A DNA stretch of 41,890 nucleotides from a virus. Shown here piece after piece: positions 1 to 41,890 of the stretch. The notes under the pieces are model-generated. The model was not told the origin of the DNA, made no database searches, and saw only the letters and a program-made list of their open reading frames with translations. Each line of letters starts with the position of its first letter. The stretch's first letter is position 1. The position numbers and the translations under genes were made by a program. The stretch lies in the IMG/VR virus record IMGVR_UViG_3300044643_000677, positions 1 to 41,890 of that record; one strand, 5' to 3'.

Positions 1-901
1 CGTAAGTAAATCGATTCTTGCCGGTAGTTTCATATTCCACTACTGCTAGTCCTTGTTGCCAGTTCTCATGAGATACCAGCGGGCGACCATCAATGTCCAT
101 ACCCTGCTTAGTGCTCGGAACTGCTCCGTCAAGCCGTGCCAAACAGCCTGGAGACGCTGCCATAATGGTTCGTGGGCCATCGTAATCCTCTCGGGTCTTG
201 TAAGCCAGCTCAATTCTGTGGATATGTCCATAGATGACGCTGTGTTTTTCATTGGCAAGGTACATGTGGGCGGTTGACCCACTGCTCTTGACCTTGCTTC
301 CGTGAATAATCCGGATCTTGTTGTTGAGCCAAATGTGTGAGGCTGGGTAGCCTGGGCGGTATTCCACCCCGTAGTCCTCCATACGGCACAGGAAGGGCAC
401 AGAGAGCACAGGCCAGGTGTCGGGTACATTTCCTCGTCTGAGGCCAAAGGCGGCCCTAGCGTTGTCTAGGATGTGGTTTGGGAGGCGTTCCTCGTGGTTG
501 CCTGCCAGCCATATGATCTCGGCGTGGGGAGCTGCGGCCCGAATCTGAGCGCAGACAAGGGAAGCACGGTCAATGGCCTCCTGGGTGGTCTGCTGGTATG
601 CCGGGGTAATGCGGTACTTGCTGAGCTCCGGTAAGTCCAGGTTGTCCCCGACGAGGGCTACCACATCAGGCTTGGCTTCCTTGGTAATTGCAAGCGCAAG
701 GTCGATAGCCTTCTCGTCGTGAGTTGGCTCCATTTTCCCCTTGCGGTTCCGGTAGTAACCAATCTGCATGTCCGGCAAAACGACACAACGCTTCATCTCG
801 GATTCCATTGGCTTGGAACGGTTGCGTGGAATGGCTACTCGGGGCCCCTGCTGGATAACAGGCCATTCGGGCTTTTGTGCTGGCTTATAAACTAAAGTCA
901 T
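1..901 (-). CDS. Calcineurin-like metallophosphoesterase (3' end off window)
   Basis: Reads leftward from an ATG at 899-901 and runs off the left edge after 300 codons with no stop. The metallophosphoesterase motifs occur in order: PDMQIG near residue 43, VGDNLD near 85, GNHEER near 134, then HGSK and YGHIHR in the C-terminal third. These are the metal ligands of the calcineurin-like fold. The first motif has Gln where the family usually has His (DxQ instead of DxH), a variant I believe occurs in other phage members. Family members cut phosphodiesters or phosphomonoesters; the substrate here is unknown. A strong Shine-Dalgarno (GGAGGA) lies 5 nt before the ATG, which fixes the start. Seen: motifs and RBS. 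Inferred: enzymatic activity. Confidence 0.85.
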   Translation of the reverse strand, partial: MTLVYKPAQKPEWPVIQQGPRVAIPRNRSKPMESEMKRCVVLPDMQIGYYRNRKGKMEPTHDEKAIDLALAITKEAKPDVVALVGDNLDLPELSKYRITPAYQQTTQEAIDRASLVCAQIRAAAPHAEIIWLAGNHEERLPNHILDNARAAFGLRRGNVPDTWPVLSVPFLCRMEDYGVEYRPGYPASHIWLNNKIRIIHGSKVKSSGSTAHMYLANEKHSVIYGHIHRIELAYKTREDYDGPRTIMAASPGCLARLDGAVPSTKQGMDIDGRPLVSHENWQQGLAVVEYETTGKNRFTY

Positions 902-947
902 ACATCCTCCTAATGGAGTTACATATTAACTATTGCTTGCGTGGTTA

Positions 948-1217
948 TTAGCAATCCCACTTACGGAGAGCTTTATTAATTCTGCTATCCGGATCACGTG
1001 CTGTCTTGTCGCTCGTCAGCTTCTTCTTCATGCCTGTCATGCGACGACAAAAAGCCTCACGGCGAGCAGCTGACTTCGGTGACTTCTTTGCTTGCTCCCG
1101 AGACACTGGTGGCTTTAACTTCCCACCTGTTGCACGATTGTAAGAGGCACGTCCTTTAGCATTAAGCCCACCTTCAGGGTTCTTGCCCTCTGACCGTTGC
1201 CATGCTGGGCTAGCCAC
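948..1217 (-). CDS. Small basic protein resembling DUF6321
   Basis: 89 residues, very Lys/Arg-rich, with N-terminal SPAWQRSEGKNPEGGLNAKG and a central stretch ending KSPKSAARREAFCRRMTGMK. From memory this matches a short conserved family in phages of aquatic bacteria (DUF6321); its function is unknown. The high positive charge would suit nucleic-acid binding, but that is inference. The start is a GTG overlapping the stop of the preceding gene by 8 nt, so translation is probably coupled. About 45 nt separate it from the metallophosphoesterase downstream. Confidence 0.7.
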   Translation of the reverse strand: MASPAWQRSEGKNPEGGLNAKGRASYNRATGGKLKPPVSREQAKKSPKSAARREAFCRRMTGMKKKLTSDKTARDPDSRINKALRKWDC

Positions 1218-1368
1218 GGCGAGAAGCCCAAGCGTTGTCTACCAAGTTGGGGTATGAACGTCCAGCCTTGGCAGCACGTGCTTGAGCAGCTTTCTTCTGA
1301 GCGAGGCTTAGCTTGGCTGATTTCTTGTTAGGGTTTTTTGTGTCCCAAAACGCTTTTTTATCTGCCAT
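1210..1368 (-). CDS. Small basic hypothetical protein
   Basis: 52 residues with a Lys/Ala-rich centre (SLAQKKAAQARAAKAGR) and a C-terminus SYPNLVDNAWASRRG. A longer frame exists upstream, but the ATG at 1366-1368 is preceded by GGGAAGAAACA and overlaps the stop of the 763-codon gene by 11 nt, so I use it as the start. The next gene starts inside its stop region. Not a family I recognise. Its charge and its pairing with the DUF6321-like gene suggest the two act together or are packaged together, which is inference. Confidence 0.6.
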   Translation of the reverse strand: MADKKAFWDTKNPNKKSAKLSLAQKKAAQARAAKAGRSYPNLVDNAWASRRG

Positions 1369-3649
1369 TGTTTCTTCCCATGTTATTAGCGCTTCCGACA
1401 AGCATAGACTGGATTCCTGCAGTACCTGCAAGGCGAGCTTTGTTTTTTGCTTTATTCATAAGTTCGGCCAACCGCATCTCTTCAATTTGTTGAGCATAGG
1501 GAACATCAAGCAGTGGGTTATGGTTCGCTTCCCTCCATTGAATAGCCTTTTGACGCTGCATTGCATTAGCCAGCGATGAAACATCAGCGATTGGATCGCC
1601 GCCTACATACTGGGATGCAGGAAGTTGTTCAGGTTTTAAGAAGTTAAAAGCTTGATGCGTTTCCCCGCCTAAAGTCTGCCCTCCGGTGTGTGGAATAACT
1701 CCATAACCTTCGTCTGCCAAGAATTGATAAAAATTTTCCAAACTTGTGAGTTCTTCACTATGGGCGTTTGCGCTGCTAGCCAAATCGGAATCCAGTTTCA
1801 TGCCAAACTGGCGTATTAAACGAGAAAACTCAGGTGTTGCGCTGTCAGGATTTAAATGCAACCTTTCAGCCGCGTCGATCAAAGGCGCGTAGGAATTGAT
1901 ATTTATATTAGGGTATTTAGTGCTTAAGAAGTTAACCATACTATTAGCAATTGCTTCAGAAGTTTCTTGAGTGAAGTTCAAAGCGTCCAAAGCTTTTAGG
2001 CCACCAACGGTGTCAATTTGGCCTGATGGTGTTCTAGTTACCGGCAGATCCCAATAATTCATGCCACCAGGGTTTTTTGTTACGGCCCGAAAGTTTGGAT
2101 GCTTTAAAGCAAAATTGGCTTCTTCTTTATAGATTGCATAAGGGTTACTTACGTACGGATTTTCTGCTTCAAATTTAGCAGAAAGCCTATCAATTTCTTC
2201 AAAATACTCTTTAGAAAATGGCCGATTTGTATATTTTGAAAATGAGCCTCGCAAATACGTCGGCTGACCTGGTTTGGTAAACGAAACTTTTGAATATCTT
2301 GGCAAGCCATTTTCGTCAAGGCCCTCAAAAATAATCGGGTGTTTAAAAGTTTCTTTTGATATTTGAGCTGCTTGCATTCCGTCAAAATCACTAAATCTTG
2401 TTGGAGTTTGACTATCCATAATGTTTACGCCGCCTGATTCCCTAGCCCCAGCACGCACCGGTCTATTGAAATCATTTAAATACATTCTTGCTTCTGTGGG
2501 TGTCCTTGCTTCATCAAGAAGTTGTCGTATGGTTTTAGCGCTACCGTCTTCATTGACCATCCTGAGACCCAATTTTGCGGTTCTAGTTTTAGGGTCAAAC
2601 ATTGACAAATCAACAGGGTCATCAATCGAATAAACGCTATTCATAAGATCATCTGTTTGAAGTTGTCTTATTTCAGCAAGAACCCTATCTAAATTAGATT
2701 TGTTTCCTCCAACAAGATTTGTAGCATATTCCCGAAGAGCTGGGTTATTGGCTGGAACATCTAACAAATAATCCGTCATAAAATTAGGCAAATTAGAAGG
2801 CATGTCTGCTTCAAGAATATCCTTTACATCGTCCATGTATCTATTAGAAATTCCATACGAACGCGTTCCATATGGACCACCACTAAGTAGTTGAGTAGCC
2901 CCCGTTCCCCGTCTTCCTGGCAATCTTGCAGCCTGTTCCATGGGAAGAAGTTCTCCGGGAAGTTTGCTACCTTGGGGGTTTGTATGCCAAATTCTTATCA
3001 AGTCTTCTCCCGTTAGCTCTGTTGCTTCGGGAGGAAGTTGACCTGTCCCTCTGTATTGCATATCCATTTGCTTTTTCATTATCTCGTTAGAAAGCTGCTG
3101 TTCTTTTACAAGAGCTTCTTTCAAACGAGGAGTAGAAGGAACCCAATTTTGCGTAATTGGGGCAAAGTCAGATTGAGGTTTTCTTTTTGCAAAAAGCTGA
3201 GATGCGAAGTTTGTAATTTGAGGGTTTACAGCTCTTACAAAATCATCAGCTGCCCCCATTGCCGGTACGATAGAAGCAACGTTGAGAGCGTCTTCACCAA
3301 ATGCACCAATGCGTTCCGTCAGACTAGCACCACTGTTGGGGTTAAAGGTGGTATTTGCGTTCTCTCCTTTTAAAGTGCGAAATAAAGATTCAGCCGGATC
3401 TCGAATAAGGAAGTCGCCAACCTTTGCAACGTCCACCAACTTGCCGTAAAGACCGCCCCATTTATTTGAGTTATAAGTTCCATATCTGCCACCATCAACC
3501 ATCTGTCCCATACCAGGGTTTGGTCTTGCTGGCGCTTGTGGGGTTGCAGCAACTTTTCTATTGGTAAGTGCTTCTAGCCAGGCAGGGGTGACAATCTCCG
3601 GGGGGTCCTGGAGAGTTCTCTTCTTGGGTACAACCGGCGGACGAAGCAT
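1358..3649 (-). CDS. Large hypothetical protein, polyvalent-like, possible ADP-ribosyltransferase fold
   Basis: 763 residues at the end of the virion operon. The N-terminal 100 residues are Pro- and Gly-rich with no signal peptide. Two parts look like phage polyvalent proteins. The first is a segment near residues 215-275 (DLIRIWHTNPQGSKL, then GGPYGTRSYGIS). The second is a near-C-terminal segment, about 640-690, with GYGVIPHTGG followed by HQAFNFLKPEQLP. The latter resembles the final strand block (H-x-hydrophobic-F-x-P-x-Q) of ADP-ribosyltransferase-like polyvalent domains. I do not see a complete R-S-E or H-Y-E catalytic triad, so the assignment is tentative. Most of the gene is visibly A+T-richer than its neighbours, suggesting separate origin. 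It may be injected with the DNA. The start is an ATG just after the preceding stop. Confidence 0.6.
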   Translation of the reverse strand: MLRPPVVPKKRTLQDPPEIVTPAWLEALTNRKVAATPQAPARPNPGMGQMVDGGRYGTYNSNKWGGLYGKLVDVAKVGDFLIRDPAESLFRTLKGENANTTFNPNSGASLTERIGAFGEDALNVASIVPAMGAADDFVRAVNPQITNFASQLFAKRKPQSDFAPITQNWVPSTPRLKEALVKEQQLSNEIMKKQMDMQYRGTGQLPPEATELTGEDLIRIWHTNPQGSKLPGELLPMEQAARLPGRRGTGATQLLSGGPYGTRSYGISNRYMDDVKDILEADMPSNLPNFMTDYLLDVPANNPALREYATNLVGGNKSNLDRVLAEIRQLQTDDLMNSVYSIDDPVDLSMFDPKTRTAKLGLRMVNEDGSAKTIRQLLDEARTPTEARMYLNDFNRPVRAGARESGGVNIMDSQTPTRFSDFDGMQAAQISKETFKHPIIFEGLDENGLPRYSKVSFTKPGQPTYLRGSFSKYTNRPFSKEYFEEIDRLSAKFEAENPYVSNPYAIYKEEANFALKHPNFRAVTKNPGGMNYWDLPVTRTPSGQIDTVGGLKALDALNFTQETSEAIANSMVNFLSTKYPNININSYAPLIDAAERLHLNPDSATPEFSRLIRQFGMKLDSDLASSANAHSEELTSLENFYQFLADEGYGVIPHTGGQTLGGETHQAFNFLKPEQLPASQYVGGDPIADVSSLANAMQRQKAIQWREANHNPLLDVPYAQQIEEMRLAELMNKAKNKARLAGTAGIQSMLVGSANNMGRNNGR

Positions 3650-3652
3650 TAC

Positions 3653-3916
3653 TTAGTCGAATGGGTTAACTGCACGGCCTAAACGACCAGCGGTTCCAGC
3701 CATGCTTCTTGCTACGTTCCCTGGCGCTTTTGCTACACGACCAGCAGTGCCAGCCATGCTTTTAGCTTGGCCGACCGCAGCATTTGCCATCGCTCCAGCA
3801 AGGCTTTGAATCGCAGAGGGCTTCTTCTTCCTCTTGTCTGCTTCTTCCTTCATGCGAAACTGAGCAGCAGATGCCGGAGGGCCTGACGAGCCTGGATTTG
3901 GAGGAGGGGTCTTCAT
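3653..3916 (-). CDS. Small Ala/Gly/Lys-rich protein with internal repeat
   Basis: 87 residues. The N-terminus is Pro-rich, followed by a basic patch (KEEADKRKKKPSA). A tandem repeat comes next: SMAGTAGR occurs twice, about 17 residues apart, separated by VAKAPGNVAR. Amphipathic Ala/Gly helices of this kind occur in small virion or ejection-associated proteins, but I recognise no family. It sits 4 nt from the RusA-like gene and the large downstream gene, in the same transcription unit. Confidence 0.6.
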   Translation of the reverse strand: MKTPPPNPGSSGPPASAAQFRMKEEADKRKKKPSAIQSLAGAMANAAVGQAKSMAGTAGRVAKAPGNVARSMAGTAGRLGRAVNPFD

Positions 3917-3920
3917 ATGT

Positions 3921-4289
3921 CTAAATGCCTTCGGGTATAATAAGGAGTTCTAATCCTGCCTCTTTAGATAATACAGGAGCGTGGAAGGTGATGGTAGGGA
4001 CGTATGCAGGGGCATCGTCGTCCACTACACCAGCGTCTACCAGACCATCAATGGCTGCCTTGGCTGTGGGGTAGCAGGCACCGGTATCCTGAAACTTGCG
4101 GTCAGGAAGGATCGGAGTCACCTCGATACGGATAGACCGGAAATGAGGGATTCCAGCCTCCAAGGCAGCGTCCCGGAACGCCTCCCTCCACCACTTAGTA
4201 ATGGCAGCCCGTTGATAGTGGGAGCCTTTCTTACGCTCCTGGTTAGTTGTCCAGGGGCGCTGGCCCTTCACTATCACGCTGTAGGTCAT
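3921..4289 (-). CDS. RusA-like Holliday-junction resolvase
   Basis: 122 residues, the usual size of RusA endonucleases (about 120). The signature is visible: an acidic residue in QDTGACYPTAKAAIDGLVDAG (about residues 67-87), with Asp68, Lys77 and Asp81, followed by the DDD at 90-92. In RusA these acidic residues bind the metal that cuts four-way DNA junctions. The N-terminus (YSVIVKGQRPWTTNQERKK) fits the first beta strand and basic loop. ATGA overlap with the giant virion gene indicates co-translation. In a phage it would resolve branched DNA before packaging, consistent with its late operon position. Alternative: a catalytically divergent RusA relative. Confidence 0.8.
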   Translation of the reverse strand: MTYSVIVKGQRPWTTNQERKKGSHYQRAAITKWWREAFRDAALEAGIPHFRSIRIEVTPILPDRKFQDTGACYPTAKAAIDGLVDAGVVDDDAPAYVPTITFHAPVLSKEAGLELLIIPEGI

Positions 4290-7200
4290 GGTGCTCCGGA
4301 GATCTCACGACGACGAAGGAGCTCTTCAAGGGTCATCAGGCGTCCACGAGCAGACAACATAACCTGGTTGATCTGATCATCAGAACGGTACGGAACAAGT
4401 GGCGTACCAAACAAGCGAGCAGTTGCAGCAAGTCGACCGCCTGGAGATTCAAGGCGTTGTCCCGTGACTGGGTTTATTCGTGCTTCACCAGTCTGATAAC
4501 GAGACACAGGGCCAAGGGCAATGCGTGTACCCGGGATGTTGTCAAACGGCGTCGGGTTGATGTTCATGATACGAGTGGCAAGCGGGAACTGCTGAAGCGT
4601 AAAGCCCAAAGCTTCTCCTGGGTTGCGTACCACACCACTGTATGTCAAGTTTCCTGCTTCGTCGTATGATCCGGTTCCAGCCGGACGACTAAGACTACGC
4701 ATTTTTGTAATGTCAAGACCAGCCGCTCCGCCAACAAGACGAGGCACGGGACCAAGGGACTGACCAAGAGGCTTGACGTTTCCTTCCAGTACTAAGGAAG
4801 CTATCGGGCCACCAAGAACGTCAGCAAATGGGTTAATAAATCCAGCGTTTGATACTCCGCCAAAAGCACTGATTGATCCACGACGGAGGTTCATTGGATC
4901 TTCTTCGGCGTTCATATACAACGAACCGAGGTACATGTAGTAGCCCAAGAAGTCAGGGTTTGTGTCAACAACCAGGTTGAAGACATGATGGATATGACGC
5001 ATCCATGAATAGAATGGGAATGCCTGAGAGTAGTACATTCTTTCTTTCATGTTTAGGTTTGCATAATCTCCAAGCCAGTCGTTTGCGGAATCAGCAGCGT
5101 CGAACACTAATTGACGAATTTCCGGATCGTTCTTCCATCCAGCAGCAGAATCATTATTGAGTTGCTCCAGGGTCATTCCTCGTGCTTTCAACGATTCCTG
5201 GAGTTTAGAAAGAAAGAAAGCGTGGCGCATCAACTTGTTGATTGAGGCGTTGATGTTATACATGGTGCCAACAACTGCCTTGTTGAAATTGCCGATGTAT
5301 CCAATTTGCTTAATGCCAAGTTTGTCCGCAATGCGATTTGTTAAACGCTTTTTGGGATCCATTGTTTCCGGATACAGAACAGCTCTTTCTTGAGCCGTTT
5401 GTCCAAGATCCTGAACCGGTGATTCTGAAGCCACACGACCAAGTGGTCCTACGGTCATTGGTTCAGGGGTTAAAAAATCCTTAAGTCTTTGAGGAATGTT
5501 TGCGTTAGCATCGATTTCCGGAATAACGAAACGCTTTAATGTTTGCAAAGCGTCTTTTCTAGTAGCTACCGATCCAAATTCCTGCTCAAGAACTGTATTT
5601 AGTTGTTCAACAAACACACTAAATGGAATACCCGCAGCCTTGGCAATTTGCATACTGGAAATAATGTCGCCAAGTTGCCAGGGGATAGAGAAGACAAGCG
5701 TTGTTGTTTTCATGGCAGACGTAACTGCTGCCGATGCTTTTAGCATCTTGGTGAGCGCTGCGTTCTTTTGAGGAACAACCACCTGCATCATCACTTCCCG
5801 CATACCGGTTGGGAGGAACATCGTTTCAGGGACAATATTTTCCCTAACGGGCTCAAGGTCTGCTGGGTCTATTCCTTCGTCTACTGGCGTAAGTCGATTG
5901 GCATTGACGTCGCGCTCAGGATAAAGCGCTTTAATGTCTTTGTATGGATCAATTGGGTCATAACCAATCTTCTTCATCGCCTCAGCAATAAGTGTTCCGT
6001 ATTGTTTACGAATAGCAAATTCACGAGCCTGAGTTGGGCTTGGGATTCCAGGGGCGTAAGCCGCAATTCCTGGAACAAAATCGGGATCTTGCTGCGCCCT
6101 TTCCCACTCTTCCTTGAACATGCTTTGGAGAGTAGAGGCGTCGTAGTTGTCGGCCCACTGAACAGCCTGTTCGTAAAGCTGTTGAGTAAATTCGTCCCCG
6201 AGAATCGCCGAAGCGGTTTCGCCGTAGGTCGCAATGATAAAACGGTATCTTTCGTTCTCAACCATCATTGATACTTCTTGGCCCATGCGAATAGCAACTT
6301 GCTCAAGAGAGAAGATCACATGGCGGTCGCCGTCTCGATAGTGTTCACTCTTAAGATCACGCCATCCCGTGAGTCCCTCTTCAGTAACGTCCTGAGCAAC
6401 TCCACCAAAGAACTTCTTTGGTCCACCGGAAGGAACGTACATAGGACCGCCGAGGGGCACGACATTGCCTTCAAGGTCAGGGAGGGAATAGCCGCCAACG
6501 TTTGTTGGGAAGTTGTCACCCATGGCCACATCAAGCGGGATGTTGCCCTTGAGCTGTTGGTACTCGTCGTAGTAAGGGCTTGAAAGAATCGACTCAACGG
6601 CTTCTTGGGCTGGCCCCAACCCTTCTTGTGCCTGCACTTGCTTTAGGCGTAGGTCAGCAATTTCTTGTTCAAGCTTATCCCTGCGGGCACGGGCGCGTTG
6701 CGAGACCTCAAGCTGGATAGCCAGTCGGTTTACTTCAACGTCGTACTTGGCTTTTTGTTCGAAGTATTCTTCAAGGAACTGAAGACGCTGGGTGAGTGTT
6801 TCAGCAGCGTTGAGAGCGGCAGAGGCATCAGCAGCAGCAGCATCAGCCAGGTCGGCGAAGTACACAGCCTTCTGTATGGCCTCGTCACGAATCTTAGGAT
6901 CGACCTGCACTTCTGCTGGGGTCTTTGCCTTGGGACGAAGTGGTGCTGGTGCCGGGGCAGCCGGTGCTTCTGCAGCGGGGACTGGAGCAAAACTCGGTTC
7001 TGCTGGCGACAAAGGTCTAGTAACAGGGAAATCTAAAAGGTATTGATCAAAAATAGCGTCAAGGTCGGCTTTAATTCTTTCGCCAACTTCTTTGGGGATT
7101 TTTGAAGCTTTGCTATCAATCCATTGCTTTGCTCGATTAATACGTTCTTCAACGCTAATTTTAACTTGACCACTGCCAGCAATCGGCATTGTCAAAGCGG

Positions 7201-10200
7201 AGCTGCTTCCTTTAGTCCTAAGCATCTTTACAACAATTGGCTTTTTTGTTTCTCCTGCAATACCGTAATATTCGGCCCTTGGAAACAGGTCAAACCGTTC
7301 TCGCAAAATGTAATTTAAGGTCCCGGTGCTATCTGCAAAAACCATAACAGTTTCACCTGTTGCAAGTTTTTCTTGCCTTACTAATTTTAATTTTTCGTAT
7401 GGCTCTTTACCCTTAAATACTTTGTCAAGAATTTGTTTAAGGGCTTCAGGGACTTCGCCTTTTTGCGTGGTTTTTTCTGAAGGTGTTTCCTTCCCTGTAT
7501 GTTTATAAACAGCGTCTTCTGTTGGCACCCAAACGCCATCGCCAATTCTTTCAACGGGTACGACTATATAACTATCAGAAAAATATTTAGTGCCTTCCCA
7601 TTCAAGAATGTGAAAAGGTCTTCCACTCTTAATCGCGGACTTAACATAAGAAGCTGTTGCTTTTTTATTTTGTGCGGGCGTTGGAGGTGATACATCGGGT
7701 TTTGATTCAAAAAAATCAAGTACTTGTTTAACTCGCGGCCATTGAATTTCATCTTTGTACGGGCCAATTTTTTTTGTTACGCGAGTAAAAAATTCACCTG
7801 CTTTGGCTTTTTTTGTTGGTTGTTCAATTGGTGCAAGTCCAGGCTGCGGTGCTTCTGTTGGAGTTGGAGCTGGCGTCTCGACTGGTGCAAGTCTTGGTGC
7901 TGTTGCACCAACGTCAGACTCCATAGGAGGCAGACCGACAGATTGGCGGAAAAGGCGTTCTACGTCATTGATGGCGTCGTTGTAAGCCTTAACCATTTCA
8001 GGTGTAGGTGTTTCATATTTTGCCTTCCCATCAGCCAAATGTTCAACAAAAGCAAACGGCATTTCCGCTTCTAAAAAATTTCCGTTAAAATTAAAATAAT
8101 AAAACCGATGATCAATTATTGTGAATTCTTCACCATTTAAAAGCGAGTTAAAAGTTGAACGAAGCTCATTTATTTCATTAATAACATTTTGTAAAGCTTC
8201 ATCTTCTGCTAAAGGATTGTTTTCAATCTGCAGTTTAATCTCAGACATTTGATACCCACTAATTGGGCTTTTACGATTAGCGTAAAAAACAACATTTAAT
8301 GCAGAATCTTTGTCAATTCTAAGTTCGCCCCAACGACCATTACCCAAGTTCTCTCGTCGAAGATAAACATAGGCTTTAGCAAGCCCTTCGGGTGTTTGAG
8401 GAAGATCAGCAAAATAATATTCTTTATTTTCTTTAGTAACTTTATTTTTGGGAGGTGCTGATTTAATTTCTTCCGGGATTAAATCATATGCTTTTTGATA
8501 TGCGGTTGGCACAGCATCAAGAATGAGCGTTTCCGGCGTAGCACTAGTAACAAAAGGTTGATTGCTTTGTTCCGGTGTTTCGTCAACCCAAACGTCATCA
8601 ACCACGCCACCGGCAAGTTCGTATTCTGCCTCGTGGTTATCTAGCTGTGTATCAAGGTCGTCAAGCTCCTGAGAAAGCGTGTCTTCTTGGCTTTCTGCAA
8701 TTTGACGAGCAGCAGCCTCTTCTGCTTTGTATGCTTCGTATTGTTGTTGCAATTCAGCGACTTGAGCCTTGAGACCTTCTACTTGGTTCTTAATGTAAAT
8801 AAGTTCTGTTTCGTCAACAACACCGTCGTATGCAGCTTCCATTTCGCGAATGCTTTTAGCGATCTTCTCCATGCGGTTAAAAGTGTTGGCCGCTGGGCTT
8901 GAGCGAACCACTTTGGAAATTACTTCAAGCTTGACACCGCGTTCGTCAGCAATTTGCTGCATCGGTTTGCCACTGATGTACTCGTCAACAATGTCGTAGC
9001 GAACAATCTTTTCAACAAGGTTGACGTGTTGTTCTTCCTTTTTGTGGATCTTTTCGCCAATCTTAACAATGTCTTTTTCAATGTTATCGACTGTTCGTTC
9101 ACGCTTAGCGAGCTCAACATCTACCGCATCAAACTTTGCGTTGCGAGGGGTGCGAGGGAAACCGTCATCAGGGCCTCCAGGCGTTGGCCCACCATCCTCA
9201 AACGTTGTACCTTCGATAATGTGGCGGCCCATTGCAGCACGGAATCGGCGGAAGAACTCAAGGGGGATACGCTGAGCAGCGCTGTACATCGACGGGTCAA
9301 GAGCCAACTCGTCAGGCAGCATGTCCACAACAGACTTAAGTGCGTTAATGCGGTCAGGGTGGTCAAGCGGAAGCTCTGTGATTCCTAACTCAACAATGGA
9401 GTTCCACGCAGACAAAAGGTTGTCCATAGCAATTACGTTATTTGTCAATGCAGCTATTTGTTCCGGTGTTGCTTTTCCACTTCTTTGAGCGTTGACTAAA
9501 TCTGCTTCTGCTTTTCTTAAAGCTTCTTCAACGTTGCGCCCAAGCTTCTCAACAAAAGGTTGGGGAACAAGGTATTCGGGAGGAAGTGGATTGCGACGAC
9601 CATAACCCTTGATCGCACGATCCGTCATGCTGTTTACAATGGTTCTTCCGAGGCTGTCCATTGCGTAGCTAACGCGGTCAAAGACCTGTTGGCTAATAAC
9701 GCTTTCGTTTGGATTGAGCATACTGTACGCAATGTCCGCACCTTCAGGAGTAAGAGCAAACTCCGGGTACAGGTCGTAACGACCAAGAAGCGCAATCATC
9801 TGAGGAGTTAGCTTGTCGCCAAAGATTTTCTTTAATCGGAATATCATTTGAGCAGTGCCGTTAAGAACAGCGATGACTGCCTGACCCTCTGCTGCCGTCA
9901 ATCTTCCGTAGACTTCTCCAGTCTCGGGGTTGATTTCGTCTTTGTATAAGGCGTTCTCGATCTCGTTGGTAAGGCCGCGAACAACGGCTCCGCGTTCAGC
10001 GCCTCGGTCACGAACAGCTTCTTTTGTTTCCTTTTTCAATTGCTGGGTCATGGCACGGTTGCCAGCCCGACGCTTCTTGGCTTCCAGGTCAACAATCATT
10101 GGGTCGTCGACGGGTACACCTTGATCACGTAGCTTATTGATCTGTTGTTGGAAACGTATCGCAGCTCTTGCTCCCCAAGCAATATAAGCAGAATCTCCAC

Positions 10201-11140
10201 CAACGTAGATACCATTGCGGTAAAGGTTAAGAATTCCCTTGCGGCCCAAAGAATATGGCAAAAACGGAGAAGCGGCTATTTTGTTAATACCAAGAGTTGA
10301 AGTGGCTCTGTTTAGATCGTCGCCAACATTAATTAGCGAAGCTCCAACTTTTTGAAGCCTTGATCCAGCAGCAGTACGAAAACTGCCAGTAGCAGCTTCT
10401 TGAGAAACGCCACCCAATCCTGGCAATCCACGAGTAGCAGCAGCTCCGCTTGCTCCAGCAGCGCCTGGTTTTCCTGCAACCCTACGACCACTAAAACTGA
10501 CTCCCTTGCCTACGCCTCTGAAGATAGGCCCAACAAGAGTTGCGTTTCCTGCGTCTTCAATAATGTACGGAAGAATTGACTGGTTGTTAGCAATAGCTTG
10601 TTCGTAGCGTCCAGCACCACGTTCTGAGAAGGGTTCAACTTTTGCAGTTCCCATGCTTACGCCACCAGGCGTAGATACTGGAGTGACTCTGCCTACGGCT
10701 GCACCACGTCGAGCAATGTCAACAGCCAGTTGGCCCGTTCCCTTTGCCGAAGCAATCAGCTGATTCGTAGTTCCGTAACCCGGCTGATAATCAACCCCGA
10801 TAAGGCTCGCACCAATGTCACCAAATGCTTGAACAATGTCGACACCGGCACCACCAAAAAAATGCACCGCTCCAGGTCCAGCGTTGATGACCATATCGCC
10901 AACAGACTTAGCGTAGGTGGGAATTAAATTCCAACCACCTTTTTTCTTTTCCATCGGCACGGTGCCAAGACGGGTCTTGTTGGGTGGTACCGGATCACTA
11001 GGAACCGTAGGAACGGGCATCAGGCTCTTGGGAAGCGGCGGTGCTGTAGTTGTCGTAGTCGACGTAGGGGTAGTAGAACCTTGTCCGCTGCCAGGGTCTC
11101 CAGGGAGTGGTGGTAAAAGAGAAGGTTTTCTAGGTGCCAT
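4286..11140 (-). CDS. Giant internal virion / DNA-ejection protein
   Basis: 2284 residues, the longest gene in the window. The N-terminus is a Pro/Thr-rich linker, followed by small hydrophobic Gly/Ala stretches (about 65-130). Coiled-coil segments lie at about 690-850 and 1390-1530. An HTH-like stretch (GKPMQQIADERGVKLEVISK) sits near 725-745. A long conserved-looking C-terminal region begins around 1785, with hydrophobic helices and an aromatic segment (YYSQAFPFYSWMRHIHHV). Such giant multidomain proteins, encoded after the tail genes of podoviruses, are stored in the capsid and ejected with DNA. I found no lysozyme or RNA polymerase motif. Residues roughly 870-1370 are encoded by A+T-rich DNA. 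The start overlaps the upstream stop (TAATG). Confidence 0.75.
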   Translation of the reverse strand: MAPRKPSLLPPLPGDPGSGQGSTTPTSTTTTTAPPLPKSLMPVPTVPSDPVPPNKTRLGTVPMEKKKGGWNLIPTYAKSVGDMVINAGPGAVHFFGGAGVDIVQAFGDIGASLIGVDYQPGYGTTNQLIASAKGTGQLAVDIARRGAAVGRVTPVSTPGGVSMGTAKVEPFSERGAGRYEQAIANNQSILPYIIEDAGNATLVGPIFRGVGKGVSFSGRRVAGKPGAAGASGAAATRGLPGLGGVSQEAATGSFRTAAGSRLQKVGASLINVGDDLNRATSTLGINKIAASPFLPYSLGRKGILNLYRNGIYVGGDSAYIAWGARAAIRFQQQINKLRDQGVPVDDPMIVDLEAKKRRAGNRAMTQQLKKETKEAVRDRGAERGAVVRGLTNEIENALYKDEINPETGEVYGRLTAAEGQAVIAVLNGTAQMIFRLKKIFGDKLTPQMIALLGRYDLYPEFALTPEGADIAYSMLNPNESVISQQVFDRVSYAMDSLGRTIVNSMTDRAIKGYGRRNPLPPEYLVPQPFVEKLGRNVEEALRKAEADLVNAQRSGKATPEQIAALTNNVIAMDNLLSAWNSIVELGITELPLDHPDRINALKSVVDMLPDELALDPSMYSAAQRIPLEFFRRFRAAMGRHIIEGTTFEDGGPTPGGPDDGFPRTPRNAKFDAVDVELAKRERTVDNIEKDIVKIGEKIHKKEEQHVNLVEKIVRYDIVDEYISGKPMQQIADERGVKLEVISKVVRSSPAANTFNRMEKIAKSIREMEAAYDGVVDETELIYIKNQVEGLKAQVAELQQQYEAYKAEEAAARQIAESQEDTLSQELDDLDTQLDNHEAEYELAGGVVDDVWVDETPEQSNQPFVTSATPETLILDAVPTAYQKAYDLIPEEIKSAPPKNKVTKENKEYYFADLPQTPEGLAKAYVYLRRENLGNGRWGELRIDKDSALNVVFYANRKSPISGYQMSEIKLQIENNPLAEDEALQNVINEINELRSTFNSLLNGEEFTIIDHRFYYFNFNGNFLEAEMPFAFVEHLADGKAKYETPTPEMVKAYNDAINDVERLFRQSVGLPPMESDVGATAPRLAPVETPAPTPTEAPQPGLAPIEQPTKKAKAGEFFTRVTKKIGPYKDEIQWPRVKQVLDFFESKPDVSPPTPAQNKKATASYVKSAIKSGRPFHILEWEGTKYFSDSYIVVPVERIGDGVWVPTEDAVYKHTGKETPSEKTTQKGEVPEALKQILDKVFKGKEPYEKLKLVRQEKLATGETVMVFADSTGTLNYILRERFDLFPRAEYYGIAGETKKPIVVKMLRTKGSSSALTMPIAGSGQVKISVEERINRAKQWIDSKASKIPKEVGERIKADLDAIFDQYLLDFPVTRPLSPAEPSFAPVPAAEAPAAPAPAPLRPKAKTPAEVQVDPKIRDEAIQKAVYFADLADAAAADASAALNAAETLTQRLQFLEEYFEQKAKYDVEVNRLAIQLEVSQRARARRDKLEQEIADLRLKQVQAQEGLGPAQEAVESILSSPYYDEYQQLKGNIPLDVAMGDNFPTNVGGYSLPDLEGNVVPLGGPMYVPSGGPKKFFGGVAQDVTEEGLTGWRDLKSEHYRDGDRHVIFSLEQVAIRMGQEVSMMVENERYRFIIATYGETASAILGDEFTQQLYEQAVQWADNYDASTLQSMFKEEWERAQQDPDFVPGIAAYAPGIPSPTQAREFAIRKQYGTLIAEAMKKIGYDPIDPYKDIKALYPERDVNANRLTPVDEGIDPADLEPVRENIVPETMFLPTGMREVMMQVVVPQKNAALTKMLKASAAVTSAMKTTTLVFSIPWQLGDIISSMQIAKAAGIPFSVFVEQLNTVLEQEFGSVATRKDALQTLKRFVIPEIDANANIPQRLKDFLTPEPMTVGPLGRVASESPVQDLGQTAQERAVLYPETMDPKKRLTNRIADKLGIKQIGYIGNFNKAVVGTMYNINASINKLMRHAFFLSKLQESLKARGMTLEQLNNDSAAGWKNDPEIRQLVFDAADSANDWLGDYANLNMKERMYYSQAFPFYSWMRHIHHVFNLVVDTNPDFLGYYMYLGSLYMNAEEDPMNLRRGSISAFGGVSNAGFINPFADVLGGPIASLVLEGNVKPLGQSLGPVPRLVGGAAGLDITKMRSLSRPAGTGSYDEAGNLTYSGVVRNPGEALGFTLQQFPLATRIMNINPTPFDNIPGTRIALGPVSRYQTGEARINPVTGQRLESPGGRLAATARLFGTPLVPYRSDDQINQVMLSARGRLMTLEELLRRREISGAP

Positions 11141-12348
11141 TAAGGTGCAACAATGCCGGAAAGGTAGAGCTTATTCTTAAGATTTTCCTTATTGTATCCT
11201 CCGAGGTACAACATAGCATAAATGAGAGCAGCAGTTTCAGCTCCGCCAGCAGCATTTTCAATAGATGAAGCAAGGTCAAAAGCGCCCTGGTTGTCGTTTG
11301 AACCAATCAAAGCAGAAGCTTCTTCAACAATGTTGTATCCGTATTGCTTGTTCTTGTTGCCATCTGCATCTTCCCAACTAATGGGCTTGTTAATGCCTCG
11401 GTAAAGCTGTGATGGCGAACGTCCGGTAAGACCGGCAACCGTGCTTCCCTTGTAATTAGTGATCGATTCAATTTGCGATGTAGCCTGTGCATTGCCTGCT
11501 TTTTGATCGGCAGCACTCTGATCCCACAATTGCTGATTCCGACGCTCTTCAAAATCACCAAACAGGGAGTTGGCAAGCGACGGGTTGACCCCGTACTGAC
11601 GCATAGCCACAGATTCTGCAAGATCGCTCAAGTTCGTGTTTTCAAACTGTTGAGCAGCATCAAGGTAAGCGTTGGCCTTGGTGGCGTTTGTATCAGCCCA
11701 TGATTGAAGCTCGTTCTCGTAGGTACGTGCCGGATTGACAAACCTGTCAATCTCTCCGCCCTCTACGCCTGTACGGGCCAATGGTGCTCCCTGAATACCA
11801 AGGATAGACCTACCACCACCAGTAAGTCTATTGACATAAGCGTTGTAGGCGTCTTCCTTCATTGTCTCCAACTGATTAAAACGACCCTGGGCTTGTGTTC
11901 GCAACTGACCAGGGATTTCACCGGAAAGCTGTAGTGCTCCGCCTTCGATAGCCTTGTTGCGTTCGTCAGCAGTAAAGAAGCCTCCGTACTTGCCCTTTTG
12001 AGAAAGTCCACCGGATGGGCGACTGTTTAGCAAGCCCATATAAACGTCGTTAAACTCGGTTGCTCCGCCAGGAATTGGACGCTTGCTAGCTGCCATTCTG
12101 TCGGCTAGTTGATTCCTGTAAGCGTACGGATCTCCACCTTGTACGGTTTCAACCTGACCGCGTGTACCAAAAATATCATTAAGAGACTGGAAACCTGTGC
12201 CTGTCGGGTTCATCCCGGTCTTGTCCCACATGCCGTAGCCTTGTGGAGTTTCGCCCGCCCGTGACCCTTGGGCCATAGGGTTTACAAACTGACGCTTTGT
12301 TGGTTTTCCCATAGCGGCGTTGTATAGCTGGTTAAGTGAACCAATCAC
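11140..12348 (-). CDS. Putative internal virion protein
   Basis: 402 residues, Asn/Gln/Ala/Gly-rich and mostly predicted helical, with no signal peptide or enzyme motif. Starts at a GTG preceded by GGAGGGATGAA and overlapping the upstream stop (GTGA); ends in a TAATG overlap with the giant gene. It ends in a short hydrophobic helix (AALIYAMLYLGG). Composition and position between smaller low-complexity proteins and the giant ejection protein match core/ejection proteins of podoviruses. The exact role is inferred from position only. Confidence 0.6.
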   Translation of the reverse strand: MIGSLNQLYNAAMGKPTKRQFVNPMAQGSRAGETPQGYGMWDKTGMNPTGTGFQSLNDIFGTRGQVETVQGGDPYAYRNQLADRMAASKRPIPGGATEFNDVYMGLLNSRPSGGLSQKGKYGGFFTADERNKAIEGGALQLSGEIPGQLRTQAQGRFNQLETMKEDAYNAYVNRLTGGGRSILGIQGAPLARTGVEGGEIDRFVNPARTYENELQSWADTNATKANAYLDAAQQFENTNLSDLAESVAMRQYGVNPSLANSLFGDFEERRNQQLWDQSAADQKAGNAQATSQIESITNYKGSTVAGLTGRSPSQLYRGINKPISWEDADGNKNKQYGYNIVEEASALIGSNDNQGAFDLASSIENAAGGAETAALIYAMLYLGGYNKENLKNKLYLSGIVAP

Positions 12349-12764
12349 TTCATCCCTCCTGGTAACGGCGGTGCAGGGAATCCTTCGTTAGTCAAGTCAT
12401 CAATACTGTAACCGTAGGAAGTGTTTGGAGTAATCCCATAATTTGATCCTGAACCACCGCCATAACGAGACGGATAACGCCACTTTAGATATGACCGATA
12501 CGATTTAACATACCCAGGAAGGTCTTTGACCTGATTCTTAGAATTTGTTGTACGTTGGTTTGACATTGTATCTGTTGTGGCTTTCATATTTGCCAAGCCA
12601 CCAATCGAGGGGATTTGTGATTGGGAGTATACAGCACCAGGGTTTCCGGTTTGAGCGGCGATACTACTAAGAGCGCCCGACATATTGGTTACATTGGCAG
12701 TATCTGCCTGAAGGGCAGCTTGTCGTGCAGCAATTTCATTGGAGAACCGTTGGAATGGAGCCAT
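12345..12764 (-). CDS. Small putative internal virion protein
   Basis: 139 residues. The N-terminal helix (FQRFSNEIAARQAALQAD) is followed by Ser/Thr/Asn-rich sequence. The centre has aromatic/basic YVKSYRSYLKWRYPSRYGGG and the C-terminus is Pro/Gly-rich. No recognised family. TAATG overlap with the preceding gene and GTGA overlap with the next place it firmly in the ejection-protein group. Confidence 0.6.
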   Translation of the reverse strand: MAPFQRFSNEIAARQAALQADTANVTNMSGALSSIAAQTGNPGAVYSQSQIPSIGGLANMKATTDTMSNQRTTNSKNQVKDLPGYVKSYRSYLKWRYPSRYGGGSGSNYGITPNTSYGYSIDDLTNEGFPAPPLPGGMK

Positions 12765-13384
12765 TATCTTTTCCTTCCAAAAGCACGTTGGTATGCGGTG
12801 ACAGCAGCAGGGCTCATGGTAACAGGGGCTTTGCCGGAATTAACCGGTTTTAAGGCTTTGGGTTTTGGCGTTACAACCGGCCTGCCTGGAGTAAAAACGT
12901 TTGCGCCGATAGGAAGCGGGGTGGTCGATTCTGTTTTTTTCGAACTTGTGCCTTGAGCCCCAGCCCCAGTTTTGGGTGTCGTTGTTTTTGGTGTTGTTGT
13001 TTTAGCCGGTGGAGTATAATACATTGCTTGATATTGAGCCAACTGAGACGCCGTAGTAGTGTCAACTTCGTCCTTTGCTGCTGTTGTCGTTGCCTTAGCA
13101 CCGGTAACACGGGATCGGTAGTCGGTTTCATTCTCAGTAAGCTTGCGGCCATATTGACCCGACCTTAAAGTACCGGAACTTTCTGCGTTTGTACCAATTG
13201 TTCTGTTTTCATTTTGGTAGTTTACGTCAAGAGTTCCGGTGCCCTGCTTGGTAATACTGCCGTCAGCCCCGAACTGAGCATTGGTTGCCCGCTCAAGCTG
13301 GGCATCTAAGGCAGCCTTCTTGGCTACGGCTGCGGCATCTAGCTGCAGTTTCAGTTTGTCGTAATAGTCATTAGTGCTTGGCAT
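12764..13384 (-). CDS. Putative internal virion protein, Thr/Ala/Lys-rich
   Basis: 206 residues from the ATG at 13382-13384. The frame is open further upstream, but this ATG lies at the stop of the preceding gene. An N-terminal helix (DKLKLQLDAAAVAKKAALDAQ) is followed by a low-complexity Thr-Pro-Lys stretch around residues 125-160 and a basic C-terminus (AYQRAFGRKR). Composition resembles its two downstream neighbours, suggesting a related group of virion-internal proteins. No enzymatic motif was seen. Confidence 0.55.
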   Translation of the reverse strand: MPSTNDYYDKLKLQLDAAAVAKKAALDAQLERATNAQFGADGSITKQGTGTLDVNYQNENRTIGTNAESSGTLRSGQYGRKLTENETDYRSRVTGAKATTTAAKDEVDTTTASQLAQYQAMYYTPPAKTTTPKTTTPKTGAGAQGTSSKKTESTTPLPIGANVFTPGRPVVTPKPKALKPVNSGKAPVTMSPAAVTAYQRAFGRKR

Positions 13385-13589
13385 CGTGGTCCTGGTCGAT
13401 ATGTTTGTCAAGCTTCATGTCCATCCAAACCTGCATATCCTTGACTTCCTTTACGTCGTGCTTGACTGAGTGGATAAGATCAACAGCTTGGCCGTGTTGA
13501 CTAGTATTGCGCTTGTCCAATCTATATAATACCCACATAAGTGGTCCCGATATAAGGGCCACCAGGAGAGCAGACCAAGCAGCAGTCAT
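13371..13589 (-). CDS. Single-span membrane protein of the lysis cassette
   Basis: 72 residues. One hydrophobic segment near the N-terminus (WSALLVALISGPLMWVLY), then a charged, His/Asp/Lys-rich helical tail. It follows the endolysin gene after 2 nt. Small one-span proteins here in actinophages are second holins or membrane-disruption proteins; which one cannot be decided from sequence. The 14-nt overlap with the following gene suggests coupling. Confidence 0.6.
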   Translation of the reverse strand: MTAAWSALLVALISGPLMWVLYRLDKRNTSQHGQAVDLIHSVKHDVKEVKDMQVWMDMKLDKHIDQDHDAKH

Positions 13590-13591
13590 GA

Positions 13592-14119
13592 TCAGCCAGG
13601 CTTAGGGAGTGCTCGCCAAGCAGCTTCAAAGCGCTCGGGGTCGTCGGCCATTGCAGGCTCAAGCTCTAGATGCAACCACTTCCCCCCAAAACTTCCAGCG
13701 TTATCGTCGGAGGTGAATAATTTTTCCCCAGCCTTCCCCTCGCCTCGCGAACAGCGAAAACCGCGGCCGTAACCGGGCTTGCCATCCTTGACGTTTTTGT
13801 CAAAGGCGTAGTCGTGAATCTCGACGATGCCAAGTTCCTTGGTGTACTTAATGAACCAGTCGTACATCTCTACTCCGACCTTGCGGTCGTCATAGCCAAT
13901 GTCAACGGCAGCACCTGTAGCGTGGACGCTGAGCCACTTCTCCATGCCCGGGTCTTTGGCAGTCTTGCCTGCGGTGTGGGAATTTCTCATCAGCCGCGAA
14001 GCGTAGATTCCTAGGTTCTTAGTCTTCCAGCGGCGGTTACAAAGGTCGGCCAGCTTTTCCGTCCCAGGACGGGCTTTACCATGGTCTTTCGCAGGATAAT
14101 AGGGATACTTACGCGGCAC
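13592..14119 (-). CDS. Endolysin, peptidase M15 (D-Ala-D-Ala carboxypeptidase/VanY-like)
   Basis: 175 residues. The M15 zinc signature SxHxxGxAxD is present as SVHATGAAVD (Ser64, His66, Gly69, Ala71, Asp73). The second zinc/catalytic block is KWLHLEL, with His150 and Glu152. These enzymes cut peptide cross-links in peptidoglycan. There is no signal peptide, so release would depend on the holin encoded just upstream. The start is a GTG overlapping the holin stop region by 11 nt; no better ATG with an RBS was seen. Neighbours (holin-like before, small membrane protein after) make this the lysis cassette. Confidence 0.85.
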   Translation of the reverse strand: MPRKYPYYPAKDHGKARPGTEKLADLCNRRWKTKNLGIYASRLMRNSHTAGKTAKDPGMEKWLSVHATGAAVDIGYDDRKVGVEMYDWFIKYTKELGIVEIHDYAFDKNVKDGKPGYGRGFRCSRGEGKAGEKLFTSDDNAGSFGGKWLHLELEPAMADDPERFEAAWRALPKPG

Positions 14120-14378
14120 TGTGCTTGTCCCGGTCTACGCCAAATGCCTTGTCGACTTCAGCCTTGGTGAGCTTGCCGTCGCTAAGAGCCTTACTGAGAT
14201 CGTAGACAACCAAAGCCACGGCAGCGCCGCCAGCCTGAAGAGCCTTGTACCAAAGAGGAACGCTGATATCCTTAGCAAATGCGTCGATGACCGACGAACC
14301 GGTAATGATGCCGAGCGAGCTGGATACAAACAGGGCGATCAGGCGAGTAGCTACATCTTTGACAACTTGAAGGTTCAT
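14109..14378 (-). CDS. Holin-like membrane protein
   Basis: 89 residues from the ATG at 14376-14378. Two hydrophobic spans: VATRLIALFVSSSLGIITGS (about 7-27) and YKALQAGGAAVALVVYDLS (about 41-60). A charged C-terminal tail follows (KLTKAEVDKAFGVDRDKHSAA). Two spans plus a charged tail next to an endolysin is the usual holin pattern. The longer frame upstream would add an unlikely N-terminal extension. There is no Shine-Dalgarno, but an extended -10 element ends 6 nt before the ATG, suggesting a leaderless transcript. Confidence 0.7.
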   Translation of the reverse strand: MNLQVVKDVATRLIALFVSSSLGIITGSSVIDAFAKDISVPLWYKALQAGGAAVALVVYDLSKALSDGKLTKAEVDKAFGVDRDKHSAA

Positions 14379-14384
14379 AGGGCA

Positions 14385-14393
14385 ATTATCCCA
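14385..14393 (-). promoter_or_regulatory. Extended -10 promoter for the holin gene, probably leaderless
   Basis: Minus-strand TGGGATAAT (extended -10, five of six matches to TATAAT) ends 6 nt before the holin ATG. Transcription would begin at or next to the A of the start codon. There is no clear -35. Leaderless genes are common in actinobacteria, and the holin lacks an SD. This could give lysis timing separate from the structural operon. Confidence 0.4.
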
Positions 14394-14410
14394 TATATAG
14401 TAGCGTATTG

Positions 14411-14596
14411 CTACAAGCCTGCTGCCGCCCACAAAGCGTCGATTTGAGCTTGCATCTGAGAAATCCTATCCTCCAAAGAAACAATGTTTTCCCGCAACGC
14501 CGCAGCGTACTCTTCATAAGCCCCGCTTCGGTCATTCTTTAGCACGTAGGCCAATTCGTAAGCTTGGCGTGGGTGACGCCACACAACCTCATTCAT
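14411..14596 (-). CDS. Small coiled-coil protein
   Basis: 61 residues. The second half is a regular heptad coiled coil (RENIVSLEDRISQMQAQIDA). ATGA overlap with the upstream tail gene. Not recognised as a family. Its place between tail and lysis genes suggests either a minor virion protein or a lysis accessory protein. Confidence 0.55.
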   Translation of the reverse strand: MNEVVWRHPRQAYELAYVLKNDRSGAYEEYAAALRENIVSLEDRISQMQAQIDALWAAAGL

Positions 14597-16422
14597 CGTG
14601 AATCTCCTTCAATCCAAACACGCTTAATCCTAAAGCCGGAAAATCTGATAGATACATTGTGCTTGTAACCGTAGCCCATGTTATCTGAGTCAAAACGAAG
14701 AATGCGGGTAGCGGTTACCCTCTTGTATGGGTTTCCGGATACATAGGGAGCCGCCTTTGCATCGTTGGGAATAAACGATGTTGTGTTTGGAATGTCTACA
14801 AGGCTTTGGCTGTACGTACGTTCTGTAGATACAAAGTTTAAAGTTGGGTCATAGGCAACATCTTCCGGAGCACTATTAACTACAGATACGGACATTTGAG
14901 CAGTCCCAGTGAAGTCGTCGTAATTCATATAGTCCATGTCAAGAGTTGCTTCAACATAAACACGACGGATGGTAGAAGCTTTTTGATCGTCAACCGCAGA
15001 AAGGATTACTGTTCCCTCTGTAACAGCGTCAGCGATTACAGAAGGGGAACCTGAATAATCATGCCCTGCATTAATTTGTTGCTGGAACCAAATGCCAAAA
15101 GAAATAGCTTTGTATCTAGCGTATTTAACACTTCCGGAACCGTCTTCTGTATTAGAAGCAACTTGCATAAATAGCATTGCGTTTGGCGAAAAACCATTTG
15201 TCCCTGTTGGGGTTTGGTAGTTATTTACAGCGCTGTAGCGTCTAATGAATTTATTGTTTTGCGATACTCCGCCAACAGGAACAGAATAAAAATCTAAAGA
15301 ATGGCTTTTGATTCTTAACCAATCGCCAAACCTATTTCTGATCAAGGCGTAGAACCCGCCAGCACCAAATTCATTAACTGAATAAGTGCACACAACGTCA
15401 CCATTTGCTGTTGCGGCAAGAGCTGGCGGTGTAGCATGGTCTATGCCGCCATACGGAGATTCAAATGCTCTACCAAAGTTTTGATAAGCTGCGACCCCTA
15501 CTTGTTGACCGGACAAGAAATTGATGTTCGCATAGTAAGGTTCTGTCAATCGTGAAAGGTAGAACATGGTGTTTGATTGCGAAACTATTGACGAATAGTC
15601 GGTATCAAGTGGATAGATAGCATCAGAAACCTGACGGACAGCAGCAGTTGCGCCAAGAACTCCGGTAATAGAATAAATAGCGTTTGGCTTAATTACCAAC
15701 AGATCGTCGTATCTAGGTATCACCCAAGTGACACCGTTGTTTGAATAACCTGGAGCAAGATAATCAATAGGATCCCAGGAGCTAAAATTAAGCGAGGCTG
15801 AAAAATAAACAAAGTCAGTCGTAGATGACCAGGCCACCATTCTTGCATTCCATACAGTTATACCATCAACGCTAGTGATGCCTGCGGGAAGAGTAATGTC
15901 GGTCTTGACTGCAGGGTTTACTGCGTTCCATGCGCCAGTTCCGGTAAATCTGTATATTTTGTCCTTTGCACCAACGTAAGCATAAACTTGACCACCCTCG
16001 TTGGTGGTAAATACATTACTAATATTAAATGCGTTGTCGATAGTTACGGCGTCACTAACAGAAACAAGCTGTTGGCTCGATTCTTTAAAAAGCCCCACTC
16101 TGTACATTCTGAAAGATTTGCTTGAGGTCGTAGTAATTTGAACAGCAAAATATAGATATGAACCTCCTTGCACAGCGGCAGTAACAAAACTACTTGAAGT
16201 AGATCCTGCGTCTATATAAATAGAATTATTTTCAATAACGACAGACTCGGTGTTTGAATAAAGAGGAAGTTGAGCTACGGCGTTAGTGGGAACAACAGAT
16301 CCGTCGTTAAGTGATACGGCTACGTTTTCGCCAGTAAAGGTAGATCGTGGCTGGCGGTTATCGTTCTCGCCAATGAAATACCCGCCGGTAAAGTCATCCC
16401 ATGTAGAAGTAAAGGCTGGCAT
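14593..16422 (-). CDS. Tail nozzle/hub-like structural protein
   Basis: 609 residues from the ATG in the TAATG overlap with the adaptor gene. Composition is Ser/Thr/Tyr/Asn-rich, with repeated beta-strand-like blocks each containing aromatic residues. Repeating motifs such as VYAYVGAKDKIYRFTG and YDDLLVIKPNAIYSITG look like beta-propeller blades. Position just after the adaptor, size and composition fit the podovirus tail nozzle proteins (T7 gp12-type or P22 gp10-type). No catalytic motif was seen. Confidence 0.65.
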   Translation of the reverse strand: MPAFTSTWDDFTGGYFIGENDNRQPRSTFTGENVAVSLNDGSVVPTNAVAQLPLYSNTESVVIENNSIYIDAGSTSSSFVTAAVQGGSYLYFAVQITTTSSKSFRMYRVGLFKESSQQLVSVSDAVTIDNAFNISNVFTTNEGGQVYAYVGAKDKIYRFTGTGAWNAVNPAVKTDITLPAGITSVDGITVWNARMVAWSSTTDFVYFSASLNFSSWDPIDYLAPGYSNNGVTWVIPRYDDLLVIKPNAIYSITGVLGATAAVRQVSDAIYPLDTDYSSIVSQSNTMFYLSRLTEPYYANINFLSGQQVGVAAYQNFGRAFESPYGGIDHATPPALAATANGDVVCTYSVNEFGAGGFYALIRNRFGDWLRIKSHSLDFYSVPVGGVSQNNKFIRRYSAVNNYQTPTGTNGFSPNAMLFMQVASNTEDGSGSVKYARYKAISFGIWFQQQINAGHDYSGSPSVIADAVTEGTVILSAVDDQKASTIRRVYVEATLDMDYMNYDDFTGTAQMSVSVVNSAPEDVAYDPTLNFVSTERTYSQSLVDIPNTTSFIPNDAKAAPYVSGNPYKRVTATRILRFDSDNMGYGYKHNVSIRFSGFRIKRVWIEGDSR

Positions 16423-17036
16423 TATGACCACGCAGCATGTTGGTAACCAGGGCTATACCGAATGCGGCGAGAGGTGTTTTGCTTCAGGTCGTCACGCATG
16501 GTGTCAAGGATTGCTTGGTACTCAGCCTGGTATACCGCAGCACGTCCCTCGTCTTGGCGAACCATTGCTGCAAGGTACGAGGTGTAGGCCACGATTAGAG
16601 GGTGGTGCAAAGCTGGCATCAGCGGTGTCGAATAGTCGCTCAGCAATTCAGGCTCACTACGGTAGTAGTACAAAGTTCCGTTTTGATCGGTTGTCGGAAG
16701 AGGGTTGAGCCGAGCCTTGTTGCCGATGATCGTCCAAGCAAAGGTAGCCGTCATGCGGTCAGGGTCAAGGAAGTCCTCAAGCTGGACCCACATGACCGGA
16801 AGATCGTTAATAACCAGCTGGCGGGCCCGTACAAAGTCGTTGGGGACAGTAGCCGAGCCGCCTACAAAAGTCATAGCCTGAGTGTCCAACAGCCAAGGCC
16901 ATTCCTTGGTAGCTGAGATAGTAGCTAGGGAGCGGTTGATCAAAGAGTCAATCGTGGTGTCCGGAAGCAAGCCGTCGCCGGAAGCAGGGATTGCTAGGCG
17001 TTGCTTTACAGCCGTACGAATTTGACCACGGTTCAT
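16422..17036 (-). CDS. Head-to-tail adaptor (gateway) protein
   Basis: 204 residues. The N-terminus has the helix pattern typical of podovirus adaptors: TIDSLINRSLATISATKEWPWL, with a beta-rich centre (ARLNPLPTTDQNGTLYYYRS). A C-terminal helical part follows (HHPLIVAYTSYLAAMVRQDE). T7 gp11-like and P22 gp4-like proteins have this organisation and bind the portal underside. It directly precedes the nozzle-like gene. The family assignment is by pattern, not by search. Confidence 0.65.
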   Translation of the reverse strand: MNRGQIRTAVKQRLAIPASGDGLLPDTTIDSLINRSLATISATKEWPWLLDTQAMTFVGGSATVPNDFVRARQLVINDLPVMWVQLEDFLDPDRMTATFAWTIIGNKARLNPLPTTDQNGTLYYYRSEPELLSDYSTPLMPALHHPLIVAYTSYLAAMVRQDEGRAAVYQAEYQAILDTMRDDLKQNTSRRIRYSPGYQHAAWS

Positions 17037-17045
17037 GGGTTAATT

Positions 17046-18089
17046 CTATCCTAATCCTAGTCCACCATCAAGGATGGACTGCTTGTTGGCAAAGAACCTG
17101 ACTTGGTTGTCGTAGAACGGTTTATCTCCAGGACTGATCGGTTCGACGTAGTAGTCGTTAAACCTTTGAATACCCGCGTTGAGCTCGGCCTGTTCTAATG
17201 CTGCAAGTCCGTAAGTGTCTTCAATTCCGTGAATTTGGAACAAAGCCGACAAGGAGGATGAGGCCATGCGCTTGAACACCATTGTCTTGATAGCGTTATC
17301 TAAAGCAGAAATGCCTGATGGCCGGACACGGGCCGTTTCGCTACCTGCCAAGTAGTTGCTGATCTGCATAGGTGGCAAAGAGGCTAGGGCTGCGCGTTCC
17401 TCTGTAGTAAACCCAAGGGAATCAAGGAATGTCTTAGCTGCTGTGGCCGCCTCGTCTGTGCTGTTAAATGGATCTTCGGCAAGAACCGACCATTCATAAA
17501 CAAGGCGCATAGTTTCCTGGAGCGTGCGGCCGGTTACGGGAGCAATGCTGTTGTTGACCTTTTCTTCTGCCAATTGAGTTCTGTCGTTTGCCTCTACGTA
17601 AATCAAATGCGACGTACCGTTTAAATTAAGAAACGGCTCATAGACAACAATCTGACCAACTTCTTGAAAGACGGAATCAAGGTTTTCTTGTTCAAAAGCT
17701 TTTGCCCCATACATGCCGCGATCGCAGCGCCAATCACCCCCGTCAATGGCTACTGATTTTGTAAACGTAAATGTTCCGAGCCCCGAATCAAGAGGGCGGT
17801 CATAAACGTCAAAAATACGCTCAAGCGGATAAAGGTTCAGAACCTGAACTACACCATCACAAAAGACTGTCAAGTTGTGGATTGGAAGCTTTTGAAATGG
17901 GTGGACCCATGCAGCCAACAGCGTCCCGTCCTGAAGAACAAATACGTCAACAAAATCGACCGATTCGTTACCTGCCGGGGTTTGAACCCAAACATCTACT
18001 TCTGCTGCAAACTTAGGGAGTTTGTCAAGAACAAAGAATCCTCTGTGCGTAGACAAGATTGCTGTTGAAAATAATTGTGTTTGGATCAT
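17046..18089 (-). CDS. Putative virion/tail protein
   Basis: 347 residues. The N-terminal third is beta-rich (VDVFVLQDGTLLAAWVHPF), the C-terminal half helical. No catalytic or export motif. It overlaps the adhesin gene by 4 nt (ATGA) and lies 9 nt from the adaptor gene. Most likely a tail or fibre-attachment component; the specific role is unknown. Confidence 0.55.
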   Translation of the reverse strand: MIQTQLFSTAILSTHRGFFVLDKLPKFAAEVDVWVQTPAGNESVDFVDVFVLQDGTLLAAWVHPFQKLPIHNLTVFCDGVVQVLNLYPLERIFDVYDRPLDSGLGTFTFTKSVAIDGGDWRCDRGMYGAKAFEQENLDSVFQEVGQIVVYEPFLNLNGTSHLIYVEANDRTQLAEEKVNNSIAPVTGRTLQETMRLVYEWSVLAEDPFNSTDEAATAAKTFLDSLGFTTEERAALASLPPMQISNYLAGSETARVRPSGISALDNAIKTMVFKRMASSSLSALFQIHGIEDTYGLAALEQAELNAGIQRFNDYYVEPISPGDKPFYDNQVRFFANKQSILDGGLGLG

Positions 18090-19140
18090 GGTGCTCCATA
18101 GTACTGGAAGTAGACTAAACCAACCACACCGGCACCATCGACTGCTTGACCGCCTGAACCGAACCCACCCCAGTTTGCGCCGTTAGAACCAACTGCTCCG
18201 GTTCCAATTTGCACAGAATATCCTCGGCCTCCCGCTCCTCCTGTGTACGAGCCATACGTCGTTGCAGATCCATTGCCGCCGTTGCCAGGACGGAACGGTC
18301 CATCAAGAATGTCTCCTGCGTTTCCTCCGTTAGCAGCCCACCCTGCGCCACCACCATAAGAATAGTTATTGGGATCAGGGTTGCTGTTTTTGTCTAAGTT
18401 TGAATAACCAACACCACCCGTGGTAGCTCCGTCTCCTGATCCTTGATTGCCGCCATTGCCGCCATATGGTGGGTTGTATGCACCAGCTGCACCACCACCA
18501 GCCGACAAGGTTGTCCAGTTGGTGCCGCTAATTGATGTAGCCCCACCAGCTGCTCGACCACCGCCACCGGCACCAACCGCAACGGTTAAGCCTTGATTTG
18601 CACCACTTGAAAAGGCGCGCGAAGAAAGAGCACGGTAACCGCCAGCACCGCCACCGCCCATACCGGCACCGCCACCGCCACCGCATATAAAGATGTTGTA
18701 AATGCTCGCCGCAATAGGGCTTCCACCAGTAGGCGTAACGGTAGGGATGCTAACAGAGTACGAACCAGCAGTACCGTTTGCGTATGGAAGCAAACGCCAT
18801 GTTGTGAACGTTGTAGTCCCTGATGTTTGTGTACCAACAGAGTTTGTAGCTACGGCGCGGACATCGTAAATCGTGCCGGTAGAGTTGTTGATTTCAAGAC
18901 CAGTTTGATTACTAAAAACGTTTTGACTGGTGCTTCCAATTATCCCAGTAATCGTTGCTCCGTTAGTCCAGCTGGATTCAGAGCTTTTTTTGTACTGAAA
19001 TTGTACGCTTGTTGTATAGCCATTGGGGTTAACTACAGCATTAAACGTTGCCCTAGATTCGTTAAAGTTTGTCGTGGAACTGATGGTAATCGCTGGCAAA
19101 AGCGTAATTCCTGCGCCCATGAACCCGTGCCTGATGGGCA

Positions 19141-19141
<1 letters not shown>
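18086..19141 (-). CDS. Tail fibre adhesin with FN3-like and glycine-rich domains
   Basis: 351 residues. An Ig/FN3-like domain (about 20-115) has the pattern VQFQYKKSSESSWTNG and VRAVATNSVGTQTSGT. It is followed by a Gly-rich region (about 150-340) with runs such as GGGGAGMGGGGAGGYRAL. Glycine-rich bundles form the receptor-binding tip of several phage adhesins, and the C-terminal YFQYYGAP would be the end of the fibre. TAATG overlap with the collagen-like fibre gene. Receptor recognition is inferred. Confidence 0.65.
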
Positions 19142-20063
<922 letters not shown>

Positions 20064-20064
<1 letters not shown>

Positions 20065-20405
20065 TAAGTCCTCGTAACGTCAGGCAAGACAACAAAGGAA
20101 CCGGAAAGAATGGTAGTGATAATCCCGGAAGCGTTTTCCTGGAGATCCCAATAATAGTTCTGTGGTTCAAGAACGGCTGTACTTGCGGCAGACATAACTA
20201 GCTGAAGAGTACCAGCTGCACCGCTAATAATTGTGCAGGTAAAGGTGGCCGCTGGAGTAGGGTCGTCATAGTTCTGACGAACCATAGATGTGTATACGCG
20301 GTTAGTAATGTTAATGGGCGTTGTGCCGTTAGTGGTCATTGTGACGCCGACAGTCAGCGTATCCCCACGTGTTACTACAAGATCCTGCTCTGCTGGAACT
20401 GCCAT
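20064..20405 (-). CDS. Beta-sandwich tail/baseplate-type protein
   Basis: 113 residues. The pattern [15 protein letters not shown] at the N-terminus and a closing strand pair ([20 protein letters not shown]) resemble the N-terminal domain of baseplate upper proteins and similar fibre-anchoring modules. It directly precedes the collagen fibre (TAATG overlap), fitting a fibre-attachment role. No search was possible, so the family link is tentative. Confidence 0.55.
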
Positions 20406-20575
20406 TAATCATCTACTCCAACGCCAAATGCGATAGCCACAACACTAACACCTAACGTAGCAGCGCTGATGTACAATGCTTTACTGAGGGCGTCTCCTGA
20501 CAGGGTAATTAATACCATACCTGTTCCGGAGGCCCAAATCAGCAGAGATAAGATAGCACCAAAATACTTACGCAT
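20405..20575 (-). CDS. Small two-span membrane protein
   Basis: 56 residues, starting at ATG 20573-20575 and ending in a TAATG overlap with the next gene. Two hydrophobic spans: YFGAILSLLIWASGTGMVLI (about 4-24) and ALYISAATLGVSVVAIAFGV (about 33-52), ending VDD. It could be a second holin, a phage exclusion protein, or a partner of the secreted Thr-rich protein encoded 12 nt upstream. No SD is evident. Confidence 0.55.
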   Translation of the reverse strand: MRKYFGAILSLLIWASGTGMVLITLSGDALSKALYISAATLGVSVVAIAFGVGVDD

Positions 20576-20587
20576 TGCTAGATTTTA

Positions 20588-21592
20588 TCATTTCCGGCGA
20601 ATTGCTGCAGGAGCTACGCTCATAGCTATGCCGATAGCAATCAAACTGCGGCGCTCGCCTACAGGCACTGTAGAGCCAACAGGGACGTAGGAATCGACCT
20701 GACCGCCGAAGATGTTGATTTCCTCTTCAAACGCCTCACGGACCGCCTCAGGGGCCGATTGGACGGCTACAACTAGTTCTTCCAACTGAGTATCAGAAAG
20801 CTCTTCGATTTCCAACGCAGCAAAGACCTCGGTGGCCTGTTCCTCAGTTGCTTCCGCCAGGGCTTCCTGGCTTGTTGCAATTTCCGCGGCCTGATCCGCA
20901 GTCACCACTGGGGGTATCACTACCGGGGGTGCTGTCGTCGTAGTCTCGGGCACTGTCGTTGTCGTGCTTGTAGTGGTTGTGGTTGTGGCAGGGACAGTCG
21001 TAGTCGTGGCAGGCACAGTCACTGGCGCTGCAGTAGTAGTAGGAATCGTCGTCGGAATTGTGGTAGTTTGAGGCCATGTCGTTGTCGTCTCCGGAATCGT
21101 GGTGGTAGTAGTTGTGGTGGTGGTTGTAGATGTTGTGGTTGTTTGAGGTAGCTCCGTGGTTGTTGTTGGTGGGAGCGTTGTCGTGGTGGTCGTTGAAGAA
21201 GTCGTAGTTGACGCAGGGATACCATTAAAGGTTAGCTCGTAGCTGACGTTCCACTGCACCCCGTCACGCCACACATCGGGCTGGTGGCAGCATGTACCCG
21301 CGCGCAGGCGATATCTGCCGGGTTGCACTTCCATGGAGATGTAGGACTGCAAACCCCTGTAATCGTCATTGGTGTAGAGAAGGGTACCCTGCTCGTCGTA
21401 CAGCCACAACTGGGGATCGGAGTTGCTGCTCTCCATCATGAAGGTCTCGGCAATAAACTGCGTCGGTTCGGTGTACTCAAACCAAAAGTCTGTAGGCCTG
21501 GTAATTACCGGATTTTCAGCTTTTGCTTGTGAAGATAAAAGAAAAAAGCTTAGGAAGAATAGGGAAACAAAAAGTCTAAAGCTTTTGAGCAT
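20588..21592 (-). CDS. Secreted Thr-rich surface protein, host-like
   Basis: 334 residues. A Sec signal peptide (hydrophobic core SLFFLSFFLLSS, then AKA before ENPV) is followed by a beta-sandwich like pre-peptidase C-terminal domains (about 30-130, motif DPQLWLYDEQGTLLYTNDD). Next comes a roughly 100-residue Thr/Pro linker, an acidic helical region (about 235-300), and a conserved-looking tail (FGGQVDSYVPVGSTVPVG). It ends in a hydrophobic stretch (SLIAIGIAMSVAPAA) and RRK. This is the architecture of an exported cell-surface protein of actinobacteria, not of a virion protein, yet it sits between capsid and tail genes. It may alter the infected cell surface; that is inference. Confidence 0.75.
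   Translation of the reverse strand: MLKSFRLFVSLFFLSFFLLSSQAKAENPVITRPTDFWFEYTEPTQFIAETFMMESSNSDPQLWLYDEQGTLLYTNDDYRGLQSYISMEVQPGRYRLRAGTCCHQPDVWRDGVQWNVSYELTFNGIPASTTTSSTTTTTTLPPTTTTELPQTTTTSTTTTTTTTTTIPETTTTWPQTTTIPTTIPTTTAAPVTVPATTTTVPATTTTTTSTTTTVPETTTTAPPVVIPPVVTADQAAEIATSQEALAEATEEQATEVFAALEIEELSDTQLEELVVAVQSAPEAVREAFEEEINIFGGQVDSYVPVGSTVPVGERRSLIAIGIAMSVAPAAIRRK
20895..21215 (-). repeat. Thr-codon low-complexity repeat (linker coding)
   Basis: Plus strand shows long runs of GTTGTGGTAGT-like repeats, which read on the minus strand as ACN codons encoding Thr runs broken by Pro/Glu/Val. This is the linker of the secreted protein, comparable to mucin-like, possibly glycosylated linkers. 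Length variation is expected. Confidence 0.75.
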
Positions 21593-21595
21593 CTA

Positions 21596-21898
21596 CTAGA
21601 TTAGCATAATGCCGATCGTCGGAGTACCCGTACTGATAATACTAACTACAGCCCCGCCACCATTCCACGGAATATCAATGTACCCAGGATTTCCGTGAAC
21701 CGTTACGTACGTATTGTCGCCACCAACGGTAGGTGTAGCTGGTGTTAAACCAGTGCTGGCTAGAGTTACATAGGCATGAGAAGTACCGGCCGTAGTAACA
21801 AAACGCAAAGCGTTACCTGTTCCAGTAAGGGTAACGGTATCTACCGTGTTTGCCACTAGCGTGATGTACTTGGATTGAGAAGATGAGTATGTTGCCAT
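21596..21898 (-). CDS. Small beta-rich virion protein
   Basis: 100 residues, Thr/Gly/Val-rich with alternating hydrophobic pattern (KYITLVANTVDTVTLTG; GAVVSIISTGTPTIGIML). Likely a beta-barrel decoration or fibre component. TAATG overlap with the preceding gene. No recognised family. Confidence 0.55.
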   Translation of the reverse strand: MATYSSSQSKYITLVANTVDTVTLTGTGNALRFVTTAGTSHAYVTLASTGLTPATPTVGGDNTYVTVHGNPGYIDIPWNGGGAVVSIISTGTPTIGIMLI

Positions 21899-22359
21899 TA
21901 TTTGAGTCCGTTATTCATTGAGTATTGACGTTTGGTGCCACCTTCAAGGTGACCGATATCTTTAATGATAGCAAAGTGCATCTTGTCAGCGAGTTCTTCT
22001 GCCTTATCGCGTTGTGCTGAGTCTTCTGCAGCACGGGCAGCACGGTTCTTCTTCTGAATGTCCTCAATCAAGCGGTGGCCTTTTTGCCAGTCGCCTTCAA
22101 TGAGCTTCACAATAAGAGAGTGATCGCAGCGCGGGGAAGAGCACGCAATGTAAGGCGTGTTTTGGCCGTCGATCAGCCATACTTCAAAGTGCTGCGTAAG
22201 AGGGTTAAACAGAATACTGGCAGTCGGATCACCGCGCCAACCTGATTCGTCTCCCTTGCGGATTCGTTCCGAGATGTTGTACACATCGGTGGAAATCTCA
22301 GCCCATCCGTCCGAGCCTGGGATGTGTTGTCCCAAAATGTCGTGAGCTCTTAAATCCAT
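21898..22359 (-). CDS. Hypothetical virion-operon protein
   Basis: 153 residues. The N-terminal part contains beta strands and two Cys (IACSSPRCDHS). The C-terminal half is a charged helix (IQKKNRAARAAEDSAQRDKAEELADK). A good SD (AGGAG) lies 8 nt before the ATG. Position between capsid and tail genes suggests a head or connector role, but no motif confirms this. Confidence 0.55.
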   Translation of the reverse strand: MDLRAHDILGQHIPGSDGWAEISTDVYNISERIRKGDESGWRGDPTASILFNPLTQHFEVWLIDGQNTPYIACSSPRCDHSLIVKLIEGDWQKGHRLIEDIQKKNRAARAAEDSAQRDKAEELADKMHFAIIKDIGHLEGGTKRQYSMNNGLK

Positions 22360-22429
22360 AATGTTCTCCTAGGTGATGCCAGCCGGAGTGGGTGAAAGGA
22401 GAAAAGACCCACCCCGGCCAACAAGCTTT

Positions 22430-22750
22430 TTATGCGCCGAATGCAAAGATGCGAGCAACGACTGTCGAAACGTCCGTTGTGCTTGCTACTTCTGCTAATG
22501 CAGCACCATCTGTTGTAGTGTCAACCCAATATAGCTTGATCTTGGGTGCGGTTGTTGAACCGTTCCACGAAGGTACATAGCCGTCTTGGGTGACTGCCCA
22601 AATAAAATCAAGTCGGTCGAGACCGAGGGAAGAAGCCGTGATAGCTTCTCCCCCGGTCGCGTACGACGAATCAAAGGTGACTGTCGCGGTCACGAACTTA
22701 CGATTGCCCGGAACTTCCGGACCCGTAACGACGCTTACCGTTGCAGCCAT
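22430..22750 (-). CDS. Putative capsid decoration protein
   Basis: 106 residues, beta-rich (VTATVTFDSSYATGGEAITA, then LDFIWAVTQDGYVPSW). It begins 2 nt after the major capsid stop and looks like the small proteins that often follow the capsid gene and decorate its surface. Function is inferred from position and composition. Confidence 0.55.
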   Translation of the reverse strand: MAATVSVVTGPEVPGNRKFVTATVTFDSSYATGGEAITASSLGLDRLDFIWAVTQDGYVPSWNGSTTAPKIKLYWVDTTTDGAALAEVASTTDVSTVVARIFAFGA

Positions 22751-22751
22751 C

Positions 22752-24020
22752 TTAGATGGTGGTTTCCGTGAGGTCCTTGATCACGAAGTTAGCGTTGCGC
22801 TGCTTACATGCAAGTTCTGCATAGCAGGTCATCGTTGCTTCGTAAGCATCGGTGTTAGGAACGCGGTTCATCACTGCACCGTCAAGGTCCATGAACTGCC
22901 AACCTTCGCCAACCTGGTGATACACCATGCTCTCAGGCGAAAGGCCGTAGAGTGCGTTGTTCGGGCAGTCGAAGTCTGCGTACAGAACTGTTGGACCTTC
23001 GTCACCCTGTCCGGAGACTGATGGTGAGTAGTACTGGATACCTGCGTAGCCACCCTTGAGCTGGGTCTGCTCCATGTTTCGCTTGAGCGAGAGGAACAAG
23101 TTTGCAACCGAAAGGTGAACACCTTCTGCAGAAACGAGAAGCGATGGCTTCTTGCCGCTGTTGATGAGGGTCTTCATGATTGCACCAGTGATGAGGGTTT
23201 CGGTCACGGCACGGTTTGTTCCACCGTTGCTGTTGACGTATGCCTTCCACTTTGGCTGGCTTGAAGGGTTGATGGTGTGAAGGACTGCGCTATCGTCGAC
23301 GATTGTCTGAATACCTGTCAATTCCTTCTGACCGTCACCTGGCTGGCCGCTGTTGCTGGAAGCACCGCCTGCACCTGCACGGAAAATGAAGTTCGTGGAT
23401 GAAGTGGTAACTGCTGCACCGGAGATAACAATCGTCTTAGCTGATTCGCTGAGAGATGTAACTGTACGGGCAGAAGCAACTGCGGTTGGGTCAGCTACGG
23501 TACCAATGTCAATAACCATGCCACCATCAAAGAAGAGGTTGCGAAGAGCTGTTGAACCGGTTGAAGCTGCCAAAACGACAGTTGTTGAAGAAGAAGTTGT
23601 ACCACACTGAGCGATAACACCGTTAGATGTACCCCAAAGCTGACGGTTAACGTCCTTCATTGCGTCACGGCGGATTCCCTGCATTTCAGCGTCAAGTGCG
23701 TCAACGAATGCGCCACGGTCTGTAACAGCCTGACGGATTGTTGGACCACTCAGCTGGATGCGACCATAGACGTAGCGGACTGGTACGGGGACCGTCGCGA
23801 AGCCTTGGTTGCCTGCTGTTGGGAGCGTGCCATTTTCGCCGCGAGCGCCGACACCGGACGAACGTCCGAGGTGGAGTGCATGGCGGGCAACACGGCCCGT
23901 GATGGTGTCGCGGCGAGTCTCGATCTGCGAGAGGAGAAAAGTCGCTTGGTTAAGTTGGTCGATGTAATCCTTGTAGTCGTCCTTAAGGATTGCATCAACG
24001 GTGGAAAGGCTTGCGGGCAC
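22752..24020 (-). CDS. Major capsid protein
   Basis: 422 residues. The N-terminal region (AILKDDYKDYIDQLNQATFL) is followed by GENGTLPTAGNQGFATVPVP and YGRIQLSGPTIRQAVTDRGA, the pattern of HK97-fold capsid proteins of the P22/N4-like type, where an N-terminal arm precedes the spine helix. Length and position after scaffold and portal genes fit. It starts at a GTG preceded by AAGGAATAACAAA. It has its own promoter and a leader of about 165 nt, consistent with high expression. No maturation protease was seen. Confidence 0.8.
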   Translation of the reverse strand: MPASLSTVDAILKDDYKDYIDQLNQATFLLSQIETRRDTITGRVARHALHLGRSSGVGARGENGTLPTAGNQGFATVPVPVRYVYGRIQLSGPTIRQAVTDRGAFVDALDAEMQGIRRDAMKDVNRQLWGTSNGVIAQCGTTSSSTTVVLAASTGSTALRNLFFDGGMVIDIGTVADPTAVASARTVTSLSESAKTIVISGAAVTTSSTNFIFRAGAGGASSNSGQPGDGQKELTGIQTIVDDSAVLHTINPSSQPKWKAYVNSNGGTNRAVTETLITGAIMKTLINSGKKPSLLVSAEGVHLSVANLFLSLKRNMEQTQLKGGYAGIQYYSPSVSGQGDEGPTVLYADFDCPNNALYGLSPESMVYHQVGEGWQFMDLDGAVMNRVPNTDAYEATMTCYAELACKQRNANFVIKDLTETTI

Positions 24021-24185
24021 TTTGTTATTCCTTACTGTTGATTGTTGTTTTGTTGATGGATTGAGTTGTTTAGACCCACTACCCGGCGGTCCCTAGTTCT
24101 CCGAACATCGGGGCGCTATGACGTTCCGTCAACGTGCCTTTGTGGTGACTATGTTTTTACACCGTCTAATCCAAGACGAATGTAT
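24021..24185 (-). promoter_or_regulatory. Leader of the capsid transcript with two small hairpins
   Basis: About 165 nt of untranslated leader upstream of the capsid GTG. Two short perfect hairpins are visible: TGACG-TTC-CGTCA at 24119-24131 and CCGA-ACA-TCGG at 24101-24111. No poly-U tract follows either, so they are not obvious terminators. They may stabilise the capsid mRNA or separate it from the scaffold transcript. Confidence 0.4.
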
Positions 24186-24191
24186 ATCTAT

Positions 24192-24219
24192 ATGTTATAT
24201 GTTACTTGCGCTATGTCAA
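24192..24219 (-). promoter_or_regulatory. Capsid operon promoter
   Basis: Minus-strand -35 TTGACA (perfect, 24214-24219), a 16-nt A+T-rich spacer and -10 TAACAT (24192-24197). It lies in the only sizeable gap of the structural operon, just before the major capsid gene. Neighbouring shifted -10 choices in the same A+T-rich stretch are possible. Confidence 0.55.
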
Positions 24220-24224
24220 GTAGC

Positions 24225-24977
24225 CTAACTAAGACCGCTTTGTCCAAGACGAGCCATAGCTCGATCGCGTGGAGACATGTTGCCAGTTGGGATGATTGCA
24301 GCCATGCCGTTAGGTGCTGCTGATGGCATACCTTCCGACGGGTTTTGGCGACGCTGGACAATTGATTGAGCTTGTTGGAGAATCTGATTCTCTACATCTG
24401 CAATAGCTGCACGAAGGTCCAGGTCGGACCGCTGCTGTGCTGCAGAAATAGCCGCAATAGCTAGTGGGCTGTTTGGATCATATCCAGCTTCCTGGAGTGT
24501 CTGTTCAATCTCATATTCATATCCCTGAACAATCTGCTCATGCTGGAAAGCCTGCATACGCTGTTCAACCATTTGCTCGACCTGCTGAGGAGTAAGGCCT
24601 TGCTGCTGAGCCTGATTAACAGTTTCTTGCAGTACTTCTTGCTGTGTTTGACCTTGGCTATTAACTCCAGCAATGTCGTAAAAACGATCTCCAGCTAAAG
24701 TTTTGGCGTTGTCGATCATCCACTGAATAGCAGTATCCTGGTCTCCGGCAGCCCAAGCTTGTGCAAAACCCTGCACAGCAGCAGCGTCATCAGGGTGCAT
24801 GTTGTCAAATACTTGACGGATTGGCTTGTAGCGCTCACGCTCGCGAATGCGGTCTTGAACTTCTGAACGATAACGCTCTTCCCAGTTTGTGTCAGCTCCA
24901 GTTTCTACCGGGGCAGAAGATTCTGCGCCCTCTTCAGGAGTTACATAATCAGTAAAGTTTGTGTCCTCAAAAGACAT
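24225..24977 (-). CDS. Scaffold protein
   Basis: 250 residues, acidic N-terminus (MSFEDTNFTDYVTPEEGAES), then Gln/Glu-rich helices (QQGLTPQQVEQMVEQRMQAF) and a short basic C-terminus (SPRDRAMARLGQ). This composition, plus placement between portal and major capsid genes, is the standard scaffold pattern: the protein lines the procapsid and leaves before DNA packaging. The ATG abuts the portal stop codon. Confidence 0.75.
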   Translation of the reverse strand: MSFEDTNFTDYVTPEEGAESSAPVETGADTNWEERYRSEVQDRIRERERYKPIRQVFDNMHPDDAAAVQGFAQAWAAGDQDTAIQWMIDNAKTLAGDRFYDIAGVNSQGQTQQEVLQETVNQAQQQGLTPQQVEQMVEQRMQAFQHEQIVQGYEYEIEQTLQEAGYDPNSPLAIAAISAAQQRSDLDLRAAIADVENQILQQAQSIVQRRQNPSEGMPSAAPNGMAAIIPTGNMSPRDRAMARLGQSGLS

Positions 24978-27056
24978 TTACATTCCTTCCATTCCGGGCA
25001 TACCACCCATCATTGTCGGGTCCATCATCGACGGATCCATCATTTGTTCTGCGCCCATCATAGGCATAGATTGTGCTCCTGGGGGGAGTTCAGCACCGGC
25101 AAATAATGAATCTTCAGATTCCATTAAATCCTGTTCCTCCATCATCCCGTTTTCAGGAAGCGGTAGTCCAACTCCAGCTTGCAGCGCAGCCGTGACTCCT
25201 GGGTCCTGCATCTCGCCCATAGCTGCCTGATCTGATTGAGCCATGGTTGCGGCAGTCTCGTTAGTGAGGAACTGCATGTGTGCCATAACGTGCATGTCAA
25301 TCATTTGCTTAATCTGAGGATCAGCAAGCTCGTACGCAGGGCTCTTACGTTCGTTGTTGTGAATCATAATGTGAGCGTCGTGTACGTCAAAGTCTTCAGG
25401 GATAACAGGAACGCCCTGCATGAGCAGACCATTTTCCCATTCAGCCTTGGCAATGTCAGGGTCTTGTTGTGACAAGAACTGCTTTGGATCAGGAAGGTCC
25501 AGCATTCTTGTAAGAGAACGGGCATCCACGTTTTGGAATACCATTGGGAACTGCTGAGCCAACGAAGTGATCATCGACTGTGTTGCAAGCTTGCTTCTTG
25601 GCATTGTCGCGTCCATTGGGACAAGAACAACCGGCTTTTCGTCAATGTCTTTTGCACCCCAAGTAACTTGGTGGGGGACGCCCTGTTCTGTAATTAGCAT
25701 CACTTTTCTAGTAATGTCGTTATTTTCCGAGTTCATTCGGTACAGGGAAAGCGTCATTTCGCCAATACGACCCCAGCCCATAGACTGGTCTTTGGCCATA
25801 GGGCCAAGTGGGGTGTCGTCTTTTTCAGCCAACAACGACAAAGCAAGTCCGCTATTGCGATCTCCAGGTGCCTCGCCTCGCGTTGTTTGGTGTGTGTGGA
25901 AAATATCGTCCAGCTCCGCTTCTAGTTGTGCCGCCTCACCGGAGATCCAACGGGGCACTTCAGGAGCCATTTGCCAATGCGGTTCTCCAATCTCGCTGTT
26001 GTATTCCAGCGTATCGGCGGGGTCAATTGTGATCATGTCAGCGTCGTCAACCGAGCCAGCAGGAATCATCAATCGAGCGTTTGCAGCTTTACGCATATGC
26101 TCAAGAATTGTCGAGCGAGCGCGGTTGTATGCGTATTGAACGTCACGAGCAGGGGTAAGGAGAGTGTGTCCAACCCAGCTTGTAGGAATCTTATTTTGAC
26201 GGAAAAGAGACAAGTTCAGGTGCTTGAATGGGAATGGCCACTCATCTTCCTGAAGAACGATCTTTCCGTTTACAACGTGTACCACACATCCCGGGCCACG
26301 CGAGGTGGGTCGTTCGTAATAGACGTAGACGAGGGTTGTCTTGGGTGGCGCACCACCCGGGCGACGTAATAGAATACTGCGATGGCGAGAAGAAAGCATA
26401 GCTTCTGCGTCGGCCTGTGGAACTTCTTCAAGGTTGTACCTTTCCTGTACTTGCTCCGGTGGAAGGCTCGTACAGCGAATCCACCAACGGGCGTCGCGGT
26501 CGTTATGTGAGCCCGGCTCAAGGGTAAATTCATTAATACCAAGAGGTGTAAGCCTAATTCCGCCCTGCGGAACAGAGATCTGCGACATGGGGTCAATCAT
26601 GTATTCTTCACCCTTGTCAGGGTCCCAGTCGACGGCGATTGCGCTAGCTCCACCAAACAAAGTCTGCAAGATAGACATTTCACGAATATCTTCCCAGTTG
26701 TTATGGCGTTGTTCACCCATAAGAAGTTGTTCTTGCAGACGCTGACGGCGCATTGATGCGTCATCCATACCACTAGGCTGGACTTCCCAAATAAGCTCAG
26801 AACGGGTAAGACGAGCCAAAAGGCTGCGGCAACGAGGACCATACTTGTCGATAGTGATACGAGAGTTGCGTTCAGCTTCGTTAGCGTAGTCAAGCTCTTG
26901 TACGATGTTGCGGGTTGCATCCCACCAAATCCACTGGTGAGAAGCGTAATAAGACGCATTCATCCAATAGTCGCGGCGTTCTTTAACGAGGTACTGGTCG
27001 GCTTTTTGCCACATGCTAATTACATCGGCAGCAACCGGTGGGGCCCAAGGCTTCAC
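24978..27056 (-). CDS. Portal protein
   Basis: 692 residues, in the size class of P22-like portals. The N-terminus has aromatic helices (YYASHQWIWWDATRNIVQ), followed by a charged stem (SRITIDKYGPRCRSLLARL) and wing regions. A Met/Gly/Pro-rich disordered C-terminus (about 640-692) contains repeats such as MMDPSMMDPTMM. It starts at a GTG overlapping the previous stop and lies between terminase and scaffold, the canonical portal position. It forms the DNA channel at one vertex. Confidence 0.8.
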   Translation of the reverse strand: MKPWAPPVAADVISMWQKADQYLVKERRDYWMNASYYASHQWIWWDATRNIVQELDYANEAERNSRITIDKYGPRCRSLLARLTRSELIWEVQPSGMDDASMRRQRLQEQLLMGEQRHNNWEDIREMSILQTLFGGASAIAVDWDPDKGEEYMIDPMSQISVPQGGIRLTPLGINEFTLEPGSHNDRDARWWIRCTSLPPEQVQERYNLEEVPQADAEAMLSSRHRSILLRRPGGAPPKTTLVYVYYERPTSRGPGCVVHVVNGKIVLQEDEWPFPFKHLNLSLFRQNKIPTSWVGHTLLTPARDVQYAYNRARSTILEHMRKAANARLMIPAGSVDDADMITIDPADTLEYNSEIGEPHWQMAPEVPRWISGEAAQLEAELDDIFHTHQTTRGEAPGDRNSGLALSLLAEKDDTPLGPMAKDQSMGWGRIGEMTLSLYRMNSENNDITRKVMLITEQGVPHQVTWGAKDIDEKPVVLVPMDATMPRSKLATQSMITSLAQQFPMVFQNVDARSLTRMLDLPDPKQFLSQQDPDIAKAEWENGLLMQGVPVIPEDFDVHDAHIMIHNNERKSPAYELADPQIKQMIDMHVMAHMQFLTNETAATMAQSDQAAMGEMQDPGVTAALQAGVGLPLPENGMMEEQDLMESEDSLFAGAELPPGAQSMPMMGAEQMMDPSMMDPTMMGGMPGMEGM

Positions 27057-27274
27057 GGAGCGACTCCTTCAGACGGGACACGCCATGTGTGGTAAATCTC
27101 TTCACCATCGTCATTCTTCTTTTTCTTAGAAGCAGGAGTCTTCTCAGCCCTAACCATTGATGTAAAGTCTCCCGTGTGACGTGAAATAGCTAATTGTGTA
27201 ATTCGACGGTTCTCGCGAACAAGCCAAATAGTAACTCCCATATTACCGAGAGCTACAATAGACAACATTATCAC
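27053..27274 (-). CDS. Small membrane protein
   Basis: 73 residues if translation starts at GTG 27274, or 71 from the ATG at 27268. One N-terminal hydrophobic span (MLSIVALGNMGVTIWLV) and a basic cytoplasmic tail with KTPASKKKKNDDGEE. It lies between the zinc-finger-like gene and the portal with 4-nt overlaps on both sides. Function unknown. Confidence 0.55.
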   Translation of the reverse strand: MIMLSIVALGNMGVTIWLVRENRRITQLAISRHTGDFTSMVRAEKTPASKKKKNDDGEEIYHTWRVPSEGVAP

Positions 27275-27678
27275 AATTCCACATCCTTTGGTGGTACGAC
27301 TTTAAAGTTCTTTTTGGCTGGTGGAGCTTCTTCAATAGGTGTTTTGGGGATGCTATTCATAATACGTAAAGTAGTTTCAAGCTCTTCAATGCGGCCGGAC
27401 AGCTTTACATTGTTTTCTGACAGCTCAGTGATCATGTCAGAGAGCGCCTGATTCGATCCTGCTGTAATAAGCTCCAAGTTGCGGGAATCGAGGACCATGC
27501 GGCTCAACTCAACACAGCAGTCCGCACACACGTAAAAACGACGATTAGCCGATGGGTTGTCGTCATCAGGACTGTTTGGGTGATCTAGGTCAATCCCGGT
27601 ATCAATCGTAGGCAGGTTCACACTGCGGCAAAAGCCACAGCAACCTGGAAGATATAAGTAATGGTCTACACGTAACAT
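27271..27678 (-). CDS. Zinc-ribbon-like coiled-coil protein
   Basis: 135 residues. Two Cys pairs, CCGFC (about 13-17) and CADCC (about 51-55), could bind one zinc ion. They are followed by a heptad coiled coil (MITELSENNVKLSGRIEELE) and a basic Pro-rich tail. Situated between terminase and portal genes. Might act in packaging or DNA binding; no family recognised. Confidence 0.6.
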   Translation of the reverse strand: MLRVDHYLYLPGCCGFCRSVNLPTIDTGIDLDHPNSPDDDNPSANRRFYVCADCCVELSRMVLDSRNLELITAGSNQALSDMITELSENNVKLSGRIEELETTLRIMNSIPKTPIEEAPPAKKNFKVVPPKDVEL

Positions 27679-27681
27679 TTG

Positions 27682-29268
27682 TTACCACCGTTTCGTTCTT
27701 GAGCGTTTGCCCATTTTGTCGAGTTTTTCCATATAGCGTTGTACACGTCCATCTGCACCTTCAGCATACTTCTTAGCTGCGCGTTTATGGACCTCATAAG
27801 GTCTGCAGCCTAACAAATACCGCAAAGCGTCGACTGCGTGGTCTTCGTCTTTGGTATCAAGGTCTTCAGGGTTTGTCCTGGCGTGGCGCATCTGAGGGAG
27901 GGTTCTAATTAAATTGACGCAGTTATCAAAGATTTTTAACCTAATTACACTGTCAACAGGACTAGGTGCCATATAACGACGAACGTTCTGCCATCCACCA
28001 ATACGCTGGTTTTTGGCTCTTGTAAGGATTACGCCATTACTATTGTACTGTCCAGCCACTGTTGTGCCGGTGCCCGCCGTGTTGTTAAACATTGACGGGT
28101 CGCCAACACTCATAACGTAATTTTCCGGTTTGTCTTCGGTACTAACAGATAGCCCTTTGATAGCCCGGGCTTGCTGCGCTGCAGTGAGATTTTTAGCATA
28201 CGCTTCCCTATAGATGTACATAGTCCCGTCAGCTGGGTCGACCGCGCCCCACAGGCAGCAGTAAGGGTTTGCTGTTCCGAAGTCAACACCGCGATACTTT
28301 TGCCACGAATCCGGGATCGGGAATGGGGGAATAACGTGAATGTCACGTTGAAACTCCACGAAGTACTGTCCCGAAAACGTGTCCCAATCGCCCATGAGTT
28401 TTTGGCGGCGTTCCGTTTCAGGAAGCATTGATAGGTGTTTTTTGTAAGTCGGGTCAATGTACGGGTTGTCCACCACAGTAGAAGGGACGAAAGCAACAAC
28501 GAGGTGATTGTTGGGGTCGTGTTCAATTTCAAGCTTTTCAAGTTCTTCTAAGTCTTCCGGTAGCTCAACTAAGCGTACAATTGGTGGATCTTCGAATCCA
28601 TTGGACACATCATATACAACGGCGTACTTGCCATATTGGGTAGGCCCAACCAGCATTTGATACAAAAACGTATGTCCTCGGTCACCTGGGTTGGTGGCAA
28701 ACATAACGTGGGTTCTAACACCTTTTGCGGCCATCTTTTTGCTGGTACGAAGACGACCTGAAATCATCAGCATTTGGTACGGCGTGAACTGCGTCGCTTC
28801 GTCAAAACCAATAAAGTCATACTCAGCAGACATGAACTGGCCAACATCTTCATCGCGGGCGCAGTAACCGTATTCAATAATACTTCCGTTTCCATACCAC
28901 CACGCTTTAACGTTGTCGACGCTTCGCAATACTGCGTCTACTTCAACCTGTGCGTACCGTACCTGAGTACGGATAATTAGAGATCGTCGGAGTTCCGGTA
29001 GGGAGGTACGAATAAGTAGGCTTCTGTGACCTGGAAACCGGAGGCTGAGCTGGTGTACGTGGTAGGTAAGCAGCTCTGATTTACCGCCACCCGCTGCACC
29101 ACCGTAAAGGAGCCAGTCGACTTTACCGAGAAGGAGGTTCGCACGTAGTTGTCGTTCATTACCTTGGAGAGACCAAGCCGTAAGGTCTTCTTCAAGAAGC
29201 TTGAGATACTCGTCCTGTTCGCGAGTAGAGAGGTTATTAAACTCTTCATCGGATAGGAGTTGGCTCAT
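27682..29268 (-). CDS. terL: Terminase large subunit
   Basis: 528 residues, normal for the family. ATPase domain: Walker A GGAAGGGKS (56-64), Walker B FIGFDEATQF (Asp156, Glu157) and coupling motif ATNPG (191-195). RuvC-like nuclease domain: GVDFGTANP (Asp329), SVGDPS (Asp390) and a C-terminal EDHAVDALRYLLG. It cuts concatemeric DNA and drives it through the portal. ATGA overlap with the upstream gene supports a small/large terminase pair. Confidence 0.95.
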   Translation of the reverse strand: MSQLLSDEEFNNLSTREQDEYLKLLEEDLTAWSLQGNERQLRANLLLGKVDWLLYGGAAGGGKSELLTYHVHQLSLRFPGHRSLLIRTSLPELRRSLIIRTQVRYAQVEVDAVLRSVDNVKAWWYGNGSIIEYGYCARDEDVGQFMSAEYDFIGFDEATQFTPYQMLMISGRLRTSKKMAAKGVRTHVMFATNPGDRGHTFLYQMLVGPTQYGKYAVVYDVSNGFEDPPIVRLVELPEDLEELEKLEIEHDPNNHLVVAFVPSTVVDNPYIDPTYKKHLSMLPETERRQKLMGDWDTFSGQYFVEFQRDIHVIPPFPIPDSWQKYRGVDFGTANPYCCLWGAVDPADGTMYIYREAYAKNLTAAQQARAIKGLSVSTEDKPENYVMSVGDPSMFNNTAGTGTTVAGQYNSNGVILTRAKNQRIGGWQNVRRYMAPSPVDSVIRLKIFDNCVNLIRTLPQMRHARTNPEDLDTKDEDHAVDALRYLLGCRPYEVHKRAAKKYAEGADGRVQRYMEKLDKMGKRSRTKRW

Positions 29269-29759
29269 GCGTCACCAGCAACAGCCCTCAACCCACCTTC
29301 AACACGACGCTTAGCCTCAAGACGGAGTTCTTCAAGGCGGTTTTGTCTCGTTTCGGGAGTCTCATTTTGTGTACCGGAAATAGTTGTAGCCTGGTTCATC
29401 TCAAGACGGAGAATGTCATGCCACACTTTGGCGATCTTGGTAGCTTCCTCAGCAGAACCGATCTCCCATTCCCCACCCAATACACGCAATGCGTTATCGG
29501 CCATGATAGCAATAGCCATCTTTGGAATATCCTCGCGAGGAATGGAGTCATCGATCTTGTTGTAGCCAAGCTTTTTAAGCTGTTCCTGTGCTGTCAGAAT
29601 TTCTTTGGTATATCCAGTACGAACATGCTTTTCCTTGTTGCGGTTCTCCTTACGGGAGACAGCAGCTTTGCGGGCATTCTCGGCCGCGTTTTCAGGAGTA
29701 AAAGCATGGGGAAGAATGTTTGCAATTCTTTGTTCCCGAATTTCGTCTGAATTTGGCAT
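29265..29759 (-). CDS. Putative terminase small subunit
   Basis: 164 residues from the ATG at 29757-29759 (TAATG overlap). The N-terminal region is basic and helical (AENARKAAVSRKENRNKE), the middle helical, and the C-terminus charged. It lies immediately before terL with an ATGA overlap, the usual place for the small subunit that recognises phage DNA. No HTH is obvious, so the call is largely positional. Confidence 0.55.
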   Translation of the reverse strand: MPNSDEIREQRIANILPHAFTPENAAENARKAAVSRKENRNKEKHVRTGYTKEILTAQEQLKKLGYNKIDDSIPREDIPKMAIAIMADNALRVLGGEWEIGSAEEATKIAKVWHDILRLEMNQATTISGTQNETPETRQNRLEELRLEAKRRVEGGLRAVAGDA

Positions 29760-30073
29760 TATTCTGATTTTACCTGTTCGTAAATATTCTTCCAAATTTG
29801 CATAGATAACTCGCAAATACCTTGAATAGAAGCGTTTTCCTCAGGGGTAATGCTTCCAGCGTCGTATGCCATTTTACCTAAGTTCATGACATATGAACAC
29901 CCCATAAAGATAGCAGAAGCAATATGCTCAGGCAATGGGTCAGGCCACCCAGCAGAAAGAATGCCAGCTAGCGCTTGTGCTGACACAGCACTGTCGGGTG
30001 CAGCATGGGTAGATGCGAGCAGAAGCTTTGTCTGCTTTGGTGTGTAAAATTCAGTTTCCAAATTGGATACCAT
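29759..30073 (-). CDS. Hypothetical helical protein, in frame with WhiB
   Basis: 104 residues from the ATG at 30071-30073, which has GGAGAG 4 nt upstream. Sequence such as LPEHIASAIFMGCSYVMNLG and SITPEENASIQGICELS is a normal, well-composed helical protein. It overlaps the end of the nested gene by 23 nt and shares its reading frame with the upstream WhiB frame, so it could also be made as the C-terminal part of one long protein. Ends in a TAATG overlap. Confidence 0.6.
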   Translation of the reverse strand: MVSNLETEFYTPKQTKLLLASTHAAPDSAVSAQALAGILSAGWPDPLPEHIASAIFMGCSYVMNLGKMAYDAGSITPEENASIQGICELSMQIWKNIYEQVKSE

Positions 30074-30586
30074 CAATCTCTCCGATTTCAGGCTGGAACG
30101 GGACTCCCAGCTTGATTGCCAATGCTTCAATCTCAGGCCACAAGAAGTTGTAAGCGGCGACAACAACATCTCCGGTTGATTGCCAGCGTTCGTTGTAGAC
30201 TTCCTCAAGTTCTGATTCTGAAACCAACTCGTCAGAGTAGTCCGCGAGGTCAAACCATTCGATGGCTTTGTTACCCGCTTCGACCGCATCGTGGAGGAAT
30301 TGCTCCCATACGAGCTGCTTGTGGTACGTTTCGTCGTCAAGCGGTTCTGACGTATAGTCTCCCGTTGCCATGGTGATAATCCTCCATACATTCCCGCCAC
30401 ATCTTCTACTGACGGGAAACTTAGTGCGTATTCTAAACAGTCTTCTTTGACTGGACATTCATTACAAATTGCTCTTGCTGTAGCAAAAAAGTCTTTTCCT
30501 TGCGGTTCAGACGGAAACCAAAGGTTTGTGTCGTGTCCTTCGACCCGGCACTTAGCCTCTTCGATCCAATCAAAACGGCGCTTCAT
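29759..30586 (-). CDS. WhiB-family iron-sulfur regulator (frame open into downstream genes)
   Basis: The ATG at 30584-30586 overlaps the SSB stop. Residues 1-80 are a complete WhiB domain: Cys13, Cys41, Cys44 and Cys50 (CNECPVKEDC spacing) to hold a 4Fe-4S cluster, and a GMYGG turn at 65-69 where the family usually has GxWGG. WhiB proteins bind sigma factor or DNA in actinobacteria and their phages. Unusually, no stop follows. The frame stays open through about 320 nt that carry another gene in a different frame (residues about 85-170, Ser/Thr/Arg-rich, out-of-frame-like). It then becomes the downstream gene. The product is either a 275-residue fusion, or the WhiB stop has been lost or hidden by a sequencing error. 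Confidence 0.75.
   Translation of the reverse strand: MKRRFDWIEEAKCRVEGHDTNLWFPSEPQGKDFFATARAICNECPVKEDCLEYALSFPSVEDVAGMYGGLSPWQRETIRQNRLTTKRTTSSSYGSNSSTMRSKRVTKPSNGLTSRTTLTSWFQNQNLRKSTTNAGNQPEMLLSPLTTSCGLRLKHWQSSWESRSSLKSERLMVSNLETEFYTPKQTKLLLASTHAAPDSAVSAQALAGILSAGWPDPLPEHIASAIFMGCSYVMNLGKMAYDAGSITPEENASIQGICELSMQIWKNIYEQVKSE
30051..30371 (-). CDS. Hypothetical acidic protein nested within the WhiB frame
   Basis: 106 residues from the ATG at 30369-30371, preceded by GGAGGA at 8 nt. Acidic and well composed (YHKQLVWEQFLHDAVEAGNK; DLADYSDELVSESELEEVYN). It lies entirely inside the longer WhiB frame in another phase. Its Shine-Dalgarno is the DNA that encodes the Gly-Gly of the WhiB GMYGG turn. 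Function unknown. Composition and SD argue that this frame is the functional one in 30.07-30.33 kb. Confidence 0.65.
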   Translation of the reverse strand: MATGDYTSEPLDDETYHKQLVWEQFLHDAVEAGNKAIEWFDLADYSDELVSESELEEVYNERWQSTGDVVVAAYNFLWPEIEALAIKLGVPFQPEIGEIDGIQFGN

Positions 30587-30953
30587 CAAATAGTTCTTGC
30601 GGAGAAGAGGAATCGCTGAACTTCGGACGAGTATCGTTCGGCAGCTCAAAGCGGATACTTGGGCCGCAATCGTCCACAAGGACTTCCATTACGGTCTTCT
30701 TCTCTCCGGCTTTAGTGGTATATTCGTCTGTCTTATAACGACCCACAACCATAATACGATTGCCTTTAGCGAACATTGAAGCAACGTTTTCAGCGGTCTT
30801 CCCCCATGCTACACAGCGGTGCCAGGTGGTTTCCTTAACACCATTTACATCGCGAGTGTCCGCAATGCTGAACTTTGCCTTAGCTTTTCCACCTGTTGTG
30901 AAAGAAAGCTCCGGATCTTGTCCTAGGTTTCCAATAATAGTGATGTGATTCAT
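30570..30953 (-). CDS. ssb: Single-stranded DNA-binding protein
   Basis: 127 residues. OB-fold start MNHITIIGNLGQDPELSFT, central TTWHRCVAWGKTAENVAS and GNRIMVVGRYKTDEYTTK match bacterial SSB, and the protein ends in the acidic recruitment tail DEAPF. It coats single-stranded DNA and would cooperate with the RecT-like annealing protein. Strong SD (AGGAGG). The WhiB ATG overlaps its last codons by 17 nt. Confidence 0.92.
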   Translation of the reverse strand: MNHITIIGNLGQDPELSFTTGGKAKAKFSIADTRDVNGVKETTWHRCVAWGKTAENVASMFAKGNRIMVVGRYKTDEYTTKAGEKKTVMEVLVDDCGPSIRFELPNDTRPKFSDSSSPQELFDEAPF

Positions 30954-30960
30954 AATCCTC

Positions 30961-31218
30961 CTATGCGGATATCTTATCGTCTGATTCGGTGGTTTCGGGT
31001 AAATCCCAATATTCTTTGGGCCAAAAGTATGAGGGGTGGTGTCCCAGGCTGCAAGCTAGCTTATCTGCCCGATAGAACCTAATTCCTCGTTTAACCCAGT
31101 TACGCATTACGTCGCGGCTTACGCCAAGAGCCAATGCAAAATCACAGTCAGAATCGTCAATACCGCGCAATTTGTCAATAACTGGCTGAAAAGGGAGGAC
31201 TTGCTGCTTTTCACTCAT
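30961..31218 (-). CDS. Helix-turn-helix DNA-binding protein
   Basis: 85 residues. A HTH is predicted at about 24-43 (CDFALALGVSRDVMRNWVKRG), followed by RADKLACSLGHHPSYFWPKEYW, a wing-like segment common to small actinophage regulators. Overlaps its upstream neighbour by 8 nt and lies just before ssb in the leftward regulatory operon. It may regulate this operon or bind the palindromes upstream of early genes; the target is unknown. Confidence 0.65.
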   Translation of the reverse strand: MSEKQQVLPFQPVIDKLRGIDDSDCDFALALGVSRDVMRNWVKRGIRFYRADKLACSLGHHPSYFWPKEYWDLPETTESDDKISA

Positions 31219-31411
31219 TTTCCTCCTCCATGAGAGACTTGGCGTTTGTTTCGGAGATCTTTTTTAAAAGTGTATTTAAAATGTCTTCGAGCTCCAAAAT
31301 CCGGTTTTTTGCCTCTTCAAGCTCTTTTTGCGTCCGCCCATGTGCCTCTTGCGAGTCAATGAGGCGAGAGAGGGTGCTTTGGCTGTAGTAGCGAGATCTC
31401 TTGTAGTTCAT
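31211..31411 (-). CDS. Small coiled-coil protein
   Basis: 66 residues from the ATG at 31409-31411 (ATGA overlap with the upstream stop). An N-terminal basic/aromatic part (YKRSRYYSQSTLSRLIDS) is followed by a coiled coil (KELEEAKNRILELEDILNTL). Possibly a dimeric partner of the HTH protein encoded next. No family recognised. Confidence 0.55.
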   Translation of the reverse strand: MNYKRSRYYSQSTLSRLIDSQEAHGRTQKELEEAKNRILELEDILNTLLKKISETNAKSLMEEENE

Positions 31412-31656
31412 CGTTCCCACCCCTGATTAGAGGCTCTCCACTGTGTAGGAGCGTGATCTGCCTCAATCTGACGGCGGTGATCCTGGTCTTCGTACATTCT
31501 GATGATGTGGACGCATGGGTCGTTCTCAAAGAACTCCTCACACTCCTCTTCGCTCATCGGGAGGCCATCATGGGTGTAACAGACCGGAGGACTGCAGTAG
31601 CCCCGTTCCCAGCCATACTTCATCCATTCGTCAGCTGTCATGTCCTTATCGCTCAC
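31408..31656 (-). CDS. Small conserved actinophage-type hypothetical protein
   Basis: 82 residues from a GTG at 31654-31656 that overlaps the preceding stop (GTGA). Contains WERGYCSPPVCYTHDGLPMS and an acidic stretch (EEECEEFFENDPCVHIIRMY). I have seen this Cys/His-containing pattern among actinophage hypotheticals, but its role is not known. The Cys pairs could bind metal. Confidence 0.6.
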   Translation of the reverse strand: MSDKDMTADEWMKYGWERGYCSPPVCYTHDGLPMSEEECEEFFENDPCVHIIRMYEDQDHRRQIEADHAPTQWRASNQGWER

Positions 31657-31739
31657 CACACGCCCTCCGATGGGTTCTTTTCCTTTACTTCGGGTATTTC
31701 TACTTCTCCACCCCATTGGGTGATGTTTACTGTTGTCAT
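31653..31739 (-). CDS. 28-residue leader-like ORF, first of the regulatory operon
   Basis: Small frame with good SD (AAAGGAAG) 5 nt before the ATG at 31737-31739. It ends in a GTGA overlap with the next gene, and begins MTTVNITQWGGEVEIPEV. It is the first frame after the strong promoter, so it is either a genuine microprotein or a translational leader that couples ribosomes to the next gene. Confidence 0.5.
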   Translation of the reverse strand: MTTVNITQWGGEVEIPEVKEKNPSEGVW

Positions 31740-31763
31740 ACAGCTTCCTTTCGGTTGTAGATC

Positions 31764-31792
31764 ACAATAGTACAAGCTAATCTTCAAGTCAA
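31764..31792 (-). promoter_or_regulatory. Promoter of the leftward regulatory/packaging operon
   Basis: Minus-strand -35 TTGACT (31787-31792, five of six), exact 17-nt spacer, -10 TATTGT (31764-31769). Predicted start near 31757, 18 nt before the first ATG, with an SD in between. This is the best-matching vegetative promoter upstream of the HTH-ssb-WhiB-terminase genes. Confidence 0.65.
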
Positions 31793-31800
31793 CAACTTTT

Positions 31801-32189
31801 ATGAGAATAATTTGCTCCTGAGGTTGCGCTGGGTGAGATCATCGTGTATCTTTGAGGCACAAGCTAAAGGACCACGGCCACGTAGGGAGTTGCACTCTGC
31901 TGGTGTTTACACGGGAACGTGGGTTGATGTTCCCTGCACCCAAGCAAGAATGAAGACAGATGGTCTTGCCCCTGTTGCGTAAGAGGAACAAGCAGCGTTA
32001 TGAACGTCATCTCATTAAATCCGGTGTCGGCTAAAAGAACTTGGCTACGGCGACCGTCTACACAGTAGTAAACCGTGGGGGGAGCTAGAGAACTCCACCT
32101 GTGAGTTCGGCCCACACAGCGAGATAGTCAACAATTGCTCCTGAAAGAAGCTGGCACTGGTGGATTCCACCTGTTTGGTGGGTCTTTTT
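31801..32189 (+). ncRNA. Possible structured non-coding RNA ending at a terminator
   Basis: No convincing protein frame. Several local inverted repeats are visible on the plus strand: GGGAAC/GTTCCC at about 31916-31935, GGAG/CTCC at about 32080-32097, and CTGTG/CACAG at about 32099-32118. The segment ends with a GGTGG-CCACC-GGTGG arrangement and a T-run. A weak promoter (TTCAAG, 17 nt, AATAAT) could lie at about 31785-31815. No match to tRNA, tmRNA or RNase P was recognised. A small leftward frame starting with GTG at 32115 lacks an SD. The RNA call is inference from structure. Confidence 0.3.
32159..32189 (+). terminator. Rightward terminator with alternative hairpin
   Basis: Plus strand GGTGG (32159-32163), CCACC (32167-32171), GGTGG (32177-32181), then GTCTTTTT. 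The middle CCACC can pair with either flanking GGTGG. Pairing with the second gives a Rho-independent terminator; pairing with the first would block it. This is an attenuator-like layout, but the stems are short. Confidence 0.45.
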
Positions 32190-32224
32190 GAAACAAATGT
32201 TGAAGATTTTTAACTCCGGGTACA

Positions 32225-32260
32225 GATTTACTGCATTTTCACCCCTTTCGGGAGTAAATC
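32225..32260. repeat. Perfect 8-bp inverted repeat
   Basis: GATTTACT (32225-32232) and AGTAAATC (32253-32260) flank a 20-nt centre that itself contains CCC-TTTC-GGG. It lies in the non-coding gap. Could be an RNA stem or a protein-binding site; purpose unknown. Confidence 0.4.
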
Positions 32261-32354
32261 AGGCCTTAGAAGGAGGAATTCACCGCTCAGGACGTGCTGC
32301 AGTCGGTCGCAACCCCAAAAAATTTTAGTCAAACGTACGGGCGCGTGTAGTTTA

Positions 32355-32580
32355 TAAATGGCATGGGGTCCCCCCTGCGGGTGCGGGGGTGCGTTCCTCC
32401 CTTCGATGGTCGGGGTCGGTGGGCTTGGGGGTCGGGTCGGGGTCGGGTCGTCGCCGGTCGGGAGGGTCGGGGGGCTGGGTCTCGATCGTTGCCGGGGTCG
32501 TCGGTCGTGTGTGTCGGTGCGTGTCCTTCTCACCCTTGCTGGCTCTGTCTTTGCTGGGGTCGGGTTGAAGCTTTGACCCA
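32355..32580 (+). other. G-rich, quadruplex-prone non-coding tract
   Basis: From about 32365 the plus strand is extremely G-rich compared with the rest of the window, with repeated GGTCGGG units and runs such as GGGGGTCGGGTCGGGGTC. Many runs of 3-6 G are spaced by 2-3 nt, a classic quadruplex pattern. Overlapping open frames here have biased composition and no SD, so I do not call genes. The roughly 480 nt from 32261 to 32741 otherwise contain only a hairpin. The tract could be an origin, packaging or terminus element, which is inference. Confidence 0.5.
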
Positions 32581-32684
32581 GGTCGGGTGCTGCACAGTTC
32601 GCGTCATGCTGGCGCTGGGTCGTCGCTAAGTGCTCTCGCTGGGCGCTCATTCGTTCGGGCAACTCAATGCACCCAGGAACAGCA

Positions 32685-32716
32685 AGAGACCCCCACCAAT
32701 TCCGGCAGGGGTCTCT
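32685..32716. terminator. Hairpin downstream of the zinc-ribbon gene
   Basis: AGAGACCCC (32685-32693) pairs with GGGGTCTCT (32708-32716), a 9-bp stem with a 14-nt loop. It lies after the stop of the gene ending at 32742. No long U-tract follows, but it belongs to the same GGGGGTCT family as the terminators at 33.2, 34.35 and 34.8 kb. Confidence 0.5.
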
Positions 32717-32741
32717 CGTTTGCTAGTAGGTCGCTAGTTGG

Positions 32742-33161
32742 TTACTGCTGGGTGAGACACTCCGGACACAGCGAAGCGCCAAGGGTCTCGGCGTCACACT
32801 TCCAGCAACGACGAGCACAGGTAGGGCAGGACAGGTACGAGCCTCGCAGGTCTTCGGGTTCTGTCATGTCGTAACGCTCCAGGTCGTCGGGGTCTACGAG
32901 GTCATAGCACTGCTTGCAGCGTGTCCCCTCGTGTGCATCGACTCGGCGTTCAATGTCTCGCAAGTGGTCGGGGTTCAACAGCCACAGCGAGACCGCCACA
33001 GCGTCACGGCCTGCTTTGCGCTCGTCGTCTCGGTGCTGGTTCGCTTCGTCCTCGTTGTCAAATATTCCATTTGTCCATCGGTCGCCGTTGGGCTTGCTAA
33101 CGAAGACAACCCAGCCACCCCACTCGGGGCTAAGTGTTGTCGGGTCTTGCTTCTCGGTCAT
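32742..33161 (-). CDS. Zinc-ribbon hypothetical protein
   Basis: 139 residues from the ATG at 33159-33161 (AAAGGA SD at about 9 nt). The longer frame upstream runs through a terminator and promoter, so I reject it. The N-terminal half (WGGWVVFVSKPNGDRWTNG) is beta-rich. The C-terminal half has CKQC, then CPTCARRCWKC and CPEC, enough for two zinc sites. Transcribed alone from its own promoter. Function unknown; nucleic-acid or protein binding is plausible. Confidence 0.65.
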   Translation of the reverse strand: MTEKQDPTTLSPEWGGWVVFVSKPNGDRWTNGIFDNEDEANQHRDDERKAGRDAVAVSLWLLNPDHLRDIERRVDAHEGTRCKQCYDLVDPDDLERYDMTEPEDLRGSYLSCPTCARRCWKCDAETLGASLCPECLTQQ

Positions 33162-33180
33162 TGGTCTGTTCCTTTCTCGT

Positions 33181-33205
33181 GGCGTTGTTGCCGAGTGAGA
33201 GCGTA
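33181..33205 (-). promoter_or_regulatory. Early promoter with start-site palindrome (variant)
   Basis: Minus-strand -10 TACGCT (33200-33205), 7 nt, then GGCAACAACGCC (33181-33192), a GGC/GCC palindrome at the expected transcription start. The leader would be about 31 nt. There is no good -35. Same layout as the promoters at 34.3 and 34.78 kb. The 12-mer differs from that at 34.31 kb by two transitions. Confidence 0.5.
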
Positions 33206-33212
33206 CACGAAA

Positions 33213-33248
33213 AAAGACCCCCGACCGTGTCACCGGCTGGGGGTCTTT
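33213..33248 (-). terminator. Rho-independent terminator
   Basis: A 10-bp stem AAAGACCCCC/GGGGGTCTTT (33213-33222 with 33239-33248) followed on the minus strand by a T-run. It ends the transcript of the gene stopping at 33272, and the next promoter begins directly after it. Confidence 0.75.
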
Positions 33249-33271
33249 CTTTGCCCTAAGGCTGGGGGTTC

Positions 33272-33598
33272 TTAGTCCTCGTGGCAGTCGTGGAGACCGT
33301 CTAGCCATCGGTCACAGTCGTGAGGGTTGTCGGCGTACTCGATAAGAGCCTTAGCCAGTAGGTCGAGTTCTAACCAGCCGAGACCGTTGGTCTCAGTCGT
33401 GCCCCATACGCTGCACTTACTGCCCCAGCGATCCTGTGAGTAGCCCACAAGGTCAAGGAACAATGGGAAGGGGGCGTTTTCTCTGTCGTAGTTCAACGAC
33501 CAGCCCCAAAGGTAAGCGATAGCCCCAGCGTATGCCGGAGCGTTTTCGGTGTATGTCCACACAGAGACCGTCTCTGTTTCTTTCTCTTCGGTACTCAT
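33272..33598 (-). CDS. Hypothetical acidic early protein
   Basis: 108 residues, acidic and Trp-rich (AYAGAIAYLWGWSLNYDREN; LDGLHDCHED at the end). SD AAAGGG 7 nt before the ATG. Not recognised. Single-gene transcript between its own promoter and terminator. Small acidic early phage proteins often inhibit host enzymes, but nothing here proves that. Confidence 0.6.
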   Translation of the reverse strand: MSTEEKETETVSVWTYTENAPAYAGAIAYLWGWSLNYDRENAPFPLFLDLVGYSQDRWGSKCSVWGTTETNGLGWLELDLLAKALIEYADNPHDCDRWLDGLHDCHED

Positions 33599-33621
33599 TG
33601 AGTCACCCTTTCTTTCGTGAA

Positions 33622-33647
33622 CGCCTTGGCGCTCGTTGTCGAGGATA
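33622..33647 (-). promoter_or_regulatory. Early promoter with nearby palindrome
   Basis: Minus-strand extended -10 TGCTATCCT (core 33642-33647) and CGCC-AA-GGCG (33622-33631) in the leader. The palindrome is shifted and different in sequence from those at the other early genes, so this is a looser member of the set. Leader about 36 nt. Confidence 0.4.
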
Positions 33648-33680
33648 GCAGACTAAAAGAAGCTTGCGCAGTCATCTTGT

Positions 33681-34289
33681 CTAGAAGCTTGCGCCGTCTT
33701 CGTCGTCGAGGTCGTCGCCGTAGTCTTCACTATTCGCCTGGTCTTCATCGACCATGCCTTGAACGAATGACGAGAGACGACCGGCAAGGCGCTGGCGCTG
33801 TTCTTCGCTCATGCTCTCTTTTCTCATCTCGTAGTTTGCGAACATTTGGAGAATGAACGAACGACCCCACACTCTCAGCGCCATAGCGTCGATAGCGTCA
33901 GCGAGTGCGCCCGTAGCGCCTCCGTCGTCATCTACTGGTTCGGTCGGCGTGTCCTCGAAGACCATGCGAGAGGCGATATCACCGTCTCGGGTGGCGACAC
34001 AGAACAAGACAACACGACGGCGCTTAGGGTGCTCACTTGGTGCGCCTTCGATCGTGCCATCTTCGCCCAGGGGTGCAGCCCAGCCCGTCGTCAGTACGCC
34101 CACAGCGTGAGGAGTGTGGCGGTCTTCAGGGTCACGACCCACACCGTTCAGGAGCATGTAAACATCGTCGCTATCGGCCGTGTTCAACCACTCAGCGCCG
34201 AACAAGTGCCAAATCTGTGCACCGCCTCCCTTCTTGGGAATTTTCACCGCCGTACCTAGTGCGCTTAGGTGTTCCACTGCTGTATTCAT
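33681..34289 (-). CDS. Hypothetical early protein
   Basis: 202 residues. The central part (HAVGVLTTGWAAPLGEDG, then RRRVVLFCVATRDGDIASRM) is alternating beta. A helical part (ALADAIDAMALRVWGRSFIL) follows, and the C-terminus is strongly acidic (DYGDDLDDEDGASF). SD AAAGGGG. The layout of beta core plus helix weakly resembles the third gene of the MoxR operon. Own promoter; no terminator hairpin was seen in the gap to the next gene. Function unknown. Confidence 0.6.
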   Translation of the reverse strand: MNTAVEHLSALGTAVKIPKKGGGAQIWHLFGAEWLNTADSDDVYMLLNGVGRDPEDRHTPHAVGVLTTGWAAPLGEDGTIEGAPSEHPKRRRVVLFCVATRDGDIASRMVFEDTPTEPVDDDGGATGALADAIDAMALRVWGRSFILQMFANYEMRKESMSEEQRQRLAGRLSSFVQGMVDEDQANSEDYGDDLDDEDGASF

Positions 34290-34309
34290 TTTATGCCCCT
34301 TTCAGGCTC

Positions 34310-34356
34310 GGCATTATTGCCACGGGTGAGCATACACGAAAAAACCCCCAGCGCAA
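34310..34356 (-). promoter_or_regulatory. Early promoter with start-site palindrome, -35 inside a terminator
   Basis: Minus-strand -35 TTGCGC (34351-34356), 16-nt spacer, -10 TATGCT (34329-34334), 7 nt, then GGCAATAATGCC (34310-34321), a GGCA-N4-TGCC palindrome at the predicted start of transcription. The -35 lies within the loop and stem of the preceding terminator. Leader about 32 nt. Confidence 0.55.
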
Positions 34357-34372
34357 TAACTCACGCTGGGGG
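34345..34372 (-). terminator. Rho-independent terminator
   Basis: CCCCCAGCG (34345-34353) pairs with CGCTGGGGG (34364-34372), followed on the minus strand by TTTTTT. It ends the gene stopping at 34388 and overlaps the next promoter. Confidence 0.75.
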
Positions 34373-34387
34373 TCTTCGCCGGACTAA

Positions 34388-34747
34388 CTAGCCAAGGCTG
34401 GGGTGGCTCACCACTTCTGCGCCATGCAGTCGAAGTGCGTCCTCTGTCGTTGGGTGCGCTGTGTCTTCGTCCGTTGCGAAGTCGTACCAGGCGGTGAGTT
34501 CGTTCAAGCTTGAGAACCCATAGACCCTCGACCGAACTTGAACACGGAACGGGTAGCGACCTGGGTGCGCTTCGATCGCAAGACCGACGACCTCACCCTC
34601 ACCAAGTGCAGCGTCGATGGCTCGCTCGGTCGCTGTGCGCTTGTATTCGCGAACACTCTCACCGTCGGAAAAGCCCAACTCGTAGGCGAGTATTCCCGTT
34701 AGAAGAATGACCGATACGACGGTCGCCGAAATAATAAATGCGAACAT
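34388..34747 (-). CDS. Single-span membrane-anchored early protein
   Basis: 119 residues. N-terminal hydrophobic span (FIISATVVSVILLTGILAY) without a clear cleavage site, then a soluble domain (VVGLAIEAHPGRYPFRVQVR). The soluble part probably lies on one face of the membrane. Own promoter and terminator. Superinfection exclusion is one possible role of small membrane early proteins, but there is no direct evidence. Confidence 0.6.
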   Translation of the reverse strand: MFAFIISATVVSVILLTGILAYELGFSDGESVREYKRTATERAIDAALGEGEVVGLAIEAHPGRYPFRVQVRSRVYGFSSLNELTAWYDFATDEDTAHPTTEDALRLHGAEVVSHPSLG

Positions 34748-34767
34748 GAGTGTTCCCTTTCGTTAGT

Positions 34768-34792
34768 GCCATTAGTGGCGACCCCGACAATA
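34768..34792 (-). promoter_or_regulatory. Early promoter with start-site palindrome
   Basis: Minus-strand extended -10 TGCTATTGT (core 34787-34792), 7 nt, then GCCACTAATGGC (34768-34779), a GCCA-N4-TGGC palindrome at the predicted start. Leader about 32 nt. Spacing is identical to the 34.3 and 33.2 kb sites. The -35 is unclear because a terminator stem occupies that place. Confidence 0.5.
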
Positions 34793-34796
34793 GCAA

Positions 34797-34834
34797 AGAC
34801 CCCCGAGCAAGTGGGGGAACTCACTCGGGGGTCT
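34797..34834 (-). terminator. Terminator after the MoxR-VWA operon
   Basis: An 11-bp perfect stem AGACCCCCGAG/CTCGGGGGTCT (34797-34807 with 34824-34834), followed by TTTGC on the minus strand. It lies between the third gene of the operon (stop at 34900) and the next promoter. Confidence 0.65.
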
Positions 34835-34899
34835 CTGTTTGTTGTTGGGGGAGAAAGGGTAAAAACCCCAACGCCCACAACTCTATCGGGGAGGTTCGC

Positions 34900-35688
34900 C
34901 TAATCCTCACCGAATTCTAAAACGCCGGACTCGATGCCATTGGCGACAAGCTTGAGAACGAACGCCAGCATCTCTTTGCCGTTGGGCTCGTTGCTATTGC
35001 GTAGAGCGTTCTCGACTAGACCCTCAGCGTTCATGCTTCCACCGTTGCGAACCGTGTCATAGATGACAGTCAAGAACAAGAACGAAGACATAAGTGCCTC
35101 GTCCACCATTCCCGAAGGCTGGGGGTTGTCGTGCTCGCCAGTCCATTGTTCGGCGTGTTCGACTTGTGGCTTGCTCTTGCTCGGTCGGAACATGGCAACC
35201 TGGGCACCCAGCCCGAACGGCGTGATGATATTGGCGACCCGAACGGGAACCTCACCCTCATCGGCTGCTTCAAGTTCTTCGATAGCACCCTCTTCGAGCA
35301 ATCTCTGTCGCATCTCTTCCTGTTCTTCTTTGGGAATGTCTTCCCACCATGAAGGCTCGCCGGTGATATTGATCGCATAACGACCCGTTCCGTGAGTCAT
35401 GAGCACGATCGCTGAGACCTTGGTCGTATGGTGTCTTAGTTCAGCCTTGTGACTGTCCTTCAGTAGCACAACGCCTTCGCCAAAAGCTTCGAGGAGTGCT
35501 CGGTCGGGAGAGTCAGCAATACCGCCGAGTCGCCACCGCTTGACCCACTCTCCGTCTTTCCATGTTTCGGTTGCCAAGTAGCAAAGGCTCTTGTGCTCGT
35601 CGCTGGTTGTGATGTTCTTGTCGTACCCATAGGTCGCCATGAAATCGTTCAGCATTGTCATCGGTCGTAGTTCATCTTGTAGGGACAT
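34900..35688 (-). CDS. Third gene of the MoxR-VWA operon, unknown function
   Basis: 262 residues. Begins MSLQDELRPMTMLNDFMATY and contains a beta core (VSAIVLMTHGTGRYAINITG), an acidic helix (IPKEEQEEMRQRLLEEGAIE) and a helical C-terminus. TAATG overlap with the VWA gene shows tight coupling. No known domain recognised. By position it is either the substrate, an adaptor or an effector for the ATPase/VWA pair. Confidence 0.65.
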   Translation of the reverse strand: MSLQDELRPMTMLNDFMATYGYDKNITTSDEHKSLCYLATETWKDGEWVKRWRLGGIADSPDRALLEAFGEGVVLLKDSHKAELRHHTTKVSAIVLMTHGTGRYAINITGEPSWWEDIPKEEQEEMRQRLLEEGAIEELEAADEGEVPVRVANIITPFGLGAQVAMFRPSKSKPQVEHAEQWTGEHDNPQPSGMVDEALMSSFLFLTVIYDTVRNGGSMNAEGLVENALRNSNEPNGKEMLAFVLKLVANGIESGVLEFGED

Positions 35689-37136
35689 TATTTGCTCTTT
35701 TCTTGTTCTTTGTCGTAAAGGTTCAAAGTGTTCTTTATTTGTCGAACATATTTGTTCTGTGGCGTTCGGACTCCACGCTTCATGTCGGCGAGTATCTGTA
35801 AAGCTTCTTCTGCATTTTCCGCACCGATAATTTTGTGCTTACGCTGGAATAAAGCAGCCTCTAGTAGAAGACTGTCAGCCCAGGTGTCGTACTTGCCAGT
35901 CACTTGACCGTCCGATACCCACAGAATGAAATCCTTGGTGTTCTTGCGACGACGCACAGCCCATTGAAGGACGGGGCCATCTATGCAGTTTCCGCAGTGA
36001 AGTGAAAGGTCTCCAAAGTCTTCTTCGGAAATCATTCGCCCGTTGTCGGCAACCACCCACACATTCGGCTGACTATCGCCTCGTGTTGAGTAGAGCACGA
36101 CGGTCGCTCCAGCGAATTGTTTCACAACATCTTTGACAGTCTCGTGAGATATGCCCATAGAGCCGGAACAGTCGAAGACAACAATCCCACCATTAGAGCG
36201 AACGGTCTCGCGAAAAATGCGACGCTCGGGGTCGGTGAGTAAGCGATCGGGTCGTGTTGGGTACTTACCAACCATCGCCGGACGCTTGCGACGACCCAAG
36301 AAGAACGCCGTTGTCTCGGTCAAGCTTGTCATGCCAAATCGCAGGTTATCCCACTCTCCATCTACGGGTTTATGACGACGGCTCCCCATTCCTTCGGGTG
36401 CTGGCTTCATTGGTGGGTTCTCTGTCCACTCGTCAATTTTGTGTGCGAGTGGCATGGCATGATTCATGAACCCATCGGGAAGTGTTTCCAGGTGTGGAGT
36501 TTTCTTGTCGTACCAGCGATAAGCGGTCGCAGAAGTATCTCGAAGGCGGTGCTTAGAAATAGCGTGCCTATCTCCAACCTTGGAGTCGTAACGATAGCCA
36601 TTAGCACCGAGCCACTTGCCGATTATGTCAAGGGGTTCTCTCCACTCAGGGTTACGGCGAAGTCGTCGCTTGACGGTCTTATGAATGTCCGTATTGAAGG
36701 TTGTGAGGAAAAGGTTCAGAGCGTCGTTCCAACTGTTACGAGTAACAGCGTTATCGGCCAGTCCTTGCTCGGAACCATCAGCCAGGTCTTTCGTGTCACC
36801 GATTACCTTGTCGCCAATCATGCGACCCAGCAAGTTCACTCGTACTTCTTCTGCAAGCTTCACCCCTTCGGTCGTCACACCTAGTTGGCGCATGAGTTCG
36901 TGAGGGACTTTGGTCGGGCTAATTCGAGCATGAATAAGTTCGTGCAGGCGTACTGCTGCATCAGCCGGTGTGTCGCCAGTCGGGACTGCCATCTCATTCG
37001 ACGAGAAATCCGTGTACGAAGCGCCACGGACAAGAGGGGCGGAGCGTATGCCCCACCCCTCCCTCAATGTCCCGTCTACAAGAACATCAGCACGACCGCC
37101 TACTACCCACTCGGGGGAAATAATGCGCTCGGTCAT
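35688..37136 (-). CDS. VWA-domain protein with HExxH metallopeptidase-like motif
   Basis: 482 residues. The N-terminal region carries HELIH (65-69) in RLHELIHARISPTK, and EE at 96-97 (KLAEEVRVN) could supply the third zinc ligand. The C-terminal VWA-type domain (about 316-430) has the MIDAS motif DCSGSMG (322-328) and a later WVSDG (406-410). The pairing of a putative metallopeptidase domain with a VWA domain resembles DUF2201 proteins, and CobT-like proteins also share the VWA part. The ATG abuts the stop of the MoxR-type ATPase gene. It probably acts as substrate-binding partner of that ATPase; proteolysis is unproven. Confidence 0.75.
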   Translation of the reverse strand: MTERIISPEWVVGGRADVLVDGTLREGWGIRSAPLVRGASYTDFSSNEMAVPTGDTPADAAVRLHELIHARISPTKVPHELMRQLGVTTEGVKLAEEVRVNLLGRMIGDKVIGDTKDLADGSEQGLADNAVTRNSWNDALNLFLTTFNTDIHKTVKRRLRRNPEWREPLDIIGKWLGANGYRYDSKVGDRHAISKHRLRDTSATAYRWYDKKTPHLETLPDGFMNHAMPLAHKIDEWTENPPMKPAPEGMGSRRHKPVDGEWDNLRFGMTSLTETTAFFLGRRKRPAMVGKYPTRPDRLLTDPERRIFRETVRSNGGIVVFDCSGSMGISHETVKDVVKQFAGATVVLYSTRGDSQPNVWVVADNGRMISEEDFGDLSLHCGNCIDGPVLQWAVRRRKNTKDFILWVSDGQVTGKYDTWADSLLLEAALFQRKHKIIGAENAEEALQILADMKRGVRTPQNKYVRQIKNTLNLYDKEQEKSK

Positions 37137-37913
37137 TTAGTAACCACTTCCTGAGGCGACTGTCTTAGTGTTGTCTTCGGCATGAACGATATGGGGGTTG
37201 TCAGGTTGTTCAGCACCGATAGAACGAGCAACTTTGATGGCGTGATGAATCGAGTTCGCCTCTTCACCGAAGACGAGACGCACAGCCGATTCTGTTCCGA
37301 TCTTCTGCTCAAGCTTGTCGAAGGCGAAGAACGAACGAAGAGAGAAGCGGTCTTTAGGTCGGTTGGCGTAGGTCGTAGCGACACTTTGCAAGTGAGCCGG
37401 GAGACGCTTCACAGCGTCAGGGTTCACTTCGCTGATGTTGATACGGACAGGGAATCTGTCCACCAAGTTCGCAGGGAGGTCGCTAAGGCGCTCGGCGTTG
37501 GTCGTTGCGATAATTTCGAAACCGTCGGCTGGTGTCATGCGCTCGCCCGTCTCGGGGTGTTCGCGAACAGCAGAACCGTCGCTATCGCAAATCAGCAACA
37601 ACGCCGTGAGCACATCGCCGGAGGCTTGGTCGAGTTCGTCGAGGATAAGACGGTCGCCACCTTGCCATGCACGAAGCGCAGACCCAGCAACGAATTTCCA
37701 CTCGTCTTTACTGGGCTTCCACAGTCCATCGACATCGGCGGTCGTCATATCAGGCGAGCAAAGAACTCGGTACGAGTTGCGCTCCCGACCCTCGTGTTCG
37801 AGGTATTTGTTCAAGGCAAAATGCGTCTTGCCAGTTCCAGGTGCTCCGTAAAGCAGCACTCGGTCTGTTCCTGCACTAAGTGCAAGCTGTAAGTCATTCC
37901 AACATTGGGACAT
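37137..37913 (-). CDS. MoxR-type AAA+ ATPase
   Basis: 258 residues. Walker A GAPGTGKT (23-30), Walker B LILDELD (89-95), sensor 1 ATTN (136-139) and a DRFPVRI segment near 152-158 with a likely arginine finger. The closest groups are MoxR/CbbQ-type (AAA_5) ATPases, which work with VWA partners to remodel or activate target proteins, and the partner follows immediately. First gene of a three-gene operon driven by a palindrome-associated promoter. Confidence 0.85.
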   Translation of the reverse strand: MSQCWNDLQLALSAGTDRVLLYGAPGTGKTHFALNKYLEHEGRERNSYRVLCSPDMTTADVDGLWKPSKDEWKFVAGSALRAWQGGDRLILDELDQASGDVLTALLLICDSDGSAVREHPETGERMTPADGFEIIATTNAERLSDLPANLVDRFPVRINISEVNPDAVKRLPAHLQSVATTYANRPKDRFSLRSFFAFDKLEQKIGTESAVRLVFGEEANSIHHAIKVARSIGAEQPDNPHIVHAEDNTKTVASGSGY

Positions 37914-37933
37914 TGTTCTGTTCTTTCATTTTG

Positions 37934-37986
37934 GTCGGCAGGGTTGCCGACGGTCGAAGTGTAGGGCATACTTGCAACTATGACAA
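37934..37986. promoter_or_regulatory. Divergent control region with 18-bp palindrome
   Basis: Leftward promoter: -35 TTGTCA (37981-37986), 17 nt, -10 TACACT (37958-37963). Rightward promoter: -35 TTGCCG (37944-37949), 17 nt, -10 CATACT (37967-37972), whose start falls at the ATG at 37980, so that transcript would be leaderless. GTCGGCA-N4-TGCCGAC (37934-37951) is a perfect palindrome. It covers the rightward -35 and begins at the predicted leftward start, so one bound protein could control both directions. Confidence 0.65.
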
Positions 37987-38273
37987 CCCATAGTGACCTA
38001 CAAGTTTTGGCAGACCAACTTACGCAACTAACTCCACCACCAACCCAACCGCTAGGCCTGAACAATGCGAAGCCTGGAACGGGCAAGTGGAAAATCGTAC
38101 CTATCGGCGCTGGGGGTTATGCGCTCCGCATTGAATACGAACATGTCGAAGACGGCTTCGTGATCGGTCGTGCAGACCCCGAGATCTCCGGCTTCGCTTC
38201 GAACATTCGCCAATCGTTATCGTTCATGCTCTCTGTGACCCGAGCTTCACGGTTCCATTGGCTCCCGGTGTAG
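37980..38273 (+). CDS. Rightward hypothetical protein, probably leaderless
   Basis: 97 residues. Begins MTTHSDLQVLADQLTQL, then a Pro-rich linker and a beta-rich part (WKIVPIGAGGYALRIEYEH) and ends SRFHWLPV. No Shine-Dalgarno; the promoter places transcription start at the ATG. Divergent from the MoxR operon, so it could encode its regulator, but no HTH is visible. No family recognised. Confidence 0.6.
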   Translation: MTTHSDLQVLADQLTQLTPPPTQPLGLNNAKPGTGKWKIVPIGAGGYALRIEYEHVEDGFVIGRADPEISGFASNIRQSLSFMLSVTRASRFHWLPV

Positions 38274-38280
38274 GTCTATG

Positions 38281-38309
38281 TTGCTATCGGCACTACTTGC
38301 TGCTATCGT
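38281..38309 (+). promoter_or_regulatory. Rightward promoter
   Basis: -35 TTGCTA (38281-38286), exact 17-nt spacer, extended -10 TGCTATCGT (core 38304-38309). It lies directly after the stop of the preceding rightward gene and upstream of the one starting at 38359. Shares the TGCTATNNT form with leftward early promoters at 33.64 and 34.79 kb. Confidence 0.5.
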
Positions 38310-38358
38310 ACGCTCTCACTAACGCTCACATTGATCGCCCAAACATTAGGAGATAATT

Positions 38359-38640
38359 ATGGAAAACTCAGACACAAGCTCTCACTCACAATTTGAACTT
38401 CAGGCTCCACCCCCACCTCGCAATGGGTATCGAATTGGTATGCCGCTGATGAGTGAGTTCGTAGCGTTCCTTGATGCCAATGAAGGTGTATGGGCTCTCT
38501 TTTATACATACCAAGCAAAGCAGTCCGGATACCAACGGGCTTCGGACGCACAAAAGAAGTATGGCCTTCGCTATGAGTTTGTGGCTCGTAGCACTGATCA
38601 CGGCACTGCAGTTTACGGTCGCAAGAAATCAACATTCTGA
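38359..38640 (+). CDS. Rightward hypothetical protein
   Basis: 93 residues. Good SD (AGGAG) 6 nt before the ATG. Contains a Pro-rich stretch and a probable alpha/beta domain (EFVAFLDANEGVWALFYTYQ; YGLRYEFVARSTDHGTAVYG). Weakly reminiscent of small actinophage early proteins; function unknown. Followed by the strong bidirectional terminator. Confidence 0.6.
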   Translation: MENSDTSSHSQFELQAPPPPRNGYRIGMPLMSEFVAFLDANEGVWALFYTYQAKQSGYQRASDAQKKYGLRYEFVARSTDHGTAVYGRKKSTF

Positions 38641-38688
38641 GTCGCACGCTCTCATTGGAAGGTGTACACTTACATCGCTCCTAACAGC

Positions 38689-38723
38689 AAAAACCCCCAG
38701 GGAATTGCTCCCTGGGGGTTTTT
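38689..38723. terminator. Strong bidirectional terminator
   Basis: A 15-bp perfect stem, AAAAACCCCCAGGGA (38689-38703) with its complement at 38709-38723, 5-nt loop ATTGC, and a T-run in both directions. It separates the rightward genes from the convergent RecT-like gene. Confidence 0.85.
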
Positions 38724-38732
38724 CTTTGCTAT

Positions 38733-39611
38733 CTACTTCTTAGAGTTGATGGCCATCTTCACTTCTTTGTAAAGCTTCTCACTGTGAGCTAGCTCGTAAG
38801 CGCTAATCGGTTCTTCAACACCGATCTTCTTTGCAGCAACTTTTGCAATCGCTTTCACATAAGGCCATCCACCCCATGATTCAACTTGACGCAAACGAAA
38901 CTCAAAAGGTGGGCTTGTGTTCTCGACTGGACTTGTTGGAATCACTTTGTCAATTACATCAGCAAGTTCTACGAACTCGGCTTTCTGTCCAACCTTCTGT
39001 CGCTTCGGGGCTGGCGCTGGTTCTTCTACAATCTCTGCGTCAACAATCTCAACTTCTTCCACTACCGCAGCGGGCTCTTCAGTTTTCATTGTTTCGGGAA
39101 AGTATTCAACGCCTTCGATGCTTGACACTTCTTCGGGCGTGTACGACAGGCCAGCGATAATGTCAGGAAACACGATACGACACAACTCACTCGTTGCACG
39201 GGCGAGAAGCATGGCACGTGGATATGTCTTCCAGTTGTTCTTGTTGGCAAGACCTGCCATCTTGGCGTCTTCCATTGTCCAGCGCACTGTGGCTGTACTG
39301 CCGGTATCTGCTCTAATGCCCTTGACTTCGCAGACTGTGTTGCTGTTTTCAACTACATCAATGCGGTGTCCATGACGAGCAACCATTGCTCTCATCAGTT
39401 CGGGAGACATTGCAGTGCGTCCCTCAATAACGTGGATACTGTTCAGCGCCTGCATTGGCCCCAGGCCAAGCTCTGCTCCGTACATAATGCAAGCCAAAAC
39501 TGACTCATTCTTGCCACGTAACGCGGTAGGTACAAAAACTGTGTTGCTAACGCGCTGGCTCAGCTTCCACATTGTTTCGTAATCGTGTTGGATAATTGCT
39601 ATTTCACTCAT
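38733..39611 (-). CDS. RecT-like single-strand annealing protein
   Basis: 292 residues. The conserved core is clear: CIMYGAELGLGPMQALNSIH, then GRTAMSPELMRAMVARHGH, WTMEDAKMAGLANKNNWKTY and RAMLLARATSELCRIVFPD. These are signatures of phage RecT/Bet-type annealing proteins. The C-terminal third is variable and acidic (VVEEVEIVDAEIVEEPAPAP). It would bind single-stranded DNA and anneal it together with SSB. SD AAAGGAAAC. The following stretch up to the terminator is short. Confidence 0.8.
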   Translation of the reverse strand: MSEIAIIQHDYETMWKLSQRVSNTVFVPTALRGKNESVLACIMYGAELGLGPMQALNSIHVIEGRTAMSPELMRAMVARHGHRIDVVENSNTVCEVKGIRADTGSTATVRWTMEDAKMAGLANKNNWKTYPRAMLLARATSELCRIVFPDIIAGLSYTPEEVSSIEGVEYFPETMKTEEPAAVVEEVEIVDAEIVEEPAPAPKRQKVGQKAEFVELADVIDKVIPTSPVENTSPPFEFRLRQVESWGGWPYVKAIAKVAAKKIGVEEPISAYELAHSEKLYKEVKMAINSKK

Positions 39612-39621
39612 GGTGTTTCCT

Positions 39622-40134
39622 TTACTTAATTACCGAGATCGTAGGACGACCCCAGGTTATCTGACAATAGTCATCGATTTCAATCTGCATTTCTTTCAAT
39701 GCCCCAGTGCGCCATCCAAGTGACGCTGTGATCGGCATTGCTTTCTTCAGGTCTTCGACAAGATTGAAGATGGTGCTGGGGGTGATCTCCCCTGTGCCGT
39801 TGTTCAAGTGGTGACTCACGATGTCGTTAAGCAATCGCTCGCTCTCCCACTTCTTGCTATTGCTACGGCGCTTCTCGAATGTACCTAATCCCTCAACAAC
39901 TTGCTTCTTGTCGGGCATGAGGTCGTAAATGTCGTGCTGAATGGTTTCCACAAGCGCAGTAAGGTTTTGTTTGAAGTCAATTAGGTTTGTTAGTCCGTAA
40001 CACAACGACTCCCAATCCTGGGCCTCTGCTAAATCCTTGCGATAGTCGTCCATCATTAACAACGCATTTTGGAATGCGGCTAATGCGTCACCTGTGATGC
40101 GATCCGGTAACGCTACTTTAATTATTTCTGTCAT
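39622..40134 (-). CDS. Hypothetical protein linked to RecT
   Basis: 170 residues from the ATG at 40132-40134 (SD AAAGGA at about 9 nt). Helical (LLMMDDYRKDLAEAQDWESL; ALVETIQHDIYDLMPDKKQV), with a basic stretch (FEKRRSNSKKWESERL). It lies 10 nt before the RecT-like gene, the place where a RecE/Cas4-type nuclease or helper is common, but no nuclease motif is visible. Overlaps the lysozyme gene by 17 nt. Confidence 0.55.
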   Translation of the reverse strand: MTEIIKVALPDRITGDALAAFQNALLMMDDYRKDLAEAQDWESLCYGLTNLIDFKQNLTALVETIQHDIYDLMPDKKQVVEGLGTFEKRRSNSKKWESERLLNDIVSHHLNNGTGEITPSTIFNLVEDLKKAMPITASLGWRTGALKEMQIEIDDYCQITWGRPTISVIK

Positions 40135-40510
40135 GACTTGATGTTCCTTTCCAGTGGCCGATGCCACCATTTTGATACAAATATGAAGCTACTGCAAGAT
40201 TGCATCTCACCTTGGTAAGAGCTTTGATTACTTGACTGTACTTCACTTTGCAAATGTTCCTCGTGACTGTAGCCCAACTTCCCTGGATTTGCAATAGCCC
40301 AACATCAGGTTTTCCTGTATGTCTAATGGCGGAAATGCTCTTTGGGTTGCAGCGTGATTCACGATAAGCGATTTTGCTAAATTGTTTAACCGGAAGCTTG
40401 TATTCCCTAAACAAAGACTCGTACTTCGGACAACTTTTTATGGGAGTTGCCGACGCACGAGTTGGGGTGAAAGTTATTAATGCGAGAGAGGCGATAAGAA
40501 TTCGTTTCAT
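40118..40510 (-). CDS. Secreted SLT/lysozyme-like peptidoglycan hydrolase
   Basis: 130 residues. A Sec signal (MKRILIASLALITF, cleavage after about ASA at residue 21) is followed by a compact transglycosylase fold: catalytic Glu51 in YRESRCNP, GLLQIQ at 71-76 and YLYQNGGIGHW at 110-120. It would be exported and attack glycan strands from outside. Its position among early/recombination genes, far from the lysis cassette, is unusual. It may remodel the wall, block superinfection, or be a host-derived resuscitation-factor-like enzyme. Confidence 0.7.
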   Translation of the reverse strand: MKRILIASLALITFTPTRASATPIKSCPKYESLFREYKLPVKQFSKIAYRESRCNPKSISAIRHTGKPDVGLLQIQGSWATVTRNICKVKYSQVIKALTKVRCNLAVASYLYQNGGIGHWKGTSSHDRNN

Positions 40511-40701
40511 TCGGCCGCCTTTCTACGTTTCTTCTCCACAATTGGACGGACGTTCACCACATCCCTAAAAGAACCGTGCCCAACAGCACCGCCATATAGG
40601 CAGTAACTGCCGTCCTTGTTGTAGCCCTTAACCTTAAACTCGCCTGATTGTCCGTGAATACGGACAAGTGAGCCCACTGGCAACCGATCATTGTCTGTCA
40701 T
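40507..40701 (-). CDS. Small basic hypothetical protein
   Basis: 64 residues from the ATG at 40699-40701, chosen because AGGAG lies 4 nt upstream; an earlier ATG lacks an SD. Beta-rich (PVGSLVRIHGQSGEFKVKGY) with a basic end (PIVEKKRRKAAE), like a small SH3/KOW barrel. ATGA overlap with the lysozyme gene. Function unknown. Confidence 0.55.
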   Translation of the reverse strand: MTDNDRLPVGSLVRIHGQSGEFKVKGYNKDGSYCLYGGAVGHGSFRDVVNVRPIVEKKRRKAAE

Positions 40702-40724
40702 ATTGCTCCTAACAGTATTGGTCA

Positions 40725-40730
40725 ATTATA
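40725..40730 (-). promoter_or_regulatory. Possible promoter of the lysozyme-RecT operon
   Basis: A perfect -10 TATAAT on the minus strand, 24 nt upstream of the first ATG and in the 41-nt gap after the preceding gene. No clear -35 at normal spacing. This is the only gap upstream of the operon. Confidence 0.4.
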
Positions 40731-40742
40731 GCGTACAGCTAT

Positions 40743-41351
40743 TTAGAGAGAATTTGTGTGATTGATTACATCATCAAAAGGTGAATCATCTTCAATGTTT
40801 TCTACATACCAGTACTGGGTATTAGTGATGTAGGATGGTCTCTCGGGTTCAAACTCTACAAAGGATGAATCAAAAACCAACATCCTGTTTCCAGGGAAAG
40901 CGCCAAGCGCACCGCACTCAAGCTGGACAAAGTTAAAGTGCTTGTGTTGATCCGGGCACATGGCAAAGTGGTCGTCGTAAGGCGCAGCAGTGAAAATGTA
41001 TCTGCCAATCTCCCACTGGCCCTTCATGTAGACCTTGACAGGCATTTCTTTCAATGCGTCATACTCGTGCGTCACGAAATCCCACCCATAACAAGACCAT
41101 ATTTGCAGGTGATCTAGTGGGTGGCTGTGCGAGGTCTTGGGGTCGAATGTAATCGCATGAACCGGAACGTGCTGAACCATCGCACCGTTGTTGAGCAACA
41201 GCGAAAGACCCCAGGCTCGCCCGGGAAGAGAAGAAAGTCCGTACACCATGCAGGGAGTGAACTCCCCATGACCCTTCTGCATGTCGTAAAGAAACTCATT
41301 ACGGACGTAACAGTAAAAAGGCTTAGGGATATCTGCTATGTGTGTGGACAT
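40743..41351 (-). CDS. Hypothetical phage protein
   Basis: 202 residues from the ATG in the TAATG overlap with the upstream small gene; the longer frame overlaps that gene and is rejected. Aromatic, beta-rich (IPKPFYCYVRNEFLYDMQKG; PVKVYMKGQWEIGRYIFTAA). No motif recognised. It has the look of a conserved early-region hypothetical. Confidence 0.6.
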   Translation of the reverse strand: MSTHIADIPKPFYCYVRNEFLYDMQKGHGEFTPCMVYGLSSLPGRAWGLSLLLNNGAMVQHVPVHAITFDPKTSHSHPLDHLQIWSCYGWDFVTHEYDALKEMPVKVYMKGQWEIGRYIFTAAPYDDHFAMCPDQHKHFNFVQLECGALGAFPGNRMLVFDSSFVEFEPERPSYITNTQYWYVENIEDDSPFDDVINHTNSL

Positions 41352-41509
41352 TACTTCTTCTTCTTGCGCCGATTCTTTTTCTGTTCGGCTAGTTCTTCTT
41401 GACCTTTGCGTGACTTCCACCGATGGCACAAGCATTCACAGTTGTCATGAACGTACTGAGGCCAAATAGCAATAGCACGATCGACCTCTCCACAATGGTC
41501 GCAGGCCAT
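41351..41509 (-). CDS. Small Cys/His zinc-binding-like protein
   Basis: 52 residues, in a TAATG chain with both neighbours. It begins MACDHCGEVDRAIAIWPQYV, followed by CECLCHRW, giving CxxC and CxCxxCH clusters that could hold zinc. The C-terminus is strongly basic (EQKKNRRKKKK). Composition suggests nucleic-acid binding. No family recognised. Confidence 0.6.
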   Translation of the reverse strand: MACDHCGEVDRAIAIWPQYVHDNCECLCHRWKSRKGQEELAEQKKNRRKKKK

Positions 41510-41631
41510 TAGGCAGCTTCGTGGTCGATGATCTGCTGTACAAAATTATAGCACTTGATCAGTTCTTCGGTCTCATGTTCCCCGGATGGCACTACCTTGC
41601 GGAGAAAATAAAGGAGCATTTCCCAGTTCAT
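41509..41631 (-). CDS. 40-residue hypothetical protein
   Basis: From the ATG at 41629-41631, with GAGG about 5 nt upstream, to a TAATG overlap with the next small gene. Amphipathic helical (MNWEMLLYFLRKVVPSGEHE). It overlaps the end of the larger upstream gene by 59 nt in another frame. The coupling and SD support it, but the overlap lowers confidence. Confidence 0.45.
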   Translation of the reverse strand: MNWEMLLYFLRKVVPSGEHETEELIKCYNFVQQIIDHEAA

Positions 41632-41890
41632 GTGACCTCACTAAGACTTCTACCCGTTGCACCATTTGCACGGGAATATGGAACACAGAATGTACCATAC
41701 CGTCGGAGCTGAATGTTGCCACCATGCTGATGTGGTTTTCTTTTCCACCCTTATCTGTGGGTAACAAGAAACCGCAACTATTGACTACGCAAGGGCCATC
41801 GTCTTCAAGATTGACATAATCTTCCCACCCATCTGTTCCAACGTGGGCGTCATGCCACACAACCATTGCGGGGTTGAGTTCAAAGTCCAT
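41573..41890 (-). CDS. Hypothetical protein at the window edge
   Basis: 105 residues if the ATG that occupies the last three bases is the true start; it may extend beyond the window. Contains AMVVWHDAHVGTDGWEDYVN and HISMVATFSSDGMVHSVFHI, beta-rich and soluble. No family recognised. It is the first of a chain of small leftward genes. Confidence 0.55.
   Translation of the reverse strand: MDFELNPAMVVWHDAHVGTDGWEDYVNLEDDGPCVVNSCGFLLPTDKGGKENHISMVATFSSDGMVHSVFHIPVQMVQRVEVLVRSHELGNAPLFSPQGSAIRGT

Follow-up and report, generated by a model that had tools for sequence, protein, structure and literature searches.

Short hairpins with covarying stems lie at the predicted transcription starts of early genes in a freshwater phage clade

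The DNA analyzed here (the window) comprises 41,890 bases of an IMG/VR virus record and has a G+C content of 49.7%. Between 32.7 and 37.9 kb, its minus strand has genes for a MoxR-type ATPase and a protein that matches phrog_33218, along with one further gene and small genes that mostly belong to no known family. The MoxR AAA ATPase and its CobT/VWA-like partner (35688-37913) form the most conserved early gene pair of the freshwater clade, while the closest MoxR proteins in annotated phages, those of Gordonia phages, show less than 30% identity to that of the window. The presence of a WhiB gene points to an actinobacterial host, with cultured ‘Ca. Nanopelagicales’ phages serving as the WhiB comparison (PMC10202952). 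Neither a near-identity DNA search nor tblastn with the VWA protein retrieved relatives of the window among annotated phages; relatives exist in IMG/VR only, from which scans for terminase, MoxR and VWA yielded about a dozen related contigs (G numbers below).

A sequence-only reading of this region had described three leftward genes that each carry a -10 element, a 7-nt spacer and a palindrome, and all three cassettes are present as described: TACGCT-N7-GGCAACAACGCC (33181-33205), TATGCT-N7-GGCAATAATGCC (34310-34334) and TATTGT-N7-GCCACTAATGGC (34768-34792), each separated from its ATG by 19-20 nt in which AAAGG occurs (Table 1). The three palindromes are imperfect, with 3, 4 and 4 outer pairs, respectively. 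Any single site of this kind is unremarkable, as the window, over its two strands, has 21 occurrences of TAnnnT-N7 followed by 3 or more outer pairs; only the three cassettes, however, are placed at a distance of 19-20 nt from an ATG that has a Shine-Dalgarno sequence. Two further sites, which had been listed as a related core (37937-37948) and a looser version (33622), turned out to be full members: the former forms the centre of a hairpin of 18 nt with a 7-bp stem before moxR, located 6 nt downstream of the -10 element TACACT, and the latter belongs to a hairpin 7 nt after TATCCT. Three of the five hairpin promoters start right at the terminator of the gene before them, a feature absent from the earlier description, and several units thus read as terminator, -10 element, hairpin, Shine-Dalgarno sequence, one gene and terminator. 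In contrast, the strong promoter of the operon leading to the HTH, SSB and WhiB genes has no hairpin at +1, either in the window or in G002. This small-gene promoter region (31653-31792), which has a very short leader, is kept in G001 and G002.

Table 1 Promoter, hairpin and terminator-like features of the early region (positions in the window)
Feature	Positions	Strand	Remark
Contrast promoter TTGACT-17-TATTGT, operon leading to HTH, SSB and WhiB genes	31764-31792	-	
5'-terminal hairpin GGC-AACAAC-GCC, gene 32742-33161	33181-33192	-	predicted +1 ~33193
-10 element TACGCT of the 33161 gene	33200-33205	-	
Terminator-like inverted repeat of upstream gene 33272-33598	33210-33251		abuts promoter of the 33161 gene
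5'-terminal hairpin GAGCGC-CAAG-GCGTTC, gene 33272-33598	33619-33634	-	one G-U pair
-10 element TATCCT of the 33598 gene	33642-33647	-	
5'-terminal hairpin GGCA-ATAA-TGCC, gene 33681-34289	34310-34321	-	outer U-G pair; predicted +1 ~34322
-10 element TATGCT of the 34289 gene	34329-34334	-	
5'-terminal hairpin GCCA-CTAA-TGGC, gene 34388-34747	34768-34779	-	predicted +1 ~34780
-10 element TATTGT of the 34747 gene	34787-34792	-	TGC before it (extended -10)
Terminator-like inverted repeat of upstream gene 34900-35688	34794-34837		abuts promoter of the 34747 gene
5'-terminal hairpin GTCGGCA-ACCC-TGCCGAC, MoxR/VWA operon	37934-37951	-	first base is predicted +1
Sigma-70-type promoter TTGTCA-17-TACACT, MoxR/VWA operon	37958-37986	-	

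As a lone TAnnnT-N7-palindrome is common, the signal above chance comes from the relatives. A spacing scan over upstream regions of the MoxR/VWA-carrying relatives revealed that hairpins of at least 4 bp after TAnnnT are enriched at a distance of 5-8 nt only (20 versus 7.6 ± 2.2 in shuffles, maximum 11), whereas 35 were observed at all other distances versus 28 in shuffles, and a second spacing scan gave the same peak. Folding of 32 homologous promoters, which were picked by orthology regardless of pairing and whose -10 elements were each assigned by eye, showed a minimum of the mean energy of 18-nt windows 6 nt after the -10 element (-5.5 kcal/mol, against about -0.7 kcal/mol at offsets 0 and 13-14). 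The moxR promoters with the arrangement TTGnCA-17-(C/T)AnnnT match at 9-11 of 12 hexamer positions, and since both hexamers are present, they allow a start-site prediction that makes no use of the hairpin. In 8 of 8 such moxR orthologues the first stem base is the 7th base after the -10 element, with 6 nt between them, which is the conventional +1; in the distant G016 it lies one base past the predicted +1. No unpaired base would thus precede the stem in the moxR mRNA. Across all members the first stem base lies 5-9 nt after the -10 element, with start sites predicted from the promoters. By eye, larger inverted repeats were also seen to start about 7-8 nt after a -10 element at the divergent gene beside moxR in G002 (c20508; GCTCAC..20 nt..GTGAGC after TACTAT) and in G014 (c42350; CGCG..12 nt..CGCG after TACCAT).

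In the predicted structures of the 32 leaders the hairpin precedes the Shine-Dalgarno region, which the +1 stem leaves free, although a separate second Shine-Dalgarno hairpin is predicted in some of them. These leaders bear on a role in the initial transcript or in translation, in which the hairpin would aid promoter escape or keep the first bases off the Shine-Dalgarno sequence, with strong and uniform early expression as the outcome. The stretches following the hairpin are mostly open around AAAGG, and the promoters of the 33681 group and the moxR promoters of G005 and G008 show a second predicted hairpin whose loop holds or borders the Shine-Dalgarno sequence, both of which would suit such a role. 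However, a hairpin that spans +1 to about +18 can fold only once the RNA is out of the polymerase, i.e. after escape, and insulation of the ribosome-binding site alone would not need a stem that starts exactly at +1. We therefore regard this role as unlikely. The second hairpin, found at 34289-34309 and in the homologues of G002, G003, G005 and G008 with GAAAG from the Shine-Dalgarno region in its loop, itself covaries (GCCU-GAAAG-GGGC in the window, CUAC-GAAAG-GUAG in G005 and G008) and, judging from the predicted folds, may possibly present or regulate the ribosome-binding site.

Comparison of orthologous promoters revealed that pairing is kept while sequence is free. The moxR hairpin of the window (Table 1) corresponds to GTCGGC-AATAAC-GCCGAC in G002, CGGC-AACAAC-GCCG in G005, GTTGGC-AACC-GCCAAT in G014, CTCGGC-AAC-GCCGAG in G007, GCTCGCC-ATCGG-GGCGAGC in G019 and TCTGATCGC-AACGG-GCGGTCAGA in G016. 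MAFFT alignments of the leaders split stems with odd loops, and covariation was accordingly counted on an ungapped, centre-anchored subset of 17 hairpins, so that the counts omit divergent members. Within this subset, 4 of 5 stem pairs have changed on both sides; the covariation score was reached in 0 of 500 shuffles, with the tool's caveat on related sequences applying to it, and the two-sided pair counts in 7 of 500. When chimeras of the 5' half of one promoter and the 3' half of another were refolded freely, pairing was weaker in 20,000 of 20,000 permutations. G-U pairs account for 13 of 148 stem pairs. In the 33681 group, for instance, three paired sites differ between TGTCGGCA-TAG-TGTCGGCA and TGTTGGCA-AAG-TGCCGACA, each rescued by G-U; in the comparison of G005 with G008, three paired sites differ and all still pair via G-U. 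No Rfam 15 family matched the window at gathering score.

These data bear on the two options left by the sequence-only reading, the first of which was that the palindromes are operators of one regulator, i.e. that each is the DNA site of a single dimeric phage or host protein (HTH or WhiB) at the start site. Many temperate phages do place repressor sites at promoter start sites, and in the window short dyads overlap the predicted starts of several early promoters, many copies have GGC(A)..(T)GCC in common, and both an HTH-like and a WhiB gene are at hand. The half-sites, however, are not conserved. Orthologous promoters swap GGC..GCC, GCCA..TGGC, CACCCC..GGGGTG and TCTGATCG..CGGTCAGA for one another and remain self-complementary, and GTGG/CCAC and GCTCGCC/GGCGAGC occur among the variants as well. 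An operator with fixed half-sites would tolerate their exchange between promoters, whereas here exchange weakens pairing, as expected of an RNA stem. In addition, the asymmetric centre AAYAAC stands in one orientation to the gene in all cassettes, G-U pairs are tolerated, and the 5' edge of the dyad tracks the start site; comparing the variance of this edge with that of the dyad centre gave no discrimination. The operator set is hence disfavoured, and we consider it improbable that one regulator accounts for the palindromes, which on comparative grounds are hairpins encoded for RNA at the predicted transcription start rather than copies of one operator.

Small short-loop hairpins at each early gene also recall the promoters of the N4 virion polymerase, and the elements might accordingly serve a phage RNA polymerase. 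The hairpins of N4 promoters lie upstream of the start and are conserved in sequence. In the window the -35 and -10 elements account for the start, the hairpin lies downstream of them, and no RNA polymerase was found among the window proteins scanned with Pfam, a scan that left late-region proteins aside. An N4-type hairpin promoter is thus likewise disfavoured, and we hold it to be very improbable.

Lack of conservation in close relatives, named by the sequence-only reading as the observation that would speak against its proposal, was looked for, and the palindromes are kept there. The hairpin of the 33161 gene recurs upstream of its L004/G001 counterpart as TGGC-AACAAC-GCCA and that of the 34747 gene in G001 as TGCCA-CCAA-TGGCA, and hairpins are present in 9 of 10 folded promoters homologous to that of gene 33681-34289 as well as in 9 of 10 folded moxR promoters. 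The hairpin even persists, with new stems of 7-9 bp, in the distant G016 and G019, whose MoxR proteins are ~54% and 44-46% identical, respectively. A covariance model built from the 17 hairpins matched almost only cassettes (720 kb scanned), and in a blind search it found new members before genes in G006 at 35252 (TATGCT-N7-GTCGGC-AACCAC-GCCGAC) and in G020 at 5858. On the other hand, the promoters of the moxR and 33681 homologues of G015 and of the 34388 homologues of G002-G004 have no clear hairpin, indicating that the hairpin is not obligatory, and no separate promoter was seen before the G001 counterpart of gene 33272. Phages sharing only the terminase (about 70%) showed no enrichment (5 versus 4.5 over 112 distinct upstream regions), with single clear cases in G020 and G023. 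The G023 case (L171:6190-6240) reads TATAGT-N7-GTGGC-CGGATA-GCCAC and has a long leader of ~100 nt. The spacing scan gave no enrichment of +1 hairpins in phiC31 (1 versus 1.3 in shuffles), Jinkies or Vibaki, and a weak one in ACP17 (5 versus 1.8).

The second option of the sequence-only reading, that the palindromes are 5'-terminal RNA hairpins which set mRNA stability, is upheld as far as the hairpin goes, by the start at +1, the compensatory changes, the G-U pairs, the loop orientation and the conservation; for the effect on stability we can offer a probable reading. We propose that the palindromes are the DNA of 5'-terminal stem-loops on early transcripts which most likely serve to limit 5'-end-dependent decay. 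A host-type RNA polymerase would start at, or 1-2 bases from, the first stem base, and the mRNA, if the hairpin forms in vivo, would open with a stem-loop of 3-9 bp, after which comes an unpaired leader that carries the Shine-Dalgarno sequence and then the ATG. The early transcripts would be single-gene or single-operon messages, with the gene often ending in a terminator hairpin that bears the next promoter. The base-paired 5' end would bar an RppH-type pyrophosphohydrolase and 5'-end-dependent nucleases (RNase E, RNase J), and a 5' hairpin together with a 3' terminator would give short single-gene messages closed at both ends. In both E. coli and B. subtilis, stem-loops at the 5' terminus are known to stabilize mRNA, and the RppH of B. 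subtilis requires two or more nucleotides at the 5' end to be unpaired (PMC3997798). Against protection stands M. smegmatis, where half-life was uncorrelated with the structure of the 5' UTR, and deleting two 5' hairpins left the half-life of a reporter unchanged (PMC11728522). Several further observations count against it: some stems are weak (3-4 bp, -4 to -5 kcal/mol at 37 °C), the G015 and G002-G004 homologues named above do without a hairpin, and the loop A-A-N-N-A-C with its closing GGC/GCC recurs in unrelated phages, beyond what bare protection needs.

This last point concerns a particular version of the hairpin. The core GGC-AACAAC-GCC (GGCAACAACGCC), placed 5-10 nt after a -10 element and before AAAGGA, was found in 17 stretches in IMG/VR, ten of them in further contigs, whereas the reversed core CCG-CAACAA-CGG, which is also self-complementary, was found in none with the same pattern. 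About five phage lineages outside the clade of the window carry the hexaloop hairpin at a predicted +1, as in TTGACA-17-TAATAT followed by TTAGGC-AATCAC-GCCTAA, TTGATT-17-TAATAT followed by ATGGC-AACAAC-GCCAT or, in Acidovorax phage ACP17, TTGCAG-17-TACATT followed by ACGGC-AACAAC-GCCGT. The outer stems vary by lineage (ATGGC..GCCAT, ACGGC..GCCGT, TAGGC..GCCTA), while the inner GGC/GCC and the hexaloop AA..AC are kept; the loop variants AATCAC, AATTAC, AATACC, AACCAC and AAACAC all have the ends AA...C. AT-rich freshwater phages (L182, L183, L185, L188, L179 and L186) have near-consensus promoters (TTGACA-17-TAATAT) with the same +1 hairpin at no fewer than two genes each and loops AACAAC, AATCAC, AATTAC or AATACC. 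In ACP17 (NC_041997), a T4-like phage of a betaproteobacterium, the hexaloop hairpin lies at +1 of gp252 (L189:47505-47524, ~155,504-155,523), and two more promoters (L189 genes 20312 and 27094) have unrelated +1 hairpins. A GTDB scan for the loop core with N7 returned 23 matches over unrelated phyla, none of which resembled a promoter-leader cassette and most of which look like chance.

Plain 5' protection leaves the recurrence of the hexaloop and the inner GGC/GCC unexplained. It could be accounted for if the A-A-N-N-A-C-loop hairpin bound a conserved bacterial RNA-binding protein or nuclease cofactor and was a specific signal for stability, localization or translation, beyond a steric block of the 5' end. 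GGC-A-A-N-N-A-C-GCC at +1 would then be a cap-like RNA module, recognized by a widely conserved bacterial factor; phages of Actinobacteria and of Betaproteobacteria, unrelated to each other, would use it, be it by descent or convergence, to protect their early mRNAs or to license them. The absence of the reversed core and the retention of the loop ends AA...C at canonical promoters of lineages with differing outer stems speak for such recognition. Other members, however, have unrelated loops (CTCC, ATTGG, ACTT, CAAG, ATCGG), so that the hexaloop is not required everywhere, and no binding protein is known. While we consider recognition by a dedicated factor, the signal it would carry and the cap-like module each rather unlikely, a hexaloop-binding protein is a serious rival within the RNA reading.

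Returning to 5'-end protection, nearly every separately transcribed early gene of the window phage and its relatives is predicted to give an mRNA that opens with a small hairpin. If true, almost all separate early messages in this phage clade have been given a structured 5' end, and in abundant freshwater phages early infection would be designed around mRNA lifetime as well as promoter strength. With their matched promoters, the short +1 hairpins form a natural series that should be useful for testing mRNA protection by 5' structure in actinobacteria, and the hexaloop common to the clade and to unrelated phages is flagged here as unexplained.

Among known phage systems, the early region of the Streptomyces phage phiC31 carries conserved inverted repeats and terminators at its early genes. 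As in the window, several early units there each have a promoter, a dyad and a terminator, but in phiC31 the repeats serve as operators for a repressor and have a conserved sequence, whereas in the clade of the window the sequence is free and the pairing kept. Cluster O mycobacteriophages likewise have many short dyads in the early region of an actinophage, namely 17-bp palindromes of the form TGTTCGG-N3-CCGAACA; these are fixed in sequence, lack an orientation to genes, lie mostly away from promoters and are partly intragenic (PMC4351075), in contrast to hairpins that stand at +1 only, in one orientation and with variable sequence. The start-associated sequences (SAS) of Cluster K and the stoperators of Cluster A, both named in the same source (PMC4351075), are also small repeats in actinophages. 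SAS are linked to gene starts and tied to translation starts, stoperators are asymmetric sites for a repressor and conserved in sequence, and neither is known as a covarying hairpin at the transcription start. Closest in position are E. coli ompA, papA and bla with an added hairpin, in which the hairpin likewise occupies the extreme 5' end and is separate from the ribosome-binding site. Stem-loops of this kind slow 5'-end-dependent decay in E. coli and B. subtilis (PMC3997798), and by analogy the phage hairpins may extend half-life. Those are single cases of cellular genes, whereas in the phage clade the arrangement is repeated at most early promoters, with small stems and a recurring loop. 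Stabilizing stem-loops at the 5' terminus are thus known, while their serial use at phage early promoters, of which no systematic report was found in the open-access literature, and a hexaloop version across unrelated phages are new.
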